Positions 1-64,000 of a stretch of DNA of 64,000 nt are shown one piece after another. How positions within the stretch are numbered: the stretch's first letter is position 1; every line of letters starts with the position of its first letter. Source of the stretch: Buxus sempervirens (taxonomy: Eukaryota > Streptophyta > Magnoliopsida > Buxales > Buxaceae); the NCBI GenBank assembly GCA_947561395.2, contig OX387185.1, positions 44,898,602-44,962,601 on the forward strand, read 5' to 3'. The notes below the pieces were generated by a model. That model had not been told where the DNA came from and did no database searches. It saw nothing but the letters and a program-made list of their open reading frames with translations. The position numbers and the translations under genes are program-made.

Positions 1-472
1 CCAATGAATGTGATATTTGGACAAATCCTCTACAAGAGGAATTGTGAAACCAAAAATACAGTGGACCAATATGATATTTTAAAATGATTTTTAAAGAAAT
101 AAATTAATAAAATATATTTTTTTTCTAAATTCAAGAGACCGATCAAGCGGCAATTGTATGTTAATGAACAATTTAATTAATGATATTTTAACATTTGCAT
201 TTTTAACCAAAAAATGTAAGAAATATTTAAAATTTTCACTCAAATGATAATGTTTGGATTGAGTTTGGGTTTAATGAGTTTGGGTTAAGGCGAGTCAATG
301 ATAAGTTTGGACTAGTAAATCTTAGATTGGGTTGAGCCCGAACTCATCATAACCCGACCACCCTCCTTACCGCTCTAATAAAACATTAATTCTAATAAAA
401 CATTAATTGAGATGGGTGTTTCATCAATAAAATTATTTATTAGAAAATTTGAAAGTAATCCAAATAGCTGAC

Positions 473-1131
473 CTTCTTGACTTCTTCGTATGCTACCACC
501 GATCCCTTCTCGGCCCACGACCGGAGGGAGGAAACCAGGCGGGGTTGGACCAGAAGAGCAATTCGTTTGAGAGCGTTTGGGTGGTTGATGGTATTGGTCA
601 CACAAGTCTTGATTCTGAGATGGGGTTTTCCATGCAGTACTGCTAGTGAGTTGGAACCCATGAGCTCCGGCGAAGGCCAACCACTGGGGAATGATGCTTC
701 TGATTGAAGGACGACTTTGTTGAAGGCTGGGGAAGATGCGATAATGGCTGGAGATCCGAAGAGATGGGTCCTATAAATTCCAACTTCATCTCCATATCTG
801 ATAACCCAAGAATAGTAAATTCCAACTTCATTTCAGAGGTGACAGGGTTGATCGAGAAAACGTACTCCTACAGAAACTGAGAAAAAAAAGCTAACCTTCG
901 TTGCTTAGACCTGATGAAATCATCTGGGCGACGTAGAAACTTGAAGTACCATATGAAGGAAAGCATTTCTCCAATGAAGGGCAGGCCCATGTGCCCAGGA
1001 GGGAGCTTGGAATCCCCAGATCGAGCTTTGTCGGGAACTACGTACCGGAGCTCGTTCCACGACCAGACTAGCCATACCAGTAATGGGAGTCCGGCAGCTA
1101 GTGTGAACCACCATGCTACTTCAATATCCAT
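473..1131 (-). CDS. Cytochrome P450, CYP85 clan (CYP722-like), first two exons, runs off left edge
   Basis: Exon 1 is 896..1131 and exon 2 is 473..797 (minus), joined in phase to give 187 residues. Residues 1-25 form the N-terminal membrane anchor (WWFTLAAGLPLLVWLVW), followed by the proline hinge LPPGHMGLPFIGEML. Exon 2 starts RYGDEVGIYRTHLFGSPAI and contains LHGKPHLRIK and SWAEKGSVVAYEEVKK, all typical of the first third of CYP85-clan P450s. Splice sites are AG|GTTAGC, TTATCAG|A and AAG|GTCAGC. The I-helix, ExxR and heme-cysteine regions are absent; no later exon lies between 1 and 472, so they should be left of this window, or the gene is truncated. The family oxidises terpenoid or sterol-type substrates at the ER; CYP722 (linked to strigolactone-type metabolism) is my best match from memory, not proven. 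No stop or frameshift in the visible part. Confidence 0.8.
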
Positions 1132-1182
1132 GATCGATCTTCCTTTCTTTCACTCTGTGTTTGCTGTAAAAAACTTGTCACA

Positions 1183-1197
1183 TATAAATATATTATG
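1183..1197 (-). promoter_or_regulatory. Probable TATA box of the P450 gene
   Basis: On the minus strand ATAATATATTTATATG lies about 55 bases before the P450 start codon at 1131, a usual distance for a plant TATA box plus a short leader. Inferred from position only. Confidence 0.4.
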
Positions 1198-1198
1198 A

Positions 1199-1745
1199 GG
1201 ATTGATTCCTTGAAGATGATTCCCGAGATCAGCGCAAGCTACTGGACAAGTTTACCTGATTCTGCTGGCTTTTCCTCCCATAATATATTGGGCTGTCCCA
1301 ATCTGAAGTGCACTCGGTTCATTTACACACAAAAAAAGTCAACCAACTTGCCTATATATGTTAAATTTTTGTTAAAATTTTTAGATGTAAGTAAATAAAT
1401 CATGACGTGAACCATTCCAAAACAACACCAATCATTAAATCCTAAAGGACACAACCCAACCACTCCGTTTTTTCATATATTACGGGACGCAAAAGAATTT
1501 TTAGAAACGAAGAAGGGCACTCACAAATCTTGGTATTTGAGGAATTTGAGAAAAAATGAGGATATTTTGTGTATAAAATGTCAGGGAACAAAAGGGGGTT
1601 GGCCTTACATAATACTAGGGGAATACACACACTAATAGCAAATTAGAAAGCTTCTGATTTTGAAGTGGGATGTTTTCATGTGGAGCATCCACGTACGGTT
1701 AGTGTTTTTCACTTTTTGATATATTTTTAATAATATATATCTATA
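1199..1745. other. Intergenic, no gene seen
   Basis: AT-rich sequence between the P450 promoter and the Helitron. Only short open frames without recognisable domains. Confidence 0.6.
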
Positions 1746-1984
1746 TCTATACTATATTTAAAGCAAGAAGGCTTCTTTGGAAGCATGCATAAAACAATTC
1801 ACAACTTCCCCAAAATGCCCATTGTTTGTGTAGTTTGAGGTTTCAATATTAATACAGAGCTATACCTATCTAAACTCAGCATTTTCATTCAAAACCCAAT
1901 CACAAACAATTCACAAACTGCTCCCCCCACTTCTCTTATCCCTAATCCCTCTTATGTGCAGTATTGCACGTGCACCACTACTAG
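1746..1984 (+). mobile_element. Short non-autonomous Helitron
   Basis: The 239-bp unit starts A|TCTATACTATATTTAAAGC and ends CTAG|T, the A/T target preference and TC...CTRR ends of Helitrons. Just before the 3' end is a small hairpin, GTGCA-GTAT-TGCAC, then GTGCACCACTA. Similar ends recur at 16740-16916, 23994-24193 and, inverted, at 59171-59330. It has no coding capacity. Confidence 0.7.
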
Positions 1985-3457
1985 TCTAGAGTAATTATAC
2001 AAGGTTATTAAGAGGCTGTTTAAAAAAAAAAATTTAATTAAGAGGCAGTTTGGAAACATATATTTTATTCCAAAAAACAATTTAAACACTGAAAACTTTT
2101 TAAATTATTTTTTAGATTTTAATAAACGAGGAAAAAGAAAACTTATTAGTTTCACCCCGGTCCCCCCTTCCCTTAAGACCCCAAAAAAAAAAAAAAAAAA
2201 GGAAAAAAAAAGTGGGGGTGTTGTTAAACCGTCACAATCTCATCTAGAATTGTTGTACATGGATGACTCACGATAGCGTCTGGTTTTGTGAAGAGATCGA
2301 TAAATGTTGGTTTGGAAAAATATAAGCTTCCCCTCTTGAGATTTTGCTTTTAGAATATAGTATAAAATGGATATTAAAAAAAAGTGTCAATTTTGACTAG
2401 AAATGACAATGAGACAGGTTAACCAATTAACCTATTATGATATGCTCGTAAATGGTTAGGGTTTGGTATTTCATAAATCACGTTACAATCAAATTAAGGT
2501 TTAAATACATGTTTTCATATATATCCTATGAAAAAAATACATATATTATAAATATATTAATTAATTTAAAAAACTAACATTTTCACATTTTGTGGTATAT
2601 TCAAATCAACCCGCCCTACCCTTTTTTTTCCAAACCAATAGATTAAGAGCAGGTTTGTCAAAACCTTCCCCAAACCCACCCACAGCCATTCCTAATTTGG
2701 ACTTGGTCACTGGCCTCTTCTTTTATTTATTCCTAAGCATTAGAAATAATCCTATAACCATTCTATTAAGCTGATAGGAAAGCTCCGATTTGCTACTATC
2801 CTCATTAATTAATTCAAATCATTTTAATTTTCCTTCATCCCAACAAACTTGAACAATAAACCTCTTGAATACTGTAATTACTAGGAAATTTCTCACTCTT
2901 GAGATTATTGTTTTATGAAACTTTGAGTTAATTAAGGCTCTAAACATGTGCCCTTAGAGTATATATCACGATCATCATTTTTTTTTGGCCTTATGAGAAA
3001 TATTTGTGCTTGCAACAAGACTCGATCCATTCGAGGGGGCTCGTAGGCAAACTATTGAATTTTATTTGTGTTTATTCAGTTTCATATAATAAGGTACTTT
3101 TTGTGTGTGTGTATATGCATTTGGATATGGTCAATTCAAACCATTCAACTAACCTTTAAATAGTTCATTTTGAGTTTTTTCCTCCTTTTTCTTCCCTCCT
3201 TTTTGTACTATCATATGGATCACAACTCTCTCATAGAAGGACTAACCCTGGGGAAGGCTGTGGCCATGGCCCTCCCAATTTTTTTTTTTCAATCTTATAT
3301 ATTTAGTTTGATTTTTGATAAAATAAAATGGAAAGGTAAGATTCGTGTTGCTAACCCCATTTTGGTGGGAACACGCTTATGATGATATATATAGTATGTC
3401 TGAATTTTTCTTTAAATTATAATATGTTGGTCCCCTAAAATCTTTTTTTGGACTCTG
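1985..3457. other. Intergenic, AT-rich; simple repeats and a repeat-derived tail
   Basis: No gene recognised. Contains an A-rich run near 2180-2210. Near 3335-3390 is a segment reading GATTCGTGTTGCTAACCCCA and ending in GATGATAT; a similar segment occurs at 54625-54680. It resembles the 3' tail of RTE-type LINEs. Confidence 0.5.
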
Positions 3458-3465
3458 CCCTTATA

Positions 3466-3733
3466 TAGTGGCGGAACCACGTTCATACAAAATGTATATG
3501 TTTTATATATTTTTAATTAAAATTTAAGTTTTGCCCGCCCTAAAATTTCTAGTTTGCGCCGCCCCCCCCCCCCCGGCAACTCATTGAAATTTCTATATTT
3601 CATGAGAACCCCCTCTAAAATTTCTGGTTTGTCCACCCCCAACTCATTAAAATTTCTATATTTCATGAAAAGTGTTAATTGAAATTTTTTTTTGCCCCCC
3701 CCCCCCAGATTTGGAGTCCTGGTTCCGCCACTG
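3466..3733. mobile_element. hAT-type MITE, copy 1
   Basis: The ends are TAGTGGCGGAACCA and its inverted match TGGTTCCGCCACTG. An exact 8-bp target duplication, CCCTTATA, sits at 3458-3465 and 3734-3741; 8 bp is the hAT signature. The interior is an internally duplicated segment with C-runs (GCCGCCCCCC, TTGCCCCCC). Two relatives lie at 17561-17869 and 40359-40592. No transposase. Confidence 0.85.
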
Positions 3734-3741
3734 CCCTTATA

Positions 3742-4660
3742 AGATGAAGATGGGATGAAACCTAGTTCTTGGGAATCATCTAAAAACTTAATTTGGACAA
3801 TGCCTACTAATATAATTCCAATTTGTATGTGAATACCAGAATTTGTCACTTGCAAGTTGTAAGAATAATTATTGAAATTTTATCATGTTTTAAATTTTGA
3901 TTTTTTTTAAAGAAATATGTGATAATTAGGGTAAGAAATATGTGATATTCAGGGGTAAATATTGTCTTAGCCATGTGAAAATTATAGTTGGGCTGATCTA
4001 AAATGGTCTAAAAGATGGATCCCACAAGCCACCTTGACCTATTAAGAAATTTTTTTAGAACTGTTAATTGCTCTTATTTGTCAAGGAGGTGGCCCAATAT
4101 AACAATTAAATAGTTTACAAAACCAAAAAAGACCAAAAAGGCAGTCAATTCAGACATTTGTCAACGAATTCGGTGGTCTAGATCCGCCACATCATCGCCC
4201 AACATAATAGACTTGAACATCCCCATCTAACGAATCAGATTAAATGGGCCCATCGTAAACGCGTAGTCTTCAAGCCCAAACCACCACTCAAAGATTAAAC
4301 CTGGGCCACTTGTTTAGCCAATCCGGTCCTACTTATGGCCCATGTTTGTGCACTTTCGAATCATCACCATCATCATTATTCTCGGTCTGACAACCAATCT
4401 CGACCAAAATGTTTAGGCTACAACCAGTAACACAGCAACACGTCCTCTAGCCAGTCAGAAGACACCACCTCAGCAGTTATGCAGCAAAACTTTGCTGCCG
4501 GTTCCGTGAAACAGCCGACTCAACTAACTCGTATGCAGGTTATTGAATCTCATAACGTTAGGTTCTTCTGCTGACGTGTCAACTGTTGACATGGAAGCGA
4601 TATTCTGCACCGCGCAATACAAATTATTTGGGCCCGCAAGCGGAAGATTACAGAAGGGGA
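3742..4660. other. Intergenic and upstream region of the F-box gene
   Basis: No coding region seen. The right half is less AT-rich and carries GGGCCCA/TGGGCC-type sites (near 4246 and 4630) and the palindromic cluster at 4572-4591. Confidence 0.5.
4572..4591. promoter_or_regulatory. Palindromic bZIP/W-box-like cluster
   Basis: TGACGTGTCAACTGTTGACA joins an ACGT core (bZIP-type) to two opposed TTGAC cores (W-box type) that form a near-perfect palindrome. It lies about 80 bases before the TATA-like site at 4671. Its role is inference. Confidence 0.35.
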
Positions 4661-4670
4661 GGATTTGTGA

Positions 4671-4677
4671 TATATAA
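4671..4677 (+). promoter_or_regulatory. Probable TATA box of the F-box gene
   Basis: TATATAA follows a GC-richer promoter stretch. About 90 bases later a good donor (AAG|GTGAGATT, exon end 4769) suggests a short non-coding first exon. Further possible leader exons are 5332..5372 (CAG acceptor, GTATGA donor) and one starting at 5446; I cannot fix the leader splicing. Confidence 0.4.
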
Positions 4678-6250
4678 TCTGCTTTAACTCGGCTTTTTGC
4701 GAATTCTAGGTTGTTTTTTTTTCCCTCTTTTTGTTGTGATATATGTAACTATTTCCATCGGTGAAAGAAGGTGAGATTCGATTCTCTTCTCAATTTCTCC
4801 TTGGATTTGTGCTTGAATCTTGATTTTAATTGTAATTTCGATTCTATTCTTGTCGTTCTGTTTGCCAATTTTGATTCGGTAGTCTTAAATGGCGTTAATT
4901 TTGTGAATCTCGTGGTTGTACTTTCCGTAAGATCTCGAATTTTGCTTTCGATTCTTGTGTGATTCGAACCGATTATCGTTTTCACTGGTTAGTCGTTGGT
5001 ATTGGAGAATTTTTAATTTTTGATTTCTTTTCTGATCTCCTCAGATTTTCGTAGAGTTGAGGTTTAGGGTTTCATGTCCTACGTTGTCTTAATTTTTCCC
5101 CATTTTGTAGTGTGTGTAAGTAAATCTAGGGTTTGATTTTCTGTTGGAGAAAATGAATTTGCTGGATTCGTTACCTTCGTGAATATATATAAATTTTTTG
5201 AACATGCAGAAATGAATTTGATACTTAAATAAAATTATTGTATATCCGATCATCTCGAAATGTTCTAACTCGATTTTCTGTCCCAATTTATTTCTTTTAA
5301 CACTGAGATTGTGGAACTTTCATGGGTGCAGATAATTGGATTTCGAGAAACTTTCTGCTCCCATTTCTCAAGGTATGACTGCAAAAACTTTTTAGATATT
5401 TGTTTGTTTCCTGAACTGTAATTATCTAATCGTATTTTTTTTCAGTTTCTGGATATTGATGGCTACTTTGATTGGATTTGGAAGTCTTAGCTGTGCAGTA
5501 GCTCGTTGGGTTTACATGTTTGTAATTGCTAATTGAGCTCTTCCTGAATATTGTTAGATAATTCTGATATTAATAGATTTTAGTTCTTCGAGTTGTACTT
5601 AGATAAGGCAAATAGCTGCTGTTAATACTTTGAGTTGTTTCTAGTTCAATGGTAATAGCTGAAATTGAGTACCTCCTTCCTCGTACTTCAAATAGACCCA
5701 GTCAAATTTCTCTACCACTTGAGTTATTGTGCTACCTTATTTTTTTTCATTTTAACTTTTTTGGGATTGAATTTGCACCTTACTTTACCCTGATCCATTG
5801 AAAATAGCGCTTCTAATCAGATTATACGGACAAACATTTCTTGACAATCTTTGGTTAGGGGGCTGATCCCTTTTTGTTGAATCTATTACCTTTATTTACA
5901 AAACATATGAAGTTGGGGAATGTTGGATTTCTAATTTATTTGTCAATCTTAATGTGTAATATGTGTTGAAGTTTTTATTTTTTGTTTTTTTAACACTTAT
6001 GATGCTCTGCTTACCTTCTTCAGTCATATATTGTACTTAATTAATTGGAGCCTTTTCGTACATGTTGCGGCATTGTTTGACATAATATTCATGAACACAG
6101 ATTTGAATGGGAGGGGTTGGTAATTATGTGGAATCTTCATCGTCTTCTTGTTCGTAGGGAACCATCATACCGTTGAGCTGCTTCGAGGCTATTCAAGCTT
6201 ATAACCACTTCTGTAATATCCCCTTTTTGTGCTTATCTGAACTGAAGATA

Positions 6251-6997
6251 ATGCATATGGAAGTCCTGAAACTTGTTTTTCCTCTGCTGGACGGTGTAGA
6301 CCTTGCTTCGTGTATGGGGGTGTGTAAGCAGTGGAGAAATATATCCAGTGATGATTACTTGTGGAAATGCCTTTGTGCCAAGAGATGGCCCTCAATCTGC
6401 AAGACACAAAATCCTCCCAGATTAACCTACTATAAGCTCTTCCAAACATTTTATAAACGTCGTCAACATCGGACTCTTCTTCCCCCAAGGCTGTCCTTGA
6501 ATGACTTGGAGTTTTATGTAGACATATGGAGCGAAGAGAGACTAATCTTCTCAGAAGTAGTTCCAGGACGGGTTCTTCAGGATGGGATCAAGATCCTGCC
6601 ACACGGCATTTCAGATATGCTGAAGTTCCATCTAGAGGCACCGGAATACAAGATGACACTTGGTGTTGAGCCAAGGTTGAGTATCCCCTTGAGCGAGACT
6701 GTCAGAGTGTCTGTGCTTGTAGGACGCAAAGACACACAGAAGGTGTCATGCCTGATCAACAAAGCCGTGTTCGACTACATAGATAGAACAGCCTACAGAG
6801 CGCTGGCCTTCGACTATCTGGACTTCTCCCCTTCCTACCCTTTTATCTCAGGTATAAGGGCTTGGTTGTCCTTGCTCTTCATGGATGATGGGAATGAAGG
6901 AGTCATTGATGTTTTTGGTATTGAGATTGATTTCTGTGATGCTGCAAATACACAGGAGGAGGTTATGTGGCTCTTAGACATGCTCGATTGGTCATGA
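6251..6997 (+). CDS. F-box protein (At5g39250-like)
   Basis: Single coding exon, 248 residues. Residues 1-45 form an F-box: MEVLKLVFPLLDGVDLASC, then MGVCKQWRNIS and DYLWKCLCAKRWPS. F-box proteins recruit targets to SCF (Skp1-cullin) ubiquitin ligases. There are no kelch, LRR or WD repeats; the rest is the conserved plant-specific C-terminal part with LSLNDLEFYVDIWSEERLIF and VIDVFGIEIDFCD. Overall it resembles the Arabidopsis At5g39250 protein of about 250 residues, whose target is unknown to me. The frame is open from 6173, but I chose the ATG at 6251 because the F-box begins right after it and the length then fits; the upstream ATG at 6173 would add 26 residues of no known pattern. The leader probably contains introns between 4770 and about 6157. 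Confidence 0.85.
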   Translation: MHMEVLKLVFPLLDGVDLASCMGVCKQWRNISSDDYLWKCLCAKRWPSICKTQNPPRLTYYKLFQTFYKRRQHRTLLPPRLSLNDLEFYVDIWSEERLIFSEVVPGRVLQDGIKILPHGISDMLKFHLEAPEYKMTLGVEPRLSIPLSETVRVSVLVGRKDTQKVSCLINKAVFDYIDRTAYRALAFDYLDFSPSYPFISGIRAWLSLLFMDDGNEGVIDVFGIEIDFCDAANTQEEVMWLLDMLDWS

Positions 6998-6999
6998 AG

Positions 7000-8225
7000 T
7001 GCTAAATTCCCATTGGTGGTGCAGGCTGAGGCAAGACATTTACCAAAGCAGAGACCTCCATTTGCAGAAGCCGACTGGTATCATCTTACTGAATTAACAA
7101 AACCTGTGTATAGTTGTTATATTTGTAGGAATAAAAATGGATTATCCCTTCATTTTCTTTCTGCCAGAGTAATTAAATGACGATTTCCCATGGGCCAAAC
7201 TACTCTGCAAAATTGTGCAACTGAGTGGAGGGAATGCCCCTTGGTTTTATCATTTCTGGTTTCAAGCGTATCCCTGCCTGACACTAGCATCCACCATAGT
7301 CCTTTAAGATCGCCGTGACTACACATGTTCCCCTCGATTGGGTGTGTTCCAAGCAATTTTCTCTCCCGTTGCCACACACATTTCTCTCAGATGGGGCTGG
7401 ATGATATCATCTGCCGCCATTTACTTCTGCAATCCATGCGGGTAAAATGCTACTGCGTGTTGCATTTTATGATTAGCTTTTTTCAATAGGAAGAATTTTC
7501 TTACATTTTTGAAAGAAAAAATTTTAACCATTTGATGCTCCATGTGTTAGCATCTGAATCAAGTAAGACTAACAGTTGCAATTAATGGCGGCAGGCAGTT
7601 ATGTTAGAGCGTGGGTGGGATTGGCTCTATTCGTATATGTATTATGTATTTGTATCGTATATTAGTTAGGCATTTGATATATTTTGGATAAGGAGGTTAC
7701 TTTTGAGACTATTTTTAGTCCGCCCATTGATCACCCTCTTTGGCGTCTTCTTCAATTAAGTGGCCAATGTATGGTGATCCAACATGACAATGCATAAAGA
7801 AATAGATATTGATGGTGGGGCCTAATCCGGTTCAATGTGCCTGGGCATGGCTCTAACAGTTCATGTCCATGAGCCTATAGACGGAATGGCTCTTTTAACC
7901 ATCCACTCTTGATAGATTTTCTTGTATGTGGATCAATTCTCCTCCTCCTTTCCTTTCTAATTTTCTCCTGGATTATGCCACAGGGAGATCTTTTATACTT
8001 TTTTGTTACCTCAGCAATAGCATACATATTTCTCACAAAAAAAATAAAAATAAATAAATAAATAAAATAAAACAAGCCAGCTACCAGATGGAGTGACACT
8101 GAGCCATAGCGGATTTTAGCGCACTAGCTTTCAAAATATCACTTTCTAGTTTGTAGCATCTTTGTGAAACAAAACATGCCATTCATCTTCTTTTTAAAAA
8201 TAAAATATACAGTACTGTAATATAT
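7000..8225. other. 3' UTR of the F-box gene and intergenic
   Basis: About 150 bases of likely 3' UTR (AATAAAAATGG near 7130), then sequence with no gene I recognise. Confidence 0.5.
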
Positions 8226-8234
8226 ATTTTTTGT

Positions 8235-8644
8235 GGGAAAATTAATTTTTAGTGGATCTTTTTCAAATATTTAAGATTCAGTTTTCGAAGTTTTGAGTTT
8301 TAACTTTTACTATACCTTTATCAAAATATTTAATTTTTAGTACCATTTCACTATTTCAACCCAACTATTTCAAAAATGTCCTTACATCACTTATCTAAAT
8401 GACTTGTACAAGTCACTCACTTAAGGTACAAGTCATTTTATTGACTTGTACAAGTCAGTTTATTGTTTGTACAAGTCCTGGGAATAAGTTTTATAAGAGT
8501 ATTTTGTGAAGAATTTATTCATAATAGTGAAATGGTGCTAGAAATTAAATATTTTGATAAAGATATATTAAAAGTTAAAACTCAAAACTTTGAAGAATGA
8601 ATCTTAAATATTTTGAAAAAGAGCTACTAAAAATTAATTTTCTC
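8235..8644. mobile_element. Mutator-like MITE with long terminal inverted repeats, copy 1
   Basis: 410 bp flanked by an exact 9-bp direct repeat, ATTTTTTGT (8226-8234 and 8645-8653), the usual Mutator-type duplication length. The outer ~120 bp on each side are imperfect inverted repeats (GGGAAAATTAATTTTTAGT; ACTAAAAATTAATTTTCTC). The centre repeats GACTTGTACAAGTC, itself a palindrome, several times. Related to 18508-18857. Confidence 0.85.
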
Positions 8645-8653
8645 ATTTTTTGT

Positions 8654-9607
8654 TAGGCACCATGACGACAAATCACAAACTGTTTTATGGGACAATGTTG
8701 TGAGGGTAGGTTTTGAACCTACGCATTGGAGATCACTGCCAGTATCCCAGGTGGCACGCTTGCATGTTTTATTGGGTTTTTTCATGGACCAAAAAGTGTT
8801 TTATTTTCTAGTCTTTATGGTCCAATGCTCCACCCAAAGGGGCTCAATTTCGACCTCTATGTTTTGAAAATCAAATCATGCATAAAAAAGAAAATGAGAA
8901 AGAGTCTCATCCTGTTTGTCCAATGCTTCAACTTACCATTTAAATGGCTAAATCAGAAGAATCCGTTTATAGATTGAGGTTCAAAAACCCATTGACATGT
9001 TGGCTGGTGATTAATGATTAGACCTCCAATTCAATTCAGTTTTCTAAAACATTTTTTGTGACATCCCGATCCCATATTAGAAACGGATGAAATCCTGATA
9101 AGGTATATGAATTAGGAAGAACATTCAACCTAAAGAGTTGCCTTGGACACACCCATGCGGAAATACGTCAAAAGAATAGGGTTCTAGAATAGCAAGAAAC
9201 TCCCAATGGGAGGTGTATCAAGCGTTATATCTTTGTAAGTGGTCCTTAAAATCCTTTTACACTGTTGACAATCCAACAAACTACATCGAGCAATTCCGCT
9301 ATTGTTAGTAAAGATGTCGAGACCATGGTTTTCAGTTTCGGCGTGCCGCCGAAAAATTGCTGTGCGCCTGGCTAGCGACACGTTTCGTTAACCAGGTGCC
9401 GCCCAGTTGGAATCGGCTCGAAAAAACTGAATTTTTTTTTAAATTTTTGTTCGCGCGCGTGAAAAGCCGTAGCGTTTCGACGGCACGTCGCAGCGTGCCA
9501 TCAAAACGCAAGAGAGGAGCACGGAAGAGAGAGTTTTTTTGGGTTCGTGTTTGTAAATTTGAATAACTTTAGTCTTGTTTGAAATTATAAGAAGTTAAAA
9601 GTTAAAA
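8654..9607. other. Intergenic, possible LTR scrap and a GC-rich patch
   Basis: TGTGACATCCCGATCCCA at 9057 resembles the first bases of a plant LTR, but no second end was found. From 9310 to 9530 the sequence becomes GC-rich with CGGCGTGCCGCCG-type motifs that recall 15620-15940 on the other side of the CACTA element. No gene seen. Confidence 0.4.
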
Positions 9608-9933
9608 CACTACAAAAAAAGTCTTTTTATTACGGCACTTCAAAAGTGCCCTTATAATATAGAAAAATGCCGTTATAACATATAACGGCATTTTGATAAA
9701 GTGCCGTTTCAAGTGGTGTTGCATTATGTTATAGCGACAACTTATAACGACACTTTGGAATATGCCGCTATAAAGTGACTTTTTACGGCATTTAAAAATG
9801 CCGTAAAAATATCAGTTATTACGGCATTTTTTTAAAGTGTCGTAATAAAGTTTATCAACACTTGAAGGCTTTTAACGGCAACCACCAAATTCTGCTAAAA
9901 GTATATTAATTTTAAAAAAATTTAATTTACACA

Positions 9934-9935
9934 CC

Positions 9936-9966
<31 letters not shown>

Positions 9967-9969
9967 ACA
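9934..9969. repeat. Poly-C followed by (CA)n
   Basis: A run of about 19 C continues into eight or so CA units inside the left part of the CACTA element. The run length may be assembly-uncertain. Confidence 0.9.
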
Positions 9970-10517
9970 ATCCTAGCAAGGAATCTCCACCTCAGGCACT
10001 TTACTGAATTCAATCTATAAACCCTGCCGTATCTGGATGGAATGGCACCGTATCTGGATGGAATGGCAAGTTATTGAAACTGTTCTGATATATCCTCCAT
10101 CACTCACAAGAACAAAACTAGGATACCACACACCGGAGTGATTAGTTCATGAAGATGGAAGAAAACAAAACCTAATCACCAAGCTAGCTGCAAGGACCAG
10201 AAAACACTCTTAAACAGGCAAGAAGGCAGAAATGAAGGAATGAAAATGGAGATAGATTGAGATGACATGATAGAGAAATAGGTAGTAGACTACAAAGCAT
10301 AAAATAAAATGTAGGAGATGACAAGGAATTAGATTAGAAAAATAGAAAGAAAAAGAAAAAAAGAAGCTAAGTAATGATAAATAAAAATTTCTTTCAGACA
10401 TGCAATGTCATGAATTGAGTATAATTTATAAGAGAATATAATCTTCAGAAGGTTGTTCTGGAATCAACCCACAGGGCAAATAACTAGAGATACCTAATGA
10501 AAGGCTATTTAGCATAC

Positions 10518-11030
10518 TTGCAATTCAAAACTTCCCCAGAGCTAGAATGGCCCAGATTACTTAATATTACAACACAATCTCCATCAAGCCTCTCCCTTAT
10601 GCGAACAACATCTACTTTCTTTACTTCACCCGTTGCTCCATAATCAATGCCTTCAACAACTCCTCTTCTCTGGAAAAGAATAACATATAAAATGGTTGAT
10701 AACTGTAAATCTAATTATACACAATAACAGAATGAAAAGTCAAGGTACACAATGTTGACAAGAACAGAATGAACAGTCAAATCAAAGGATTCAGTAAACA
10801 AGAATGGGATTCAAATTTTTGCCAAAGCTGATGCATTAAATACTATACTTGGAAAAATATATATCCCTCACCTTGGCTGTAAGAAAATTACCACTTGCAA
10901 CACTGACACCTACATCATGCAAACGACTATTGTCACCATGTCGATGGATACTGCATATAGAGGGCCCAGCAGAAAGCTTTGCTTCAATCATGAAGCAAAT
11001 TCCTCCAGCTGCTTTCATTGCTGCCTCCAG
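10518..11030 (-). pseudogene. NAGS1: Captured N-acetylglutamate synthase (NAGS) exons inside the CACTA element
   Basis: Two exons with intact splice sites lie on the minus strand. The first (about 11030 to 10872) reads [20 protein letters not shown], then [19 protein letters not shown] and ends NFLTAK|GTGAGG. The second (10669..10518) follows a TTCCAG acceptor and reads RRGVVEGIDYGATGEVKKVD, then VRIRERLDGDCVVILSNLG and SSSGEVLNC, ending AA|GTATGC. They join in frame, with no stop. They match the amino-acid-kinase-like part of plant NAGS, the plastid enzyme that makes N-acetylglutamate for arginine synthesis. The next expected exon (NTYEVATACAL) and the GNAT domain are missing, and upstream exons are not NAGS, so the fragment cannot make an enzyme. 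The intron is kept, so capture was from DNA, not mRNA. Confidence 0.85.
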
Positions 11031-11762
11031 AAAAGGACGAGAAGATGGTTTAGCTGCCCCCTTGTTCCATAACTATTATCCAAACATGTGCAATGAGGGT
11101 TTTGTAGTTTCTACTTTGTAGCACACCCAAGGTTCACAAACCATAAATAGCAGAGAAAATCATAAGGGGCCACTTCAGAAGAATTCTGAACATACCACAT
11201 GTGCCATATTGACATTATCATCCACTGCAGAAGAATTCCCCTGCATTGACACCAATGTCCAATTTATATCAGAAATTGATGCATAAGAACTAAATAACAA
11301 GTTATTCAAATAACAATGACAACGGCTAGCAAGAAGAATAGCCACTACATTGAGAACAAAGATATCAACAGTGAACTTGATAGCCTCAGCTGCAGCTCGT
11401 GATCACAGATAATACAGTCCTGTTTTCAGACCCTTGCATAGAAGAATAAGGAAATTCAGCAGATATAAGGGCAAACCAATTATAGGGGAAAGGAAAGAAA
11501 CATAAACATCAAATATAATTTCAGAGAATTTTTTTTGACCAATAGAATGCATGAAATATGGTACCATATATAAATCAGCATTTGCATCAAAATGCACATA
11601 CATGCAAATATTTATACAAATATTAGGAAGTAAACAAGTTTTTAGATCTAGAGAATAGGATGAGTAATGACTGATTACCTTTCCTAAGTTCCTCCTCTTT
11701 GATCAACATTTTCATAGAGAGATAGAGAGAGAACTAAAACCATCAAAGCAAATACCTGTTAT

Positions 11763-11810
11763 TGATTGCTGCAGCCATGGCCATGAAAACCTGCAAGTCC
11801 CTGTAGAAAG
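11763..11810 (-). pseudogene. Unassigned exon-like segment in the CACTA element
   Basis: Minus strand: acceptor TTTCTACAG, coding-like DLQVFMAMAAAINNR, donor CAG|GTATTT. It joins in phase with another exon-like segment near 13723-13773 (YSRWICDEFGLLADLAR, donor CAAG|GTGCG). I do not recognise the parent gene. It may be a second captured host fragment or part of the element's own old gene. Confidence 0.35.
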
Positions 11811-11954
11811 GAAATTTTATTTGCTTAAGGTGTTCACAAGAAATAATTAAAACCACAGAGACAATCATCAAAGAAACTACCAGATATGATATTAAAAGTA
11901 GACTTCAAAAAGAAAACAAAATAAACCATCAAAGCACTTCTATGAGGGAATTAA

Positions 11955-12090
11955 GGATGTGGCAATTAATAAGATGTCCAAGACTAGGAAGACATTAAAA
12001 GTTTCTTCATTGACTTCGCCATTAGCAAAGGCAAATTCAAGGAAGTACTTAACTCCTTCCACATAGTCATCACTAAACCTAAGTCAAAAC
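11955..12090 (-). pseudogene. Possible remnant of a CACTA transposase-associated domain
   Basis: The minus strand reads FSDDYVEGVKYFLEFAFANG, then EVNEE, after an upstream stop. The Y..GV..FL.FA pattern resembles the start of the plant Transpos_assoc domain that precedes CACTA TNP2-type transposases, but the following CPC..C zinc pattern is missing. Weak evidence. Confidence 0.35.
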
Positions 12091-13291
12091 CAAAAAGGAA
12101 AGAAAAAACACAATACTTATAGCATCAATATATCAATATTATTCAATTTTTTTGAATTATAACTGAATATATATCAATAACTGATGTAAATTTCTTTATA
12201 AATCCAACTTCGATCCATATAAGAGCACCACTTCTCACTTTACATGCATAAATAAAAATAAATTAATTGCTGTAACAAAACAAGCTAAGAAAATTTTAAT
12301 CAACAAGTGTAGTTAAACTATTAAGATAAAAGTGACGTGGCTCCAATTAAGATAGCTATTTGATTAGCAACCATTCTTGTGCTAATCCAAATGGCACAAG
12401 AATAATCCTTTCTATTCAACAGTTCTTGATTAGACATTAAGAACTGTTGTTTTTAACATTTGATATTCTGAGAGGCAGATAGTCAGATCTGCTACATGCG
12501 TATGTTAGGATTCTCTTTTCATTTCTGTGAAGGCCTTTCCAAATAATTTTCAAAACAAAAACTAGGGGGTGCAAAACAATTCTCACTATTAGTGTTAAAA
12601 TAAGGCACAAACTTCTGTGAAGTGACCACCCTTTACCATGGCTCAAAACAAGGGAGCAAACCAATTACAAAACAAGTAAGCATGCAGCATACAAGATAAC
12701 TCTTACTTACTAGTGTAATAGCAAGCTGGCATTATAGCAGAACTTCCTTGCAAATTTTATGGCATTATAGCATAACTCTTGCAAGATGTTGATAGCAAAA
12801 CATAAGTTCTTCATAAATGTTCCCAAATGGTGAAGCCTTCAATATTTTCCCAATGTGAGGTTCCTCAAAGAGTTCATTTATCTAAAGTTCATTTTCTTGA
12901 GGCGCTATCAATAAAAGCAGAGAAAAAAAAAAACTAGAGGCATATATGATCAATACAGACTATGAGTTGACCTTTCCATCAGCTACTGGGTACACCACTT
13001 TGGTTGGAAGCAACTATAAGCAATAGATTCCCAAGAGTTTCCACTTTCTATAAAGCAATTAAATTCTTTGGACTACCTTGAAATGGACGAAATATTGTGG
13101 TCCAAAGTTCAGCAAAACAGATCCCAACTCATCCCTTTTAACCATATTCATTTATCTCCTAATGGAATTATATTTTAGTCATTTCCTATTTAGAGATCAC
13201 CACCAACTAATCTGACACTATCTCAACACTTTGGACACTGCAATAACCACCAAAAACCATCAGCCACCACCGACTGGCTATTACTATTACC

Positions 13292-13478
13292 CTGGCCAGA
13301 CAACAATTATCACTTTCAGCAGTAACCATTGGTCACTACCATCATATCTCTGTTAAAACTCAATGACTATCTGATATCATTTCCCTGGCCAGACAACAAT
13401 TATCACTTTCAGCAGTAACCATTGGTCACTACCATCATATCTCTGTTAAAACTCAATGACTATCTGATATCATTTCCC
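13292..13478. repeat. 93-bp tandem duplication
   Basis: The unit starting TGGCCAGACAACAATTATCA is present twice head to tail with near identity inside the CACTA element, which suggests a recent duplication. Confidence 0.85.
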
Positions 13479-13767
13479 AGATGGTCGTAAGGGGTCAAAA
13501 GAAAAAAAAAATTCTGTTAGAACTCTGATCCTATGAATTATAATTCCATGAAATACAAGTCTAATTCAATTTCCTCCTGAGAGAAATCAGAAATTTCTGA
13601 ACTAATACTTCTCAACTTGCCAAATCAGCGTAGGAAAATTTAAACTCAAAATTAAAGTAATACTTCTCAACTAAAAACTATCGCATTGAAATGAAGTAGT
13701 AATAGAAATTGACAACGCACCTTGCCAGATCAGCTAGAAGGCCGAACTCGTCACAAATCCACCGGGA

Positions 13768-13935
13768 GTAACTGCAATCACGAGGGAATCCTATCAGACA
13801 CGAAATGCACAGATCATTTGAACAGATCTGGAAACGAGTAGCAATCGAGAGTAACTGCAATCACGAGCGAATCCTATCAAACAAGAGATGCACAGATCAT
13901 TTGAACAGATCTAGAAACGAGTTGCAATCGAGATC
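13768..13935. repeat. About 82-bp tandem duplication
   Basis: A unit containing AGTAACTGCAATCACGAG and CACAGATCATTTGAACAGAT occurs twice with a few substitutions, again inside the CACTA element. Confidence 0.8.
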
Positions 13936-14832
13936 TAGATGTAAAGAGGGCGGCCCTAAACTAAACAGACACAGAGAAGATATGTTCTTCCAATGGCAAG
14001 ATGAGGGCCCTAAACTAAGGGGGAAAACCAATGGCAGGAAAATAAAAAGGGAGGATTAGTGTTTTTTTGGGGTTCTCTTTACCTTTGGAGAAGAAGAACG
14101 AAGACGACATTTTAAAGGAGGGGTATTTCGGCCTATAGATTTGGCGTTGTGGAAGTGGGAGAGGCGAAACAACGATGGTGCTCCGATCTTCACAGCTACC
14201 CACGCTTGAGACGTTTCTGTTTAGGTCGTTCGCAGCAGATTGAAAAAAAAAAACTAAAAATTTGTTTTCTTGGGGTATTTTTAAAACTAATTCATATTTA
14301 GTCATCCCAAATCTTCCTAATTAGCAATTAATTAAGTTTAGTTTAAATAATTAAGAACAAATCTTATTTCAAATAATTGCATCACTAAATCTAAATTATT
14401 CTAAAAAAAATCACTAAAACAAAGTTTCCCAAAAATATACTTTATTTTTAATAATTATTTTAAATTTTATAGCGGCATTTTATAATAAAGTGCCATAATA
14501 AAATATTTTACAAATTATTGTTTAGCAACATTTGATGGAGAAGTGCCGTAATAATTTGTTTTATAGAGGCATTTTTATAAGAAATGCTGTAATAATTTGC
14601 TTTATAATGGCATTTCTTAGAAAATGCCGTAACAAAATGTTTTATAGGGGCATTCAATTAGAAAATGCCGTAATAAATCGTTTTATAATGGCATTTTTCT
14701 AAGAAATGCAATAATAAATTGTTTTATAATGGCATTTGCATACAAAATGCCGTATTAAGGCACTTATAAGGGCACTTTTATATAAGTGCCCTTATATTAG
14801 TGTCGTTATATCACTTTTTTTTTGTAGTGAAA

Positions 14833-16739
14833 GAGTTTTGAAAATTACATTTCCACCCCTATTATCACTTCTTTGTACTTTAGAACATTTGGGATTGGAA
14901 TGAAATATTTAAAAGTTTGCATTACCTCTTCGTGTGTAATATATTATATTTTATTATTTACTTTATGACTGTGATCATATCGATTATTATAATGAAATTA
15001 GAAAATTGATTTGTGCATATGGATTACAAATACATATTAACAAAATAAATTGTTTATCTTATTTAGGAGAGATAAATAAATAAATAATAAAAACAGATAA
15101 AATATATTTTAGGTGTCAAATAATTTTAGGAATAAAATAAATTATTTATTGGAAAACATGTGGAGTTGTAATAATTATAACAAATTGTGAATTATAAAAC
15201 CAAATCTGGCGCCAAGTTTGGGGAAATTTATATTTAGTGATATTTTTTGAACATAATTAAAATTCAATTAGTCAAAGTGGATTTCAAAACCTATTCTCCC
15301 AAGAATACCCGTACAATGACTTGTTCCTTCTATACTAATTTGTATAAATCATTTTACTGACGTGTACAAATCATTTGATTAAATGATATAATGGTATTCT
15401 TGAAATTATACGAATGTAAAAGTTAAATATCATTAAAATTTAATTAATTGATAAAGGTTTCCTAACAATAAAATACCTATATTTAACAAAAATTTAATTA
15501 ATTGATAAGGGTTTCGTAACAGTAAAATACCCTCCTTTTTTAAGGAGTAACTCGGGTGGTCTTTAGTTGGAAATCCACATATGCTGATGTTTGATTTTTA
15601 GCAACAAAAAAAAAAACTTTTGATTTCTGCCAAAATTTTCGGCACACCGGCGAAATTTCATCGAAACTGGAAAAAAACTCATTTTTTAGCCAAACGGCAT
15701 TCAGAAACTGAGTTTTCCCAAAAATTTTGGCACGCCGGCGAAATTTTGTCGAAATTGAAAAAAATCCATTTTTTAACCAAATGGCATTCAAAAATTGAGT
15801 TTTCCCCAAATTTTCGACATGCCGACGAAATTTCGGGCAAATTTCAAACATGCCGTTTTTCCGCGGTTTCGGCGGTGTGTCGCCGGCGTGCTGTTTTTTT
15901 TCAATGGGCGGCACGCTTGCCGACATCGAAACTGTAATTCTTAGTCGAGTTACAAACAAAACTTAGTAGTTGAGGGTATAAATTATTTCAATCGCTGAAA
16001 TTAGCCATATTTTAAGTTACAAAATAGCAATACTACTTGTGAGTTGCTTTAACACTTTGGTTTGACCACTAAGCCAAACAAACCACCAAAATTATTGCCT
16101 TGATATCAACTCCTTGATAAGGGATGACAATGTGATACTTATAAAGACAGGTGGAATATTCATTGAATTACCAGAATTTCTTTATTAATAGAATTCCTCT
16201 TATTACGGATAAAAAAATGTGTAATTTTACCTTTTACTTTTATATAGCGCGAGCCCTACAAATTCTGGCCGGATAATCGGTTTCCATCTTAAAAATTTTC
16301 AAAAACACCATGTTTAAATTCAACATGCTTAGTTTCAAAATTATTTTTTTGAAATACAATGAAACTATTTTGTAGGAAGTTAACATTTAAGATTCAATTT
16401 AATGTGCTTTATTTTAGCATGGTACATTATCTCAAACTAGATACTCTGGAACAATTTCATATTAAATTAGAGGAGTTGGCTAATTAACATTCTTCATTTT
16501 CTCAAAAAATAAATAAATAAAATAAGCATCTTTGGTTTCCATAGCACACATGTTACATTATCTTAAATCAGATTTTCTGAAAATAAATGCATATTAAAAT
16601 TTTTTTTTAAACATAATAAATTAACTTCCTGGAAGAGCTAATTGGGTAATTAACATTAATCTTTGTGTTACTAACTTCAACTTCAACTAGCATCACGAAA
16701 AGCAAATTTCTGCTTGTGTCATGAAAAGCAAGCTACAAA
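14833..16739. other. Intergenic, no gene seen; one tandem repeat
   Basis: AT-rich except for the GC-rich repeat at 15620-15940. Near 15221-15260 a GGGGAAATTTATATTTAGTGA segment recalls one end of the Mutator-like MITE family, but no matching far end was found. Confidence 0.5.
15632..15900. repeat. About 88-bp tandem repeat, 2-3 copies
   Basis: Units begin at GGCACACCGGCGAAATTT (15641), GGCACGCCGGCGAAATTT (15729) and GACATGCCGACGAAATTT (15816), giving a period of 87-88 bp. Each includes AACTCATTTTTTAGCCAAA-like and GAGTTTTCCC pieces. Much more GC-rich than the surroundings. Confidence 0.8.
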
Positions 16740-16916
16740 TCTATACTATTAGTAAAGAGAAGAGGGGAGAATATTCTCCCAAATTCAGGCATCCTTTTTT
16801 TTTTCCCCAAATATTATCATCCCCAATTAAAACAATCCAAAACTATAACCAATCTACTACTCTTTGAATTTAAATCTACAGGGTTGGGACGTGCAGTATG
16901 CACGTACCACTACTCA
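16740..16916 (+). mobile_element. Short Helitron, copy 2 (degraded 3' end)
   Basis: Begins A|TCTATACTATTAGTAAAG and ends after the hairpin ACGTGCA-GTA-TGCACGT with ACCACTACTCA|T. The last four bases are CTCA rather than CTAG, so the end has probably mutated. 177 bp, no coding capacity. Confidence 0.6.
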
Positions 16917-17146
16917 TCCCACGACATGAAACAAGAATTTGACAATGACGTGTTTGGATCGCCCATACAATTGAATTTTTAATTTTATACATGGTTTTCA
17001 CTCAATTTTTTAATTTAACACACTAATCACAGACCTGCTGTCACAAGCTTGGGTAACTCAGTCTTCCAGTTCTCGTCCGAGGATAAGAACATGTCGGAGA
17101 TTATACAATTGCCATCAGCGTCGTTCACAACGATACGCGAGTCGCC

Positions 17147-17154
17147 TTATAAAG
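17147..17154 (+). promoter_or_regulatory. Probable TATA box of beta-glucosidase gene A
   Basis: CTTATAAAG lies about 100 bases before the ATG at 17248. The following AAGGATTAAGGAGCTCTCAT is shared with gene B (near 28042), showing that the leader was part of the duplicated unit. Confidence 0.55.
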
Positions 17155-17247
17155 GATTAAGGAGCTCTCATTTCCTCTCCATGAATCTCTCTTTCTCTCA
17201 GTTTATCTCTCTCTGTGTATATCTTTTAATTTCTGAGAAATTAAACC

Positions 17248-22966
<5,719 letters not shown>

Positions 22967-23929
22967 TCTTGAGGGATATTGCTGAAGTGTTGTAAGTGTG
23001 GATCATCTGAGTCTTGTTGCTTGTATGGATCATCTGAGTCTTGTTGCTTGTATGACCATGCATTTAGCATGGTCATTGTAATAATCAAACAGTGCCCTGC
23101 ATACTAAATTAGGGTCCATTAAGGTGCAGATATAGGTAACTGAATCAGGTTTGGATGTAAGAAAGCCAATCCAGATATAATCCAATGTGTGAATGACTCA
23201 ATAAAGTAAAAGTTTGATTGGATCATATTCATATTGGGGCTTTTAATGGGTAGGTATGGATCTATTATGGTTTGAACTTGACCCGATTGAATAAATCAAT
23301 TATTCACTGCACAAACAGTCATGCAAGGGCTCAGGTCCTTCTCAAGTTTTCTATGACAGATACATCCCACACTGTTTTTTGGCTTCTGGTCACTTTATTC
23401 TTAGGAAATAACAAAACTCAGGCACAGCCACTGATTTCCCATGTTTTGATGTGACTCTGCTTAACAGGCCTGCTGTGGTTATAACCGGTGCAGCAGGCTG
23501 GTCGCACTGTGCTACTCTCGTGATTCGCAGAAAGTATGAAATAGAAATCTATATATATATATTGAACAGGGCAGATTTGGGCTTGGATTTCTATGCCCGA
23601 ATCGCCCCTCGGTTTTTCTCTTTTTTACAAGTCAGTTATGCGGTTTCTCTTTTCTCAAGTTATATATGGGGAGCGTTTTTCTAGATGGGCCTACATTCAT
23701 TTCCTATGCGCGTGTGCAACCCCTAGCCTATTATAAAGCGAACTCTCCTGGTTCAAGCCTAACATTTGCAATAGAAAATTCCCCGGCTAATACTTCTATT
23801 TAAGTCTCTAATAACTGCAAATGGTAGTTTGATAACAGCCTACACAATACCCTTATTTCTTTTTGCAATGCGCATCACACATGCCTTCCCCAATATATAT
23901 ACAATCCAACTATTTGTTTGTTGCATATA
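22967..23929. other. Intergenic after beta-glucosidase A
   Basis: 3' UTR with a short tandem duplication (GTATGGATCATCTGAGTCTTG, 23006-23055 region), then AT-rich sequence with no gene recognised. Confidence 0.5.
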
Positions 23930-24384
23930 ATTTAATGTCATATTCCTCTATCTTATCATATATATAATAAAGGAGGGATATAACAGCCATCAATCTATAT
24001 ATAACGTGACTTGGGAAGCGTGCCCAAATCAATTTACAATTTTCCCAAAAATACCCATCCCTTGCATAGTTTGGTTTCAATAATACAGGGCTATCCATCT
24101 CAACTCACCATTTTCGTTCAAAAACAATTTGTTTGTAACTACCCCCACTTCTCTCTTTCCCCACTTATCTTCTCTTCACGTGCACCCTGCTAGTCTATAT
24201 AATGTGAAAGAAGAGAGTTATGAGAATGTCTTCAGGGAGAGGCAGCTCAATGTTAGGCGCAAAGGAACCGTGGTGGTTAGTGTCAACAAAGGGAGTTGGA
24301 CGATCACATTATAGGACTCGATGAATTGATGACTGTTATATCCTCCTTTATTATATAATAAGATAGAGGAATATGACATTAAAT
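23930..24384. mobile_element. MITE-like element with ~60-bp inverted ends, containing a Helitron
   Basis: Left arm ATTTAATGTCATATTCCTCT and right arm AGAGGAATATGACATTAAAT are inverted repeats that stay paired for about 60 bp (through CTATCTTAT and GGAGG.ATATAACAG). The right arm and its flank are repeated directly at about 24448-24533. The Helitron 23994-24193 sits inside. Confidence 0.65.
23994..24193 (+). mobile_element. Short Helitron, copy 3, nested in the MITE
   Basis: A|TCTATATATAACGTGACTTG at the start and CACGTGCACCCTGCTAG|T at the end. GGGAAGCGTG near the start is shared with the inverted copy at 59171-59330, and much of the interior resembles 1746-1984. The hairpin is weak. Confidence 0.6.
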
Positions 24385-24533
24385 ATTAAAAATTATACAA
24401 AAATCTTCTTTCTTTCCATTGTTATGATATTTCCACATTATATAGGCTGATGACTTTTATATCCCTCCTTTATTATATGATAAGATAGAGGAACATGACA
24501 TTAAATATTAAAACTTATACAACAATCTTCTCT

Positions 24534-26305
24534 GGTGCTTCACAAAGGACGAAAGATCACATAATTGATTGTATATTAACTTGAAGAAGTTTTGTTTCAC
24601 TTCTAACATGGGAGTAAACTTGTATCAAAAGACAAAGTACTTTATACAAAATGACAAGCAATTTTAAGTTGACATTAATAAAATATCAAAAGCATACAAA
24701 AAGCTTCTTCCTGATCACATCATAAAAGATAGCTTAAGAAGATAAAGATAGATCCAAAAGGTTGTGGACGCACTAAGCAATAATTATACGCCAAGCTTAT
24801 CTTCTCCCATCCGTCACAACCGATATCGTCTCGACTTGAAATCTGCTGGTCCAACGGTAATGTTGGAATATCTGCTGGTCCAACGGTAATGCATGTATCC
24901 ACGTAAGTATGTGAAGCTGATGTGGACACATGCATTGCCGTTGGACCGGCAGATCTTCCAGCGAGAGGGTCCAGCTTAGCATGATTAAAATGAATTCGGG
25001 AGGTTGCAGACACACCAAGTAACAAGATAAAATTTGCAGTAATTGGGGGTTGAAATTAAAAATCCATTTTGTCGTAACGAGTATGGCTTGGTTGTTAACC
25101 TCAGAGTTTGTAAAGATCTATAGGCTTTAGTTAATTTGGCCATGATTGAACAGTGTTGAAGATGCTACTTTCTGGAGTTTTGAATGTTCTTCGCTGCTAG
25201 CTCGTGGCTAGTGCTGATGGTACCATCAATGTAGCGTGGACGCTTCTTCGGGTCTCCATATTCTTGGAGTTTTGAACGGTTCGTCGTACTCTTTGTTGCT
25301 AGCTAGTGCTGATTCCATCACGGTAGCGTGGATGTTTTAACGTTTCTATTGTGTTCAGTTTCTTGCTCGGTCCTTCTTAATTGCCATTTTATTCCTCCAC
25401 ATATTCTCTCATGCATGTCAAACACAAAGGCCATTGAATTAAAACCATCCCAAGTCAAAGAAGCTCAAAATCTGACGAAATGGGTGGTGCTAGTTCGTTA
25501 GTTGTTGGGATGTATGGCAACGAGGCGGTTTTGGTGAATCTGACCCCACCCCTATAAGGGTTTCGCAAATACCAAACCATAACCCACCTCCATCGGGTTG
25601 GTGGTTAACATCCTGTGGAGCCTCTGTCTATACGATCTTATTTGGAGCTTCTCATAGGATTGTGCCAAGTATAATTAAAAATGTACAATTATACCATTCA
25701 GGTAGTTTTTTAATACACATGGCATAATCTTATAGGATACTCTAAATAAAAGTGCAGATAGATGCTCCAGAGGATCTCAATTGATAAAAAAATAATATTT
25801 AAACATATTAAAATGAAATCCTAATATATTAAGGTCGGTCGGGGGAGGGCCGGGCAGGTTAGTCTAAACCTGGACCTTCCACCTGATTTTAACAATACCA
25901 AACCCTAACCATTAGGGGCGAGGTAGGTTGCCCATTTAACCCGCTCCATTACAATCCTTAGTTTGTTGACCGCGGTTTTTTATGAACCGAAATGGGTTTT
26001 ATTCTCCGGTCCTCATGGTCCAACTATTCTACCCCTAAAGGGCTGGCTCTCGGCTCTCCACGTCAATGTTTTGAAAATCAAAATCATAACCCACACTCTT
26101 TGAGGATCTTATCCAAATTAGTAACTGAAAGCAACAAATCCAACGACAAAGCGGAACGAAATTTGAATGACAAATACAGAAGCTTCTTATCCACGTTGGG
26201 TTGTTGACACGATCTATGTATATATGAATGGGGTCCATCTACATGCTAATTACACTAGGATGCCACCACGTCGAGAGACAAGAAACGATTTTATCTTCTA
26301 AGATT
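24534..26305. other. Intergenic with a strong hairpin; no gene seen
   Basis: Holds the inverted repeat at 24869-24954. Otherwise AT-rich sequence with short open frames only. Confidence 0.5.
24869..24954. repeat. Near-perfect hairpin, ~34-bp arms and 16-base loop
   Basis: Left arm 24869-24903 (ATCTGCTGGTCCAACGGTAA...) pairs with right arm 24920-24954 (...TTGCCGTTGGACCGGCAGAT) with three imperfect positions, two of which would be G-U pairs in RNA. A third, direct copy of the left arm start lies at 24842-24862. It could be a foldback transposon core or a small-RNA precursor; the sequence alone does not decide. Confidence 0.75.
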
Positions 26306-26533
26306 GGTTCAAGAATGACCCACTCTGGACATCTTAATCTGAAGTGTGATGACTCAGGTTCAAGAATGACCCACTCTTGACATCTTAATTGAAAGTGTGA
26401 TGACTCAGGTTCAAGTGTGACCCACTATTGAGATCTTAATCGAAAGTGTGATGACTCAGGTTCAAGTGTACGTGATGACTCAGGTTCAAGAATGACCCAC
26501 TCTTGACATCTGAACCGAAAGTGTGATGACTCA
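26306..26533. repeat. 51-bp tandem repeat, four full units and one truncated
   Basis: Units start GGTTCAAGAATGACCCACTC and end GTGTGATGACTCA at 26306, 26357, 26408 and 26483; a 24-bp truncated unit lies at 26459. Units differ by a few substitutions. Confidence 0.9.
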
Positions 26534-27960
26534 ATAGTCCAGTGGTTAGGATAATTAGTAAAACCAAATATTTGTTTCGATGAGCACCACATCTGTTCTT
26601 GAACCAAACAATTCTAAAGAAGATGACAAGGTATAGATTACAAAATTTAAAACCCTATATTAGTTTAAATGCATTATATCAAGTTTAATAATGCTTAGTG
26701 AGTGGCACGTGTATACTGCACGCCAGTGTATATTATTATTTGGGATATAGAAGTCAATATAAAAGAAGGGAAGAATAGTAATAGTAATAGTAAATAAAAT
26801 AAAATAAAAAGGCCTCACATTATTGATTTATATAATAGTGTATATATATATATATCCTTTTGGACTACAAAAAACTTCTCTCACTATGAAGTGTTTTGAA
26901 ATTAAGCATGCAAACAATAAAATTTCTTATACCCATTTTTGCTGATCCTAGTTCATGGTTCATGACTATTGCTTCAATTATATTATTTGCTTCTAAATCA
27001 TTCCCAATCGACTCCATCTAGATTATTAATTATCTTGATTAGGAGATACATATAGTTTTCATTTTTTTTTCAAAGGCCTCAAATTATTATTCCCAAATAG
27101 ACACTAATGTTAATATGATGAAAGTTCTCTAAATAGAAAGCAAATAGTGATCTATGTTTACCCAAATTGAGTCTAAATCCTCCATTTATGCTACTCGAAG
27201 TTGGGGCATGAGATGTTTACTTGCATTAGATTCTGCTGTGGGTTTGAGATGCTGTCACGTGGAGAATCTTACAGTTAGTGTTTTTTCAAGTGGACTCCGG
27301 CCATGTGAAATATTTACAACAATGAAAACAAACATTAACCTTGAGATGCTTCACATGGCATGCATTATCTCATGCCCACAATCTAAACCAATGTCGGCAA
27401 ACATTGTAAAAGATTTCATTGGAGTACCTATTCATTATACTTAGATTTTCACCAGCAAAGAAAAGAAAAAGGCAAATCAAATAAGGATGGTAAATTGGTA
27501 TGGTATGCCTGGATCCACTGACCGACGATGAGAGCACTCACTTTCCTTCTACGATGAGACACACGTTGCAGGAATGTCAATAAAGAGGGAGATCGTGTGA
27601 ACATGGATGTTATCAAGTAGATAAAGACGACATTTTTCATGTTCTCGTGCTGGAAATATGCCTCAGAAAGTCTCTTCTTCGTGAACAAGACGGCGCGAGC
27701 AAACGTCGGTCAAGAAGACAAGGTGAAAAAACAAGCTAAAATCATTGAAGAATGGGCCATCGCCAACAACGTTCAAAACAAGAATCAAACTCTTTATAAA
27801 ACAAAGGGAAAAAGAGATGACACGGTAAAGCAAAATGTTCCAAAAACAGCATATCGAGCGTATGAAAACGTATGAAAGAGGGACTTGCATTCCCTCACTC
27901 CAGCTACCCACCTATTTTCTCCAGCTCCTTAGATTATCCAATCAACCAACCTTCATAGTC
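26534..27960. other. Intergenic and upstream region of beta-glucosidase B
   Basis: No gene recognised. An open frame at 27154-27444 has no family pattern I know. The degraded Helitron end at 26695-26845 is the only repeat I can name. Confidence 0.45.
26695..26845 (-). mobile_element. Possible degraded Helitron
   Basis: On the minus strand GCGTGCAGTATACACGTGCC followed by ACTCACTAA resembles the 3' hairpin and end of the other Helitrons here, and a TA-rich ACACTATTATATAAA stretch resembles their start. The flanking A/T rule is not clearly met. Confidence 0.3.
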
Positions 27961-27997
27961 TCTCTCTCTCTCTCATCTCACACAGTACTCTCTTTTT

Positions 27998-28008
27998 ATT
28001 TATATATA
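27998..28008 (+). promoter_or_regulatory. Probable TATA box and CT-rich leader of beta-glucosidase B
   Basis: TTATATATAGAG lies about 145 bases before the ATG at 28151, next to CT microsatellites at 27957-27972 and 28078-28092, a common feature of plant core promoters and leaders. Confidence 0.5.
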
Positions 28009-28150
28009 GAGAGGTATTCAGCTCAGTTTTTTAATTCCACCAAGGATTAAGGAGCTCTCATTTCCCCTCTCTTAATCCTCTCTCTCTCTCTCTTTTTCGT
28101 TTTCTCTTTCTCTTGCTTTCACTCTCACTGTATCTTTTTGAGAAACCAAG

Positions 28151-33593
<5,443 letters not shown>

Positions 33594-34159
33594 GGGATGA
33601 TAAGGTGTTGAAGTGTAGATCATCTCAGTCATTTGTTGTTTGCACAACCATGCATTTAGCATTGTAGGATGGATTTGTACCCACAAGGAAAGAAGTGATT
33701 GGTTTCATGTGTAGTAGCTAGGCTGTTGTAATCTTAAAGAAGGCAAGTATCCATCAAAAGCCATTCTTTTCCAATAAAATTTATGGCTAGTGCATCAAGC
33801 ACAAGATTAAAATCACCTCTTGTCTTTGTTGTTTGCAAAAACATGCATATTGATGATTTGGATTCTCATATTGATAATATACTAGGATCAATTAAGTTTG
33901 ATTGGATCCAATTAGGCTGTCAACGGGTCGAATATGTAACAGATCTAGACGATCCCAAGAAAATTTTGGGAGGAAAAGTGAATAAATTTAAGAGAGATTT
34001 ACAAACATGGTGGCGACCATAACAACCTACAACATTGATTTTTTATTTTATTTTTTTCATTTTTCCAAGGAAGATTACAGATCCATCTGTAACTGAGGAG
34101 GAATTGAACAAGAAAAGAAACTAGGCAAAGTTCTGGCCTATTTATAGACATAATAGCAA
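33594..34159. other. Between beta-glucosidase B and the expansin pseudogene
   Basis: 3' UTR of beta-glucosidase B (AATAAAATTT near 33774), then no gene recognised. Confidence 0.5.
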
Positions 34160-35040
34160 TCAACTGAAATTCTTCCCCTCAAAGGTCTGGCCTATTTGCC
34201 AAGTTGGTGGCAAAACATCATCAGACTGCACCATCCTTCCATCACTACCAGTCACTTGGAATGACAAGCTCTGGTTGTGCAACTCTGCAGAAATCGACTT
34301 CACTACCAGTGTTCAACCCCTTAACCTTGACGTCGATGACCTCACCAGCTCCACCAACATTGAAAACCAGCACCAGTAATTAACCACCATTGATTTCCCT
34401 TGAGCTCAAACTTGATCCCTCCTTGCTTATAGCACATCGCTCGCAGGTACTGAACCGGAACTATCCTGGCTTTGTAGTTCGCGATCTTTAGGAACATGGG
34501 CATGCTCAAGTCGAAGTGATCTCGAGGGGGATTGCACCAAATCTCAGTAGACTTCGTATAATTGGGAGGGCAGAAATTGGTTGCAGTAACTCTAATACTG
34601 CCAGCACCTTGTATGCACCATTGTTTAGAGTTCACACACATAATTTCAAAGCAGGCGCCGCATGTCTGGCCATAGTTGAAGAGTGCCGTGCTCAGTGCTG
34701 TCGTCTCAAGTCCATCCTTGTTCGAAGAGATCTCCATAGCCACAAGCTCCCTCTGCAGTGTGGACAGCCATGAGTGCATGAAAAAAAAGCTTGAAAAGAA
34801 AAATGAGGAGATAATTCTCACAAATGATCTTATATTTTATGACTAACACCATCTATCTCATGATATTTTAGGATTTAGATTGATAAAGTGAAGGAGCTTA
34901 CGCATGGTTCCGTTGCCTTTCATATCGCCATAAAATTTTGCAGATGCTAAGCTCCATTCATTTCCAATGTACCCATTAACCGCTGCCCATGAAAGAGACA
35001 AGGCCATGAGGAACCCAACCAAATAGGAAGAGCTACCCAT
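34160..35040 (-). pseudogene. Alpha-expansin pseudogene
   Basis: Exon 1 is 34902..35040 (signal peptide, then KFYGDMKGNGTM, donor C|GTAAGC). Exon 2 homology runs 34752 to 34160. After [12 protein letters not shown] the frame is lost: compared with the intact copy at 41174, two bases are missing (CAAGGATGGACTTGAG against CAAGGATACGGCCTCGAG). The next frame gives [43 protein letters not shown] and [11 protein letters not shown], then shifts again near [19 protein letters not shown] and has lost most of the GSRTGW...NWGQNWQ stretch; the tail NQSLSFQVT and WQIGQTFEGKN ends at a TGA. Expansins loosen cell walls without cutting them; this copy cannot make a whole one. Confidence 0.85.
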
Positions 35041-36002
35041 CTTTGATCTTTCTGCTCTTGGTACTAAAGTTGATCACTTTAATTGTTTAGAGAAAGCTCA
35101 AGCAAACAGGTGATTAGAGACATTAATGAACAAAATTAACTAATCTAGACTCTAGAGAGATGAGACAAAAGTACAGCTATAGTGTTTGCCTTACAAGGAA
35201 TGAATTTTAAGGAGCATTAATTACCTATGCAAGCAATATAGTTTAATTAGTTGAATAAAAATTTTGCCAAGTGGAAAATGCATTTCACAGAGGTAAATGT
35301 TTTATTTCTAGATGGAGAATTTACCATAAAATCCAACACCATTCAACATGGGTTTAAGGTGGTTAATTGTTGTCAGTTTAAATTGGTCCATGAAAATATA
35401 GATTCAGCAGATGGCTGTTAGTTGAATTTTCTAATTTAAACAAGCCAAATACAACCCAATTGCATCAAGGCTACAGGATTTTTAATTGCAGACAATTTAA
35501 CGAGTATTTCAGCCACAACCTAACCCAGGGTTGACCAGTACTCGAGTGCCATACAAATATTAATCTAGATACAATGCATGTAATACTCGTTAAACAGGTG
35601 TTAATTGAATTTTCTAGTTTAAACAAGCCAATCACAATCCAATTGAACCAAGGCTATAAGATTTTTAAATGCAAACAATCTATTGCTTTACATATATTAG
35701 ATCTAGACGCAATTCATGGAATGCTAGTTAAGCTAAGTATTGGTATAATGAAATAAATAAACCTTTTATAGAAATAAATTTCGATAATATATTTACCCCA
35801 AAAGTGAAAACCTAAATTTAATGGATTTTAATTATTAATTTCCCTTGAAGTGGGTGAGGGTATAGATACAAAAACAATTTAGTTTTAGTTTCATTTCGAT
35901 TTTAAGATCAAATTGAACCGAATCAAACTGATTACTATGACATATACACCAGTTCAATTCTACCATTTTATGGCCTAAACCATAAAGTTACTAGAATTGA
36001 TA
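35041..36002. other. Intergenic, AT-rich, no gene seen
   Basis: Contains a diverged duplication of a ~100-bp segment (AATTTTCTAATTTAAACAAG at about 35427 and AATTTTCTAGTTTAAACAAG at about 35608), and nothing else that I can name. Confidence 0.5.
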
Positions 36003-38913
36003 TGTCGGGGGACAAGTAAATCCGGATCTTAATTAAAAATTTAGATAATAAGTCCGAATTCACTCATCTATGAACACTACCAGCCATCTGATACTAACAG
36101 ATAATCCATGCTCATCAAATATATCAAAGTGCAATAAATCAATTAAATGATGATAAAGCGGAAGACCTAATAGAATATCTATCTCGAAATCATAATCTCA
36201 GAATGTAAAATCACTTAAATGAAATACAATTAAGTACAATGAATAAAAGTGATAACTGCTATACCTCTAAATCTGGATCTACCCGAAACCAACTGCCAAC
36301 ACTTTGGAATCTGCATAGTCTATATATAATAAACTAAATGAGATCGGATATCTCAGTAAGCCATCATTTATATAACTTAAATAAACAATGTATCATATAA
36401 TCCAAACGGCAATACATCAAAAATCAATATGTGCACGCAAGGGAAACGACTACCTCACTAAATAACAAGAATTCACAATAAGGTTCAAAAGAATTATAAT
36501 AATCATCAACTGGAATATAACAAATCATTTCATAACTTAAAATTGAATCAATCCCATCAATCCGATAAACCATATAATATTATATCACAAGACTAATCAA
36601 AGTAATGTCCAATCAGAACTATAGACATCGGCTAGGACTAAACTATAGTAATTAGGCTGGGATGCACAGCCTCTGGATCACAAGATCACCACACACAACA
36701 CATTTCGGGTAAATCCCCTTCTACCGGAGGAATAACACATCTCAACTCGCTCTCATCAAAAAATAAATGAAAACATGCTAGGAGGAATCCTCAACTCAAC
36801 CAGCTTCGCCGCTACAATCAGTACGACTCCCTCTAGTCCCATACTGAAGAGCCCTCACACACTCAAGTTTTAATTATCTTTTTAAGCATCCACACAAACT
36901 ACTCAATATCCAAAACATAATAAGGATCTCTCTTGAGATCAAAGACTGAAATTCATTTGGCCCTTACTAACCAATAAATTGCTAACCCACTATTGATAAG
37001 TTAAACTTATCGTAGGGTAAAACAAATTTAATTAGGGTGCAATATACACAAATCAAAATTAGGAATACTCATGTGCGTGTCATCTTATTCAAATATGCAT
37101 ATTTTTCTCAAAATAATAATATTATAATATAAATGCAATTTTGAAACCATGCTAGTGGAATTCACATGAAATATTTAATAACAAGGATAAACATCATTGT
37201 TTGAAACTCACTATACATATATAATCGATGAAATCCAATTTAGGTCTCTCTAATGCAAATAAATGAGCCATGTAGTCACACAACCATTCATGTACAAATT
37301 CCCCATTTTTAATTAAATTGATCAAAATTCTCTTTCATGCAATATGATAAATTACACATAAATTACAAATTTTCTCTTTACTTTTATTAAATTGACCTTA
37401 TCCTATTTTTAAATTAATTTATAAATCCTAAAAATCACTTTTAAACACTTTTTTATTGAATTTTGATTTTCCTTTCAAATTTTGATTACAATGTAATTAT
37501 TTATCAGGATTTGAACTGATTTGTTGAATTTTATTTAAATCTGAACTAAACTTAATTCTTTAAGTGCTGTACACTAATTTATCAATAAATATCTTATTAT
37601 ATACTAAACCTCAATACTTATTCAAATATAACTGTTCTCGGATTAACATACAAATTTTGTACTCAAAGTTAATTACTTTTCCAATGTCACTATTCTTCAT
37701 TTTTTTTTTTTTTTTTTTTTGTGATTAAATGGCATACTTTGTGGATTTTTCTAGATCAATCAAGGACTCCTTTTAACCTAAAATCAGTTCCTATGTAATC
37801 TACACTTGGTAAACTTAATTTTATGCTATTAAACTAAAATTTATAATAATGTTTGCATAGTTTTGCAAACATCCCAAAATTTCCCAAAACCATTTGAAAC
37901 AAGAAAAACTATAAAAAAAAACAGAACATCCCGTATTGCTCTGCATGATCAATCCAAAACCAAATCAAAACTTAATAAAGCCAAGCCACATCAAATCCTT
38001 TGAATTCCAAGCAATATATATATTATACTTAAAATCTAAAGGTGCATGTCAAACTCCAATAGCACACTACATAGCCAAGAACAGTAAACACCAGCACTAA
38101 CTCTATAAACAAATCTATGCTATTTAAACAAATGTTTTGCTAATTTATAATACGTATAATAGAAATTTGGTCTATCATTCAAAACCAACTTAATTGATGG
38201 ACTTACCTCCTCCATTGTGCAGCCAATAGACAAGCCTCTTCTTGATAGGCAATCTCCCCAACTCAGCTAAAGAGCCACCGCAAAAATGAGTTAAACAACC
38301 CTCACCAATTCTCAATTAAACCAGCACCCAACTCAGGAGAAACCCACGTATCTTTTAGCCTGATTAAACTAAGTAAAGCAAAACACCAACCTGCAAGCAT
38401 ACCTTGAAGAAGAACAGACTTGGGCAAGAAATCAGACCTGAACAGTGTTCGAAGAAGCACTCAAATAACCCAAAGATTTCTAGAATTGTCCAGATTTAAG
38501 TAAGAAAACTGATCCTGTAGGTTGCCATAGCACGATATCTCTACATACATATAAAATTTTAGTTGTAACCCACCGACTACTCCTAGGCATACTTAGCATC
38601 CAAAACCTAAACACCATAAAGCTGTACTCCCAAAACCTTATCCAATAAAAATGCTAACTAAATCCTAATAACATTAAACAACTTCAATAATTCCCCAATA
38701 ATTCTCAAAATTTACTACAATCCACAAAATTTATTACAATTTAAAATATAATTATTCCTCCATTCAAAATATATGAGATAATTCAGAATTAAGATATAAA
38801 ATCCTATTAGTAAATACTTATAATCATAATTAATTTTGAAATTAATCTAATAATTAAGAGAAAATCACATACTTATTCTAAAATATCAAATTAGAAATTT
38901 TTGGGATGTTACA
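36003..38913 (-). mobile_element. Probable LTR-retrotransposon long terminal repeat (solo or fragment)
   Basis: On the minus strand it begins TGTAACATCCCAAAAATTTC, a common plant LTR start, and could end CCCCCGACA at 36003. Inside, the minus strand has LTR-like pieces (GATCCAGAGGCTGTGCATCC, GGTTTCGGGTAGATCC) arranged as in the 59970-64000 repeat. No protein, primer-binding site or 5-bp target duplication was found, so the limits are approximate. Confidence 0.45.
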
Positions 38914-39457
38914 ATTACATTTATACACGTTTAATTATCTCAGACCAACAAACTGAGCCCGCCTACTTTTCAATGGGTTTGGGTATATGCTCCTTCCGAA
39001 TTTTAAATCACAGTTATTAGATTTTATCTCAAAGATGTGATTCAATCTTCCTAACTTGGGAAGTTTATCACTTCTCCTCTGCTATAAATGGAAACCTGAA
39101 ATATTGCTTTTTTCCATTAAAATTCATAACTTCTCCTCGATTTTAAATGGAAACCCAAAAGTATACCTTTTTTTTTTCTCATCAATTAATGCTTAGCAGC
39201 GTTTTGATTCTCATTTTCATGACCAAAAATAGTATAAATGGATTAGTTTTCACATCCAGGATTAGTTAACGTTTTTTCCATTAATTTTCATGACCAAAAA
39301 AAGTACAATTAAATTCATGACCAAAAAAAAAAAAAAGTATACCTTTTTTTTCCCATCAAACGATTCTAATTTTCTCATGAATTAATGCTTAGCAGCGTTT
39401 TGATTTATAGCATATCAGGATTAGTTTACGTTCGGTTGAGCAAGAAAAAGAAAAGTT
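38914..39457. other. Upstream region of the intact expansin
   Basis: Contains a diverged direct duplication: AATTAATGCTTAGCAGCGTT at about 39184 and again at about 39379, each followed within 80 bases by AGGATTAGTT.AACGTT-like sequence. No gene in it. Confidence 0.55.
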
Positions 39458-41790
39458 ATGGGTTGGTCTGTGTATGTACTAGGGTTTATAGCCATGGCTG
39501 TGTTAACTCCTCTCATCGTTCAAGCCCACGAATATAAATGGATTAAAGCTCATGCAACATTCTATGGCGACATCTCCGGCAAAGAGACCATGCGTAAGTT
39601 TTCACATCCAGTATTACATTCATGAATTTTTTTTAATTTCTGTAGAACTTAGATCAAACTGATCAGACTACTGATGATCATATATAGTTTTAGTTTAAGC
39701 TTATGACATCTGAGATGAAGCCTAATACCAACTTGATGAGATCTAGTTTTTAGGTTAAGCTTAAGACGTCTGAACCCGAAAATCAAGTGTTACAGCCTAT
39801 TTCATGTTATTAGGGTTTATGCTCTATGATCACCATTGAAATGGATATTTCTACTATATGATAGGTTTAGTGAAAGGGAAGGATAGAGCAGTATATTGTC
39901 CAGAGAAGTCACCACAGATCTAGATGGTTGCATGTAAACTGAACTTTTTGTAGTTTTCTTAATTGAAAGTTCGTAATGGTTGATGCTGGAACCTTTCATT
40001 TGAGAACCAAGTGATGAATATGCAGTTAGAAAAGTACTTTTTTTCTTGTATAATATTTAATGGCCTTTTAACCTTCTCAAATGTATTTTATTATTTATGT
40101 AAAAAATAGCTTTAATTTCTATAAGTAGTTGTCTTTTTCTTTAATTTATCATTGTCTTTTCACATATTTTTCCATTGTTTTTAGTTAAAAAAATTTATTT
40201 ATTTATTTAGGACTCTTTCACAACTGAAATGTTCATAGAAAATTTATATATTGACAACAAATTTAGTGATCTTATTACATATACTTAAGCTCTATTAGAG
40301 AAATTTTACTAGTTAACAAAATCTAAAATAATCAATGGAATAGAACCCTAGGGCTTACACAGTGGCGGAACCACTTAGAGCTAAAGGGGTCAATTTGCGC
40401 CCCCCGCCCTAAAATTTTATTTTTTAATTTAAAATATATTTTTTCCTATATGTTTTAATTGAAATTTATGTTTTGCCCCCTCTAAAATTTCTGGTTTGCC
40501 CCCCTAATTCATTAAAATTTCTATATTTCATGAGAAGTGTTAATTGAAAATTTTTTTTGCCCCTTCAGATTTGGAGTCCTGGTTCCGCCACGGGGCTTAC
40601 ATGTATTCTGCTACTGAATTTTCTTCTTGAATGTATTTCCCCAAGGCAATATAACCTTAATGTAAGAAAATATTAATAATTTTCAAATGAAAGAGAAAAT
40701 ATCTAAAAAAATATTTAAACTTTGATAATATCTATAATAAAACTTTAGTAGAAGTTTATTTCTGAATTTTATTTATATTAAGGTGTTATCAAAGGCCAAA
40801 AAGCAAAGACATCCATCTATAATAAACAGATTCATCTAAGATTTATAGATGGATTCATCAAAATAATTCTAATTTAAATGCTTTATAATATTTTAAAACT
40901 TTTTTGATATTGAAAGTGACAATAGCAATATAAAGTGAATATTAAAATGCAAAAATTTATTCCTATAGCTGACTACACAACTAATCAATATAATTGATTT
41001 TGTTATTATCATTAATTACAAATCCCACACCTTAAAAATTCTATGTTAGAATTCTTAAATATACCAAAAAATAGATTTCTTGTTCCATTTTATTTTCCAA
41101 ATATATTTACATTCACACCATTCATGAGTATACTGACAGCTTATATAATTTGTGGATAAATTTATGCTTGCAGAGGGAGCTTGTGGCTATCAAGATCTGC
41201 ACAAACAAGGATACGGCCTCGAGACGACGGCGCTAAGCACAGCCTTATTCAACAATGGCCTCATGTGTGGTGCTTGTTTTGAACTCAGATGCTACAATGA
41301 TACTCAATGGTGCTTGCCAGGCACCATCCGTGTAACTGCTACAAACTTCTGTCCCCCTAATTACGCTTTGTCTAACATCAATGGAGGATGGTGCAATCCA
41401 CCCAACAAGCATTTCGATCTTTCCCTGCCCATGTTTCTTGAGATCGCAAAGTATAAAGCCGGGATCGTTCCGGTCATTTTCCGGCGTGTCCCCTGTGTGA
41501 AGCAAGGTGGGATCAAGTTCGAGATCAATGGAAACTACTACTGGATGCTGGTACTTGTGTACAATGTTGCAGATAATGGAGATGTTGTGGATGTGAAGAT
41601 CAAGGGTTCAAGAACTGGGTGGATACAAATGACGCGTAATTGGGGCCAGAATTGGCAAACATGGGTGCAGTTGCAAGGGCAAAGCTTGTCATTCCGGGTG
41701 ACTACTCAGGGTGGTAGAACAGTTCAGTCCGATAACGTTGCACCCGCTAACTGGCAGTTTGGACGGACTTATGAGGGTAAACAGGTCTAG
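39458..41790 (+). CDS. EXPA: Alpha-expansin
   Basis: Two exons, 39458..39593 and 41174..41790, joined in phase 1; 250 residues. Signal peptide about 1-26 ([15 protein letters not shown]). Domain 1 (GH45-like) has [62 protein letters not shown] and KYKAGIVPV with the expected cysteines and the HFD motif. Domain 2 (carbohydrate-binding) has [30 protein letters not shown] and the terminal [11 protein letters not shown]. Expansins act in the cell wall at acid pH, loosening cellulose-xyloglucan contacts. [11 protein letters not shown] is slightly unlike the usual GYGDL(Y)SQGYG. The 1.58-kb intron holds a hAT MITE. It lies about 4.4 kb from, and head to head with, the broken copy at 34160-35040. 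Confidence 0.92.
40359..40592. mobile_element. hAT-type MITE, copy 3, in the expansin intron
   Basis: Ends ACAGTGGCGGAACCA and TGGTTCCGCCACG, with an exact 8-bp duplication GGGCTTAC at 40351-40358 and 40593-40600. The interior shares GAAATTT/TTTCATGAGAA and TTGCCCC blocks with copy 1. Exact duplications suggest fairly recent insertion. Confidence 0.85.
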
Positions 41791-43516
41791 AATCCATCTT
41801 TGTTTGAAGCTTGTTTAACCGGCAAACTGTTGGGAGGACTGTTGGATGAAAGAAATATATTTTGATTTTTGACAATGTGATTTAACTTTTTAATCAATTG
41901 AACGTATCAAGCAGATCTCCTTAGTTAAACAATTTGTTACCCCAAATAAAACTCCATCTCAATCATATCCCACTATAGAGGTGGCATTGGGTCGGGTTGT
42001 AAATGAATTGAGCCTTAAATGGGTTTGGTCGGAAAATCATGGAACTTCCAACCCATGGAATCTAGCCTAACCCGCAAATAAACGGATTGAACCCGGCCCA
42101 ACACGTTTAATTTTTTTTTAAAAAAATCTTTTTAATTTAGCATTTTTAGAGAATTTAGAAATAATGGAGCGATGGACCGTCGTTTTTTCTTAATATAAAT
42201 GTCTAATTTTTTTAATTAGAAATTAGACATTTATTTTTTGAAAATTGAGGAAAATTAAAGATCATGAAATATTTTTTTCCCATAAATGTTTTATCCTTGT
42301 TACTAAATCTATATAATATCAAGTATATCAATGAGCACTAAGGATTGAGTATAGTTATAATGTTTTAGCATTATCTTAACCAACAAGGAGCCACATGATT
42401 GAAAAGTGAAAAGCTGGGAATTGAAGAATGTGCAAATCCATTCATGCATTGGACATTGAACAAGGGTTAAAGACATACCACAAACGAAGCTTCTATTCTC
42501 CTCTCTTCGTTTTAACTTTTCAAAACTAACTTACTATATTTTTCTTAGGTTTCTATTTACATGTTAGTGTGATTAATGGTTTATAATGCCTATATATATA
42601 TATATATACATACACACACAAAACAATGGTATATTGTCAGGTACCCAACGGGTTGATGGGTTTGGTTCGGGTTGACCCATTTTTAGATGGGTTGGAAAAA
42701 CCTTAACCCAAGGTTGGTTCAAAAATTGCCAGCTCTCCAACAAGCCCTAAATTGAAATTGGGTTGGGCTGCTAACCAACAACATAATCCAAACTTAAAGA
42801 TGGAGAGGGTTTTGCTTAAACTCTGCCATGGCCCATCAAGGGTTCTGGTCGCAAGATTGACTTATTTCAATGTCAGGGACAAACGCAACACTACTCAAAG
42901 ATGTAATTAAACACATATATCAAAGACATGAGAGTAGTGCTACTTCCAAATGAGCCCATCACCGTCAAGTAATTGAAAACAAAAAAAAAAAAGGCAAAAA
43001 ATTCAACAGATACATGGATCCAAAATCAGTTATAACAGCCAAGAGCTTCAAAATCATTGATCACACTGAATTTGGGGACAACCAACATCAGATTGATAGA
43101 TTAGGCCAGCGTAAAATGGAAGCAAAAGGCACAGTGCAGGTCTTTTCACCAGATATTCTATTTGCCTTTCACATCTTTATAGCAATGGCTAGATAGTCTT
43201 TTTCAACGGGTGAAATTGGTACCGGCAGACTGCAAAACCGTTTATTCGGACAGGCGACATTTCAGTGGGAGTTTCGTGTTCACAATGCTTTCAGAGATCA
43301 TAACTCTTTAACGACAGAAGATGCTTTATGGAAGGTCCACTCAATGAATAGAGTCACATAACAACAGGTGACATACTTACGAAACAAAGGAAAAATAAAT
43401 GAAATAAGAGATTCAAAACTTCCTAAGTAAGGACACCATGTGGAAAATTAGCACCAAGAAATCAACAGCTTCTTCGCATATGGCTACATTGTTTGACAGT
43501 GAAAATCCTTTACTCT
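41791..43516. other. Between the expansin and BCCP
   Basis: No gene seen. Two stretches rich in GGGTTGG/GGGTCGGGTT words (41985-42100, 42640-42790) look like diverged copies of one dispersed repeat. A (TA)n tract lies near 42591-42609. Confidence 0.45.
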
Positions 43517-46500
43517 TCATGGCTCAATGACAAGTAGAGGCTGCAAAGAAGAAAACCCAGTATTAGAACAAGAGGGAGAAATGAGGGGGAGGGAGAGAGA
43601 GAGTACCGTGTCCATGCTAACTGGTTTCCCATCCTGTGCTAATATTTCAACAATGATTCCAGACTGATCAGCCTGATACAAAATGGCAGAATCAAATCAT
43701 GATCTAATCGAAAGTAAATGGATTTGTGACCTACATCTGAACCTCAATTAAATTTTTCTCACTGATTGACTTAGGAGCATATCATTTCTATAACGCTAAT
43801 GCTACAACTGATCAGCAGAAAAGGTTCCTGGCTCAACAAGCTGCTCATATTTCTTAAAAAGGTATTCTAAATGGATACCCTACAAGGTAAATCATGGTTC
43901 ATAGCAATCAAGCAGTTTGGATAACCATTTATCACTGAATGCAGCACCATACATCAATGATTTAATTCAAGATTCTCCAAAAGTAGAGTCTTCTAATACC
44001 ACTAAATTACTGTAGCTGAAGGCCATGTTAGAATTGCAAATGATATTTTTCAAATCAAAAGCATGTTTAACTGCAACAATCAGATTTTTTCTTCATTGAT
44101 GTTTTTCTTTATTATTTTAGGAAACTAAGGATCAAGATCTTAAAGAATAAATGAGATTGTCACAGCTAAATCATCGAATGGTATGGACCAATTGTTTCAA
44201 ACATTAAAAAAAGAAAAGAAAAGAAAAGAAAGGAAGAGCAAGAGAATTACTTCAATCTCATTCATCAGTTTCATGGCTTCAATGATGCAAACAACTTGGC
44301 CTTTCTGGACCTTATCTCCTACCTGAATGTCAACAAATATATAAAATCAAGGATAAACCGTATGTTAGCAAATTGTATCTGCACAAGTACTGATGCACAG
44401 AGAGACACAAATAGATATACAAGTAGATGGACGGACAGACAAATAAGAGAAATGGTCAAAATAAAACTTATGGGAAAATAGCCTACTCTTCGGCCAACCC
44501 ATGCTGGGTATCACCTCTATTGATGATTCCTGAATGATGGCTACTACTGTTTCTTTGCAAAGGACCCAAACCCAATATGTATCCATATGGTTTCATGGGC
44601 CTAGCCAAATGCCCATGATTTATGGAATGACAAATTCCAACAGCCAAATTCACTGAATATGGGTTCCCTGGATTCAGAGACGCATAAATGACATATTGAA
44701 CCACCAACATAAACACACTAGCATGGTAGCGGTTGTACCTTCACAAATGGTGGTTCTCCAGGTGCAGGAGACCGATAAAAGGTTCCAGCCATCGGGCATT
44801 GCAGAGGTGGACTTGTTGACTTGCTTCCCTTTGCAGGAGCAGATACAGCTGGAGCTGAGGGAACAGGGCTAGCATAAGCAGGACCAGTGGCCTTGGCTGG
44901 AGGCGGTTGAGATGGATGCATGGCATGAGGTGCAGGTTGCATCATAACAACAGGAGTTGTTGCAGGAGGCTGTGGCAGAGCCTCCTTTTTCCTTATTATA
45001 AGCTCACAATCCAGTTGCTTTAGCTGCAACTCCACAACATCTCTTGAATCCACCAGCCTGCAAAGAGGAATTAAATTTAATCCAGAGGAAAATTTACCGC
45101 CATTAGGGATGAAACTTTTCATCGCTCTCTCATCTATACACACATATTGTAGATTTTCTGCCGCATGGAACAATGACAGGGCAAACCCATATTGTCCAAC
45201 TGATAGGAGGCCATATGAGCAACATTTCCCCTCATGTAAGTTATATCAATACAAGCCCAATAGATTTTTAAGTTCCGTATAAGAAAGTTATTGGTTTAAG
45301 AGATGTCACTTAGCCTTGAAGCAACAGTAAGGTTGCTCCATTGCGGCCTAAAGGTTGCGAGTTCGAGTCACAGGAAATAGTTTCCCCACTTTTGGGGGTA
45401 AGGCTGCATACATCAAACCCTCCCTAGACCCAGCGCAGTGGCGGCAGGAAATAGTTTCCCCGCTTTTGGGGTAAGGCTGCATACATCAAACCCTCTCTAG
45501 ACCCTGCGCAGTGGCGGAAGCCTCGTGCACTGGGCTAGTCCCTTTTAGACTAAAACTCAATACAGTCAAAGCCCACATGATTGCATGTGGACCAACTAAG
45601 CCACCATGTGTGAGATACGTCTCACTAGGTTGCTCAGCAGAAGCATTTCAACACACACCTAAGCTACTTTTATGTGAGTGATTCAGGTGGGCAACAAGGA
45701 TAATTCCCCTGCACACATCAGCTATGCAGGATGTCATGGATTATGATTTTAGAGAAGAATGGCATCCATTTTCCTAAATTTTTAATAAGTAATGAACAGA
45801 AAAAAAAAAAAAGAAATCTACTCATTGCCACATGACACATTATAGAGCCCCTTCACATAGACGTGGCAAAAAAGGACCAGCTCAGCTGCAATGAATTAAA
45901 CTATAGAAAAGTAAGAACGCATATTTCTTGCATCTAGAACTCATTTCACCTACTTGACAAGATCTACCACTTGAGCCATGAATTCTGACATAGATGGTTC
46001 ATCCGGAATTGTTGTCTTGGCAGCAGCAGGTTCTGCGGGCTCATCTTTTCCCTCTGAAGAAATTACTCCCAACTTGGTCTCATTTACTGGGGCAGAATTT
46101 AAAGATATGGCAGCAACCTTCGACATGTAAAGTAGAATTAAGCTAATATGAAAAAGAGAGACGAAAAGAAAGGACAACAGATTATTTTGTGCATCTTCAC
46201 ACCTCATTATGAGCATGCACCTTACAAACAGATGAATGATTCAAGCTAGAATCATGTAGAAGAAGTAAATAACTGAAAGTTAATACTGAAAGAAATCGTT
46301 CTAGAATAACTTGTTGCAAATCGAATGATATTGTTTTCTTATTTTTATTTTTTTTAAAAGCGATGAAAATTCATTGAGAGAAGAACATAAAAGAGATGAA
46401 AATAGAAACAATACAAGGGATAACCAAGAGCTCTCAAAACAAGAAGAATTCTTCTCCCTAATCTGCCTATTAGTTAGTCAAGCAAGTCGATAAATCCCCA

Positions 46501-47132
46501 AATACGCTCCTTGCTTAGCTAGATTATCAGCAATGTCATTGGCTGATCTTGGCATTCGGTTGAAGGAGATGTTCAACCCTTGTGCCAAAGATCAAATGAT
46601 TACAACGTGTCCCCGTGTAGAGAGCAAATGCCACAAGTTGAAGATGTTTCATATCTAAAAAGTAATTGTTATTTGAGAGGTCTGGAATTAAGAAAAGGTC
46701 TTACAGTGGAAGAGAGATGGGACAAAAAACTTTAAATTACTTTGCCTCAACCTTTAGATTTTATATTGAACAGATCAAGATAGGAAACGAAAAAACTTCA
46801 AGCCAGCACGTTATTCAAAAGAACAACCGTCCCTCTCGCAGTAGCAAATAGCAAACAAAACATCGAAGATGTCGAAATAAAACACAAAACGTTACAAGTA
46901 TCTTTTACTTCAAAATGAAATTTTTTTCCACAGAAAATAAAGAGAAGATCCACCAAACCTGAAATCTGAAGAAGGGCGGGCGATCAGCCTTGGATGCAGC
47001 TAGAAATGGAGGACTCGATTTTGAAGAAGGAGAAGGAAAGGAGACATTGGAGTGCTGATGGCGGGGCTGTTGCGGGTTCTTCTGGAGCGCAATTGCAGAG
47101 GGCTTAGGGCACTGAGCGGAGAACGAAGCCAT
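43517..47132 (-). CDS. BCCP: Biotin carboxyl carrier protein of plastid acetyl-CoA carboxylase
   Basis: Six exons on the minus strand: 46959..47132, 45954..46117, 44739..45057, 44251..44322, 43607..43672, 43517..43540; 272 residues. Residues 1-55 are a Ser/Pro-rich plastid transit peptide. Then VVDLVKLVDSRDVVELQLKQ, a Pro/Ala-rich linker (about 135-190) and the biotinyl domain: PMAGTFYRSPAPGEPPFVKV, then CIIEAMKLMNEIE with biotin-accepting Lys237, and the end TPLLVIEP. The protein carries CO2 on biotin between the carboxylase and carboxyltransferase parts of heteromeric acetyl-CoA carboxylase, the first committed step of fatty-acid synthesis in plastids. Exon 6 is only 24 bp. The exon 2 acceptor (TCGAAG|G) has a poor pyrimidine tract and is the least certain junction. 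Intron 2 contains a SINE. Confidence 0.92.
45313..45546 (+). mobile_element. SINE (Au-type) with internal 74-bp tandem duplication, in BCCP intron 2
   Basis: GCCTTGAAGCAACAGTAAGG begins the tRNA-like head and GAGTTCGAGTC is the polymerase III box B. The body has GTAAGGCTGCATACATCAAA and CCTCTCTAGACCCTGCGCA, and the end GTGCACTGGGCTAGTCCCTTTT, all as in Au SINEs. The part from CAGGAAATAG to CAGTGGCGG occurs twice in tandem (from 45371 and 45445). No clear target duplication. Confidence 0.75.
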
Positions 47133-48770
47133 AAGCGAACAAGGAAGAGCCGAAGCGAGGCAATGAACAAGGAGAGAATAAAAATGCGTGTTCTTGAATT
47201 ATCTCCGGCTAATACGGTGATCTGATATTTGAATTTTGAAGAGGAGATAGAGTGGGAGATAAAACCAAAGAGAAGAGCCGAGAAATCTGGAGAATGGGAA
47301 AAGTAGCCGACAACAACAACTTGTAGAAATTGTCTCTCTCTCTCGCGATACCTACAATGAAACAACCAACACAAACGCTAACAAGAAAGAAAAGAAATCA
47401 TCGAACCCTGGCATCTGAGTCTCAATTTGGGACTACAAGTCTACAAGACAGAGACAGAGAGTCGTTATTTTTCCCTCCAACAACGGCATTTGCAGTGGTT
47501 TCTGTTTTCGAGTCAAACAGATCAAAACCTTTCCTTCTTCGTTTGGCGAACGGCAGCCACTGACCTGCTGGCCGCAGTGCTAGTTCTCATTCGGGGGATC
47601 ACGTGAGATACACATGCGTATTGGTTTTTTTTTTTTTTTTTCCGTTAAATATTTAAAAATCTTCCTCTCTCATTCGTTCACTTGCTCGCCCATTTTTATT
47701 TAGACTTTGAGGAAACACATATCATTTAATTTATTTATACTAATAATATATAAAGGGAATTGTAAAAATTCTGACCTCATAATTTATGCTCGAAACACCC
47801 CTACTTATCTCCCTATTTACGTATTATTCCTGATTTTGATGAATACTCAACAACTAAGTTTTATTCCTTATCTAAAATCAATTGCTTAATATGAGATTTA
47901 TTTTTAAATTCAAATTCAAAATGCATCGTAAGTTGCTTAATATAAGGTTTATCTTTAAATTCAAATTCAAGTAGCATTCTAAATACACTCCTACTTGCAT
48001 GCAATGCCAAATATTTTGAAAAAGGGATTAAAATACTTGATAATAGAGCTAACTTCCCAGTAGTTGAAGCTACATCGTACAAAAGCAAGGCCAAGAGGAA
48101 TTTTTGCTTTGAACTGTAAGATATCTCTACCGGATTGGCCGATTTGGGCTCCTTTTGAACCATATCGATGTCATTGCTAAATGCTAATAAACCTCATGAG
48201 GCCATTTTGCCTTCTAAGTGGTTCCTTTTTCCTCATTAACTTTTTCAAAGACTCCTGTCCCATGTATTATGAGGCATCACAATAGAAGAAAATAAGCAAA
48301 TTTTTTTGCTTGGGATAATTTAGATTTGACATCCAGCTTGGCATCTAAAGTCCAATCATGCGAACAGCCGAGTATTTCACATATCAGGAAGACCAAAAGT
48401 AGCCAGAAGGAGACTATCAACGGGTGTTCTTAATGCTGCAAGACTATACTGGAAATTTGCACCACCCAGCAATCCAACTAGTGGTAATCCTACTTAGCCG
48501 CTTCATTTATATCAAGTAGGTTCTAATTGATCCACAACATCTCACACAGATAATTAAGACAACCACCACACTGAATGGCCGGAAACATGGTCCAACAACC
48601 ACCCGCAAAGTGGGGCAAGCAAGAATGCACAATTCTCTGTCAAGAAACCCAATGACCAATTACACACCTATCAAGAGTAAATGCTGTCACCAATTCTGTT
48701 TCTTGAAAGTGAGAGCAAACGACAAATAAAGGATGGCAGGCAGCTGAGCCACCCACACCATAAAAGCTAA
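47133..48770. other. Promoter side of BCCP and intergenic
   Basis: CT-rich leader region near 47330. A diverged direct repeat (AATATGAGATTTATTTTTAAATTC / AATATAAGGTTTATCTTTAAATTC type) lies at 47888-47967. No other gene recognised. Confidence 0.45.
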
Positions 48771-50496
48771 GGCCTTGTTTGGCTTTCATTCAAGATTAGG
48801 AACTCATTTCGAGAATGAGTTTTAATTGCGTTTGAATCGCACGTAGCAAATGAATTTTCATCTAGAAAATTGTTTGGTTAACAAGTAATAAAATGAGTTC
48901 CATGAAATTTGTTTTTCCTTTTTTTTTTTCTTTTTCCATGAATAATTATAAGAAATTGGTTGATCCTTGAAAGATAAAACTTGAAACACCTAAGAAATGA
49001 AAAATAAAAAATAAATAAAAGACACGTTTGCTGATTATGTCTATTAATTTAAAACACATAATGATAGCAACTATCAATAAAGTCACAAATGATAGCAACT
49101 GTTTCATGCTGCAAATCTACCAAGTTTCTCTGAATAATCTTCTTTATGATATAAAATGTCTTGTGCGTTTCTAGCCTTCTAGCAACACACGATCATGAGT
49201 TTTTCAGACTATGTAGATTATATTCTTAAAGGCATCAGCGTCTCATTCCATTCCCATAAATTGTTGAATAAAAAAATTGGAAAATTAGATAGGTCTTCCC
49301 CCTGTTCAAACCTTATCATGTAAGGGGGAAAGAAAGAGAATGTGGGGCTAAGCATTATTTAAGAGTTTGAATGGGATTAGCGGAGGTCTCATCAGGAGAC
49401 CAACTCCATGCTGCTGTGACAACCGTTGCTGAGATGATCCAACTCCATTAACATTCAGGGCTATACAAGGGGATTGATTAGCAAGAGGATTATTGTTCTC
49501 TGTTATCCGATTTGCAGTAATTCCATTGTTTTGACTTGGCTGTGGAAACCCAAGCCCTAGTCCAGTATTGTTATTGGAACACATTTGCGCACCAAAAATT
49601 CCAGCATTATTTGTTTGTCCTATTGACTGGATATCTTCTCTCACAACCCCTGCTCTCACCAAGAATCCCTCTAGGGTCATCTCTCCCAAGGTCCGTTGCC
49701 TCTGCTGCAAATTCGGTCTCCCGCTGCTACTACCATCCTTACAACCACTAGTTTCTTTAAATAAGTCCTTCCAAACTTCTTCAACAGTCTTCTGACTAAG
49801 CGTACGAGGCAACCTCTGCAGATTCATGCCAGGTACACCTCCCCCTGCCCTAACAGAAGAAGAAGCCATGCCTTGAGTCTCTTCAGCAATCCAAATGTTC
49901 TTGAGAAATTCATCCATGTTCATAGAACCAAAATTCTTTCCACCGCTGCCCATGGTGTTCTGGAACTCATCAAAGGTCAATGAGTAGATGGAAGGCTGTC
50001 AGATCAACTGCAAATTTTCCGGGGCCCTTCCACCAACACTGCCTTCCGGAAGTGGAGTGTCTCCGAATTTGTTGAAGAAAAGACTTCCAGCTTCAAAAAG
50101 ATCAAAAAACAAAAAGACAAAACCCAAAAGTAACACTTTCTTTCAAAATGGCATTTCCCAGAGCTTTCACAGTTTACAGATGGGGAAGAACACCATTCGT
50201 TGAAGAAAAGAGGGCCAGCTGAAGAAAAGAAGAGAAAAGGACCTATTCCATGCCATTGTCTAAAACTTCCTATTATTTACAAGTTTACCACCGCAAAAAT
50301 GCAAAACTCATTCTTAAATTTTGAAAACAAGTTGGGAGCGGTTTTTCTCTGCTACAGTTTTTCTCATTCTCATTCTATTAGAATGAGTTCTAGCATAGTT
50401 TACCAAACACCCATTTAACCCCTGAAATGCATTCTAAGCCTTACAACTCATTCCAAGCCTTGGAATGAGTTCCCAAAATGAAAGCCAAACGAGGCC
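48771..50496. mobile_element. PIF/Harbinger-type element carrying a bZIP gene fragment
   Basis: Starts GGCCTTGTTTGGCTTTCATT and ends AATGAAAGCCAAACGAGGCC, inverted repeats of the PIF/Harbinger style. The 3-bp duplication TAA (48768-48770, 50497-50499) fits. The arms continue with inverted AACTCATT/AATGAGTT words. At 1726 bp it has no transposase; most of the interior is the ABF-like fragment below. This is a gene-carrying (Pack-type) non-autonomous element. Confidence 0.85.
49348..50077 (-). pseudogene. Captured N-terminal exon of an ABF/AREB (ABI5-type) bZIP gene, broken
   Basis: The minus strand reads FNKFGDTPLPEGSVGGRAPE, NLQLI, a TGA stop, then QPSIYSLTFDEFQNTMG, GGKNFGSMNMDEFLKNIW, LSQKTVEEVWKDLF and LGEMTLEGFLVRAGVVRED. 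These are the conserved C1-C3 blocks of group A bZIP factors, which mediate abscisic-acid responses by binding ABRE sites in the nucleus. The stop stands where family members have the Arg of the RQPS kinase site. The fragment ends LIPFKLLNNA and a stop, with no basic region or leucine zipper. The part after the stop is open for 210 codons from an internal ATG at 49980, so a short peptide is possible but not a DNA-binding factor. Confidence 0.88.
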
Positions 50497-50817
50497 TAAC
50501 ATAGAGAAACCAACTTGAAACAGGAATCTTTGCTCTAAACCGGTCAACGGATACAACATAACCATTAGTTGATGCTACCTTAAGAATGGTAAGTGAGAAC
50601 TTGCCCAACCATGTCACTGAAAGTTAATAATTATTTTACTGAACGGGAAATGTTACAGATGCAAATACCCAAAATTCCCAAACAAAAAAAAAAAAAAAAA
50701 GAATAACAGCCCTGACGGCTCCCGAGGAATGTGCAAAGCAATTTGAAGCTTCATTTATGAGACCTGTGGAAGGTATTGAAGAGGTAAAATAAGACAGCAA
50801 AGGAAGAGATAAATACC

Positions 50818-53800
50818 CTAGTAACGTAGCCAGTAGGTCCTACGCCTGAACCAGTTGTAGTCAGGTAAACCCAGGATGGGTCCCATGGCTGCTATTGCAA
50901 TGTCCTGCAAAAATATGAACTTTCTATTAAAAACCAGTGGGTTGACACAAAAGTCCCAAGTCCTCGTCTTCCTATTAGAATGTAATATGATTCAACTTAG
51001 TGTAAGCATGAGATTTCTTACCCTGTCAAATATGAATCTGTTTGCAACACGTTTGACGGTGCTAGCATCCACAGCGTCAATCCTTGCAAACAACTCAGCA
51101 AATGGGATTCTCCGGCCATAGGTAAGTAGCTGAAATCACAAAAAGAGAAACAATTGCAATAATAAACAACATCAGCACTCCAAGTCAATCATTGAAGTCA
51201 ATGTCATAACAAGTCGCATCATGGAACTGGGTTGCTCCTTCCAAACCATAGACCACGATGCAGATTTCTTCATGAATATGATTGGGCTACATTGCAAACA
51301 AGATTAAAACCTACCGAACCTGAACACAACCCGAAAATGATGACCATGAAAGGGTTAACGGTGGGAATAGCAACCATTATACAAGACTGCAACATCTATT
51401 GGCATCTCATTTGTTCTAGTATATGATCCTTGGATAATTTACTTCAGAAATAATTATATTATAGCATTATGAATATCAAAACAATTCTGAAATAACCTAG
51501 GAAAAAAAAATCATTACCAAACTGTTGGTTATAACCACAACATGACATAAATTTCCTACTACTACTATAAAGAGCCAATGCTTTTCTATGAGCCACCAAT
51601 CCAGAAGTTGTGCTTCATCTGGATATTCCAAAAAGACTAACATAACTACTGCAAACATAAAAGGGCAAAACGGAAAAAATAAATTAAAAAATATTTCAGG
51701 CATTGCTGGGCATCAAGTGCAGACATAATGAACCATAGGCTCGATAAGCCGAAAGGAGGTGCCAGCTTGCGCCATGCTGCCTCATTCTCCTAATCAAAGT
51801 TTTTGGGTATCAAAAGGAGATTACCTGACGTCCAATATCTTCAGCTACAGGACTCGTCCCATCAATGTGAAGTAACAGAGAAGATTTCAACTGCAAGTAG
51901 CATATTATCAGTGGAAAAAACTATATGATTAATAGGATGCTGAAACAAATGAAATAGAACAAAAACAAAAGATCTCTTGTTAATCATGGGAATAAAAAGC
52001 TCCTATTCCCTCATTATCAAAGCACATCGCTTAACAATCCGGGAAAAAAAGGAACTTGTATCTCAATCCATCCAGGAAAAGTTCAAATTCCAAACATGAA
52101 GGATTTGGAAATAAAAAATAACAATGAGACATAAGAACTAAATGACCAAATTTGCTCAACCTGAATAGAAACAGAGAAGCCCAGAGGAGACAATCCATCC
52201 TTCTGACCTATGATAATAATATTTGAAAGTAAATTGGACTAATATCTAGTTTTTTTTAGGGGGTTTTAAAAGATTTAGATACAATTTCTTTATCTTGGTT
52301 TTGTTATCTTTATGTAATTCGTGTCTTACGACTTACCTCTGTTTCTCTCTCTTAATAAAAAAACACTTAATATAAAAAAAACAATCTTATAGAAAATTTG
52401 TTGAAATGCAAGACTTGCAATTTGAATCCTGAATCAAATTGACTCTTTCAATTTGAAATCAAGTACTAACAACAAAGGTCACAGGGATTACATTTTTAAT
52501 GTAAGTCTAAACTGAAGATGTCCTCCGTCAAGAGGAAGACTTCTAATATGATGTTGACAAGAAACCTCACCTTCTGAGAAAACAGGAAAGATGATAAAGT
52601 TTCCTATGCTCTTTTTAGAATGAGATACTTATTTCTTTACTCTCTTGACATCATGATATCAGAAAAATCGCGTTGTTTTCTTCATGATATAGTAGCAAGA
52701 ACAAGCACAAAAATCAGTGCATCATAGAGTCATAGCCAAAAACTGACGCATGCTTTATATAAAATTTAAAATCTAAGTGTTCTATAAGTGAGCAAATCAA
52801 CATGTCCAAGCTGTTTGGTTTTAATTCTCACATCATAAAATAAACATATAGTAAATTTGACTCAGTCATCCAAAGGAAATTGGAGGACAATCATCAAGTA
52901 ACAAGCAAACTACCTGATTACGAGCACGAGTAACATCAGCTTCTGAGACCCTGTAAGATAACTTGCTTATCTCATACATAATTGCATAGGCTAAATCATC
53001 CAAGCAGTCCGGCTGACAGAAAAGGATACAACTGGAATTATCAGTGCATAAGTCCTAGAAAATAATAATACTATACAAAACAGCTTAAGCATTATATGGA
53101 TATGACTAAAATTGAGACGCAAAGGCTAAAGGCATTCCACTAAAATGACAAGGGTATATATCTGAAAACACATACTAAAGAAAACTGCATGCAGATGAAC
53201 AGAAGTTGGCTCCAATACAGTATTTAAATAGTCTCACAAAGGTGAACCATGTATCAGAATGGCATGGAAAGAAAAGGTATGATGCAAATTCTAACAACTC
53301 TATGCACTCCATTTCTGGAAGCTTAAGACAACTACACCTTTGTTTTACAACATATATTGAGTATCAGGTTTTACAACATATTTTGGGTATCGAGCTATAT
53401 CATCAAGCATTAAATTAGAATAAGCAGGCACAGAAGGACAACAGAATTAACATCATTTAGGTGTTCAATAACCATGAAGCCTATTAGAATCAATTGAACT
53501 CTCTGAAACTGCTTGATTAAGAAATGAAAAGGTGCAGATTAAGTACATCCAGGAACCCAAAATCATTTCTTCTACAAGAAAATCCATAATTGTAAAAAAT
53601 GGCAAAGCATACCCATTTTGAGTCCATGTGATAATTAATTAAGATGAATAACATCCATAAACCTAAAAGTCAATTAATATACCAAAAATAAAGGTGTAAT
53701 CATTTTTTAGTCCATGTGAGAATTAATTAAGATGAATACCATCCATAAACCTAAATTCAGTTAACATACCAAGATAAAGGTGCACTCAACCAATATCGGT

Positions 53801-56800
53801 AAGGAGATTAGTTTTAGATTTGTGACATGTTCCCAAATCCATGAGCATCTATAGATCTGTAACCAAGCCATTGGTAGGAAGATCAGGTACCCATCTCATT
53901 TTCAGATGTTTTGAAGCTGTATATGGAATGAATTTTAACCTGAGAAAGGCAAAATGAACTTGATGAAACTATAGGCTGGACAGTTGGTTGATAAAATACC
54001 TCATATTTGGGATTGATTTTGGAGCACAAACTACCCACTGATTAGGAGATTCAACACACATGACTGTGAGATACAATAAAGGTTATCAATATGTAAGGCA
54101 GGATACATGAATACGAATAATGGATTACCTATCCAAAATAAACTTCCTAACCTCCCAGTATAGTATTTTTTTTTTTTTTAAAACCCTCTTCCCTATACCA
54201 GAATCTGTAGCAAAAAGAACAAATTGAAACAATTTCCTTTTGGAGGGAGAAGGAAGATGATTTCAAGGAGTATCTTGTAAAGAGGAATTGGGAGTATATT
54301 ACCAAAGTCACGAGGAGGTGGCATTCAACCAAATTATGAATCACGTATTCTTAGGAAAACAGTTATAGAGGTTTATGGCTGAACCAGATAGCTTATGGAC
54401 AGAAACTCGAACTAGGTATGGTGTGGCAATTCTAGTATGGTATTCCAATCAAGTTACGGATCCTCTGGTTGTAATATTTTGGAGAAATATTATCATTGTA
54501 ATAATCTTTTGACAAGGACACCAGTATTCAAACTAAGAGACGGCAATTAAATGAAATTTTGGGATGATATATGGTGTGGTGATGCAGATTAGCTGAAAAT
54601 ATGATTTTTTATCAAACGAGGTGAAGAGACAAGATTCGTGTCACCGACCCCACTTTTGTGGGAACTGACTTATGATGATAGTATGGTGTGGTGACTCTAT
54701 CTAACAAAATATAAGTATGCACTAGCAAAGGACTACATGGAGAGAGATCAGGATTGCATATGCTGGAAAATCAATTTAGTAGAGATCCCCTTGACAGAGA
54801 AAAGAAATAGAGTGAAACATTGTGGCAGCTGGCTGCTATACTCATAACTGATGTCCTGTCCAGATTCAGATTCGAGATGGTAGCATTAAATCAATGACTT
54901 AGCTTTTCCTGTTAGCTACTAAGAGTGCCGTTTGGATCAAAAATACTTACCAGTTATTCCTCACTAATCTCTTTGTTCGGCTACCCACCTGCCTTAGCTA
55001 AGATTCTAAAATAAACCACCTAATTACTCCCAACTGGTCTTTCTTTGTTCACACAATCAGACTCTCATCCTCTTCTCCCATTCTGATAAAATCATTGCTA
55101 TTCTTCAGAAATAATAGGTCCCTCTTTTCAGATGGTGTTTCCGACAACAATTATTATTTTGAGAGCCTTTTTTTTTGGGGGAGAATCGATCTATTAATAA
55201 TTATAAACCACAAATACTGTTAGTATACCAGAAGTGTGCAACCATGATGAACAGCATATAATGAAGAGAACCCAACGCCCTCTCAATCCTATCTAAACAG
55301 TTCCTCCCATGGCAAACCTGTGAATAAGCTTTTCGTTTTATTTTTTCTTTTCATTGTTCTATGGTTCTTGGGTTTCTCAAGAGTCCGCGTACATTTTAAT
55401 ATAAGGATGGTGAATTAGCAACCTATGTATTTGTTTGTGTATTAGGATGGTGAATTAGCAACCTATATATGAGGAGAAATTTGAGGTTTTTTCAATCTAC
55501 AAGCTGATTGTGAATTTGGAATAGGGCTGTCAACGAGCTGCAAGCCAAGCTTGAGCTTTAACCAAGCCTGAGCCTAAAAAATAGCTTGTTAACCTAATGA
55601 GCCTGATTGAGTGGGCTCGGCTCGTTAAGTATATAATATATATCTATATCATATATTATATATTACTACATCAAACATATGTGTTGACATATTATTAGCA
55701 AATTTAACTCATAATTAAACATTATTCCATAGTTAAGAATTAATCAACCAGTAAATGGTAACACAAACATGAAATAACATTAAGTGATGAAAAGATCCTA
55801 GATGTTATGTAAATTGGCAAAACTTATGTTTCACCTTACCTTAGCAATAGCATAGACACCAAAAAGACCTGTGTCTTTATAATTGGTGTTAAAGGCCATC
55901 ATGCTCTCCGCTATTTCATTAATGCCAACCCTCTGCGCAAGCTCTGAGCTGTTTACATATCATAATAACAAATCATTATGTACTTCAAACATCAGTCAGC
56001 AGGGTAAAAGTTCAAATTACAACAACAAACAAAAATAATAATAATAATAAAAATAATTCCCAACTAACTAGAGGTGACAATGGCCATCCTTTGTAATAAT
56101 CCAATATAACAACTTATATATCCAGTCAGATTATGTGTATACTAAAGAATTTCTGACTGATTACACCCATCTTCTTCTAAGTCTTGCTTTTGTACTTTTT
56201 CACCCTTCAATATGCACCACCTTACACTAACCACTCTTACACAAGAACCTACCTAAGTCTCTATCTAACAAGAGCCTACCTAAGTCTCCATTCAACAATA
56301 ACACATCTCAACATATTTTCCTTAACCTTATCTCCTATTTGGGCTACTACTAGAGACATATGCATGATCATTACTTCACTTACCTTTCCTAGTCTTACCA
56401 CACATCCATCACATTATTCTCATCTATAATCATATATTAAATGATAAAAGACTCACCCCATGTGCTTTCCACCTCCAGCACTCTTATTCCATGAACCCAG
56501 CATCGATTGCATGACCATCAAAGCAATGGAATCTGGGTCTGTCCAAGATGCTCCGCTAAATGCAACCGCAAATTGTGCAAGTGGAATATCATCATCAATT
56601 ATCCTAACCTGAGATTCACAAATACATGAACAACAACAAATTATGACAAAGGAAGCACATCCCTTACAGACAAAGTCGGATAGATATGCCAGTCAAATTA
56701 TTTATTCTTACCTCAGAACCAGTAAAAACTGCTGGTTCTTTAGCAGCCAGCTGAGAAGCTGTGGTCGGATCTGTTGACAACTTCGTAAACAGTTTCTTTA

Positions 56801-58787
56801 CTTGCTCAACAATGTCCTCATGCTTAACAGCACCAGCGGCTGATATCACCTGAAAAAAGGTCACACAATGCAGCATATGAGAAAAGGTATGCACTAATTA
56901 AATTAAAGTAGGTTCATTATATACAATGAACAAAAATTTTATCCCCTATCCTACAAGGTTATATCAAGGTTTAACATCTGGGTGAGTCATGGGCCTCTGT
57001 TATGAGAAAAGATGTGATTAACCCAGACCATCCAGCTGCAGACCATCTGTTTAGAAAACAGATAAAATGCTATCCTCATAAAAAGCTATTGTTCAATCCA
57101 TTTCGGCCCCAATCCATGCCCAAGTATAAGACCTTTGACACGTGCAACATTAAAAATCCTTCCCCCCCCCCCCCCCCCCCCCCCCCCGACAAAAACCCAA
57201 AACAGACTAAGAAAAGAGAAAAAAATTGGCAATGTTAGCACATGGCAATTTTTCTTTGCCACATACCAGGCATCTATGGAGAAAGAACGGGCATGTAGAG
57301 ACAGGTAATTTGGAAGAACAAATGAAAAGTGTGAGTATGAGTCTTTGTAAGTCAAATGCCATTGTAAATATTGCAACACGCCAGCATTTGTATTATGGTC
57401 CATCTGACAAGTCTATATGCATACTATAGAAAAAGAAAAAAAAGAAGAAAAAAAGCCTCATTCACTCTTATTGAGTACCATTCTGGGAGCTGTGTAGTGG
57501 GTCGAAATGTAGTTCTGAAGATGAGCTTTAGTAATTGTCTTAATATTCTGTGCAGGTCCCAAAATGGTTCTACCCAAAGGGGTGTACTGAAACGCAGTTG
57601 CATGCAAGTGATCAAAAATAACCTCCTCTGCTTGTCCCTCAACCTGCAAGACAGAATATGCATTAAATAATACAAAAAAAAATCTTTAGTAACAATTTTC
57701 AATCAAAGTTGATAAATAAAATTTCGTAACTTACCACAAAATAACCAAAAATTATAACTTAAAAAGAAAGAGAGAGAGTATTTTCGGGTCGGCTTGTGGC
57801 TGGGTTGTGAATGAAGAATTCTATACTTGTATTGCGATTAAATTCTATTCACATGCGAATATTCAGGAAGCTAACAGGTAATTGCTTTCATAAGCTGATC
57901 ACATCTTAAAACTGTTACGTTTCTAGCAAGTTTTTCCATCATGTAAACAGATATTACGCTTACAAATATTTAGTGAAATCTAGGTTCAAGGCCTCAATTT
58001 CACCATTTTTATTAGAAGAACACAGAATTCACTTTATAAAGGCTCGTGTCTCGTTTTTTGTGGAAATCACAAGGGTACATTTAACATCCCATTGCTGAAT
58101 TAGCATAACTCAAAAGTCTCATACCTCTTCCATCTCCCGTAGAATGACATCCCGCTCTCGGTTGATCCGATCCTCGCTAAAGCACGAGTTTTGTAATATA
58201 TCAGCAAGGATGTCAAGTGCCTTCGGGACGTCCTTGTCCATAACCTTAGCATAATATGTTGTCTGTTCCCTTGAAGTATATGCATTCAAGTGGCCTCCCA
58301 TGTTCTCGATTTCCTCCTCCAAAACCCTAACTGACCTCTTCTCTGTGCCCTTGAATATCATATGCTCAAGGAAATGAGCAGTCCCATTAGTCTCGTCCGT
58401 CTCAAACCTACTTCCCGCATCGATCCAGACACCAACAGTTGCAGTGCTGGATGCAAGGTTCGACTCGGTCGCGATTCGGAGGCCATTAGGGAGAGTCGTG
58501 ACGCGAGTCTCGGGAGCTGAGAGGATCTTCGTGTGATCGGTAAGGACTGGGTGAGGTGAAGCGTACCGGAGAAATCGGGGATCAGGGTTTTCAAGTCGCT
58601 TGAGCTTCGACTTCACTTCTTCCGCGAGTCGATCATAGATCATAACATTCGGAGCTGGTGGTAATGGTGAAGTCGTGACAGCGGGAGAAGTCGATGCAGA
58701 TCGAGCGGATTGAGTGATGAACCGAGGAGAAGCGGCTGGGGATTTCTGAGCTGTGCGTGCTAGTTTTAGGAGCTGCTTAATCGCCAT
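50818..58787 (-). CDS. MPPB: Mitochondrial processing peptidase beta subunit
   Basis: Nine exons (minus): 58125..58787, 57479..57643, 56712..56849, 56457..56608, 55840..55948, 52914..53012, 51825..51890, 51022..51129, 50818..50904; 528 residues, the usual plant length. Residues 1-45 are an Arg/Ser-rich mitochondrial presequence. The M16 metallopeptidase site HFLEH has zinc ligands His138 and His142, catalytic Glu141, and Glu218 exactly 76 residues after His142. Later blocks: [83 protein letters not shown] and the end [13 protein letters not shown]. With the alpha subunit it removes presequences from imported proteins; in plants it is also a core subunit of the cytochrome bc1 complex. All junctions are GT-AG and in phase. 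Confidence 0.95.
53620..53783. repeat. Diverged 90-bp tandem duplication in MPPB intron 5
   Basis: AGTCCATGTGATAATTAATT and AGTCCATGTGAGAATTAATT begin two copies that both continue through AAGATGAATA.CATCCATAA and end near ATAAAGGTG. Confidence 0.8.
54360..54900 (+). mobile_element. LINE remnant in MPPB intron 5
   Basis: Interrupted frames read [10 protein letters not shown] and [16 protein letters not shown], the pattern (GDG..V.FW.D.W.GD) found downstream of the reverse transcriptase in plant LINEs. A segment at 54625-54680 (GATTCGTGTCACCGACCCCA ... GATGATA) resembles an RTE-type 3' tail. Heavily decayed. Confidence 0.45.
55510..55680. repeat. Dispersed-repeat fragment rich in GAGCC/GGCTCG words
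   Basis: GGGCTGTCAACGAGCTGCAA ... GAGTGGGCTCGGCTCGTTAA followed by a TA-rich stretch. It looks like one end of a MITE of the kind at 19491 (which begins GGGGTGCAAC), but I found no matching end. Confidence 0.3.
57162..57187. repeat. Poly-C run in MPPB intron 2
   Basis: About 26 consecutive C; the length may be inaccurate. Confidence 0.9.
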
Positions 58788-59170
58788 AACTGGGGTTTCA
58801 AATGTTTCTAGGGTTAGGGTTTCGGCGAGTCTGCAGCGTTACGGGTTACAGAGACGAAGAACAGGAGACACTGGTGGTGGAGGCGCAAAAAGCCCAAATC
58901 TCTTGTAACACGACGATAGGTGAATGAACGGCGCAACCGTGTCGACTACGCCTAGTGCGCAGTACGCACTCTATCTCGTCGGACGTTCGGAAACGGGTTC
59001 GTTGACGAATCGCAGCTCAGGCGAATGGGCCGGCCCGCCTTACAGCTGTTGTAATGCACGTACACAACTGAACATACAAAGACATAAGTAATTGTTTAGG
59101 CTTAAAAGTTGCTAAAATATTTTCTTTGAAAAAGAAAAAAAAAAACTCAACTTACTCCTATAAAAATATA
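58788..59170. other. Leader and promoter region of MPPB
   Basis: Less AT-rich than the surroundings; a GGGCCGGCCCGCC stretch lies at 59027-59039. No TATA box is obvious, as is common for housekeeping genes. Confidence 0.4.
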
Positions 59171-59330
59171 CTAGCTCACGCGCAATACTGCATGTGCATG
59201 TAGAGCGGGAACAATTCAATCATGTACTAATGATGCCTTAACAACAAAAAGTAAAGGGTTTTTGGAAAAATCATGCATTGTTGTTAGCACGCTTCCCAAA
59301 AAGGCCTATTCTCGTTATATATAATATAGA
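59171..59330 (-). mobile_element. Short Helitron, copy 4 (inverted)
   Basis: On the minus strand it starts A|TCTATATTATATATAACGAG, includes GGGAAGCGTGC, and ends with an imperfect hairpin (ATGCAGTATTGCGC) then GTGAGCTAG|T. The start could also be four bases earlier (59334). No coding capacity. Confidence 0.6.
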
Positions 59331-59969
59331 TAGATTATAACAAAGCATTGTAATATTGTTTTAAAAAAAATTAATTTTGTGTTTCGAAATGCGCAACGAT
59401 TGCATTGACATAAACAATAACTAACCATCTAATTTGGTCTAGTTATTCATTTCCAAAGTTCTTATTCTTGAAAACTCGTGCCATGGTAGATCATTCAAGA
59501 TGATGATGATGATGATGGAGATTGCCTAAACAAATTCTAGTTTTCACTCATGCTAAAAGCTGGATAATCATGCTCTTTGGTTTAGGTGTTTAAAAAGATG
59601 GGATGTTTGGTATATGTAACAATGTGTTCATCACCTCTAGTAGGAAACTTTCCATGTTTACTTGGTTTTACAACATGATGTGTTGAAGAGATAAGTTTTT
59701 TAACCACTCCATTTTTTTTTCTATTGCTCTCTATCTCTCAAAAGTTATCTAGTGGGAGCCTGTAAAAAGCTAGCTAGTTGAGTGCAGAGGGTTGAAGAGA
59801 GTAATAGTAACTGAAACCATTTTGGACAAATCTTCATCCAAAAATCATTCTTTTAGAATGGCAATTCAGCTTATCAAATGATTTTAACATTTCCAAGCTT
59901 TGAGACAAATAACCATCTTTTGCCCCTTGTCGATTTTATGGATCTTATTATGCCAGCATATTGTCTATA
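59331..59969. other. Intergenic, no gene seen
   Basis: AT-rich, with a short (GAT)n run near 59500-59517. Confidence 0.55.
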
Positions 59970-60234
59970 TGTAAAACCCCGACCCGGATTATATCTTAAT
60001 TATTAAAATTAATTATCCAAAGCGTGATTATTAGACTAATTAAGTACTTGGATTATGAAGATGAGGTAAATGTGGATTATTCGTGAGGATTTAGAGAAAT
60101 CAATTGAACTTTATGAAGGTTATTAAGGTAAAATTTAATTAATGTTATTTCTCAACCAATTGTCTAAGATACTCTCCAATTAGCTTAAATGAATTGGAAA
60201 TCAAATTCTGAAAAGTTAAACTTATGTGTACCTG

Positions 60235-61440
60235 GAGTAATTCCCAAGTATACCCATGGTACCCCAAAGTTTACCCCAGGTACCCTCTCGGATAACACTA
60301 GTGTATACCCCAAAATACTCCCAAGAATACTTAAAGTAATTCCTAAGAGCACCCAAGGTACCTCCTAAGTGTACCCAAATTATCCCCTAAAAATACTTAA
60401 AGTAACTCTTAAGAATACCCAAGGTACCTCTCAAGTGTACCTTAAGTATCTTCCAAGAATACCCAAATAACCTCTCAAGTATACCCCAGGTACCCCACTT
60501 CTATACCCAAGGTACACCCAAGTGTTACCCAAGGTACCCTCATTATATACCCAAGGTATGCCCGAGTATTACCCAAGGTACCACCAAAGTATTACTTAAA
60601 GTACCCCCAAATTATACCTAAGGTACCCCTGTGTACACCTAAGGTATTTCATCATTTCACCTAAGGTACCCTACTTTAATTACCTAAGGTAGCCTTGTTT
60701 GCCTAATGTACCCCTGTGTTTCTCTAAGGTATCCTCTTGTGTTTGTCTAAGGTACCCCACATGTATACCTAAAATACCCCCTTATATTACCTAAGGCACC
60801 TCACTCATATTGGCTAAGGTACCCCACTGTTTTGCCCAAGGTACCCCATTCGAATACCTAAAGTACTCCTAATTATACCTAAGGTACCTCACTTGTATTA
60901 CCTAAGGTATCCCTTTATTTTAACTAAGGTACCCTACTGTTTTACTTAAAGTACTCCTTGTTTACTTAAGGTACATTCCCTTATACATCTAAGGTACCTC
61001 TTTTATATAACTAAAGTACCTCCAATATACCTAAGGTACACCCTTGTATTTCCTAGAGATACTCCTCTCATATAAGTAAGGTACCCCTACTGTTTTAACT
61101 AGGGTACACCCCCTATATAGCCAAAGTATCCCTTTTGTCTAACTAAAGTAACCCCTATATAAGTAAGGTAACCCCTCACTATTTTGCCTAAGGTATAACC
61201 CCTTCTATAGCTAAGGTACCCCCCCTCATATAACTAAGGTACACCTCTTCTATAGTTAAGTACCCTCCTCAATATAACTGAGGTACACCTCCCAAGCATT
61301 CCTAAAGCATGCCTTTGAAGTGGCTAAGGCAAACACCCCACTTAACACTAAAGTACCCCCACTTAATACCAAGGTACCCCACTCAAATAACACTAAGGTA
61401 CCCCTGGTATGCTTTAGGTACACCCTAAGGTTTAGTTGAA
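60235..61440. repeat. Degenerate minisatellite built on (CT)AAGGTACCC
   Basis: Dozens of copies of AAGGTACC or close variants (AAAGTACC, AAGGTATC, AAGGTACA) recur every ~18-28 bases across 1.2 kb, separated by variable CT/AT-rich spacers. Spacing is irregular and units are diverged, so this is an old array. It gives many GGTACC (KpnI) sites. Confidence 0.85.
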
Positions 61441-62135
61441 TAAAAGCCTTGTTTAGGGGCAGATTTGAAAGACCCAAAACTTGGGCATATAAAAGGATGC
61501 CCTAATTTTTAATTAAATGTTTGAAAACCCATTTCTCTTATCTTGGATGTATAGAACAAGAGAGGAAGATTGTGAGCTCACTTGAAAGCTTGAGCAAGAG
61601 GAGGAAGAAGAAGAAAAGGAGAGCTATGAAAGAAGTTGTGTTTCTCTAGCAAACATGTAAGTAGCAAACCCTTCCAAACAAAATGAATTACCAACTTTCG
61701 TATTCTCTCTCTAAGGTTTGGTTTATTTGATGAAATGATCTTGCATGATGGTTTTGATTTCTAAAATTCGTAGGGTTTTGATTGTATGATAATCTTGTTG
61801 AGTTTTCCATTGATTTGCCATGGATTTCCAACTGTATTGATTATATTTCAGATTAGGGTTTGAGATTTGTGTTCATATGGATTTAGGATGAATCTTTGTT
61901 ATGGAAAGTGTTTTAAAGCATGGTGGGATGTTTTATGATAATCCTATTTGATGTTGGAAGTGTTGGAAATGATTTACATAAGTTTTGTGTTGAAAGTAAT
62001 CAAAATATTTCAAAATCCTGACCTTGCAATTAATCCTGAAAATTTACGATTAATCTTGAGCCAAACCCCTAAAAACTAGCCTCTATTATTTTAAATCGCA
62101 GCTCAGGATTAACCTGGGTGATTAATCCAGAACCT

Positions 62136-62285
62136 TAGTGCGCGAACGTTCAAAGGAAACGCGCGAACGTCAACCTTCAACGCGCACACGTTGCCTTGTT
62201 TATTTCCTTAACGCGCGTGCGCTGCCCTTGTGTATTACCTCAACGCCCGAACGTCCAAACCTCAATGTCCGCGCGTTGAAGCCTG
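62136..62285. repeat. Cluster of ACGCGCGAACGT-like motifs
   Basis: GCGCGAACGT, ACGCGCGAACGT, ACGCGCACACGT, ACGCGCGTGCGC, ACGCCCGAACGT and GTCCGCGCGTTG appear within 150 bases at ~20-30-base spacing, in otherwise AT-rich DNA. A CpG-dense island inside the LTR-like repeat. Confidence 0.75.
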
Positions 62286-64000
62286 TTTTTGAGAACTCTT
62301 CACCCTTTCTCTCCTCAACCCTCTTCCAAACAACCCAAGCCTTAGACAGAGCACCTTTACTTAAGTAAATGTCCTGTGTATTTATTGCTCTACTTACTTA
62401 AGTCTTTACATGTAAATAAGGTTTTACCCCCCATTTGGAACCAATAAAAATACTCCCAAGGCCCAATTCCCAACCAATAAAAAGTCAAATTTTCAGTTTG
62501 TGCCTAAATTTCCAGTTTTCCCGATTTTCAAAAATGGTCATTTTTTGAGTTTGATATCCAAACGAGTGATTCAGAAGCCCAGAAAATTCTAGATGATTTG
62601 TATACCCTCCAATAGACTACAACCAGAATTTGAGCCCCAAACTCCTTCTAAATTTGTCTAGAAAAATTTTACATCGAAAAGTCAACGTTTTTAACCAGAC
62701 TTAGAATATTTTTTAGGCCCAAAACTTTTTGTCTCGGAATCTATTGAATTTTGGTATGGTGACTTATGTAGGGATCCTAAGATTACTCCACTCAACCAAA
62801 ATGTGTTTTGAGGGTTTTACGATATTCGTTTTGATTTATTTGGATTTATGAAAACAAGGTTGAGAACTCTTTTGTGATTTGAATGATGAAGCTAAGGCTT
62901 CTTGTGGACTTGAAAAAATGGGCCGAGAGCCCATGGTAACTCGAAAGGCAGTGAGGCCTAGGGATTTAAAGAAAGGTGAACATGAGGTTCACTTGGTATG
63001 GTTTTGTACTTCAGACAAATGGTGCTTTTAGAAGATTGGTTTTACATAAACTATTTTACTGGTTTATCGTGAATTTGTATTGAGTCCAGTGGGCATAGAG
63101 ACGGTTATAGATCCATGGTCAATCTAGTTAGTGTATTAGTGATGGTTTGCCATGTTAACACCCCGAGCCACATGTGCGTACCACCGTGTGGGATCGGTAA
63201 GGCCTTTGTGTGGGATCGATGAGCTGCAGCGTGCTAGCCCATGCGTGGGTGCTCCACTCGTACGATGACCGTGCGCGGCTTCGACGACGGGTAGTGAGGT
63301 GGCAAACTGGCTAAGGGTGTTAACCCGATTTACAGACACGCTAATCCACGAGTCCTGCTAAGTCATGTTTGCAATATTTGATTGTTTTATGGAACTTATT
63401 TCATGTGTGATTTGATTGAGACATTTGACTTTGAATTTCACTTTATATCCGATTGAGTTGCTTTGTTTACATTCAGTACCTTATATTGCGATTATTGTCA
63501 TGATATTATAAAACTGCATAAACTGTTTCTATGCATGCATGTTTGCTGCTTACTGGGACTTTATATCTCATGTGTGCTTTGTTTTACCGGATTTGTTTTC
63601 AGATCCGCTTGGTGAGCCACGTACCGGGGCAGATATTGAGGGTGAGCTTGAGTGCAGACTTGAGGACTACTACCTCCCATAGTAGGGTTCTTTTTATGAT
63701 GTTGTATTTTTTTTTCTTGGGGATTGTATATGGGATGTGAATATCCTTTTTGGACTCATACTCTTGGGAGTTATCTTTTGTACATGTTTGTATATTTGGG
63801 AAAGAACTTGTGAGCAATTAGATGCCTTAGTTGTATTTTGCATACAAAGATATTATGTTTTGAAGATTATAATACAGATGATCTTTGTTAGATGAAAAAT
63901 TTTCATTCCATGCTTCTTTAGTTTATGCACTCTGATAATTACATTGTAATTGCCCAGGAAATTGTATTTATCAGGTTCTATTGGGCCCATATGTGGGTCT

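Follow-up and report, generated by a model that had tools for sequence, protein, structure and literature searches.

Capture of host-gene pieces by CACTA transposons is a kind of event already known. Soybean Tgm-Express1, a CACTA element of 5.7 kb, carries five host-gene fragments (PMC1947982, in the sections drawn on here). The element of Buxus sempervirens that we describe is a new example of this class, that of Pack-CACTA/Tgm-Express1-type gene capture. Set against those same sections, it shares with Tgm-Express1 its CACTA ends, a similar size, several unrelated host fragments and the retention of exons together with introns; it differs in being present at eight loci and in its cargo of N-acetylglutamate synthase (NAGS), ribonucleotide reductase large subunit (RNR1) and a third segment (PMC1947982). 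It displays what marks a Pack-CACTA: host-gene DNA from elsewhere in the genome, no transposase and several copies with the cargo. Unlike the Pack-CACTA and Pack-TYPE elements of PMC8903248, as portrayed in its quoted portion, it has a sibling with the same cargo that retains decayed transposase sequence, which is why capture probably came before loss of the transposase in the lineage of our copy. Chenopodium CACTA elements also hold host fragments outside the transposase coding region of an otherwise regular CACTA, but upstream of ORF 1, whereas those of the Buxus sibling on C8 lie downstream, on the transposase strand (PMC8978399, in part). Finally, dSpm and I-type deletion derivatives of En/Spm, in the extract of PMC2613891, likewise lack the internal transposase region while retaining their ends; the Buxus element differs from them in having host-gene cargo. 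Neither 'N-acetylglutamate synthase' nor 'ribonucleotide reductase' appears among the matches listed for open-licence PMC papers, though such papers may still exist.

The window, which is the whole stretch of 64,000 nucleotides analysed (contig OX387185.1 of assembly GCA_947561395.2), contains the following features.

9608..14829, unstranded: complete non-autonomous CACTA element of 5222 bp, with AAA/AAA flanks; five siblings have the same two ends
9608..9907, plus strand: left terminus and subterminal repeats, at 95-97% identity in at least 40 genomic places (a lower bound, the best 40 of 280 candidates having been scored)
10272..11179, minus strand: captured NAGS block (intron parts, exon 4, intron 3, truncated exon 3), 97% identical to C4:9929294-9930534
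10518..10669, minus strand: NAGS exon B, which is exon 4 of the donor gene, then GTATGC
10670..10871, minus strand: NAGS intron, GTGAGG...TTTTCCAG, 202 bp
10872..11027, minus strand: NAGS exon A, corresponding to the final 156 bp of exon 3 in the donor gene and lacking that exon's first 54 bp and its acceptor
11187..11705, minus strand: captured RNR1 3' fragment, 89% identical to C4:15878125-15878670
11706..12572, unstranded: CACTA-family interior, common to other genomic places, with a junction at about 12000/12005
12782..13601, minus strand: third captured segment, 94-97% identical to C6:49613476-49614822
14132..14829, minus strand: right terminus, with subterminal repeats of 41-bp period

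An earlier note had proposed a 5.2-kb CACTA element from its termini, an AAA duplication and subterminal arrays, and the ends, flanks and motif counts bear it out. The left end, at 9608, reads AAA followed by CACTACAAAAAAA, and the right end, at 14829, TTTTTTTTTGTAGTG followed by AAA; the terminal inverted repeats begin with CACTA, and the 13-bp match CACTACAAAAAAA is found at both ends. Of the 12 CACTAC and 6 GTAGTG strings in the window, those at the two element ends alone extend into at least seven A, the next longest run being four. Subterminal repeats lie in both orientations near both ends: motifs of the CGGCATTT/CGGCACTT type occur 37 times in the 652 bp of the two end regions, against 4 in the 4.6-kb middle of the element and 49 in the other 58.8 kb of the window (counted on both strands with one mismatch; since the patterns overlap, some sites enter twice).

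Three-base-pair target-site duplications define CACTA elements. The same cargo is present at eight genomic loci (at least eight, as the DNA search scored the best 40 of 392 candidates), and in all six that have both ends the 3-bp flanks match: they are AAA at the window element, and TAA, GCC, TTG, AGA and AGG at the others. On C15 and C14 the loci show a single end and stand outside this comparison. The two termini therefore belong to one element, contrary to the possibility, raised in the earlier note, that they came from different ones. The interval 9608-14829 of the window is thus a single CACTA element carrying NAGS exons and an intron, and with distinct matching flanks at each two-ended locus it has spread to at least eight sites.

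That the cargo is NAGS, as had been claimed, is supported by two protein comparisons. In NCBIfam the joined product of 103 aa hits the amino-acid N-acetyltransferase model (6.9e-21, 74.6 bits; the curated threshold of 344 applies to the whole protein, not to such a fragment), and it also matches the solved acetylglutamate synthase 2r8v, the Neisseria enzyme, at 3.9e-8; NCBIfam and PDB were used because a Pfam search of the fragment at E 0.01 listed zero matches. The intron at 10670-10871, the only complete one in the block, has GT...AG borders, and its exons join in frame with zero stops. This much of the claim of two exons with working-looking splice sites stands; the upstream exon, by contrast, lacks its acceptor. 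The sites between the two exons are retained in all seven copies that have both, and the joined frame is open in four and broken in three, a proportion that fits a young age but leaves room for use. No inverted copy of the block was found inside the element, where the sole minus-strand match is 22 bp long (E 0.58), and a hairpin source within the element is accordingly rejected. An inverted pair of 23 bp at 78% touches exon A; it is no stronger than chance pairs.

Searched with a NAGS protein of full length, all 31 candidates being scored, the genome shows the complete gene, of about ten exons, at C4:9915348-9933657, and no NAGS exon in the window region besides the two; the other refuting condition of the earlier note, that these exons continue into a full gene outside the element, does not hold either. 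The host-gene DNA of the element thus comes from another place in the genome. Over its 0.9 kb the captured block, introns included, shares 97% identity with this donor, and it follows that DNA was copied, not mRNA. At about 11030/11031 the block lacks 334 donor bases, so that 54 bp, or 18 codons, of the upstream exon are gone together with its acceptor. The NAGS query (18 matches; 19 of 19 candidates scored) hits, besides the donor gene and an intronless copy on C9, only the eight loci of the element, which gives both the parent and the further copies that the earlier note had suggested looking for. Exon and intron divergence, which it had also proposed to compare, is similar: the window copy has 3/156 and 3/152 differences in the exons, compared with 9/202 and 4/245 in the introns that flank exon B. 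Sixteen differences from the donor are common to every family copy with data there (at least four copies), and the 334-bp gap is identical in every copy read across it; hence a single capture. The capture junctions show little shared sequence, or short filler.

The NAGS block adjoins the RNR1 fragment, whose short exon at 11196-11240 we take to be RNR1; structure 1zyz is the yeast enzyme. The RNR1 exon is interrupted by a TGA at 11403-11405, common to all eight element copies and to an RNR1 pseudogene elsewhere in the genome. Within the third segment lie an internal join, at which 5-8 bp are shared, and a tandem duplication of 93 bp (13286-13478); the five copies that align over this duplication have the unit once. 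Pfam searches of two element ORFs and of four ORFs of its donor segment gave no gene identity.

Fuller relatives carry tnp2-type transposase sequence. The C8 sibling, 10,550 bp long, has at the window junction (about 12000/12005) an extra 5.1 kb that includes a transposase: PF02992 (9.6e-80), DUF4218 (6.8e-28) and DUF4216 (9.1e-20) lie between positions that adjoin each other in the window element, where the segment is absent between element positions 2393 and 2398. This transposase is decayed, its frames broken, and sits on the cargo strand. At the window element, PF02992 is not among the matches listed (best 150 of 520 candidates scored). Elsewhere, at C4:26.92 Mb, C4:26.95 Mb and C8:23.33 Mb, a left end of 97% identity has a tnp2 domain about 7 kb away, in open frames of 773-776 aa, and each pair would form one element. 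We infer that the window lineage lost the transposase region rather than that others gained it. The RNR1 fragment, the lost acceptor of the upstream exon and the transposase-bearing C8 sibling go beyond the earlier note.

Of 34 changes in the captured exons, 26 are nonsynonymous, where 72% would be expected in the absence of selection (test for purifying selection, p = 0.79); purifying selection is not detected in these 34 changes and is rejected as an account of them. The exons are thus decaying neutrally, within the power of 34 changes. C-to-T changes affect 21 of 65 CG/CHG sites and 15 of 243 CHH sites (p = 1.7e-7). Such CG/CHG-biased decay is a mark of methylated transposon DNA, and, going by mutation contexts, the cargo probably decays under DNA methylation. 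Neutral exon decay and methylation-type mutations together point to captured DNA that is silent.

This bears directly on the idea, in part that of the earlier note, that the exons are expressed and useful, be it in a chimeric RNR1/NAGS spliced transcript or through small RNAs tuning the parent NAGS gene. The retained splice sites and the open frames agree with it, as do, in the cited passages, the captured exons of Tgm-Express1 spliced into transcripts (PMC1947982) and the captured fragments of maize Helitrons, Pack-MULEs and Sireviruses, not CACTA, reviewed as siRNA reservoirs (PMC13317346). We do not favour such effects, however, and find them improbable: synonymous changes are not in excess, three of seven NAGS frames are broken, the upstream exon has no acceptor, the RNR1 stop is identical in 8/8 copies, the mutation bias suggests silencing, and the NAGS block lacks an inverted partner. 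A local NAGS duplicate or pseudogene merely located between CACTA-like sequences would explain NAGS exons in the window and nothing else; the same piece with its 334-bp gap recurs within the same termini at other sites, and no further NAGS exon lies in the window region, the full gene being on C4. Shared termini and distinct 3-bp duplications are decisive, and we reject this explanation, whose probability is practically nil. An origin from mRNA of NAGS, or from the copy on C9 that has no introns, owes its appeal to the existence of that copy and is refuted by the donor introns at 97% identity in the element; its chance of being right is negligible.

The manner of capture admits more discussion. 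For Pack-CACTA and Pack-TYPE elements a model has been put forward (PMC8903248 and PMC13317346, in the portions cited) in which two neighbouring CACTA insertions flanking the donor stretch become fused, without gap-repair copying. A sequence of 81 bp at C4:9934943-9935022, 74% identical to the right-end region (element positions 4670-4750, E 5.6e-8) and some 4.4 kb away from the stretch that was captured, would suit this model. Against it, element-end matches are absent within C4:9928300-9933300, around that stretch, and one element joins three donors; these points weigh lightly, since old insertions at the donor site may have been lost. We hold fusion to be unlikely, though well worth keeping in mind. 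Judging from the junctions, capture would most likely have taken place during faulty repair of an excision break, when repair copied other loci.

Copying by a transposase-bearing element is the account that we retain, with a probability of roughly 0.93 for the whole. A CACTA element still equipped with its transposase would have copied genomic DNA of the C4 NAGS gene, introns included, beside an RNR1 pseudogene fragment that had probably been captured before; the chimeric element then spread to at least eight sites, presumably by means of CACTA transposase. Some descendants, among them the window copy, have no transposase region and would need enzyme from fuller relatives, while the captured exons, decaying neutrally, would be passive cargo. 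Because donor, boundaries, carrier and derivatives share one genome, a likely order can be proposed, in which the RNR1 piece came first and NAGS second, followed by loss of the transposase and by spread.

As the RNR1 and NAGS exons lie downstream of the transposase, on its strand, in the C8-type sibling, it is thinkable, if quite doubtful, that they may be spliced onto transposase transcripts, essential-gene sequence acting as a shield against host small-RNA silencing. What the family offers is a well-resolved case of gene capture, itself a known phenomenon, with donor gene, boundaries, a carrier of transposase sequence and transposase-less derivatives in a single genome. Such a system would permit a test of small-RNA conflict in which a transposon is pitted against an essential gene of biosynthesis.

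The CACTA transposon at window positions 9608-14829 is real. It opens with AAA followed by CACTACAAAAAAAGTC and closes with TTTTTTTTTGTAGTG followed by AAA; among the 12 CACTAC and 6 GTAGTG motifs of the window only these two ends run on into at least seven A; the runs are 7 and 9 long, and no other exceeds 4. Subterminal motif matches crowd both termini: the two ends hold 37 in 652 bp, whereas the 4.6-kb middle has 4 and the remaining 58.8 kb has 49. Stretches of the CGGCGTGCC type, alike by eye, flank the element (window 9300-9500 and 15632-15834, the latter an 87-bp tandem repeat), and because of this likeness the insertion may sit inside another repeat. A long degenerate array built around CTAAGGTACCCC, its repeats recurring every 22/44 bp or so, occupies window 60246-61404. 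The gene content of the window includes an expansin C-terminal domain and an F-box protein, and tnp2 transposases are also found; such genes suggest a land plant. The expansin-like reading frames are:

Window 34342-34836: expansin-like reading frame, DPBB_1
Window 41149-41790: expansin-like reading frame, DPBB_1 and Expansin_C (the latter in this frame only)

The minus-strand exons of the element give a 103-residue product that matches the NCBIfam amino-acid N-acetyltransferase model (6.9e-21) and the solved acetylglutamate synthase 2r8v (E 3.9e-8), while Pfam returned no entry for this piece at E 0.01. The window is C6:44898602-44962601 in the genome (676.5 Mb, 247 contigs), and searching that genome with the N-acetylglutamate synthase (NAGS) query yielded 18 matches at ten loci, with 19/19 candidates scored. 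Eight of these loci are copies of the element; the other two are the donor gene and an intronless copy. The complete protein encoded by the intronless copy, used as a query (31/31 candidates scored), locates the donor apart from the element, on the minus strand of contig C4, where about ten exons, each matched separately, run from C4:9933657 to C4:9915348. Three donor matches were each flagged with one stop; these most likely sit in flanking intron bases, because the printed exon alignments show none within exons. Element bases 665-1572 (window 10272-11179) correspond to C4:9929294-9930534 at 97.4% and 97.3% identity, exon and intron alike, with 334 donor bases absent. This gap removed the acceptor and first 54 bp (18 codons) of exon 3, leaving 156 bp; what the element carries as its two exons is therefore exon 4 and the 3′ portion of exon 3. 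The earlier note's reading, a CACTA capture of NAGS DNA with two exons joined open and in frame, was correct, and the parent locus and further copies that it proposed to seek both exist.

The intronless NAGS copy (C9:21959473-21962423, positions 1973-4923 of the extracted stretch) is full length, with a stop-to-stop frame of 632 aa. Its DNA is 96-99% identical to exons 2-10 of the donor. Homology begins some 940 bp before the ATG, and its 3′ limit coincides exactly with a run of eight A which resembles a poly-A remnant; the copy looks like an intact retrogene for an arginine-pathway enzyme.

The same cargo is found at eight loci of the family:

C6 (window): both ends, flanks AAA
C4:3.97 Mb
C15:36.66 Mb: no right end found
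C14:28.60 Mb: no left end found; 200 N in the stretch
C8:30.76-30.77 Mb: both ends, flanks AGA/AGA
C10:25.42-25.46 Mb: both ends, flanks AGG/AGG
C12:36.41 Mb: right end with one changed base, GTAATG
C21:17.75 Mb

All six loci with both ends have matching 3-bp flanks (AAA, TAA, AGA, AGG, GCC, TTG). The C10 copy (C10:25423360-25463742) probably holds a large nested insertion, since its ends stand about 40 kb apart. Pairwise distances among the seven other copies are 0.020-0.036. Shared derived sites define two subgroups, (C6, C4, C15, C14) and (C8, C10, C12, C21). At 16 sites all copies for which there are data (four or more) differ from the donor; at one of these the intronless copy has the same base as the element, so there it was probably the donor that changed.

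The reading frame is open in four of the seven two-exon copies (C6, C15, C10, C12) and broken in those of C4, C8 and C21. Nonsynonymous changes make up 26 of 34 distinct exon changes, against 72% expected without selection when transitions are weighted 4:1 (p = 0.79). Polarised by the donor, and counted without the differences that all copies share and without columns 52-92 (in which the second subgroup has dissimilar sequence), C-to-T/G-to-A changes affect 21/65 CG or CHG sites against 15/243 CHH sites (odds ratio 7.3, p = 1.7e-7). Methylated transposon DNA is expected to show such a bias.

The C8 copy, 10,550 bp long, holds between element positions 2393 and 2398 a 5.1-kb stretch, absent from the window copy, with tnp2 (PF02992, 9.6e-80), DUF4218 and DUF4216, all on the same strand as NAGS and with their frames broken. 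Three other places (C4:26.92 Mb, C4:26.95 Mb and C8:23.33 Mb) have a left end (97%) about 7 kb from an open frame of 773-776 aa that contains a tnp2 domain, and the NAGS query found no match at any of them (19/19 candidates scored). Capture would have preceded loss of the transposase, which in turn would have preceded further spread. The left part of the C8 copy (C8:30761964-30772513, element positions 306-722) has a DUF4283 match (9.6e-13) that may come from a LINE-type element.

NAGS is not the only cargo. Window 11187-11705 holds a 3′ part of a ribonucleotide reductase large subunit (RNR1) gene, and its peptide KGLKTGLYYL(stop)SRAAAEAIKFTVDIFVLN matches residues 734-758 of solved large-chain-1 sequences (E 1.1e-4). 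The most similar copy of the whole piece outside the family is at C4:15878125 (89%), and its locus also carries an RNR1 N-terminal exon (5.8e-7). The stretch around it (C4:15876625-15880174) is an RNR1 pseudogene, with N- and C-terminal-part exons near each other and a TGA in common with the cargo. This same TGA is present there and in all eight element copies (six, then C8 and C14), which argues that the piece was probably already disabled when captured. Parts of it recur at C4:20.26 Mb (93-95%) next to a low-scoring Transposase_24 match (21.6 bits, under the 28.7 cut-off; E 2.6e-4), a hint, though no proof, that the capture of RNR1 came before that of NAGS. Working RNR1 genes may lie at C12:28.93 Mb and C8:45.39 Mb, where short stretches match (82-89%). 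A third piece, window 12782-13601, is 94-97% identical to C6:49613476-49614822; a Pfam search of its ORFs did not identify a gene.

How were these pieces acquired? Fusion of neighbouring CACTA insertions at the donor, as modelled in two papers (PMC8903248; PMC13317346), predicts CACTA traces adjoining the donor. The 5-kb region surrounding the captured stretch showed none, but an 81-bp stretch with 74% identity to the element's right-end region does lie at C4:9934943-9935022, about 4.4 kb from the captured stretch, so this route keeps some, if low, probability. Among the joins, that at the 334-bp gap has no clear shared bases, NAGS and RNR1 are separated by a 7-bp filler, and the third piece contains an overlap of 5-8 bp; these features fit repair-type template switching, without proving it.

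Capture by a CACTA element is ordinary in kind. Host-gene fragments carried by CACTA or Pack-TYPE elements are reported in PMC8903248 and, for Chenopodium CACTA elements, in PMC8978399. In soybean Tgm-Express1 (PMC1947982) captured fragments keep their introns, and the window element is like it in this respect. What the analysis adds is the history of a capture within one genome.
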